Shown here piece after piece: positions 1 to 36,631 of a stretch of 36,631 nucleotides of DNA. The first letter of the stretch is position 1; each line of letters opens with the position of its first letter. The notes under the pieces were generated by a model that did not search any database, had not been told where the DNA came from, and saw only the letters and a list, made by a program, of their open reading frames with translations. Source of the stretch: an archaeon (GTDB taxonomy: Archaea > B1Sed10-29 > WALL01 > WAMD01); assembly GCA_024275655.1 (NCBI GenBank), contig JAJRYR010000051.1, positions 1-36,631 on the forward strand, written 5' to 3'. The translations under genes were made by a program, and so were the position numbers.

Positions 1-1080
1 AGGGCTGGGCTGCTAATAGATCAGGCGATACTCGTTTGTAATAAGGCGGTTCCGCCCAGGGCTAGGACAGGAAAGCTGATGGTCAGGAACTTCTTTGCTA
101 GCTCATGGCTCATTGGATTGAGACACTTGTACAAAAGATACCCCTCACCTCAGGCTTATTTTACAATAGGGATGGCATTTGACCCACTATCAGAAAAGGT
201 AAAGGGGAGGTACCGTATATCTGGGGTTATTGTTGGTAATACCGGTATCTCCCAAATGGTTAAGATTGTGAAGGAACTGCTGTCTGCATTTAACATATCT
301 CCCGAGATAGTGAGGGATGTAACAGGAGACACTTTGTTTGTCCCTAACTCCTTCCATTCAATATCCTCGAAGGGCATAAGGATTGGGTATGTTGCTCAAC
401 TCTCCTTCACCTCACTTGAATATGCCGGGATAGAGGAACCAGTGGTCATATTTGATTTAGACCTCTTGAATACTTATCGGGCAATGGGCAAGGAACCACT
501 GAGCGATCTATATCCTTATTTATTTGGGGAATGGTACCTGCCAGATGAGGAAATAGCAAAGCATTTAGAGATACATAAAAAACCCGCTAGCTTACTGGGT
601 AGGGAGATCCTAGTAGCCCTGAGAAAGAATGCGGAGCTGTATGCCTCTCAACCGGCCCCATGTGAATTCAAAGTGTATGAGAAGGAATTTGAGGAAAAGG
701 CCCTAGAGGTTTGGATAATTGGGTATGAGAAGAGCTTGGTAGGACCAGGATTCAACAATGAGATAATTGTCTACAAGGGAAGCATTCTAGCTTTGCCCAC
801 TACTGGGGACCACGAGGCATTATTGAATGGAGTTAGGACTGGAATAAAGCTGGGAGATGCCCTAGCTAATTACGTGGCCGCTGAGATAGAAAAGGACCCA
901 CTTAGGCCAAGAGAGTTTAAGTTTGATGTCACCAGTATTGAAAATGCAAATGTATACATACCGAAGCAGGTTCAGGAATATATCAAGCACATAGGGGCGG
1001 ACATAAATCTAGAGGCACCAGTATATTTCAAAGTGGAAGCGAGGATAAGGAAGTTGTGGGTTTACAGGAAGGGCCAGTGA
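1..1080 (+). CDS. hypothetical protein, 5'-truncated by the window edge (frame open to base 1: RAGLLIDQAILVCNKAVPPRARTGKL-MVRNFF...)
   Basis: Frame open from base 1 to TGA at 1078-1080; no family recognised. Confidence 0.75.
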   Translation, partial: RAGLLIDQAILVCNKAVPPRARTGKLMVRNFFASSWLIGLRHLYKRYPSPQAYFTIGMAFDPLSEKVKGRYRISGVIVGNTGISQMVKIVKELLSAFNISPEIVRDVTGDTLFVPNSFHSISSKGIRIGYVAQLSFTSLEYAGIEEPVVIFDLDLLNTYRAMGKEPLSDLYPYLFGEWYLPDEEIAKHLEIHKKPASLLGREILVALRKNAELYASQPAPCEFKVYEKEFEEKALEVWIIGYEKSLVGPGFNNEIIVYKGSILALPTTGDHEALLNGVRTGIKLGDALANYVAAEIEKDPLRPREFKFDVTSIENANVYIPKQVQEYIKHIGADINLEAPVYFKVEARIRKLWVYRKGQ

Positions 1081-1097
1081 TCGCATTCTTTTATTTT

Positions 1098-1391
1098 TTA
1101 TTTTTCGAATGCATTTTTGCTTGCTATCCAGCTGGTTACTAGAAATGCTAGAAACCACCATATTTTTTGTGGTCCATTCAAAACACCAATAAATGGGAGA
1201 ACCAAGATCCAAAATCTAGAGGCGATCAGCAATTCTCCCCTTCCAGTATATTTTGCCCCTGCCAGCAGGATAATGCTGACGAGCAAATACACTGTACCCA
1301 ACAGCGGGTACACCCAGTACGTAGTGAGAAAACCTAGTGCTAGAACGATAACAAGTAGGATCCCCCTGGCGAGTTCATTCCTTATTTGCAT
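1098..1391 (-). CDS. small hydrophobic membrane protein (about 3 TM segments)
   Basis: 97-aa ORF with several hydrophobic stretches; sits directly downstream of the Bud32 gene. Confidence 0.6.
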   Translation of the reverse strand: MQIRNELARGILLVIVLALGFLTTYWVYPLLGTVYLLVSIILLAGAKYTGRGELLIASRFWILVLPFIGVLNGPQKIWWFLAFLVTSWIASKNAFEK

Positions 1392-1395
1392 GTTT

Positions 1396-1995
1396 TCACC
1401 TCATGTACTTTGCCCTCTTTTCAATCTCTTCTATCTTTTTGAGTATTTCATCTCCAGCATTATACCCTTCTAGGAAGGCATTCCAAACCTCACTGAAAAC
1501 ATCCCAATGACTGGCTTTTAACATTCTCTTAAAGACAACGAGATCTGTGGCTTTGTCCTCTAGTCTACTGCTCCTTTCTGCTAGGCCAAAGTCTATTAAC
1601 CAGAGATTTTCTCCATCCCAGAGAAAGTTGCTCGTTGTCAGATCATTGTGTATTATTTCAAGCTCGTGCAATGCTTTCACAGCTTTGCCCATTCTCCTTC
1701 CTAGATCTTTGACCATTTTGCCTTTGTAGAGGAGATTCCTTACCTTATCTCCATCCACCCATTCTAGAACAATTTCAAAATTTTTGGTATCCATGTCCAG
1801 TACATGTGGTGTTCTCACAGCTGATCTGACCTTTCTTAACATTCTTGCTTCGTTCTTCAGTCTAGTGGCCCTTATCTTTAGGTCTAATTCAGGATGCCGA
1901 TAGGTTTTTGCAATTCTTCTTTTCCTAACACAAGGTATGCCCAGCCAGACATCCTTCCAAAGTTCTGCTTCTGCTCCCAGGTATATTAGTTCCAT
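1396..1995 (-). CDS. bud32: KEOPS complex kinase Bud32
   Basis: Short RIO-like kinase with HELEIIHNDLTTSNFLW and LIDFGLA motifs; 199 aa. Confidence 0.9.
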   Translation of the reverse strand: MELIYLGAEAELWKDVWLGIPCVRKRRIAKTYRHPELDLKIRATRLKNEARMLRKVRSAVRTPHVLDMDTKNFEIVLEWVDGDKVRNLLYKGKMVKDLGRRMGKAVKALHELEIIHNDLTTSNFLWDGENLWLIDFGLAERSSRLEDKATDLVVFKRMLKASHWDVFSEVWNAFLEGYNAGDEILKKIEEIEKRAKYMR

Positions 1996-2403
1996 CTATT
2001 GCACCCCATGCCTGGACTTCAGTTTTTCTACTATTTCCCTCAAAATTTGCTCGTGTCTTCTCTCGTCTTCTATTATTGTTTCTAGAGCTTCCCTTTCTAT
2101 TGGCTTTATGTTGGGATCACTAAGTGCAGATTCATACAACTGCCTAGCACCGACTTCTTCTTCCATCCCACGCTCCAGTAGAACCTCTATCTCCTCCTCT
2201 GATAGATCTCTGTACAGTTTTGCACCTACCCTTCCCCTCAAAAGTTCATCAAACGTGTCTGCATGAGTCAGTGATTCTATAATTAGAGTCATTAATGACT
2301 TTCTTATATCGGGGTCCCGTATTCTCTTCATGTAGTCAATATACAAATCTATGATGTCTAACTCCTTTTCAATAAATCTCCTAAAATCTACAGCACTAAC
2401 CAT
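1996..2403 (-). CDS. ferritin-like / rubrerythrin-like four-helix protein
   Basis: All-helical 135 aa; [11 protein letters not shown] and [10 protein letters not shown] (E..ExxH) resemble diiron ligands. Confidence 0.65.
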
Positions 2404-2451
2404 TACAACCCCTATATTTTGTGGGTGTGGGGGTTTAAATTTTTCCAGCCT

Positions 2452-4467
2452 TTATAGGATATGCATGGCCAGTATCAATGGTGCAAATACTAGGGAGACC
2501 ATACTCATGAGCTTTATTAGGATGTTTAAGCTAGGACCACTTGTATCCTTGAATGGATCCCCAACTGTGTCACCAACAACTGCCGCCTTGTGGGCCTCGC
2601 TTCCCTTGCCTCCAAGGTAGCCAGACTCTATGTATTTCTTTGCATTATCCCACGCTCCTCCAGCATTGGCCATGAAGATTGCCAATAGGAAGCCAGTGGC
2701 TGTTGCTCCTATCAGTAGGCCACCCAAGGCCTCCGGACCCAGAATTATTCCCACTAGGATCGGGCTTATTATTGCCATAACACCTGGGACTATCATCTCC
2801 TTTATTGCATGTTGAGTGGATATCTCCACACATCTAGCGTAGTCTGGTTTTGCCTTCCCTTCCAGAAGGCCCTTTATCTTCTTGAACTGCCTTCTCACCT
2901 CTTCAACCATCTTTTCAGCTGTTCTTCCAACTGCCTGCATAGTCATAGCAGAGAATGCGAATGGTAGCATTGCCCCTATGAATAACCCAGATAGAACCAG
3001 TGGATTTGAGATTGCCAGTTTCTCCGGTGTTAAATGTGTTGCTTGCATGTATGCTGAAATCAGTGCCAAAGCAGTTAGGGCGGCAGAACCTATTGCGAAC
3101 CCTTTACCCACAGCCGCAGTTGTGTTTCCCAGTGCATCTAGAGCATCAGTTCTTCTTCTTGTTTGCTTTGGTAGTCTTGCCATTTCAGCTATTCCCCCAG
3201 CATTATCTGCCACAGGCCCGTATGCATCTGTGGACAAGGTTATTCCGAGTGTTGAAAGCATACCCACTGCAGCTATGGCTATTCCATATAGTCCTGCCCA
3301 ATGGTATGCAAGTAGGATCGCTATTGCGATGGTTATGACAGGAACTGCAGTGGATTTCATTCCAACAGAAATTCCAGCTATGATATTTGTGGCAGTACCT
3401 GTTTTACTAGCATCTGCTATGAATTTCGTATCTGGATAGTTCTCAGAGGTAAAGTATTCTGTTACGTATCCTATGATTATTCCAGAGACTAGTCCAGTTG
3501 CTATGGCCAGGAATAGGTTTGTTCCATTTGGTATTGTTGTGGTAACTAAGAAGGTGAGTACAATTATTAGCACTGCGGATGTCATTGTTCCTTTTCTCAG
3601 TGCCCACAAGAGATTGGACATGCTAACTTCCTCTTTTGTTTTGACGAAGAAGGTTCCAATTAAGGAGGATATTATACCTAATCCTGCTATTCCAAGAGGT
3701 AAAAGAGCACCAGTAGTTCCTAACGTGAGATAACCAAGCGCCATGGCAGCTATTATACTCCCAACATAGGACTCGAACAGGTCCGCACCCATACCAGCGA
3801 CATCACCAACGTTGTCTCCTACATTGTCTGCAATGACTGCAGGATTCCTGGGATCGTCTTCAGGTATTCCTGCCTCTACTTTCCCGACCAGGTCTGCACC
3901 AACATCTGCGCCCTTTGTGTATATCCCTCCCCCAACTCTTGCAAACAAAGCAATGGAACTAGCTCCAAACCCAAATCCAATTATTAGTTCCAAGGCGTTC
4001 TCCAGTCCAAAATTTGATTCTAGGAGTAGTAGGACTAATGCCAGTCCAAGCAAGCCAAGGCCGACAACAGTCATTCCCATTACTGATCCCGCAGAGAAAG
4101 CTATCCTCAAAGCAGAGTTTAAACTTTTTTCTGCGGCCTCGGCTGTCCTGGCGTTTGCTGTGGTTGCTATTTCCATTCCAAAGTACCCCGCACTTGCAGA
4201 CAGTAGTGCTCCAATCACGAATGCTAAGGCAGTCCACCAACTCACTGTTATGCCTAGCACCAGCGCCATTAAAACAACAAAACCTAGAAGGATTGTATAC
4301 TCACTTTTTAGATAAGCTCTGGCCCCTTCCTTTATAGCTTGGTTTATTTCGGATACCTTCCTCTTCTTTATTTCAATGGTTGAGATTTTGTATGCCGTAT
4401 AAGCAGAATATATCAGAGCAGCTACACCAGCCAATATTGCCAGAATAACTTGCCATTCCATGTCCAC
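2452..4467 (-). CDS. hppA: membrane-bound ion-translocating pyrophosphatase
   Basis: [37 protein letters not shown] and [21 protein letters not shown] signatures. Confidence 0.97.
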
Positions 4468-4501
4468 ACCCCCGTTGCCGATAATTATACCAAGGTTATT
4501 T

Positions 4502-5782
4502 TTAAGGGTTAGCCTTTGTCAGTTTGTAGAGTAGGTAGAACAGTTGCCATCTTGTAAACTCTGTGTAGAATCCAAGACCTAGAATGGATAATCCTTTTTT
4601 ATTTACGACATTTATTGTTCTAGAAACCACTCCCTTGATGTCTAATTTTCCATTAACAAACTTTTGGGAGAAGTTTATAGCATCCACCACTGCCCTTAAT
4701 TGGTTTCTTTCAATTATGCTAGAGGAGTAGGAATAGGGCAGACCTAGTCTAGTTTCACCAAACAAGAGACCTTCTTGACCCAGTTTGATTTTTGGCAGTT
4801 TATTCTTCATGACTACTTCTTCATAGGATGGCTTGGTGACCAATTCCTTTCCCAACCTTCTCTTTTTTAGCTCTCCATTGTTGTACATAATCACCGTGTT
4901 TGGGTGGGAACAGCCGTCCAGAATAATTGTGTTTGGATACTCCAGATCTTCTGTTCCGAGTACTGCTCTTAAATCTCCATAACTAGCAAGCCATTCCTCT
5001 CCAGGGGATATCCATGCCAGGTCCCTTATTGTTTTTACAAACGCATACCCTTTCTCTGGTTTATAGTATGCGTATCCCCTAGACAGCATCTCAAGTAATT
5101 CTAGACTTATGTTTGATAGGGATGTTTTTCCCTCTGGAATCAGCATACCCTCAATCCTTCCAGCATTTGGTACTCTGATCCTATCTGGATTGTGAACTCG
5201 TACTTTGATACCATTTATCTCTACTCCAGATCCTATAAACGCTAGATAATTGTTCTCAGCTAGAAATCTTCTGACCTCCATTTGATCCTCAAGGTTTTGC
5301 TTGATTTCTAGAATTCTCTTGTATCTATCCTCATTTAGATTTTTCACTTCCTTAACAAGTTTTGGGAACACTCTCTCAAACGCCCTTGCTAGTGATTTTC
5401 CGTCTATATCTCTTCCCTTTTTTGGGATCCTGAAATGGAATTTTATTTTGATTTTTGTTTTTTCTTTATTGAACTCTATCCCAGATCTAGGGACCAGTGC
5501 AGATGTTGGTCTTTGGAAGTCAATCCAGCTCAATCCTTCTTTTTTTGATTTCTTGTAAAAGAATTGGAGTAAGTAGTGTTCTAGAGCGAGAGTTGTGCCC
5601 TTCCATAGTTCCTCAGGGAATGTGTTTTTGAATATGATGTACCCGACCCCATAGCTTCTTTTTCTCGTTGGGACATTCGTTATTTCTAGTATGTATTCTC
5701 TAAATCCATGAGTTCCCAGTATCTTTCTTATTTTCTCGATTGGCTTCCCATGCAAAAGATGCACTTTCATATCATCCCTCAC
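4502..5782 (-). CDS. degenerate homologue of the 'predicted ATPase of the ABC class' family (PF09818-like), apparently lacking Walker A/B
   Basis: [52 protein letters not shown] and [19 protein letters not shown] resemble recalled family features; no GxxxxGK[ST] at the expected site. Confidence 0.55.
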
Positions 5783-6489
5783 AGATCTCTTATTATCTCG
5801 TTCAATGCTCTCAAAGCATTTTGATAGTTGTATCCTGTTTCTATTTTATCCATTATCTCTTCAAGTTCTCTAGTAAATTCCACACTTACGTAGTCCCTAT
5901 ATCTAGATTGTAGGAATTTATTAACCAATATGCCCTTTTTAGTGGGTATCAAAAATCCAGATTTTGCAATAATATACTTTCTATCTGAAAGAGTTTGAAT
6001 TATCTTTGCATATGTGCTTGGCCTACCAATTCCTTCCTCCTTCATCTTTGTGATTATTTCTCCAAAAGTGTATGGTTTAGCTTTTGGAACCAGTTTTGTT
6101 ACTACCTTCTCTGGTATGTATGTCCCCGGTTTTATTTTTGATTCTTTGATTGGCACATCCAGATCCCATCCATGTTCTAGGACGGTTTCAATTGCAGTTA
6201 CTTCCTTTTCAAGATTTGATAATTTGAATTTGTAATTGACAACCTTTGCTTTTACTGCTCTCATCTGGCTTCTAATGAATCTTCTGAATATCAGTTCGTA
6301 CAGCGCCAGGTGGTCCCTGCTTAAACTAGCTCCTCGCATCGCCAAGAATTGTTTTAACTGCTGAACATCCATGGCTCGGGTGGGCCTTATACACTCATGT
6401 GCCCCTTCCCCCTCTTTGCTCTTCCATCTTCTGGCATGGAAGTATTCCTCTCCAAACTTTTTGGATATATACTCTTTGGCTATTTTCAT
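5779..6489 (-). CDS. rgy: reverse gyrase, C-terminal part of topoisomerase IA module (frame continues upstream to about 6543 in the -1 frame)
   Basis: EGEGAHECIRPTRAMD, MKEEGIGRPSTYAKIIQTLSDRKYI; the upstream in-frame stretch GGFITYHRTDSTRVSNLG contains the catalytic Tyr. Confidence 0.93.
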   Translation of the reverse strand: MKIAKEYISKKFGEEYFHARRWKSKEGEGAHECIRPTRAMDVQQLKQFLAMRGASLSRDHLALYELIFRRFIRSQMRAVKAKVVNYKFKLSNLEKEVTAIETVLEHGWDLDVPIKESKIKPGTYIPEKVVTKLVPKAKPYTFGEIITKMKEEGIGRPSTYAKIIQTLSDRKYIIAKSGFLIPTKKGILVNKFLQSRYRDYVSVEFTRELEEIMDKIETGYNYQNALRALNEIIRDL

Positions 6490-6525
6490 TCCCAGGTTTG
6501 ATACTCTAGTTGAGTCTGTTCTGTG

Positions 6526-6545
6526 GTAGGTTATGAAACCCCCTC
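6526..6545 (-). other. -1 frame junction in reverse gyrase (GAG GGG GTT TCA TAA in frame 0; GGG GGT TTC ATA ACC TAC in the -1 frame)
   Basis: Manual translation of both frames; catalytic Tyr codon at 6528-6526 is only in the -1 frame. Confidence 0.93.
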
Positions 6546-9227
6546 AAATAGGTCTTGTGCTAACTCCATGGTTTTTGTTGAGTCAAATCCTAATTCTTTG
6601 GATGCGTCTCTTAACATCGTGTCAGTTGTGTAAGGAGGCAAGGGATTTATATTATCTATTTTTTCTGACAATACGACCACATTAACTTCTCTAGCCTCAG
6701 AGGGTTTCCCATCGAACTCTATTCTTTCTCCAGCTACCACTATCTCGGTTACCCATTTCTTTTGTTTAGATTCAAACCATCTTTCTATTATCCAGTTTAG
6801 AACGGGGCTTTGAACTCTACCGGCAGATAAATTCCTATTCTTGAAGACCCTCTGAAGAATTTGGCTGAGCTTGAATCCAACCCACCTATCAGCTATCCTT
6901 CTAGTTATTTGGGCGTTTACTCTATTTTCATCTATGTCCCTCATCTCTTTTATTGCGTTTAGAAATGCAGATTTTGTTATCTCGTGAAACTCTATTCTCT
7001 TCGTACTTGCAAATGGTCTCACTGCTAGGGATATATCCCAGGCTATTTTTTCTCCCTCGGTGTCTGGGTCGCTTGCTATCAATACGAGGTTCACTTCCTT
7101 TGCCAGTTCTTGGATGGCTTTTATTGTTGTTTTCTTGTCTATGATATTTTTACTGCCGCATTTTGGGCAGGTTTCCCCCTCAACAAATTGGTACCCACAT
7201 GATCCGCATCTTTTTATTGTGTCGTAAATAGGAATGAACTTGCCAGATTCCTCTATAACTCCGTACAATCCAGGGCTTGTAACGAGGTCGAACACATGCC
7301 CCTGACTCGCCATTATGTTTAGTATGTATTCTCCAGTGTTTATCTCATAAACAGATATGCCATTTACCAACCGCCTCAATGGCTTACCAAAGAAGCTGGC
7401 TATTGTCCTGGCCTTGTTCGGGGATTCCACTATCACACCGGCACTCTTGATGAAAGATTTTATGCTTTTCTTTATTTTTCCTGAGAGCATTTCCGATATT
7501 TCTTTTCTTGTTCTGTCCACTTCTTCTAGTGTTTTTTCTATCAATCTCCAATCGAATGGTCTAAATTGGAAGTCATCTATGAACCAGAAGATTTGCTTTA
7601 TAAGCTTGTTGTAGGCTTTTTTATCATCCACCAGTAGTATTGATAGACCCTTGCTTATACCTCCGCCGTACATTCTTGAAGTCCTTCCACTGGCTTGTAT
7701 GTATCCTGTTACGTCTCCCACCACTAGCTTCAATTCACCATCTATTTCTTTAATTGCTAGATCATCACTGGCTTTTATCTTCTCTAAGAAATCAGGGTTA
7801 CTTAGGAAAGACTGCAGATACTCCTTGGCTTGGTTGATCAACGCAGAAACTTTTGCGAATTTTGGATCTTCCAAAGCCGAAGAGGGTAAAGATTCATACT
7901 TTCTTAACTTGGCTATGAAATAATCTGCCTTGTCGTCCAGGAGGTCTCTTAACATGATAAGTAAGGCCAGCAATTGGCCAGGGCGATTTTCAAGTTTCAG
8001 AGGGAATATGATTTTTGGCACACCAGAGAATATGGCATATCTTATGTGCTGTGGAAGGTCTATTCCTCTTGCTAGGGGGTTTCTGTAACTGGCAATACCT
8101 ACCAAAACCCAGATCTCTCTTTTTTTGAATTGTTCTATTGTTTTCTCATTTATGTGTTCATAATCTGTGGCTGGAACTCCATTTGAATTTAGATACGTCA
8201 CCATTTCATTTACTCCTTCTCTTCCAAGATCTGATGGTAGGAATACTAATCCCCCGGGACCAAGTTTTTTCACCAGATCCAATGTCTCTTTAAATATGTC
8301 CCCACACTCTTCCTTCACGTAGTCATCTATGTTTCTCAACGTGGACACTGTCTTTCCAACTTCGAAATCGAGCAATTCCCTGAAGAGCCTTACTCTCTTA
8401 GATTTTGGTTTTGCTGTTGCTGAGCTGACGATCATTATTCCTGATCTCTTTTCCTTGACCTTTTCTAATTTGCGCTTTAATTTTTCCAATTTCTTTCCCA
8501 CGTCTTTCCCTTGAGCTAGTTGTGCTTTCAACGCTATTATCTCCATGGCCAATTGAATGTCCGGTTCAGAGAAACCTAGCAACATTAGTGCTTTGTCAAT
8601 GTTCTTTGCGCTCTTCAAAAATGAGTCAACGTCATCCACGAATATCAGTGAAAATCTTTTGTCCTTTAGAACATCAAAATTCCTGTACAAGAACATTGTT
8701 GTAGTTATGAGTATGTCAAAGTTTCCACTTTTTATCTCTTCCTTTATTGATTGTTTTTCTTTTTGCTTTAAACTGCCGTGGTATGCCAGTATCCTTTTAT
8801 TGTGAGGAAATGAGCTTAGCTTTTCTAGAGCTTGCTTTACCAGTAGTGTAGTGGGGAATATTAGATATACCCTCCACTCTAAGAAGGTGGATGTAACCAG
8901 CCCAAATGTTGTTTTTCCAATTCCTGTTGGAGCGAGGATTGCAAAGTTTCTCTTTAATAGCACCCTCTTGGTCCATACCTGTTGGAGATTCCATGGGTCT
9001 GATCCCACGCATTCTTTAAACCAGGATTTGAACTCTTCCAATTTCTTGTCTAGTTCGTGTAGCTGGAGAAACTCTCCAGGTCTCTCTAGATTCTTTACTA
9101 TCGTTTCTATATCTAGTTTGCTAGGAATGCTCGGTAGACAATAACTGCAAGGTAGGCCCAGGGCTAGTCTACTATCGCTAATCGGCCCCCAGCAGTTGGG
9201 ACACATCTCTCTAAATATGGCCTTCAT
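6531..9227 (-). CDS. rgy: reverse gyrase, helicase module plus N-terminal part of topoisomerase module
   Basis: N-terminal Zn finger CPNC..CSYC; APTGIGKTT; FVDDVDS; second Zn finger CGSCGYQF..CPKC; Toprim IASDPDTEGEKIAWDI; ends LAQDLFEGVS*. Confidence 0.97.
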   Translation of the reverse strand: MKAIFREMCPNCWGPISDSRLALGLPCSYCLPSIPSKLDIETIVKNLERPGEFLQLHELDKKLEEFKSWFKECVGSDPWNLQQVWTKRVLLKRNFAILAPTGIGKTTFGLVTSTFLEWRVYLIFPTTLLVKQALEKLSSFPHNKRILAYHGSLKQKEKQSIKEEIKSGNFDILITTTMFLYRNFDVLKDKRFSLIFVDDVDSFLKSAKNIDKALMLLGFSEPDIQLAMEIIALKAQLAQGKDVGKKLEKLKRKLEKVKEKRSGIMIVSSATAKPKSKRVRLFRELLDFEVGKTVSTLRNIDDYVKEECGDIFKETLDLVKKLGPGGLVFLPSDLGREGVNEMVTYLNSNGVPATDYEHINEKTIEQFKKREIWVLVGIASYRNPLARGIDLPQHIRYAIFSGVPKIIFPLKLENRPGQLLALLIMLRDLLDDKADYFIAKLRKYESLPSSALEDPKFAKVSALINQAKEYLQSFLSNPDFLEKIKASDDLAIKEIDGELKLVVGDVTGYIQASGRTSRMYGGGISKGLSILLVDDKKAYNKLIKQIFWFIDDFQFRPFDWRLIEKTLEEVDRTRKEISEMLSGKIKKSIKSFIKSAGVIVESPNKARTIASFFGKPLRRLVNGISVYEINTGEYILNIMASQGHVFDLVTSPGLYGVIEESGKFIPIYDTIKRCGSCGYQFVEGETCPKCGSKNIIDKKTTIKAIQELAKEVNLVLIASDPDTEGEKIAWDISLAVRPFASTKRIEFHEITKSAFLNAIKEMRDIDENRVNAQITRRIADRWVGFKLSQILQRVFKNRNLSAGRVQSPVLNWIIERWFESKQKKWVTEIVVAGERIEFDGKPSEAREVNVVVLSEKIDNINPLPPYTTDTMLRDASKELGFDSTKTMELAQDLFEGVS

Positions 9228-9230
9228 ATT

Positions 9231-9851
9231 CTAGTCCCCTAGAGCCTCCTTTATCTTGTGAAGCAGTTCTGCTGGATTGTTTACTGGGAAGCTTATCCTT
9301 TCTAGAATCTCCTCAATTGGCTTTCCGGATATTGAAATTCCAGAAAGTCTTCCCATCAATTCCTCTTTCTCAACTGGGAAATCCAACCCCTTTATTCTTG
9401 CCAGGACTTGCACGGCCCATGTTATACCAAGGTTTTCCGCAGCGGTTTTTGCAAATTCTGCAAACAGCGTCAATTCGTCTCTACCTGCCTTTATCTCCCT
9501 ATACGCAAGTTTTGCCAGTCCTCCGGCAGTATGGTCTTTTATCTTTGGACCTTCCGTTTCAACCTCTTGGAAAAGCTTTGCTTTTACAGCCTCTGGATCT
9601 GCCTCCAGCATTTTCTTTACTGTCTGCTTGGTTAACCCTAGTCTCGCTGCTATTTCCTCTGTTGTTTTGAAATATTCCTCTTTCAGTATTATTGCATAGC
9701 TAGCTTCCATTAAGCTAGGTAACCATGTTAGATTCCTGTACTCAATTAGTTTTCTGGGGCCACCCAGTATCTCCAGAGCTTTCAGAAATACTCTAAGAGC
9801 CTTTGTATCTAACTCCTTTTCACTATCAACTACAGGTTTTACCTCAATCAT
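9231..9851 (-). CDS. HTH-containing protein of the type found next to archaeal KaiC-like genes (probable regulator)
   Basis: TTEEIAARLGLTKQTVKKMLEADPEAV HTH-like segment; 4-nt overlap with the KaiC-like gene. Confidence 0.65.
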   Translation of the reverse strand: MIEVKPVVDSEKELDTKALRVFLKALEILGGPRKLIEYRNLTWLPSLMEASYAIILKEEYFKTTEEIAARLGLTKQTVKKMLEADPEAVKAKLFQEVETEGPKIKDHTAGGLAKLAYREIKAGRDELTLFAEFAKTAAENLGITWAVQVLARIKGLDFPVEKEELMGRLSGISISGKPIEEILERISFPVNNPAELLHKIKEALGD

Positions 9852-10732
9852 TTCTCCCGCCCCCTTCTAATTTCTTCTAGTGTTGGGCCAACAACCACTA
9901 GGCCCGTTTCAGTAATCTCCATAACATGTGTTTTTGTATCGTGACCGCACAGCCTACATCCGTCTATCCTTATTAGCCTTATTACATCTCCAATTGGCCT
10001 GCCATAGATGTTCTCATCGAACTTTGTCATTATGAGTTTCTTTGCCAGAACAATGGAGCAGTCCACTATATGTCCAACAGCATAGCCACCAGCAGCTTCT
10101 GCAGTTAGCTCTTCGTGTCCGGATCTTTTCTGAGAGACAAACATGGAGGTCTGATACCACTTCTTTGCAAAGTTAAACAACTGCCTGACTATTCCCCTTG
10201 CCATCATTTCCTTTGCTTCGTACAACCCAGTTATTGAATCAATCACTAGAGACTTTGTATTGTATGTCTTTATTGCATATGCCATTGTATTTAGGAGTGT
10301 GGGGATGTCCTCTCTTAATCTGTCATTGGATGCAGCGTCTATTATAATTATGTTATTCTCTATTGATTCCCATTCAACGCCCATTGCATTTGCTCTCCCT
10401 CTGAGGCCCTGAGCCAGGAAGGCAGAGGGACTTTCAACTGTTACGAATAACACAGGATATCCAAGTGCTGCCTGGGTTATGGCAAATTGCTCTGCAATCA
10501 AACTTTTCCCAGTGTCTGATACTCCGGTTAGGTTTACAACCGCTAGGCTTGGTATTCCACCTAGTGGGACTTTTTTTGCTTTTCCATCTTCGATTACTGC
10601 GGTGTAGAATAAATCATCTAATCCTGGGACGCCTGTTGGAATGCCGAATAACTTTGGAGCTTTTTTTGCAGCATCTCCCAGAACTTCAATACTCTCCTTT
10701 ACTACTTTTCTTTCATTCACAGAAACCACCAA
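9848..10732 (-). CDS. KaiC/RecA-like ATPase (archaeal single KaiC domain); likely GTG start at 10720
   Basis: P-loop TGVSDTGKSLIAEQFA; KSLVIDSITGLYE; GGTGG ribosome-binding-like site before GTG AAT GAA. Confidence 0.85.
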   Translation of the reverse strand: MVVSVNERKVVKESIEVLGDAAKKAPKLFGIPTGVPGLDDLFYTAVIEDGKAKKVPLGGIPSLAVVNLTGVSDTGKSLIAEQFAITQAALGYPVLFVTVESPSAFLAQGLRGRANAMGVEWESIENNIIIIDAASNDRLREDIPTLLNTMAYAIKTYNTKSLVIDSITGLYEAKEMMARGIVRQLFNFAKKWYQTSMFVSQKRSGHEELTAEAAGGYAVGHIVDCSIVLAKKLIMTKFDENIYGRPIGDVIRLIRIDGCRLCGHDTKTHVMEITETGLVVVGPTLEEIRRGREK

Positions 10733-10763
10733 ATTATTTTTGTGTGAATTTGTCTTTAAATGA

Positions 10764-11735
10764 TTAATGCCAGGAGATTTCTATGTCATCCGTTCTCCAA
10801 CCCTGCTTTACTGCTAGGTCTTTAGGGTCGTGCTCAATTCCGGCCTCAAACATTTTCCAACCGGTCAACGCGATCATAAACCCATTGTCTCCATTGTATG
10901 CCGGTTTAGGGGATCCAAACTTTGCATCGTGTGGTTTCACCATGTTTTCAAACATTTCTCTTAATCTTTTATTTTGTGCAACCCCACCAACCAGCATTAC
11001 CTCTTTTTTCTTTGTATGTGCTAGAGCCCTTTCGCTGACTTCAACAAGCATTGCGAATATAGTTTCTTGAAATGAGTATGCCAGGTCTTCGTTTTTGACT
11101 TTTCCAACTAGTTTCTTGCTAGCTGTTAGAAGACCAGAAAATGCTAGATCCATACCTTTTACAGTGTATGGTAACTCCACCAGCCTTTTGCCATTCCTTG
11201 CTAAGGTTTCCAGCTTTGGACCAGCCGGGAATTCTAGTCCCATGGTCCTTCCCAGCACATCTATTGCGTTTCCTAATCCTATGTCGAGTGTCTCTCCAAA
11301 TATCCTGTATCTACCCCCAGCCAAGCCCAAAATTTGCGTATTGGCACCAGACACATACACCACTAGAGGATCCTTGAACCCCAGATCCCACTTTCCAACC
11401 TCTATGTGAGCTATACAGTGGTTTACACCAACTATTGGTTTTCCATATTGCTTTGCTAAAAAAACAGCAAGTGTTCCTCCTACCCTTAGACACGGCCCTA
11501 GACCTGGACCTTGAGCAAATGCAATCCCATCTACATCATCCAAGCTGAGATCCGCTTTGTCCAATGCGGATTTCAGAACTTGATGAGCATTCTTACTCAT
11601 GAATTGGCTAGCTTCCCTAGGATGTATTCCTCCCATTGTTTTGTAAATTACTTTCTCATTCGCCAATTCCACCTTCCCGTCTGTTATCCCTACGCCAAAC
11701 GTATGGGCGGTGGATTCTATCCCTAGGACAATCAT
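10764..11735 (-). CDS. kae1: tRNA N6-adenosine threonylcarbamoyltransferase Kae1
   Basis: MIVLGIESTAHTFGVGI, NHCIAHIEVG metal-binding motif, YVSGANTQIL, AFSGLLTA. Confidence 0.98.
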   Translation of the reverse strand: MIVLGIESTAHTFGVGITDGKVELANEKVIYKTMGGIHPREASQFMSKNAHQVLKSALDKADLSLDDVDGIAFAQGPGLGPCLRVGGTLAVFLAKQYGKPIVGVNHCIAHIEVGKWDLGFKDPLVVYVSGANTQILGLAGGRYRIFGETLDIGLGNAIDVLGRTMGLEFPAGPKLETLARNGKRLVELPYTVKGMDLAFSGLLTASKKLVGKVKNEDLAYSFQETIFAMLVEVSERALAHTKKKEVMLVGGVAQNKRLREMFENMVKPHDAKFGSPKPAYNGDNGFMIALTGWKMFEAGIEHDPKDLAVKQGWRTDDIEISWH

Positions 11736-11799
11736 GAGTTAACTTTTCATCAGCAATCTTTTTATATCTAGCATTCCTTTTTTCACTCAGTGATGGGCC

Positions 11800-12174
11800 A
11801 TGAAGATACTGAAGCAGTTTTATTATGACATAAAGAAAAAGCTTGGATTTTCTAAAATTAGACCTGATTTTAGTAAAACCCATGCTGAAGAAAAATTGGA
11901 ATTAATGGAAGGAAGAAGGAGAGAGAGGGAAGTTGAGTTTGAGAGTAGCATGCTCACTAAAAAAACTGGGAGGAGGGTGGAAATGGCAACAAAGAAAACA
12001 ACCAAGAAAAAAACCACAAAGAAAAAGACCACTAAGAAAGCAACCAAGAAAAAGGCATGTAAGAAGAAAACAAGCACAAAGAAAACAACCAAAAAGACAA
12101 CAAAGAAAAAGGCGACCAAGAAAAAGACAGTGAAGAAGAAAACCACCAAGAAAAAGACAACTAAGAAGAAATAA
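11800..12174 (+). CDS. lysine-rich histone H1-tail-like protein; possible internal start at ATGGCAACAAAG giving a ~64-aa KKTTKK-repeat protein
   Basis: C-terminal half consists of K/T/A repeats (MATKKTTKKKTTKKKTTKKATKKK...); GGGAGGAGGGTGGAA lies just upstream of the internal ATG. Confidence 0.75.
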   Translation: MKILKQFYYDIKKKLGFSKIRPDFSKTHAEEKLELMEGRRREREVEFESSMLTKKTGRRVEMATKKTTKKKTTKKKTTKKATKKKACKKKTSTKKTTKKTTKKKATKKKTVKKKTTKKKTTKKK

Positions 12175-12244
12175 ACCATTTTCTCTTTCTTTTTTTATTT
12201 GCAATTCAACGAGTAGCGCTAGCTAGTTTGTTAGGGGTGTTAGC

Positions 12245-12327
12245 GCTGGGGGCGGGATTCGAACCCGCGTGGCCTTGCGGCCACTGGCTTAGCAGGCCAG
12301 CGCCCTACCAGGCTAGGCGACCCCAGC
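12245..12327 (-). tRNA. tRNA-Ser(GCU)
   Basis: Reverse complement gctggggtcgcctagcctggtagggcg ctggc-ctGCTaa-gccag, long variable arm, GGTTCGAATCC T-arm. Confidence 0.95.
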
Positions 12328-12373
12328 AGATAAAAACAGCGCTAGAATTTAGATAATAACTCATTTTTAAAGT

Positions 12374-12973
12374 TCACTCTTTGATGCTATGGTAAACTTG
12401 ATAACCAGACCCCCTACCTATGACCTCCACGTTTCCAAACACCCTTTCCATTTCCTCTTTAGTGCTCTTTCCTCCTTTTGATTTTCTGGCAACTAGTTCC
12501 AGCCACCCCCCAGGGACTAAGTGTTCATAGCTTTGATGGATAAACTTGAAAACAGTGTCCTTTCCAGCAGAAAATGGAGGATTTGTCACAACTGCGTTGA
12601 ATTTTTCAGTGATGCCATCTAGCCCATCATTTCTGATAACTCTAAATCTTGACCTATCTAGGTATTTCTTTGCATTCTGTTTTGTTGCATTTATTGCCAA
12701 CTTGTTTGTATCTATGAACCATACCTCTAGTGAAGGGTTTTCCAAACCAGCAACTATCCCTATAACACCGTACCCACATCCCAAATCTAGGAACCTCCCT
12801 GTATCTGGAATTATCATTGATTCCACTAGCAGTTTCGTTCCATTATCTAGCTTTTTGTAAGAGAATATGCCAGAATACGTGATGAGCTTCAGAGAGTACC
12901 CTCTCACGAATACATCTATCTCTCTTTTCTTTGGTCTGTCTGTTGGCTCTGATGTGAAGTAGTGCTTGAACAT
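12374..12973 (-). CDS. class I SAM-dependent methyltransferase (RsmC/MTS-like, NPPF motif)
   Basis: FLDLGCGYGVIGIVAG and VVTNPPFSAGKD motifs. Confidence 0.85.
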   Translation of the reverse strand: MFKHYFTSEPTDRPKKREIDVFVRGYSLKLITYSGIFSYKKLDNGTKLLVESMIIPDTGRFLDLGCGYGVIGIVAGLENPSLEVWFIDTNKLAINATKQNAKKYLDRSRFRVIRNDGLDGITEKFNAVVTNPPFSAGKDTVFKFIHQSYEHLVPGGWLELVARKSKGGKSTKEEMERVFGNVEVIGRGSGYQVYHSIKE

Positions 12974-13861
12974 CTATGCTCCACCATTTTTGAGCTTATT
13001 TTCAGCCATCGCTTTCAATGCGAATAGGGGATGTGCCCAGTTCTTGATATTTTCTCGTTTTATTTGAGTTTTTATTCTATCAATCAGTTTTTCTAGGGTT
13101 TCTGCTCGATCTCTTGGATTCTTTATTATGTGACTATTTTGTATTGCAGTTTTTATCACTTCCCTATCATTAAGATCGTGCTTTTCTAATACGTGTTGGA
13201 TAATATCTCCTCTCTCTGCAGAAATCAATGTTTTTAGAGCCTCCAACCTTATTTTAGGATCATTTGAATTGTGAAATATGTCACTTATCTCATTACTGAT
13301 TAATCTTGCGAATTCTTTAGAATACACCCTTGCGCTCAGAAGGGCCTTTGGCAATATCTCTGAGTCCCTTGATTGAATTGCTTGTTTGATTAGGGGTTCT
13401 ATTTCCTTGTGCTTGTTCTTTGCCATTTCAACAAGTATTGTCCCACGGATGGTTCCTTCTTTCTCTTTGTTGAACAATCTTGCCAGGTAATCTCCCTCAC
13501 CGAGGGTTGCCAATACCTGTATGCCGTATTCCCTGGTTTCTGTTGGGTTTGTCTTATCCTCCACAACTTGGCCCTTCAGAATTTTAGAAACTAATGGTTT
13601 GTTATTGGGATTTTTTAGTGCATGTTCTTCTAGCAATTTTATCCCAATCTCCTTTTCATCCTTAGATGGCCTGTTTATAAGATCTATGGCTAACTTAATA
13701 TCCTTTTCAGCTCGCTCAATTTCCTGAAATATTGGCTCTTCTAGTGGGGGTTCCTTTTTGCCCCTAACTTTGAACAATCTAGAGATCCTATCCCGTATCC
13801 TTATTTGTCTCATGCCAAAATTTAGGTATTCCAATAATAAGTTTATTTCCCAGTTTTCCAC
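12974..13861 (-). CDS. all-helical, possibly HEAT-like repeat protein of unknown function
   Basis: Charged helical repeats; overlaps the 3' end of cbf5. Confidence 0.55.
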   Translation of the reverse strand: MENWEINLLLEYLNFGMRQIRIRDRISRLFKVRGKKEPPLEEPIFQEIERAEKDIKLAIDLINRPSKDEKEIGIKLLEEHALKNPNNKPLVSKILKGQVVEDKTNPTETREYGIQVLATLGEGDYLARLFNKEKEGTIRGTILVEMAKNKHKEIEPLIKQAIQSRDSEILPKALLSARVYSKEFARLISNEISDIFHNSNDPKIRLEALKTLISAERGDIIQHVLEKHDLNDREVIKTAIQNSHIIKNPRDRAETLEKLIDRIKTQIKRENIKNWAHPLFALKAMAENKLKNGGA

Positions 13862-14739
13862 ATTTTAGGGTACTTGTCCTTTGGCATTACGATGGCCTCC
13901 ATATCTACGACGATGCCTCTTTTCGCCTTTCTGATTTCATTTGAGCTCTTGAGTGATATCCCAAGCCCTATTAACTCTCCCTTTCTAGTAAATACTGCCA
14001 CCAGTTCTCCTTTTTCTACGCCATCATCTATGCTCTCCAAACCAGGTCTTGCCAGATTTGCCCCATGGCATAAAGCAGAGACAGCGGAATCCCTAACGAT
14101 TACTTTCTTTAGATGTTTCACTCCATATTCAATTGGGAGTATGTAGTCCTCTAATTCCCTGCTAATCCCCTGCTCATAGAAAACAACAGCATCTTTCAAG
14201 TCCTGGAGTTTTACAGCAGTTTCTAGGGAAAATGGCCCTGATCTTATTCTTCTCAGCTCTATCATTTTTCCCGGATTTCCAAGAAGTTCGCCCCAGTCCT
14301 GAATTAATTTTCTTATGTACGTTCCGTGCTGGACTCTAGTCTTGAATAACACTAGATTATCCTTGAACTCTAGAAATTCAAGGTCGTAAATCTTCCTGAT
14401 CCTCAACTTTCTTCTAACTGCGGCCATCTCTGGAGGCATCTGCCAGATCTTGCCAACAAACTCCTTTGCGATGCTCTCCAATTTTTCCCTATCCACAGGA
14501 TCCCTAAACTCAGCTAAAGCCACGTATTCTTTGTCACATTTAGCTAGGGCCCTCAACAGCTTTGTGGCTTTTCCAATTGCTATTGGTAAAACCCCAGACG
14601 CATTTGGATCTAGCGTTCCAGCATGCCCGGCCTTGTTCACTCCCAGAATATTCCTTATCCAAACTACAACCTCGTGAGAACTAGGTCCCAGGGGTTTGTC
14701 GATGTTAACCCATCCGTTTAGTAATTTATCAGGAACCAA
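13843..14739 (-). CDS. cbf5: H/ACA RNP pseudouridine synthase Cbf5 / TruB family
   Basis: INIDKPLGPSSHEVVVWIR...KAGHAGTLDPNASGVLPIAIGKATKL catalytic motif. Confidence 0.95.
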   Translation of the reverse strand: MVPDKLLNGWVNIDKPLGPSSHEVVVWIRNILGVNKAGHAGTLDPNASGVLPIAIGKATKLLRALAKCDKEYVALAEFRDPVDREKLESIAKEFVGKIWQMPPEMAAVRRKLRIRKIYDLEFLEFKDNLVLFKTRVQHGTYIRKLIQDWGELLGNPGKMIELRRIRSGPFSLETAVKLQDLKDAVVFYEQGISRELEDYILPIEYGVKHLKKVIVRDSAVSALCHGANLARPGLESIDDGVEKGELVAVFTRKGELIGLGISLKSSNEIRKAKRGIVVDMEAIVMPKDKYPKMWKTGK

Positions 14740-14956
14740 GGGCCTTCACGACCTCCTCGTGACTTGCTCCCTTAGGTATGTCTATCCTCTTTTCAGTCGG
14801 TTGCAAGTGTCCTAGATTGCACCTCCTCCTCTTTATCTCTGGCCCATCCACTAGAGCATAGTTCTCGTCTATTATGTCAACTATCACTGCAATTTTTCCC
14901 TTTTCCTTTCCCTTGGTCTTTATGCAAACCCTTCCTATGTGCAGGAACTTCTTCAT
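14729..14956 (-). CDS. rpl14e: ribosomal protein eL14 (L14e)
   Basis: IGRVCIKTKGKEKGKIAVIVDIIDENYALVDGP; located between the DUF106 gene and cbf5. Confidence 0.9.
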   Translation of the reverse strand: MKKFLHIGRVCIKTKGKEKGKIAVIVDIIDENYALVDGPEIKRRRCNLGHLQPTEKRIDIPKGASHEEVVKALGS

Positions 14957-15468
14957 TTCTGCTCCCTCCTCTTGTCAATTCTCTTAATTATTAACTGGAG
15001 TGTGAGGCTTATAACTATTGCTGATACGATGTACAGCCCGAGCCAATCTATGCCGTTTTGCACCCCCATCTCTGGGAAAGGCCTAGTAAGTATAGGCAGG
15101 CCAAACGGCAAATTTATTATTGCTCCTAGAGAGCCATACATGGAGCCAAACATCCAGATAATGAACAGGACGATTGGTGTTGTTATGAACATAGGTTTGA
15201 ACGAGTTGTACATGTTTTCTTTTACTAGCGCCATTATCTCCTCTTGTTCAGCTTCTAGTTTCTGGAGCTCCTTCTTGTCACCAGATTTTTGAGCTTCTAG
15301 GTATCTTTTCTGATGTTCTTCAATCCTTTTTCTTATTTCCTGCATCCTCTTCGGGTCTACTAGTTTCCTGTGTATTGCTATGGATATCCCTGACAGCAGC
15401 GCAGCTGTGAATACTACCACAACAAACACGTCTGGATGGATTATCTGCAATCCATATATCTCAATCAT
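14953..15468 (-). CDS. archaeal DUF106 / EMC3-like membrane insertase homologue
   Basis: TM segments with charged coiled coil KRMQEIRKRIEEHQKRYLEAQKSGDKKELQKLEAEQEEIMAL; adjacent to secY. Confidence 0.85.
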   Translation of the reverse strand: MIEIYGLQIIHPDVFVVVVFTAALLSGISIAIHRKLVDPKRMQEIRKRIEEHQKRYLEAQKSGDKKELQKLEAEQEEIMALVKENMYNSFKPMFITTPIVLFIIWMFGSMYGSLGAIINLPFGLPILTRPFPEMGVQNGIDWLGLYIVSAIVISLTLQLIIKRIDKRREQK

Positions 15469-15472
15469 GTAT

Positions 15473-17008
15473 TCACCCTAGGAAAGATTTCAAGGCAGGG
15501 TGGAGCTCTGCCAGTTGTGCAGTCATCAGCTCCTCATACAGTCTATAGAGTATTCCGACACTTAGTAGGATTCCAGTTCCAGTACCATATGCACCAGTCA
15601 AATCTGCTAGGGCAGCCAGTCCACCGACAGCTGCAGATCCAAGTATGGTTACCATAGGTATGTATCTTTCCAAGACTCTCTCTATTACTCTTGGGTCCCT
15701 TCTGAAACCAGGTATCGCTAGACCAGCAGATTGCAATTGCCTAGCTACCTGCTTTGGGCCCATTCCAGTTGTCTCGACCCAGAACATTCCAAACATTATG
15801 CATGCAGCAATCATGAATATCAAGTAGAGAATCAAATGTACAAGTGCTAGAGGTATGAATCCAAATACAGTTTGCGCTGGGTTTATGAAGTTTTGATAAA
15901 GGGCGGTCCAACCACTCAATACTCCATACGGCGCTCTGACAATCCAGGCAATAGGTATCGTGAATTGAGATGGATCCAAACTTAGCACGAGATCAGGCAA
16001 TGGTTGTCCATTTGGCCCGAATCTACCGAGCCATGGGAGACCCATCCCGTACAATACGTTTGCAAACAGCTGGATATTCGCAAATAGGGCTGCTGCAAGA
16101 ATTACGGGAATATTTGATACATAGAATAACTTGAGAGGGAACCTTCCTCCAACACCACTTATTCTTCCCAGTGTCAAGGGTATCTCTATCCTCATTCCCT
16201 CTCCATAGACCACTATTAAGAAAACTACTATTGTTGCGATTAGTGGTCCAATCAAATCAAAGGAGAGTGTACCCTCATTAATCAGCGTATTTATGAAAGC
16301 TGGAATACTACCCACAGAGGGGCTTATTGCCCTATACACTATTGTTTGAGATACCCCACCGACTATGAATAAACCTATTCCAGAGCCTATCCCCCACTTA
16401 GATACTACCTCATCTAGGAAGAGAAGTATAATAGATCCCATGGCTATCTGGAACATCACTAACAACGCATTTATGTCGAATATGTGGGATAATCCTGGAA
16501 TTGGAATGATGCTTATTCCAGTTGGTTCTATAGGCAGAAAACCGGATGCAACATACACAAACGCTTCAAAGAACGCAAACAACAACGCCCCAATCTTAGT
16601 GGCAGCCATATATCTCTTTTTGTCCATTTGAATTATCTCCGCTCCAACCAGCAACTGAAGAATTATTGATGCCATAACGATTGGTCCTATACCTAGGGTC
16701 CCAAGTGTACCCATTCTACTAGCTAGGATGGTTTGAACATTTTCTAAAAATGCTACCCTCTGGAGTATTGCAGAATACTGCTCTTTCAATATTAGGTACT
16801 TTGCAGGGTCTGTTTGTTGTATTTCTGCTAGTCTGGCAGGAGTTAGGAGACCGACAGGGGTAACAACACTCAAAACAAAGAAAATTGTTAAAGCAATTCC
16901 TACCCACATTAATCTCGTTTTAAGTGGTGGCCTTTGCACTGGTTTCTTCACATCAGGAAGAATTGCGATAATAGGATCTAGTATCTCCCAACCCATCAGT
17001 ATCACCAA
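15473..17008 (-). CDS. secY: preprotein translocase subunit SecY
   Basis: 511-aa polytopic protein; GIGPIVMASIILQLLVGAEIIQMD, WGIGSGIGLFI; follows uL15. Confidence 0.97.
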   Translation of the reverse strand: MVILMGWEILDPIIAILPDVKKPVQRPPLKTRLMWVGIALTIFFVLSVVTPVGLLTPARLAEIQQTDPAKYLILKEQYSAILQRVAFLENVQTILASRMGTLGTLGIGPIVMASIILQLLVGAEIIQMDKKRYMAATKIGALLFAFFEAFVYVASGFLPIEPTGISIIPIPGLSHIFDINALLVMFQIAMGSIILLFLDEVVSKWGIGSGIGLFIVGGVSQTIVYRAISPSVGSIPAFINTLINEGTLSFDLIGPLIATIVVFLIVVYGEGMRIEIPLTLGRISGVGGRFPLKLFYVSNIPVILAAALFANIQLFANVLYGMGLPWLGRFGPNGQPLPDLVLSLDPSQFTIPIAWIVRAPYGVLSGWTALYQNFINPAQTVFGFIPLALVHLILYLIFMIAACIMFGMFWVETTGMGPKQVARQLQSAGLAIPGFRRDPRVIERVLERYIPMVTILGSAAVGGLAALADLTGAYGTGTGILLSVGILYRLYEELMTAQLAELHPALKSFLG

Positions 17009-17066
17009 TTAAGATTATCCTCCGATTAGGTGTAGATTATTTAGTGAAGTTAGGTTAATTAAAGTT

Positions 17067-17459
17067 TTAGAGGGTTATGGCTTTACCATTTGCCGCCTCT
17101 ATCTTTTCTATGGCTCTGTTTGTAAATGATCTAGCTTTTATGGTTACAGGAACAGTTAGGTTCCCTCTTCCAAGTACTCTGTCATATCCAAGGTCAGCAA
17201 CATTTATTTCCTTAAGTCCATGGTCTCTAACGTATTGATCTATCCACTCCAGAGTTACATATCTTACCTTTTCTTTTCTTCCAGGCATTCCGTGCTTACC
17301 GAAGTAACCTGGCATGTTCTTTATGAACCACATCTTTTTGTGTCTGAGTGAGCCAGCATTACCCTTTCCACCACCTTTTCTCCTTGAACCCTTCTTACCT
17401 TTACCATTTGTTCTTGTTCCTCTATGCTTCTTCCTTATCTTTCTATTTTTGAGTGCCAT
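17067..17459 (-). CDS. rpl15: ribosomal protein uL15
   Basis: RKKHRGTRTNGKGKKGSRRKGGGKGNAGSLRHKK; operon position. Confidence 0.95.
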   Translation of the reverse strand: MALKNRKIRKKHRGTRTNGKGKKGSRRKGGGKGNAGSLRHKKMWFIKNMPGYFGKHGMPGRKEKVRYVTLEWIDQYVRDHGLKEINVADLGYDRVLGRGNLTVPVTIKARSFTNRAIEKIEAANGKAITL

Positions 17460-17471
17460 ATCTCATCCCTC

Positions 17472-17939
17472 TCAAATCATTCTTTTGATTAACTCGTTAA
17501 TCTTTTCACCTCGGTATCCTCTGTCTCCCCCCTCTTTCCAGTGTTTCTTTATTGATTTGTATCCTCCAGATGGGGGAGTTAATCTGAACACTGGTTTTAA
17601 GTTTGGAATGTCCTCAAGCTCCGCCTCAAAATTCATGAATGCATCAACAAATTCAGATATGCTACCGAACTTTGTATTCTCCTTTACATAATCATCTGTT
17701 AGCTTCTTGTCTCCGACCAATCTCCCTCTTTTTCTAAGCATAGCTTCGAAGGTATCTCTATCTATTTCTCCCCAGGTGACCCAGGGAGTGATCTTTTTGA
17801 GCATGCCGATGTAGGTTGGTCTGTCATCTATTACTACGCAGTGATTTGCTCTAGTTAGATGTAGCATTTTTAGAGTGTCCTTGATCTCCTTTGGAGTATT
17901 TATTAGTCCCCTTATCTGGATTACTGCCAACCTTTTCAT
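17472..17939 (-). CDS. rpl30: ribosomal protein uL30
   Basis: [36 protein letters not shown]. Confidence 0.95.
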
Positions 17940-18598
17940 TCCTCAACACCCTCCTCAGCAGGTATTTGCACGGACTCTGCGTGGATAATAACTTCGTCTG
18001 GAATCCTCGTCTTCTTCAAGTTTCTCAGAGCATCCCAAACTGCAAAGGCGAAGTTGTAAACAGTCCTGGTATCTCCCCAAGTTCTTGACCAGACATCCTT
18101 AATTCCAGCCATCTCTAGGACCTTCTTTCCAGTGTCTCCAATAACTAGTCCAGTTCCCTTTGGTGCGGGGATGAGCCTGACCCTAACTGAGCCCCATTTT
18201 CCTTCTGTAGCGTAAGGTATTGAGTGGTGACCGCCACACATACACTCCCATGAACCACAACCCATTCTTACCTTAATTATGTTTAGCTTTGCATCTCTAG
18301 TTGCTTTTTCTATTGCTGGCCTTACATTTACATCCTTGCCCATTCCAACGCCAACAAAACCATTCTTGTTTCCTACAACGACCGTGGCGACGAACCTAGA
18401 TTTTCTTCCAGAATCTGTTGTTCTTCTAACCAGGTTTATGTTTAACACTTCACTCTGAAGATTTGGGAGTAGCATATCAACTATCTCAGGCTCTCTTATT
18501 GGTAGCCTTGTCTCCAATGCTTGGTCCATGGTCTTTATTTCTCCATTGAGGACCATCTTCCCCAGTCTTGTTTTTGGAACCCAGTTTTCTCCTACCAT
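17936..18598 (-). CDS. rps5: ribosomal protein uS5
   Basis: [33 protein letters not shown]. Confidence 0.97.
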
Positions 18599-18607
18599 GT
18601 AATCACC

Positions 18608-19123
18608 TTATGCTTCAAGTATCTTTTTCTTTGCCTCTTCAAACTTTTCAGGTAGGTGGGGTATGCCCCTATATTCTGCGATCAAGCTTCCATTTATTCT
18701 TTCTTCACTTGGGAGCACTTCCTCAGAGTGAGGTATGTCCATCCCAGCATCTAGTGCCCCTTTCAGAGCAGCATAAACATTTGATCCAGGAACTGGTGTA
18801 TGCAATCCTATGTCTAGTATGGCCTCAGAGTATCCTGCCTTCTTTGCCCGTACACCTAATAGTAATCCAGTTAGATAGGCGGAAGGCGCGTTTCCAGGAT
18901 GACCATCCCAACCAAATTTCTTTAGCTCATGAGATGAAGCTGAAGCTAGTACTCTATCACCCTTTGGATCAAATGCGATTAGCTGTGCAATCACTTGTCT
19001 ATTCAATACTCTAACCACTAGTCTAGGCTTGCCAGATTTCACTAGCGCTAGCCTCTTTCTATAGTTTGTTTTTCCTTCTCTCCTTCTTCTAAACTTAACT
19101 CGGTATATTGCTGAGTGTGCCAT
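18608..19123 (-). CDS. rpl18: ribosomal protein uL18
   Basis: [39 protein letters not shown]. Confidence 0.97.
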
Positions 19124-19545
19124 TACTTAACACCCCTTATGTAGCTCAATAAGTGTTTCTTACTCTTGAAGTAACCACCCTTAATCATCCTATACAACTT
19201 TCTATAATTCTCAGGTCTTATCTGCTTCAAAACTCTTCTTAATGCTCTGACTTTCTCCATCCAGGCTTCCTTCTTTGGTTTCCTAGCGGTTTTCTTTCCT
19301 TTTCTACTTCCAGGACCCCTTCTTCTACCCTTCTTTCTTTTCTGTTCTAGGATCCTTGCTCTTGCTCTGGATGTTCCTCTTTTCTGAAGTATGACGATTG
19401 CTCCAGTCTTAACGAGCCTTCTAATGTCCTCTCTGGTTATTGCATCCTTGGCTTTATCAGGGTCCACTATTCTGATTCTTGAGATCCCAACATCATATGT
19501 CCTTGCTGCAAGTTCTTTAACCTTTCCAAGTTCCATTCCATTCAC
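19123..19545 (-). CDS. rpl19e: ribosomal protein eL19
   Basis: [47 protein letters not shown]. Confidence 0.96.
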
Positions 19546-19883
19546 CTGTTGAGTATTTTGATTCCAAGCTCATCAGCTTTTGCAATTATTTCCTCTCTCT
19601 TTTTCTTTCCTAGGGTGCTGGACAATCTAGCTGCTTGCTTCTCTGGATCTATTGCCAGCAAGTCATTCATGTTTCTTACTAGTACCTCCTCGTACCCGCT
19701 TGGGTGGAGACCCCTGATTTCCCTAGGTGCGGAGTATCCAATTCTAGGATGAGCACCCTTTGATTTCACGTGCTTTCTCTGCTTGCTATCGATACCTCTA
19801 GGTTTTCTCCAACCAGTCTTTTGCGCTCTCTTCTTCATGTGGGCATACTGTTTCTGGAATTTGGGAAGCTTTCTAGTGTTCAT
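19542..19883 (-). CDS. rpl32e: ribosomal protein eL32
   Basis: [39 protein letters not shown]. Confidence 0.95.
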
Positions 19884-20437
19884 TCAGCAACACCCTTCTC
19901 AACTATGTATATACCATCAACGAATACTCTAGGATCTTTTTTCTTTACAGTTGTTGCCTGCTCAATGTTGGCCGCTGTCTGGCCAACCTTCTCTTTATCA
20001 ATACCCTCAACTATTATTGATTCTTTACCTTTGACTGTGACTTTAACACCATCTAGGATTTGAGCATATCTTGGACTCTTTTCTCCTAGGAAGTTCTTTA
20101 TTACAACCTTGTCACCCTCAACGCTAACATTCATGGGGAAGTGCCTGTAATGGATTCTTAGTTTGTAAACATACCCCTTTGTAACTCCAGTGATCATGTT
20201 CTTTATATGTGCCTTTATTGTTCCTATCATGGCTTTTGTTCTTCTTCTTGGAAATAGAGCCCATATCTTCACTTTATTGTCCTCCTTATCTAGATGTACA
20301 TCCTCCTTTGTTTTGAACTCTCTTTCCAAGCTACCCTTTGGACCCTTTACAGTCACCTTTAACCCATCTATTTCTACCTGAACGCCCTCGGGTATTTCCA
20401 GGTATTCCTCAATCTTTGCTGCAAGCACCATTAGCAT
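19880..20437 (-). CDS. rpl6: ribosomal protein uL6
   Basis: [55 protein letters not shown]. Confidence 0.97.
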
Positions 20438-20443
20438 CCCCTC

Positions 20444-20833
20444 TTAGTACACATATGCTAGTAATCTACCACCAACTTTCCTCTTTTTTGCTTCTTCATG
20501 ATCTATTACGCCAATTGGTGTTGTGAGTATGAGTATTCCTATCCCTGCTGCTGGGAGGAATCTTTTCTCCCACTTTTCTAGTTCCATATATTTTGCTGGG
20601 AATCTTGGCTTAATTGCCTTACAATTGTTTATCTTCCCAAGCAATTTTACCTTGTACACACCGCCCCTACCATCATCTATGTACTCATATTCTCCTATGT
20701 ATCCTCTTTTCTGCATTACGGAGAGTATGCTTCCTAGTAATTTAGAGGCAGGTTTTAGTATGACCTCTGCCTTACCAACATTCTCTGCATCCCTTATCCT
20801 TATCATTGCATCTGCAATTGGATCGTTCAACAT
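20444..20833 (-). CDS. rps8: ribosomal protein uS8 (start re-set to [15 protein letters not shown]; the longer ORF to 20902 overlaps uS14)
   Basis: [48 protein letters not shown]. Confidence 0.95.
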
Positions 20834-20843
20834 TTTGTTCACC

Positions 20844-20999
20844 TCAGATCCCATACTTCCTAAAACCAATCTTGTGAGCGACTTCTCTGAAGCATCTACC
20901 ACATATGTTTAGACCATACTTTCTGATGACTCTCCTGTGAGTACCACATATCTCACATGTTGGAGGTTCTCTCTTCTTTTTTGCCTCATCTTTTGCCAT
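20844..20999 (-). CDS. rps14: ribosomal protein uS14 (zinc-ribbon type, 51 aa; absent from supplied ORF track)
   Basis: Manual translation: [51 protein letters not shown]; two CxxC pairs; expected position between uL5 and uS8. Confidence 0.96.
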
Positions 21000-21008
21000 T
21001 TAACCACC

Positions 21009-21524
21009 TCATTCCTCCTCAGTGACTCTCACTCCCAAGTTTTCCTCAACCCACTTTATGGCTTCTTCCTTTGTGAGTTTGTGGTGTTCTGGTATCTTTC
21101 TCTTTTGCCTCTTTCTCCTTGCTATTCTGTATCCATCTTTTTCCATTGTGACACAAACATCAAACCCAAATAATCCAATATCCGGATCGTACTTTACTCC
21201 CGGTAAATCAATGTATTCATGTACACCGAAAGCAAAGTTTCCATTGTTATCAAAGTTACTTGGTCTTAGTATGTTGTCCTTTGCTTCTAGCGCCTTCTTG
21301 AGGAAGTCCAGTGCTTTCTGGCCCCTGAGTGTGACTTTGACACCAATTGGTTGTTTTTTTCTAATTCCCCAGGTTGGTATTCTATGTTTAGATATTGTTT
21401 TAACTGGTTTTTGACCAGTTAGTTTTTCCAGTAGGGCGAAGGCCTTGTCTAGTCTTTCTCCAGATTCTCCAACACCTATGTTCACAGTCACTTTTGCAAT
21501 CTTTATCTTAACCATCAACATCAC
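21009..21524 (-). CDS. rpl5: ribosomal protein uL5
   Basis: KVTVNIGVGESGERLDKAFALLEKLTGQKPVKTISK. Confidence 0.97.
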   Translation of the reverse strand: MMLMVKIKIAKVTVNIGVGESGERLDKAFALLEKLTGQKPVKTISKHRIPTWGIRKKQPIGVKVTLRGQKALDFLKKALEAKDNILRPSNFDNNGNFAFGVHEYIDLPGVKYDPDIGLFGFDVCVTMEKDGYRIARRKRQKRKIPEHHKLTKEEAIKWVEENLGVRVTEEE

Positions 21525-22240
21525 CCAATGGTTATTACTGGCTTGTCTTTACCTACAACAAACACGTACTCCTTCTTTGTTAGCAACTCTGTATCATCCT
21601 TCTTTAATAGTACCAGTGGAGGTCTAGTTATTGTTCCAGGGATAACATCAACTATCTCTGCCAGTTCGCCAGTGTGCTGACCACCTATGATATAAGCCAG
21701 GTTTCCCTTTTCGAGTTTTATTACTTCTGCTATTTCCTGGCCTGGGAGCTTTATCAATAGAGAGTCACCGGTCTTTATTGTTCTATCATCTGTGAGGATA
21801 TTCCTTCCATCGTGGAGGTTCAATTGGATCTTACCGCCTTTAACAGCGGTTTTGTTAACAACCTTCACTAGTTTTCTACCTGCCTCATTCCTGTCTATCT
21901 CCACGACGTCCAATCTTCCCAGTTTGTCATAAACGATTCTGTAATACTTATCGAGAGCAGGAATGGAGACGGTGTCCATGAATCCAACAGGGAACTTTAG
22001 TGATTTTCTAACCTTTCCATCTATCCTGACCTTTCCTCCCTTCACTATATATCTCGCTTCTTTTGCTGTCTTTGCTAGCCCTAGCATGTCTCTTAACAAG
22101 ACACCTAGTGCTATTCCATTCTCTAGTGAGTGAGGACCAGGGCTAGGTTTGATTATCCATTTGCCCTCCTTTCTTGGAACCTTCCAGGTTTTTGGGGCTG
22201 CAAGTCTTTTCAATTTTTTGTTACCACCTTTTTTTGCCAT
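21521..22240 (-). CDS. rps4e: ribosomal protein eS4
   Basis: LKRLAAPKTWKVPRKEGKWIIKPSPGPHSLENGIALGVLLRDMLGLA. Confidence 0.97.
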   Translation of the reverse strand: MAKKGGNKKLKRLAAPKTWKVPRKEGKWIIKPSPGPHSLENGIALGVLLRDMLGLAKTAKEARYIVKGGKVRIDGKVRKSLKFPVGFMDTVSIPALDKYYRIVYDKLGRLDVVEIDRNEAGRKLVKVVNKTAVKGGKIQLNLHDGRNILTDDRTIKTGDSLLIKLPGQEIAEVIKLEKGNLAYIIGGQHTGELAEIVDVIPGTITRPPLVLLKKDDTELLTKKEYVFVVGKDKPVITIG

Positions 22241-22250
22241 GGGAACACCC

Positions 22251-22634
22251 TCATTCCTTTATCTTTTGTTCCAACCTTTCCTTTCTTTTAACATCCTCAA
22301 GGTTCAGTTCTGTTATCATGAGATTTGATGGATGAATGGGAACAAGTACTTCCTCACCATTTGTCTTTCTCCTCTTTACCTTGTCTATGTAAACCCTATA
22401 CTTCTTTAGATCCACTTCAACGATCTTGCCCTCGACACCTGCAAAGTCTCCTCTGAGTATCTTCACTGTGTCCCCCTTTCTAACTGGGAATGATCTTCTC
22501 TTGTATTTTTCTCTCAATTCCTTGCTGAGTGTAGCCGCCATTTTCTTCTGTCTGATATGAAGAGGAGCATTAAAGTGCCTCTTTCTTTGTTTTCTAGGTT
22601 TTGAACTTACCTTTCTCCCAGCCATTTTCACCAC
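22251..22634 (-). CDS. rpl24: ribosomal protein uL24
   Basis: [42 protein letters not shown] (KOW). Confidence 0.97.
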
Positions 22635-23042
22635 TCACAGCACGTTTTTTGCTAAGGTTGCGACCTTTGAAAATCTCTCCGCAACCTCCTTTGCAACTAT
22701 TCCTTTGATCTCAGTTCCTCTTGGATGTCCCTTATCATCAATCAATACAGCAGCATTATCAGGGAACTTTATTCTAGTGCCGTCAGGTCTTCTGTACTCC
22801 TTCCTCTGTCTAATGATTACAGCCTTCACAACCTTTTTCCTTATTTCTGGCTTACCTTTCTTTACGGAACAGACGACCACATCTCCAACTCCGGCTCTAG
22901 GCATTATTCTTCTCTTTCCCTTAAATCCAATTACTCCAATTATCTCCAACTCTTTGGCTCCTGTATTGTCATCGCAAACCAATCTTGATCCTATATGAAG
23001 AGCCTTCACGACGTGAGAGCCAACTGCCTTCATTTCATTCAC
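22635..23042 (-). CDS. rpl14: ribosomal protein uL14
   Basis: VCDDNTGAKELEIIGVIGFKGKRRIMPRAGVGDVVVCSVKKGKPEIRKKVVKAVIIRQRKEYRRPDG. Confidence 0.97.
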   Translation of the reverse strand: MNEMKAVGSHVVKALHIGSRLVCDDNTGAKELEIIGVIGFKGKRRIMPRAGVGDVVVCSVKKGKPEIRKKVVKAVIIRQRKEYRRPDGTRIKFPDNAAVLIDDKGHPRGTEIKGIVAKEVAERFSKVATLAKNVL

Positions 23043-23382
23043 CTGCCCTCTTCACAACTTCTAGTATCACAAAGGATTTTGTCTTGCTTATCTTTCTAGT
23101 CTCTCCGACTTTCACTATGTCTCCAGGCTTGACATCGATGCAATCTGGTTTGTGAACAGTCATTTTACTTTTTGCTCTTGCAAGTCTCTCATACTTTTTT
23201 ATCTTCTTTATGAAGGTCCTCTCAACAACAGCAGATCTGTGCATCTTTCCAGTTGACACTACCTTTGCGGTGAATATGTTTCCTCTAACCTTTATGTTTC
23301 CATGTATTGGGCAGTTTGGATCCGTGCAAACTATCTGTGTCTCTTCCATTTGGGTAGCCCCCTTTTGATTTTTCGCCACCAT
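23035..23382 (-). CDS. rps17: ribosomal protein uS17 (start may be MEETQIVCTDPNC, about 23349)
   Basis: CTDPNCPIHGNIKVRGNIFTAKVVSTGKMHRSAVVERTF. Confidence 0.94.
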   Translation of the reverse strand: MVAKNQKGATQMEETQIVCTDPNCPIHGNIKVRGNIFTAKVVSTGKMHRSAVVERTFIKKIKKYERLARAKSKMTVHKPDCIDVKPGDIVKVGETRKISKTKSFVILEVVKRAGE

Positions 23383-23660
23383 TTCTTTATCCTCTCCTCA
23401 GGTCTTTGTAACAGGTCATTACCGTTTACAATCACCTTCCCATCTGGGAAGGCAATTGAGAGGGTTACTACGTCCTTTGGGACGATTTTTCGCCCATTCT
23501 TTGTTTCAAGGGTTATTGTTTTTAGGGTTTCATCAATGATCTTTCCCTTTAGTCCCATCAGGGACCTATCCGATGCATTCACTATCTCAGCCTCAAACCC
23601 TATGAGGCCATTCTTTGCTATTATGAGCATCTCATGGGAGTTCAATTTGATCTTCTGCAT
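23331..23660 (-). CDS. rnp1: RNase P protein subunit Rpp29/Pop4 (start may be near 23630)
   Basis: GLIGFEAEIVNASDRSLMGLKGKIIDETLKTITLETKNGRKIVPKD. Confidence 0.9.
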   Translation of the reverse strand: MQKIKLNSHEMLIIAKNGLIGFEAEIVNASDRSLMGLKGKIIDETLKTITLETKNGRKIVPKDVVTLSIAFPDGKVIVNGNDLLQRPEERIKKWWRKIKRGLPKWKRHR

Positions 23661-23943
23661 ATCCCATCTGTACCAACACTTTTTTTATCTTGTCCAGGTG
23701 ATTGCCCTGGAGTTCGATCCTATTGTCCTTGACGGCTCCGCCACATGCGAGCCGCTTTTTCAGGTCCTTTGCGAGTTTTTCTAGGTTTGCATTCTTATCA
23801 GATAACTCAACTATGGTCACGGTTTTTCCAAATTTTCTTCTCTCGGTTTTGATTTTTACATGGGTTGTGCTTTTGTCTAATTCTTCAAACAATTCTTCGG
23901 GCAACCCTCCTATCTTCATTCTAAACCTCCCTTTCCTTTTCAT
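23632..23943 (-). CDS. translation initiation factor SUI1/eIF1 family (start may be MKIGGLPEEL near 23919)
   Basis: RRKFGKTVTIVELSDKNANLEKLAKDLKKRLACGGAVKDNRIELQGNH. Confidence 0.95.
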   Translation of the reverse strand: MKRKGRFRMKIGGLPEELFEELDKSTTHVKIKTERRKFGKTVTIVELSDKNANLEKLAKDLKKRLACGGAVKDNRIELQGNHLDKIKKVLVQMGYAEDQIELP

Positions 23944-24136
23944 TAATTATCGTTTTTATCCTAGCGATTGTTCTCCTTATTTCCTTTATCCTACCTGGGT
24001 TCTTTGGAGCAACACCGCTAGCCACTGCACCTCTCTCTAGCCTTAGCTCTGCTTCCAACTCCTCTAGCTTTGCTTCCAATTCTGGAATGCTAAGCTCCCT
24101 GAGCTCCTTTGACCTCAGTATTGCCACTTTCACCAC
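23921..24136 (-). CDS. rpl29: ribosomal protein uL29
   Basis: ILRSKELRELSIPELEAKLEELEAELRLERG...NPGRIKEIRRTIARIKTII. Confidence 0.95.
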   Translation of the reverse strand: MVKVAILRSKELRELSIPELEAKLEELEAELRLERGAVASGVAPKNPGRIKEIRRTIARIKTIINEKEREV

Positions 24137-24746
24137 CCATTCTCTTACTTATCTCCTCGGTAATGTCAACCTTCTCAGGTAGGACCATATCTGGAGGAGC
24201 AATCCTAACAGTTACTCCGATGACACCTGCTTTTTTCAATGCTTGAGCATGAGCCACTCTAACCTGCTCAGCTAGGTAACCTGCCTTCTTCAGGTATCCA
24301 GCCGCTGTTCTTTCTCTTCTAGCCATTCCTCCTTTTCCAACGAGTTTTCCACTGATGATGATTTCACATCCTAGAGCGCCAGCTCTCATTATCTGGTCCT
24401 TTGCCCAGAGCATAACCTTTCTGAAGTGGAGACCCTTCTCTAGGGATCTGGCGATTCTATTTGCCATAACTACTGCATCCAGCTCTGGTACGGGGATCTC
24501 CTCAACCTTTATTTGGACATTCTGCAACCCGAAGTTGTTTTCTATCTCTTGAGTTAATTCTCTTATTGATCTTCCCTTTCTTCCTATTACTAGACCAGGT
24601 CTCTCAACCCTAATGATTACTCTAGTTACCAGTGGTGTTTTCTGGATATCTACCCCTGCGTATCCTGCCCTAGCTAGTTTTTCCTTTAGGTATCTGTCCA
24701 ACATGACCTTCGTAATTCCGTCCTGGATAAACCTTCTCTCTATCAA
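24090..24746 (-). CDS. rps3: ribosomal protein uS3
   Basis: KH domain VIIRVERPGLVIGRKGRSIRELTQEIE; ISGKLVGKGGMARRE. Confidence 0.97.
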   Translation of the reverse strand: MIERRFIQDGITKVMLDRYLKEKLARAGYAGVDIQKTPLVTRVIIRVERPGLVIGRKGRSIRELTQEIENNFGLQNVQIKVEEIPVPELDAVVMANRIARSLEKGLHFRKVMLWAKDQIMRAGALGCEIIISGKLVGKGGMARRERTAAGYLKKAGYLAEQVRVAHAQALKKAGVIGVTVRIAPPDMVLPEKVDITEEISKRMGGESGNTEVKGAQGA

Positions 24747-24749
24747 GGT

Positions 24750-25184
24750 TCAAACCTCCCTTACGATTACTTCCATATGAGCGAGAGTAATATTATTCAA
24801 TCTCCATCTACCTTTAGGGGCCCTTCTTGTTAGCACAGCACCTTTGTCTGCTTTTGCATGGACTATGATCAGCTTCTCTTTGTCTAGTCCCTTGTTCTCT
24901 GCATTGTTCTCCACGTTCTTCAACAGCTTTAGTATAATCTTGCTAGCCTTTACAGGATACTTCCCGATTATTCCTCCTCTCCTGTGACCGACACTTGTAT
25001 TGTACTTCTTGAAGGGAACTGGCCTTTTCTTTGCAATCACTTCCTCTAGGTACTTCTCTGCCTTTAACAGTGGCATTCCTCTTATAGCATCCATAACCAC
25101 TGCTGCCTGCTTGTAGGACACGTCCACGTCCTTAACGCAGGCCTTTGCGAACTTTTCACCTTCAACTTTCATGGAATATGCCAT
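24750..25184 (-). CDS. rpl22: ribosomal protein uL22
   Basis: DVSYKQAAVVMDAIRGMPLLKAEKYLEEVIAKKRPVPFKKYNTSVGHRRG. Confidence 0.97.
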   Translation of the reverse strand: MAYSMKVEGEKFAKACVKDVDVSYKQAAVVMDAIRGMPLLKAEKYLEEVIAKKRPVPFKKYNTSVGHRRGGIIGKYPVKASKIILKLLKNVENNAENKGLDKEKLIIVHAKADKGAVLTRRAPKGRWRLNNITLAHMEVIVREV

Positions 25185-25196
25185 TGTTAATCACCC

Positions 25197-25589
25197 TTAC
25201 TTGGCAGATACGAACTTGGTGGATCTTGTTGCTCCTATACCTGGACCGCTGTGCTTGACTTCCTTTCTTGTTGGTGCATACTCTCCCAGGTAGTGCCCAA
25301 TCATTTCTGGTTGGATCTTTACATATGTGAATTCCTTTCCGTTGTGAACTGCAATTGTTCTGCCGACCATGCTTGGCAAAATGATCATGTCTCTAACATG
25401 AGTTCTTATTATCTTGTCTGGCTTTTTTTTCAACTTCTTGAGGAGCGTTCTCTCTTCTCTAGTGAACCCTCTCTTAATCTTTCTTCTTTGCCTGGCTGGG
25501 AATAGCTCTGCTAGCTTTTCCAAGCTTTCTTCCTCTATCTTTTGGAGCTCCTCAAGTGTATAACCCCTGTACGTGAATATTTTTGCCAA
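25197..25589 (-). CDS. rps19: ribosomal protein uS19
   Basis: [50 protein letters not shown]. Confidence 0.97.
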
Positions 25590-25594
25590 CTAAA

Positions 25595-26308
25595 TCACCT
25601 CTTCCTCCTACCAGTTCTTCTAGCTGCAATATGACCAACCTTTCTACCAGGTGGTGCAGTTCTCTTTGTGGTTGTTGCCTTACCTGGGTGGTGCTCTTTA
25701 CCACCGAATGGGTGATCTACTGCGTTCATCGCGACTCCTCTGACTCTTGGCCACCAGTGGTTTCTGGCCTTGTATTTATAATGAGCATTACCTGCCTTAA
25801 CCAGTGGTTTCTCTAGCCTACCACCACCAGATGCCACACCTATTGTGGCTAGAGCATTAAGCTTTATTGCCTTTGTTTTTCCGGATGGGAGTTTTACAAG
25901 GGCGAACTTTGAGTCCTTGGATACTATGTAACTGGTTGCTCCAGAGGATCTTACTAGGGATCCTCCGTTTCCAGGAACTCCCTCTATGTTGAATATTGGG
26001 ATACCTTCTGGTATTGCCTCTAGTGGTAGAACGTTCCCTATTGCTATTCCAGCATCGGGACCTTGTCTTACTTCATCTCCTATGCCTATCCCCTCTGGAG
26101 CCAGGTATTCAGTGGTTTTTCCGTCTTCCCATTTTATCTTCATAACTATTGTGCTCTTGGATGGATCATCTATCAAGTCAGTTACTACTCCAGTGATTGT
26201 CTGATCCTTTGTGTGAATATACTTTGCTCTAGTTTTGAATCTATGGCTAGGTGCCTTGAATGATGGGCTTCCCTTACCTCTTCTTTGGTGTATCAATGGC
26301 CTACCCAT
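25595..26308 (-). CDS. rpl2: ribosomal protein uL2
   Basis: WWPRVRGVAMNAVDHPFGGKEHHPGKATTTKRTAPPGRKVGHIAARRTGRRKR. Confidence 0.98.
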   Translation of the reverse strand: MGRPLIHQRRGKGSPSFKAPSHRFKTRAKYIHTKDQTITGVVTDLIDDPSKSTIVMKIKWEDGKTTEYLAPEGIGIGDEVRQGPDAGIAIGNVLPLEAIPEGIPIFNIEGVPGNGGSLVRSSGATSYIVSKDSKFALVKLPSGKTKAIKLNALATIGVASGGGRLEKPLVKAGNAHYKYKARNHWWPRVRGVAMNAVDHPFGGKEHHPGKATTTKRTAPPGRKVGHIAARRTGRRKR

Positions 26309-26318
26309 ACCACATCCC

Positions 26319-26579
26319 TCATATCATATTTAGTTTGGTTGCAAGCTCAGTTGCGGGAGTTTCCTTACTTAGTTTCACATAAGCCTTTTTCCTTCCCTTT
26401 CTATCTATCATTGTGTTTACAGACTCGACCTTCACGCCATACAGTCTCTCTACCTCGTGCTTTATTTCTGGCTTGGTTGCCTTTTTATCGACAACGAACA
26501 CTATCTTGTTTTCCCTTTCTATGAGCTGAATTGCCTTTTCTGACATCAGTGGATAGAGTATGATACCCATGTTACTCAC
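26319..26579 (-). CDS. rpl23: ribosomal protein uL23
   Basis: [49 protein letters not shown]. Confidence 0.97.
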
Positions 26580-27357
26580 CTAGTGCCTTTATTGCGGATT
26601 CTGTCCAGATTGTGAGTCTACCTGCGTGCCCACCAGGGGCAAGTTCCTCAACGTTTAGATCCTTTACTAGGACAGCATCCACGCCAGGAATATTTTCAAC
26701 AATCTTTGCGAAGTTGACATCTGTTATAACAAACAACGCGGATTTCTTCTTCTTGTATTTTCTTCCTCTCATCTTGCCCTTTCCAGATCTTATCTTTTTC
26801 TCCTTTGCTCTCTCTAGCTCTTCCCCAAGTCCCAGCTTGCTTAGCAATTTCTCGACATCTCTTGTCTTCTTTATCTCCTGGACCGTGTCTTCTATTACAA
26901 TTGGAAGAGAGATTTTCTCTGGGATCTTGTGACCCCTCTTCTTCACCAGTTCAGGGATTGCAGTGGCAGCAATTGCAGATCTGAGTGCCAGGGCCCTTTC
27001 TTTCTTGTTTACCTTTTTGTATAGTATTTTCTCCACTTTTGGTGGGTGAGCCCTAATTCCGCCCTTTGCCTGTGGCACTCTCCTGACTTCTCCCAGTCCT
27101 CCACCACCAGGTTTTGTTCTAGGCAATCTTGCAATACCTCTGTTTATTCCAGCCCTGTAAGCGTATCTTCTTCCAACGTACTCTGCGGATGTATCCTTAC
27201 CAGCCAGGTAGTAGTTCCCCTTTGGTTGAAGTTTGTGACTCTGTAGTGCGGTGAATACCCTCGTGATTACATCAGGTCTGTATGGAGTATTGAATACACT
27301 AGGAAGAGCGATCTCGCCCTTAACCTTTCCCTCTATGTCATAAACATTTGCTTTCAT
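26572..27357 (-). CDS. rpl4: ribosomal protein uL4
   Basis: [40 protein letters not shown]. Confidence 0.97.
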
Positions 27358-28358
27358 ATGGCTTTCACCCTAGCGCCTTGTTGTGACTTTTGTGAGATCT
27401 TAACGATCTCAGGCACAGGTATCTCCTTTGTTGGAGGCCTCAATGCTGGCCTTAACATTATCAACCTCTTCTTTGGACCTGGCACTGATCCCTTCAATAG
27501 TATGTAACCATTCTTTACTAGCCCGTAGTGTGGAATGCCACCAGCTGGATTTATCTCATCGCCATTTTCTCCTATCTTTAGAACGATCTTGTTAACCTCA
27601 GTTCTAACATGGAATCCAGTTTGACCGGCTTGTGGTATTCTCCACATTGTTTTTGCTGGGTGCCATGGACCAAGGGATCCTACGTGCCTTCTGTAACCAT
27701 GTGCTTTTCTAGTTTGTATCTTAATGCCCCATCTCTTTACTGGACCCTGCACACCCTTTCCTTTTGTAACTGCGATAACATCCACGTAATCTCCTTCCTT
27801 GAAAACCTCGTTGATTGTGATCTCCTTTCCAAGCTTCTCCTTTGCATATTCCAGAGCAGCCTTTGGATCTCCACCAATCTTTATCTCGAAGACCTCTGGG
27901 GTCTTCTTGAAAGGTGGTTTAGTGTGAACGAGAAGCCTTATCTCAGAAATCTTGTCTATTTGGGATTCTAGAACGGAGCTATCGTGTTTTGCTTTCTTGG
28001 GTGGAGTGGATATCTTTCTTTTCAAATTTTTGTCCAGTTTTTCAGCCCAGACTTCTGTTAGGACCTTTTTGCCATATGGGGTTTTTGTGTATGCTCTGAT
28101 ACCAAAGACCACCAGGGGTGGGACTTCAATGATTGTTGCAGGAATAGCAATTGTTTGGTCAAATGTTGGTGAGTTTTTGTACTTGTCCACAGCCATTATG
28201 TGTGTCATTCCAGCCTTGTAACCAGCAAAGGCTAGAGGCTTAACCTCATCTGATTCTGGCCAGGAATTTATCCTGGGATAGATCCTTCTAGCCCTAACCC
28301 TAGGGGAAAATGCCAATGATCCTGCCCTTGGTTTTGTTAATTTACTCATTCTCTTCAC
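27354..28358 (-). CDS. rpl3: ribosomal protein uL3 (start probably MSKLTKPRAGS at 28349)
   Basis: KLTKPRAGSLAFSPRVRARR; GVQGPVKRWGIKIQTRKAHGYRRHVGSLGPWHPAKTMWRIPQAGQTGFHVRTE. Confidence 0.98.
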   Translation of the reverse strand: MKRMSKLTKPRAGSLAFSPRVRARRIYPRINSWPESDEVKPLAFAGYKAGMTHIMAVDKYKNSPTFDQTIAIPATIIEVPPLVVFGIRAYTKTPYGKKVLTEVWAEKLDKNLKRKISTPPKKAKHDSSVLESQIDKISEIRLLVHTKPPFKKTPEVFEIKIGGDPKAALEYAKEKLGKEITINEVFKEGDYVDVIAVTKGKGVQGPVKRWGIKIQTRKAHGYRRHVGSLGPWHPAKTMWRIPQAGQTGFHVRTEVNKIVLKIGENGDEINPAGGIPHYGLVKNGYILLKGSVPGPKKRLIMLRPALRPPTKEIPVPEIVKISQKSQQGARVKAI

Positions 28359-28416
28359 CTGCGGCTAGCTTTCGCTCTCTAGCCTTGGGAGCAGGAACGA
28401 GAAGGGGATTTCCAGA

Positions 28417-28438
28417 ACCGTGTGGGATTTCACACGGT
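28417..28438. promoter_or_regulatory. perfect 8-bp hairpin (ACCGTGTG / CACACGGT, 6-nt loop) in the presumed uL3 leader
   Basis: Exact complementarity read from sequence; lies between a TATA-like element at 28462-28476 and the uL3 start. Confidence 0.7.
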
Positions 28439-28461
28439 ATGCCTAGTTTTTACCAGTAACC

Positions 28462-28476
28462 CTTTATATATCTTTT
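28462..28476. promoter_or_regulatory. TATA-like element (CTTTATATATCTTTT), candidate uL3 superoperon promoter, possibly bidirectional
   Basis: AT-rich TATA-box-like sequence; nearly symmetric, so usable on either strand. Confidence 0.5.
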
Positions 28477-28617
28477 GCTATTATCCCCTCTCGCTCCCAC
28501 TGGCGGGATGCAGAGCATTGCCCGCAAGGCTAGGGGAGCCGCTCCCATCAGGGAGCGATATCATCATGAGCGCAAATATTTTGCGAGTAGGGGTTTATAA
28601 ATATTTGTGATTTAGTA

Positions 28618-28690
28618 CGCCCCGGCCGGGATTCGAACCCGGGCCGCGGGCTCGACAGGCCCGCATCCTAGACCGCTAGACTACCGGGGC
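28618..28690 (-). tRNA. tRNA-Asp(GUC)
   Basis: GCCCCGGTAGTCTAGCGGTCTAGGATG CGGGC-CTGTCGA-GCCCG CGGCCCGGGTTCGAATCCCGGCCGGGGC. Confidence 0.96.
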
Positions 28691-28728
28691 AACTGCGAGT
28701 TAGTTATAATAAAAGGGGTTTAAAAAAG

Positions 28729-29037
28729 TTAACGGGTTTCATCAAACAACCAGTTGTAATAGTCCTCATTTACCCTAACGTTCCACCTTGCTATCACCGG
28801 AGTGGAGTAAGGGTGGTTATCCTGTATGAACTTTACTAGGGGTTCCTCCAGTTCTGGTTTTGTCTTTACCAACATGGCATACTCCTCGCTTACCTCTAGC
28901 TTCCCCTTCCACCAATACTTACTTTCAATTTGCCAAATATCCACACATCCAGCTAGTCGAGCTTCTAAAACCATATCTCTCAATTTCTCTGCATCGTTCC
29001 TTGTTGGTAGGGTTGTGTACACTAGCAGAATATCCAT
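28729..29037 (-). CDS. cutA: CutA1 family protein
   Basis: LARLAGCVDIWQIESKYWWKGKLEVSEEYAMLVKT; NHPYSTPVI. Confidence 0.93.
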   Translation of the reverse strand: MDILLVYTTLPTRNDAEKLRDMVLEARLAGCVDIWQIESKYWWKGKLEVSEEYAMLVKTKPELEEPLVKFIQDNHPYSTPVIARWNVRVNEDYYNWLFDETR

Positions 29038-30453
29038 TTATATCTCCCATATGGCCCTTATACCAGCCATACCCTTTTTCTTGACTAGGTTTGTCAACAT
29101 TCTTTTGTTTTGCCTTTCAAATTTGAATTTTGTTGTTATCGTGTTTGGATCGATGTATCCCCATTTCCTCAATGCCAGTTCAAGTTCCTTGTGGTTCCTT
29201 GCATATTCTGGGGCAGGGACGCCCTCTACCACAGCATCTACTGCTTGTCTCATGGCCTTTGCTCCTGCTAGGGTTCCCTTTGGATGGCCGTGGACACCGC
29301 CTCCAGCTTGTATTATGACATTTTGTCCGTGCAATGCCACTGCTGCATCAACCTTTCCAGGATCCATCCCGCCACTTGCTATACTGAAAAACGGTTTTAT
29401 CTTTTTTATCCATGTTTGCCCTAGGCTTCCTAGGTAGAATTTTTCAGGGATTTTGTACTCCTCTGCAAGTTCATGGAATCTCTTTATTAGGAGCGCTCCA
29501 CCCTCCATCTTTCCCACGCCAGTTCCTATGTGCAGTTGATCAACTCCGATCATTCTCCAGAACCTCTCATATATCGCAAAGTTAACACCGAAGTTCCCCC
29601 TGTGGTGAGCAGCGTAACCTGCTCTATGTGCGTGGATAAACAGCTTTGCCTTCTTTGCTTCTTCTACCATCTTCATCAATGCTGGAATGCCCAGTATGTA
29701 CACATCCAGCATTACCATCTTCATTCCAGAATCCTTGATATAGTCCAATCTTTCCAGCATCCTGTCAATGCTAGAGTCCGTTATATTGGAAGAATAAAGT
29801 TTCCTCTCGCCAGTCTCCTGTTCCGCTTTATCCAGTGCCTTGGCCATCAAATCAAATCTCTTTTTCCATGGGCAGAACTTCTGGTCAATTAGGTTCTCAT
29901 CATCCTTAACTAGATCCAACCCACCGACCCAGGCTTTATAGGCTACGTCTGCGAATTCTTTTGGTGTTAGACCAACTTTTGGTTTAACAATGGTTCCCAC
30001 ATGAGGTCTCTTGGTTTTCTTGGTTCCCATGTACTTTCTAAGACCCTCTAATCCGGCCCCAGGACCTGAAAACTGCTTTTGGTACTTTTCCGGGAACTTT
30101 ACATCCAAGACATAGCATTCTTCCAATTCCTTTAGGCCGAAGAGATTGCCTAGAACACCCGCATAGAACTGCAGGACATTCTTTTGATCAAAGTGCTCCC
30201 AGGGGTAGGCCACAAACACGAATCCAGAGTTTTCAGTGACCTTCACTATTTTGTAAACTCTTGCCCGGTATTCTCTGAAGACCTTTTCATTCATTGTGTG
30301 TATTTTTGTCCAGGTTCCTACACTGGATTCGCTTGCCACCGCCTCTGCCAGTTTCTCAATCTTTGCATGGCCCTCTAACCAGAACAGGACCACGAAGTCA
30401 TCCTTTCCTGGTTTGTATTTTTTGTCCAAATAGGAATACCCACCGTATGCCAT
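29038..30453 (-). CDS. rbcL: ribulose-bisphosphate carboxylase large subunit, archaeal form III or III-like
   Basis: ESSVGTW, TIVKPKVGL, GGLDLVKDDEN (carbamylated Lys), HIGTGVGKMEGG (loop 6), ASGGMDPGK, GGGVHGHPKG. Confidence 0.93.
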   Translation of the reverse strand: MAYGGYSYLDKKYKPGKDDFVVLFWLEGHAKIEKLAEAVASESSVGTWTKIHTMNEKVFREYRARVYKIVKVTENSGFVFVAYPWEHFDQKNVLQFYAGVLGNLFGLKELEECYVLDVKFPEKYQKQFSGPGAGLEGLRKYMGTKKTKRPHVGTIVKPKVGLTPKEFADVAYKAWVGGLDLVKDDENLIDQKFCPWKKRFDLMAKALDKAEQETGERKLYSSNITDSSIDRMLERLDYIKDSGMKMVMLDVYILGIPALMKMVEEAKKAKLFIHAHRAGYAAHHRGNFGVNFAIYERFWRMIGVDQLHIGTGVGKMEGGALLIKRFHELAEEYKIPEKFYLGSLGQTWIKKIKPFFSIASGGMDPGKVDAAVALHGQNVIIQAGGGVHGHPKGTLAGAKAMRQAVDAVVEGVPAPEYARNHKELELALRKWGYIDPNTITTKFKFERQNKRMLTNLVKKKGMAGIRAIWEI

Positions 30454-30514
30454 GATAAAATAAAAACCAGAGGGAATAAAAAGGTGATTGTTTCACGCAA
30501 GAATCTATTTTCAG

Positions 30515-33055
30515 TTAGTCCCCAACAAACTCCACACCATGTTTGGCTAGTATACGATACGTAAATACCTTTATTCCGTCTAGTATTAAGAACCAAATTA
30601 GGGCATATCCCCACACTAGAATGGCCAGAGACCAGCCAATTGGAGTTACTAGGATACCGTACACTGCAAACAGCGTGGCTAGTATTTGTGTGGCCTCCAC
30701 TGTTATGAACATTATTGGAGAGGGCCATGGCCTTGCCCAGAACGGCTTAGAATGTCGTGAGAGGTACATGGTCATATGACCAGCCACAGCCAGCTTTAGG
30801 AAAATCAATGTGGATACCACATTGCTTGACAACTTGAGATATGCCGTGGCTATGTAGTAGAGTATGAACGTGGATATAACTCCAGTTAACCCCAGCACAG
30901 TTGACATTGTCAATATTGAGTGGGTATTCCACTTCTCTGATTTTCTGGATGGACTTGCATTATCGTATGCTATTGTGAGTATGGGTATATCATTTAGCAG
31001 TGCCAGTATCACTATCATTATTGGTGTTATTGGGTAAGTGTTCAGGAACACTATAGCTAGGGTCATGAAGAACATTATTCTCATTGTTTCTGCTATTCTG
31101 TATATCACATAGGTGTTCATCCTCTTGAATATCTTTCTAGCTTCAACTACAGCATCTGAGATAACCCTTATTCCAGGAGCGGTTAGTATTATATCCGCCG
31201 CCATTCTCGCAGCATCTGTGGCTTTATCCACGGCGATACCACAGTCAGCCTTCTTCAGCGCAGGGGCATCGTTCACACCGTCTCCAGTCATAGCGACTAT
31301 ATGTGCCTTTTTCTGTAAGCTGCTGACAATTAGATACTTATGCTCAGGGTAGACTTCAGCAAACCCATCTGCCCTCTCAACTAGTTCTGCAATTTCTTCT
31401 TCGTGTTTCTTTACTATTCCCTTTGGAAGTCGCATCCCTTCAAATTCTTTCACGATTTCGTGTGCCACTTCTTCGGCAAATATTCTTGCTTCTTCCTCGC
31501 TTGCTTTCTTCTTAAGTTTCAGATAAATTTCTCTAGCTAACACTTTGGCTAGTACAATCAATTCCTGCCTGTTTTCTCCAGTCATCTCTTCTGGTGTCAA
31601 TATGTTTTCTCCCAATCCCAGTATTCTAGCAATCTCTTTTGCTATTGCCTTGTTGTCTCCAGTGACCATCTTTACTTGGACGCCCATTGATCTTAGATCG
31701 CTTATAGTCTCCTTTGCATCTTCTCTGGGTGGATCATAGAGTGGGATTAAGCCGACCAGTGTCCACTTTCCCTTGCTTCGTATTGCTACTCCAATTGTTC
31801 TATAACCTCTAGATGCTAGGGAGTAAACATCCTTTTCAACCCTTTCTCTTTCCTTTCCTTTGAGCCCTGCTAGTGCAATTACTACTTGAGGTGCACCCTT
31901 AACAACATCTATAACTTTCTGACCTATCTTTATTTTTGCCTCTGATCTCTTGATTTTTGGATCAAATGGCAAGAAGGATAAGACCTTTATTTTCTTGTAG
32001 ACATCCTTCACCCCGTACTTTTCTGCTGAATTGTATATTGCTAGTTCTAGTGGATCCTTATCTTCAAGCCTAGAAGCAAGTAGCGCATAATGTATCACAT
32101 CTTTCTTAGAGAATTTGTTGTATGTTACTGGTTCAGCAACTACCAATTGGTTCTTCGTTAATGTCCCTGTTTTATCTACACAAAGTATATCCACACTCGC
32201 TAGTTCTTGGATAGCACTCAACTTTTTTATTATGGCTTCTTTTCTGGCTAAGTTCATAGCTCCAATTGCCATTGTTACAGATAAAACAGCAGGCATTGCT
32301 ACGGGTATGGACGCCACTACAAGAACTAGTGCGAATCTCACAAATTCTAGAATTGGTTCTCCTCTGTACAACGCCACGATTAAAATGATAGCTGCAAGCA
32401 CTAAAGTTACAAGAATGAGGTAATCAGTAACTCTTATTATCATCTTGTGCAAATGACCAGTTTCGTGCATTTCGGCCTTTGCTATGAGGGCAGCATTTTT
32501 TCCAAACTTTGTGTTGTAGCCAGTTGCAATGACTACACCAACCATGCTACCTTTTTTTACTACTGTACCTGTGTATGCTAGGTCTCCCCTGTGTTTAGTT
32601 ACAGGTAATGACTCACCAGTTAGTGCGGATTGATCCACTAGCAAGTACTCTCCATCTATCAATTTCAGATCCGCTGGTATCATATCACCTAGTCTTACCT
32701 TCACGATATCCCCAGGGACTAGATCCCTAGCTGGGACAATAATCCACTTCCCATCTCTCAATACTTTTGCTTTAACCTCTAACCTCTTTTTTAGAGCCTT
32801 TATCGCAGAATCTGCTTTTCGTTCTTGCCAGAAATCTACGCCAGCATTTATAAGAAGCATTAAAATGATTATCGCGAAGTCGTCCCATTTGTGGAGTATT
32901 GCCGATAGTACAGCAGCAATTTCTATCATCCATGGAATTGGTCCCCAGAAGTGTTTTGCTAGTTTTTTCCAGGTTGGTTCCTCCTTCTCTTCAATTTCAT
33001 TTGGTCCAAATTTTTCAAGTCTTTTTCTGGCTTCTTTAGAAGACAACCCTGACAT
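30515..33055 (-). CDS. P3A-type plasma-membrane H+-ATPase (true N-terminus probably further upstream)
   Basis: DKTGTLTKNQL, TGESLPVTK, MTGDGVNDAPALKKADCGIAV; FGPNEIEEKEEPTWKKLAKHFWGPIPWMIEIAAVLSA. Confidence 0.93.
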   Translation of the reverse strand: MSGLSSKEARKRLEKFGPNEIEEKEEPTWKKLAKHFWGPIPWMIEIAAVLSAILHKWDDFAIIILMLLINAGVDFWQERKADSAIKALKKRLEVKAKVLRDGKWIIVPARDLVPGDIVKVRLGDMIPADLKLIDGEYLLVDQSALTGESLPVTKHRGDLAYTGTVVKKGSMVGVVIATGYNTKFGKNAALIAKAEMHETGHLHKMIIRVTDYLILVTLVLAAIILIVALYRGEPILEFVRFALVLVVASIPVAMPAVLSVTMAIGAMNLARKEAIIKKLSAIQELASVDILCVDKTGTLTKNQLVVAEPVTYNKFSKKDVIHYALLASRLEDKDPLELAIYNSAEKYGVKDVYKKIKVLSFLPFDPKIKRSEAKIKIGQKVIDVVKGAPQVVIALAGLKGKERERVEKDVYSLASRGYRTIGVAIRSKGKWTLVGLIPLYDPPREDAKETISDLRSMGVQVKMVTGDNKAIAKEIARILGLGENILTPEEMTGENRQELIVLAKVLAREIYLKLKKKASEEEARIFAEEVAHEIVKEFEGMRLPKGIVKKHEEEIAELVERADGFAEVYPEHKYLIVSSLQKKAHIVAMTGDGVNDAPALKKADCGIAVDKATDAARMAADIILTAPGIRVISDAVVEARKIFKRMNTYVIYRIAETMRIMFFMTLAIVFLNTYPITPIMIVILALLNDIPILTIAYDNASPSRKSEKWNTHSILTMSTVLGLTGVISTFILYYIATAYLKLSSNVVSTLIFLKLAVAGHMTMYLSRHSKPFWARPWPSPIMFITVEATQILATLFAVYGILVTPIGWSLAILVWGYALIWFLILDGIKVFTYRILAKHGVEFVGD

Positions 33056-33140
33056 GCTAGTTTCTAGTAATGAGAGAACCTCTTCACACTCTACATTTTT
33101 TAGCTCGTCAGGATCCTTAACATGGAGCGTAATTATCCCC

Positions 33141-34193
33141 TCACTTTGCCAGTTTTATTACTGGATAGTCCACTTTGAGCAACCCCTTTTCGTAGGCCTC
33201 TGCCACGGCCTTGTTGAATATCCCCATGAACTTGTACTTGTTTGATCTGTTTGTAACTTCAACGAAGACCTTGTAGATTATGTTTGAATCCTCGAACCTA
33301 TCTATTCGAATAGTAGGCTCTGAATCTGTCAGCAGATCTGGATATTTCTTCTTTATTTTCTTTACAATGTCTGATAGAACTTTCAAAGCTTTGTCCGATT
33401 TTACCTTGTAGCTCACTGCCACCTCAAATGGCACGGTGATTGGATCCTTTGGCTTGGAGTAGTCAATGATTGTTGATTCTGCCATCTTCTTGTTTGGTAT
33501 TATCACTAGGTTCCCGTCCCAGGTCTTTATCTTTGTTGCTCTCCAGCCAATTTCTACTACGGTTCCGGCCACCAATCCCGGAATTTCTATGTAGTCCCCT
33601 ATTGTCATATCTTTGTCAGTGGAGATGTATATACCTGAGAAGTAGTTGGCCAACGTATCCTGGAATGCCAAAGCAACTGCCAGACCTCCAACACCCAGGG
33701 AGGCTATTAATGGAGTTATTTCAATTCCAAATTGTGCTAGGATTATGATGAATGCTATGATGTATATGAACGCGTTCACTAGCTTCTTCGCCACTAGGAG
33801 GTAGTTGTATTTGTAGCTCTTTCCCTTCTTTTTTTGCATGTACCATTTTACTGTTGCCGTTATGGTTTTGGTCAGCCCATACGCTACCACAGCTATTAGT
33901 AGTGCTTGGATGACCAGATCAAAGTATTGCCAGTATTTTTGCATTCCAGGATAGATTGTGAGCGAGAGCCAGATTGCAAAGAGAACCACGAATAGATGTA
34001 CAGGAGTTTCCAATTCTTTTACTAGTATGTCGTCCAGAGTTGTTTTTGTCTTGCTTGCAAATTTTTCCATTGCATTCTTTATGATCGCGTAGAATATCTT
34101 TGACACAAGTAAAGCTAGCCCCACAGTTATTATTGTATATCCTACTTCAACCCAAGGAACATCAGCCAATATTTGAGCCAACTCTATTGCCAT
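33141..34193 (-). CDS. small-conductance mechanosensitive channel MscS family
   Basis: LIASLGVGGLAVALAFQDTLANYFSGIYI and VIIPNKKMAESTIIDYS. Confidence 0.94.
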   Translation of the reverse strand: MAIELAQILADVPWVEVGYTIITVGLALLVSKIFYAIIKNAMEKFASKTKTTLDDILVKELETPVHLFVVLFAIWLSLTIYPGMQKYWQYFDLVIQALLIAVVAYGLTKTITATVKWYMQKKKGKSYKYNYLLVAKKLVNAFIYIIAFIIILAQFGIEITPLIASLGVGGLAVALAFQDTLANYFSGIYISTDKDMTIGDYIEIPGLVAGTVVEIGWRATKIKTWDGNLVIIPNKKMAESTIIDYSKPKDPITVPFEVAVSYKVKSDKALKVLSDIVKKIKKKYPDLLTDSEPTIRIDRFEDSNIIYKVFVEVTNRSNKYKFMGIFNKAVAEAYEKGLLKVDYPVIKLAK

Positions 34194-34243
34194 GTTCTAG
34201 ATAACACCAACGTTATTAAAAAGTTTTCTTAAGTTAAGCTAGT

Positions 34244-35071
34244 ATGCAGTTGGTCTTTCATCCAGTTTTTCTAGAACATGAAGTGCCGGGCCACCCGGAA
34301 AATCCCGAGAGGTTTTCCATGCTTGATCTAGATTCCCTAGCATATTTGGTCCCGGACTCTGGAGAGAAGTTGCTTGGTTTAGTTCACCCACAAGAGTACG
34401 TGGAGAGGATTAAGGAGTTGTCCTTAGAATCGGGGGTTCACTGGCTGGACCCAGATACATATATTTGCGAGAAAACCTGGGAAGCGAGCGTTCATGCAGT
34501 TGGCGCTGCCGTTCTAGCCAGCGAGAAAGAGGCCTTCGCCTTGGTGAGGCCCCCAGGACATCATGCTACTAGAAATAGAGGTATGGGTTTTTGCATATTT
34601 AACAACATTGCCATCGCCAGCTTGAACCTGGTGGGCAAGGGGAAGAGAGTTGCAATCCTAGATTTAGATGCCCACCATGGAAATGGCACTCAGGACATCG
34701 TTCTAGGGAATCCAGACATAATCTATTTTTCAGTGCACCAAAGCCCAGGTTACCCAGGAACTGGTCTTGAAACCCAGGAAAACTGCTATAATTTTCCTTT
34801 GCCACCAGGATCTGGAGACGCAGAATTCTTCAAGGCTTGGCAGAGCTTTTATCCTATCCTAGAAAGATTTGATCCAGATTACATTGCTCTTTCACTGGGA
34901 TTTGATTCTTATTACAAGGATTATGGTTGGTTGACTTACCTAAGATTTTCCTTGAAACCGTTTAGGACGGTGCTAGAACTGAAAGAGAACTACAAGGTAT
35001 TTGGGGTTCTGGAAGGTGGGTACAACCCAGAGAGCATAAAAGATGGTGTAGAGCTGATTCTTAGTGTTTGA
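34244..35071 (+). CDS. histone deacetylase / AcuC-like family deacetylase
   Basis: RPPGHHATRNRGMGFCIFNNIAIA; ILDLDAHHGNGTQDI; ALSLGFDSYYKD. Confidence 0.95.
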   Translation: MQLVFHPVFLEHEVPGHPENPERFSMLDLDSLAYLVPDSGEKLLGLVHPQEYVERIKELSLESGVHWLDPDTYICEKTWEASVHAVGAAVLASEKEAFALVRPPGHHATRNRGMGFCIFNNIAIASLNLVGKGKRVAILDLDAHHGNGTQDIVLGNPDIIYFSVHQSPGYPGTGLETQENCYNFPLPPGSGDAEFFKAWQSFYPILERFDPDYIALSLGFDSYYKDYGWLTYLRFSLKPFRTVLELKENYKVFGVLEGGYNPESIKDGVELILSV

Positions 35072-35789
35072 TTGCTAGATAGGTGACCATTTTTGGTTTA
35101 TTTGTATCATCTGCCCTTTTCAAGCAATTTCCCTCCAGAACATCTAGAACTTGGAATCCTGCTTTTTCCAGCAACCTTGTCATTTCTCTAATGGAATAGA
35201 GTCTGTGGTAGGTTTCCATTTCAGCCACAACTTCGAGCTTGTCTTTCTTGTCCACAACTATCCTTCCCCATAGCCAGTTGAGTTTCTTTCTGTTGCTTTT
35301 ATTGACCATTATTTCATAAACACCTTTTTCTATTTCTCTTATTTGAGGTTTGAAAGTGATGTGAGATGTTGCTGTGCTTATGATCAGGAGACCTTTCTTA
35401 ACTAGGTGGTTTCTCCATATCTCGAGGACATTTAATGATTCTTTGTCTGTTTTCCAATAGCCGAATGATGAAAACCAGTTTAAAATTACATCATATCTTC
35501 TAGGCTTGTAGTCTTCTGGATTCATCATATTTCCTACCCAACAGTTTTTGTTTTTCTTTTTTGCCTCCTTCACTAGTTCCTCAGATATATCAAATCCTTC
35601 AATTTCATATCCAAGTTTCTTGAGGTAAGGGTGCAATCGGCCATTTCCACAAGGGACGTCCAAGATACTTTTGTATTTCTTTCCAGTTCGAATTTCTGCT
35701 AATCCTATTAATCCATGAATTAATGAGGCCTGGATGTCTGATTTCTCTTCCTGAGTATCTATGTGCCAAGAAAATTTATCATAACCCAT
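35061..35789 (-). CDS. class I SAM-dependent methyltransferase
   Basis: ILDVPCGNGRLHPYLKKLGYEIEGFDISEELVKEAKKK. Confidence 0.88.
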   Translation of the reverse strand: MGYDKFSWHIDTQEEKSDIQASLIHGLIGLAEIRTGKKYKSILDVPCGNGRLHPYLKKLGYEIEGFDISEELVKEAKKKNKNCWVGNMMNPEDYKPRRYDVILNWFSSFGYWKTDKESLNVLEIWRNHLVKKGLLIISTATSHITFKPQIREIEKGVYEIMVNKSNRKKLNWLWGRIVVDKKDKLEVVAEMETYHRLYSIREMTRLLEKAGFQVLDVLEGNCLKRADDTNKPKMVTYLAIKH

Positions 35790-35860
35790 GCTAGAATTAC
35801 TATGCGAGGATTTTTAAATTCCTAGCTTTACCATCCTGATTTATCTCCAGAAAGAGTGAG

Positions 35861-35968
35861 TCCCGCCCCCCGGATTCGAACCGGGGACCAGTCGGTAGCT
35901 GCGGTCGGGAGGCTTAAAGCCTCTGACCCACTACAGCCGACCGCTCTACCAGGCTGAGCTAGGGCGGG
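35861..35968 (-). tRNA. tRNA-Tyr(GUA) with a 34-nt intron at 37/38 (35897-35930)
   Basis: CCCGCCC...GGGCGGG-A, C1:G72; GTCGG CTGTAG [TGGGTCAGAGGCTTTAAGCCTCCCGACCGCAGCT] A CCGAC; T-arm CCCGGTTCGAATCCGGG. Confidence 0.93.
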
Positions 35969-35981
35969 ATAATTCAAGAGA

Positions 35982-36050
35982 GCCCCGGAGGGATTCGAAA
36001 AGCTGTCACGCCAGCTTGCAGGCGATGTGACTTCAAATCCTCCGGGATGC
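35982..36050. repeat. imperfect inverted repeat made of tRNA-3'-end-like sequence
   Basis: gccccggagggattcgaaaagctgtcacgcc / agcttgca / ggcgatgtgacttcaaatcctccgggatgc. Confidence 0.8.
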
Positions 36051-36065
36051 CACACAAGGTGGCAT
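36047..36065. repeat. perfect 7-bp hairpin ATGCCAC-acaag-GTGGCAT between tRNA-Thr and the inverted repeat
   Basis: Exact complementarity; no T-run follows, so terminator role uncertain. Confidence 0.75.
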
Positions 36066-36066
36066 A

Positions 36067-36140
36067 AGCCCCGGGGGGGATTCGAACCCCCGACCTGCCG
36101 CTTACAAGGCGGCCGCTCTGACCAGCTGAGCTACCGAGGC
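36067..36140 (-). tRNA. tRNA-Thr(UGU)
   Basis: gcctcggtagctcagctggtcagagcg GCCGC-CTTGTAA-GCGGC aggtcgggggttcgaatccccccCGGGGC. Confidence 0.95.
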
Positions 36141-36193
36141 AGCGTTTAGATTTTTGCCTAACTAGTTTAAAAAGTTTGCTTTCCATTTTATTT

Positions 36194-36253
36194 GTGCCCA
36201 TGATGAATGTTTTTGATCCTGAATGATGATGAAAGGGTCAGAGTCTGAGGCTA
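36194..36253 (+). ncRNA. C/D-box sRNA (2'-O-methylation guide)
   Basis: C box ATGATGA 36200-36206; 12-nt guide; D' CTGA 36219-36222; 3-nt spacer; C' ATGATGA 36226-36232; 12-nt guide; D CTGA 36245-36248; GCC/GGC terminal stem. Confidence 0.93.
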
Positions 36254-36631
36254 CATAAAACTCTTTTTGTATTTTTTCCATATCTCCACACCAATCGCGC
36301 ACAACACAGGCGGAATCACAATCATATCCCAATCACTTAGTGATAGTGCCTTTGTCCCTAGCAGTAGTTGAAGCGGTGGTAGGTATATCACTGCTAACTG
36401 TAGTAAAAAGGACACCCCCACTGCGATCCATAATGCTTTGTTTTCAAATAAATGGTGATGCACGGGTCTATCCTCGAATCTAACAATGAATGCTATAAAC
36501 AATTCAAATATGACATCTGCGGTAAAAGTTGCAGTTCTGCTGAGGACAATGTCCCCAGTGGTGTAATAGTGATACAAGAAAACAAAAAGCGTGGTCACAT
36601 ACTGGGCCGCTGAGAGCACTATTATAAATGG
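36251..36631 (-). CDS. P2-type cation-transporting ATPase, C-terminal fragment (runs off window edge)
   Basis: Frame open to the edge (PFIIVLSAAQYVTT...); RTATFTADVIFELFIAFIVRFED, LQLAVIYLPPLQLLLGTKALSLSDW resembles P2-ATPase C-terminal domain. Confidence 0.85.
   Translation of the reverse strand, partial: PFIIVLSAAQYVTTLFVFLYHYYTTGDIVLSRTATFTADVIFELFIAFIVRFEDRPVHHHLFENKALWIAVGVSFLLQLAVIYLPPLQLLLGTKALSLSDWDMIVIPPVLCAIGVEIWKKYKKSFM

Follow-up and report, generated by a model that had tools for sequence, protein, structure and literature searches.

The gene for reverse gyrase in this archaeal window (the whole 36,631-nucleotide stretch analysed) is split in the deposited sequence by a frame step of -1 shortly before the codon for the catalytic tyrosine. 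We somewhat favour the explanation that the gene is one base short at a run of G through a sequencing or assembly consensus error; that an error and not a mutation is responsible is what we infer from the pattern of breaks and conservation described below. Overall, the evidence points to an ordinary sequencing or assembly slip or to a very recent mutation; it does not suggest that the gene is read in a novel way. The relevant features are as follows.

6531 to 9227, minus strand: reverse gyrase piece 1, 898 amino acids, ending at TAA (TIGR01054 positions 3-913, 1007 bits; Pfam zf_Rg, DEAD, Toprim and Topoisom_bac 2-155).
6539 to 6543, minus strand: GGGGG run with the frame change (from the sequence; alignments with about 80 reverse gyrase ORFs change frame at this run).
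6526 to 6528, minus strand: codon TAC of the catalytic tyrosine (from the sequence and the alignment to A. fulgidus reverse gyrase).
5779 to 6537, minus strand: reverse gyrase piece 2, 252 amino acids, FITYHRTDS..., with the catalytic tyrosine (TIGR01054 positions 916-1171, 275 bits; Pfam Topoisom_bac 158-404).
Contig C20 of the same genome, locus L124, 7007 to 7810 and 5916 to 6989, minus strand: XPD/Rad3-type DEAH helicase split into two ORFs (an intact relative of 673 residues shares 58% and 52% identity with the halves; rad3 model).

In the window sequence, the minus-strand step of -1 lies at GAGGGGGTTTCATAACCTAC. Here the plus strand carries C5, which is the GGGGG of the minus strand, and frame 0 reads GAG GGG GTT TCA TAA. 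Because frame 0 ends at this TAA (6533-6531) and the -1 frame, open from 6543 onward, has a TGA stop at 6546-6544, the step is confined to the approximately 12 nt around the G-run in which both frames are open. Within this overlap GGG is the sole codon for which slipping back by one base leaves perfect pairing. The -1 frame proceeds through TTC ATA ACC to the tyrosine codon and continues to 5779; between the TGA and the tyrosine codon it contains no ATG, GTG or TTG, and its first ATG is located at 6489, 13 codons beyond the tyrosine. A sequence-only reading of the window had put a -1 frame change in GGGGG, with a TGA just upstream in the -1 frame, an overlap of about a dozen bases and no start codon ahead of the tyrosine, and all of these sequence details match ours. 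Its description of the gene as broken holds for the deposited sequence but is not proven for the organism.

Piece 1 comprises the zinc finger, the helicase-like domain, Toprim and the start of the topoisomerase IA domain, and piece 2 follows in the frame that is -1 relative to it. The order zf_Rg, DEAD, Toprim, Topoisom_bac and the score of piece 1, well above the NCBIfam TIGR01054 cut-off of 471.7 bits, identify the gene as reverse gyrase, and the two pieces meet without loss at model positions 913/916. The same full domain order and motifs are found over both pieces as in the reverse gyrases of A. fulgidus (1GKU) and T. maritima (4DDT); the window gene differs from them, in the deposited sequence, by one frame change a few codons before the active-site tyrosine. 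In the alignment this tyrosine falls on residue 809 of the enzyme from A. fulgidus (1gku/1gl9), the known catalytic tyrosine. As deposited, it does not belong to the chain that carries the helicase and Toprim domains but lies in the -1 frame; should the sequence have lost a base by error, it would be part of that chain. Neither piece is unusual in its codon usage. The following gene overlaps the end of piece 2 at 5779-5782, and the layout of the locus is therefore undisturbed. This neighbour (4502-5782) encodes a protein of 426 residues with a weak match to ABC_N (PF20446) and to no other family.

Homologues were collected from named genomes and by a search for kin; their identity is approximately 34-50% over the aligned part, the best reaching about 45-50%, and none is closer than about 46% overall. 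Alignments of around 80 reverse gyrase ORFs run across both frames, each placing the step at 6540-6543. Judged from the sequences, the split into two pieces of the same family in perfect order, bridged by this many ORFs, exceeds chance. Once three copies of the window itself were excluded, 85 independent loci spanned the break site, none from the same genus, and all 85 pass through it in a single frame. The comparison with relatives that had been proposed for the G-run was thus run on distant homologues only, as the genomes examined from the order and phylum offered no close relative and the genome contigs searched contained none above about 46% overall identity, and it found the gene intact in every case and the break in none of the 85. 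The spacing LFE-x-G-x-x-[TS]Y has a fixed length in nearly all homologues, although the G is not present in every one. Three homologues (L015, L042 and L043) carry an in-frame intein of about 500 residues directly before the active-site segment, exactly between L and C of LFExGL|CTYHRTD. In a FastTree phylogeny of 80-odd homologues, the window reverse gyrase (5779-9227) sits on a long branch and groups with 17 sequences (support 0.999) from genomes labelled mostly as bacterial (WOR-3, Aquificaceae, Hydrogenobaculum, Calescibacterium), while the host genome is archaeal. Gene transfer or a long-branch effect could account for this grouping.

The age of the lesion was judged from columns at least 95% invariant among the homologues. 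The window departs from them at 2 of 52 positions in the helicase part, at 3 of 69 in the topoisomerase part before the break (one of these an alignment gap) and at 1 of 37 behind it; hence, no excess decay is seen in piece 2 compared with these parts of piece 1, and no second lesion was found in the gene. Since the conserved motifs are kept in both halves, any real lesion must be very young. Whatever its cause, the conservation argues that selection on the protein behind the break lasted until very recently or continues today.

The source genome is a 710-kb draft of 73 contigs with an estimated completeness of 87.9% and contamination of 0.92%. Contamination by a foreign contig was ruled out by the tetranucleotide profile of the window, whose correlation with the remainder of the genome is 0.975, and by an archaeal ribosomal protein/SecY operon: the window encodes archaeal L3, L4, L2, S3, S5 and SecY, together with Kae1/TsaD, a Bud32-like kinase and a type III-like RuBisCO. 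The split gene is the only reverse gyrase of the draft, in which no second, intact copy was found at the completeness given above. Proteome composition (IVYWREL, a rough estimate of about 75 °C) and a tRNA G+C content of 0.69 suggest a thermophilic host growing near 75 °C. As this is the only copy in a suggested thermophile, its loss is not expected to be neutral. However, the 18 other genomes of the phylum that were examined all lack reverse gyrase, and the gene may be readily lost in this group.

To place the break against the background of the assembly, a 405-kb sample of the genome was compared with the ORFs of three related drafts and with the homologue loci, and antisense shadows were removed. 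Homology covered 216 kb of this DNA, including about 211 runs of at least five G or C. Two breaks remained, each a single step in the same sense: the reverse gyrase and the XPD/Rad3-type helicase, which is interrupted in a short A/G run and has an intact relative in another genome (G004, L205). Thus, the same assembly holds another single-base break in an otherwise intact gene. Only 1 of the approximately 211 covered G/C runs is broken, and 61 runs of six or seven G lie within open frames; the assembly therefore has no systematic homopolymer problem. Older, multiply damaged pseudogenes were not seen in the 216 kb. When the three related drafts were put through the same automatic test, the counts were at most 3 breaks over 243 kb, 1 over 78 kb and 1 over 170 kb, so that the rate of 2 per 216 kb resembles what is ordinary for such drafts. 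Further frameshift candidates (L148, L120, L146 and window 24746/25500) proved to be antisense shadows or vanished after the queries had been cleared of shadow ORFs.

Programmed -1 ribosomal frameshifting on a real GGGGG, which would yield an excess of the 898-residue helicase-Toprim protein devoid of the tyrosine and a limited amount of full-length active enzyme, was one of three alternatives left by the sequence-only reading, next to error and mutation. We regard it as very improbable. The step has the right sense, the overlap is short and GGG re-pairs perfectly. Signals for -1 frameshifting combine a slippery heptamer X_XXY_YYZ, which permits tandem re-pairing, with a stimulatory structure 5-9 nt downstream. 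In G_GGG_GTT, by contrast, the P-site GGG alone can re-pair, and the Val tRNA in the A site would need to re-pair on GGT; slippage in the P site with an empty A site is formally possible. Four pseudoknot-free folds of the region, one across the run and three starting downstream, were not significant, with stabilities no greater than those of shuffled sequences (z from -0.21 to -0.68). Among 332 long ORFs of the 405-kb sample, G_GGG_GTT recurs in frame at 10 further places and shows no avoidance (11 occurrences against 9.6 expected), unlike the known slippery runs A_AAA_AAA (35 seen, 62.5 expected) and T_TTT_TTT (1 seen, 7.7 expected), which indicates that this genome does not treat G_GGG_GTT as slippery. 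Moreover, a frame arrangement maintained for recoding is absent from all homologues down from the best at about 46% identity. To our knowledge, fucA1 of S. solfataricus is the one established case of -1 frameshifting in an archaeal cellular gene, and the window shares with it the -1 relation, the short overlap and the archaeal origin. One-tRNA slippage in the P site is an accepted -1 route (PMC8211752). The fucA1 gene has A_AAA_AAT together with rare codons and a putative stem-loop (PMC8211752), none of which was found in the window. If recoding were nevertheless true, -1 frameshifting would have a second well-defined example among archaeal cellular genes, and DNA supercoiling would be subject to control at this point. 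Even less credit goes to a scar of homing, i.e. an endonuclease cut with faulty repair or an imprecise loss of an intein that deleted one base. The three inteins mentioned above sit at exactly this place, 4 nt downstream of the G-run; the window, however, has Ile at the +1 position instead of the usual Cys, Ser or Thr and keeps no remnant of an intein. A slip in the homopolymer is the simpler account, and no intein is needed for the second break elsewhere. Least probable of all is a natural two-subunit enzyme as in Nanoarchaeum equitans or Methanopyrus kandleri. Split reverse gyrases are known, also in archaea with small genomes (PMC8185306; PMC3655853), and two genomes (G026 and G048) show a two-place layout with a second piece of 358 residues. 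Like these, the window has two ORFs, but the known subunits are separately translated and have proper ends, whereas piece 2 lacks a start for independent initiation before the tyrosine; in addition, the pieces overlap by about 12 nt at the active site, with neither a linker nor an additional domain, and they join with single-residue precision.

Recoding being unsupported, error and mutation are the two of the three alternatives that fit the intact homologues, the second break and the ordinary break rate. If the polymerase genuinely slipped by one base in the G-run very recently, whether the change is now fixed or still polymorphic, reverse gyrase would be inactivated or would keep trace activity through unprogrammed slippage; this explanation has a substantial though lesser claim. 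Short homopolymers are natural indel sites that are sometimes bypassed at low level (PMC3812077). T. thermophilus HB27 harbours a natural, truncated reverse gyrase pseudogene (PMC1274311), and in T. kodakarensis the enzyme is dispensable, its loss lowering the upper growth temperature (PMC12713403); by analogy with these two cases a genuine lesion is quite possible. The absence of the gene from the 18 other genomes of the phylum and an estimated growth temperature of only about 75 °C agree with this. In P. furiosus, a chitinase gene is split by one inserted base (PMC3575233). The HB27 gene and the chitinase gene resemble the window gene in being intact in relatives and broken in one genome, the latter likewise by one nucleotide; in contrast, the HB27 gene is truncated, and both cases come from cultured strains, while the window stems from a draft metagenome assembly. 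If real, the lesion would represent a freshly frame-broken gene of a known kind. It is countered by the lack of a second lesion and of relaxed conserved positions behind the break, and by the other single-step break in an assembly whose covered DNA holds no older, multiply damaged genes.

The low error rate and the lack of a systematic homopolymer problem speak against a consensus error. Nonetheless, we rank it above a real recent slip as the most likely explanation, because both breaks are single steps, genes with several lesions are missing from the covered DNA and the protein behind the break is fully conserved; the missing multi-lesion pseudogenes suit consensus errors better than natural decay. 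Accepting a consensus error of the metagenome-assembled draft, the organism would carry one continuous ORF of about 1150 codons. A gene used as a marker of thermophily can thus look dead in a draft genome through one base, and the same caution applies to the second helicase hit.

Two further observations concern the remainder of the window. An ORF open at the edge (1-1077) has a match to O-phosphoserine--tRNA ligase over the C-terminal two thirds of that enzyme (sepS; its 105 bits fall short of the cut-off of 380), and the RuBisCO large chain at 29038-30453 has type III as its nearest equivalog (443 bits, below the cut-off of 497).
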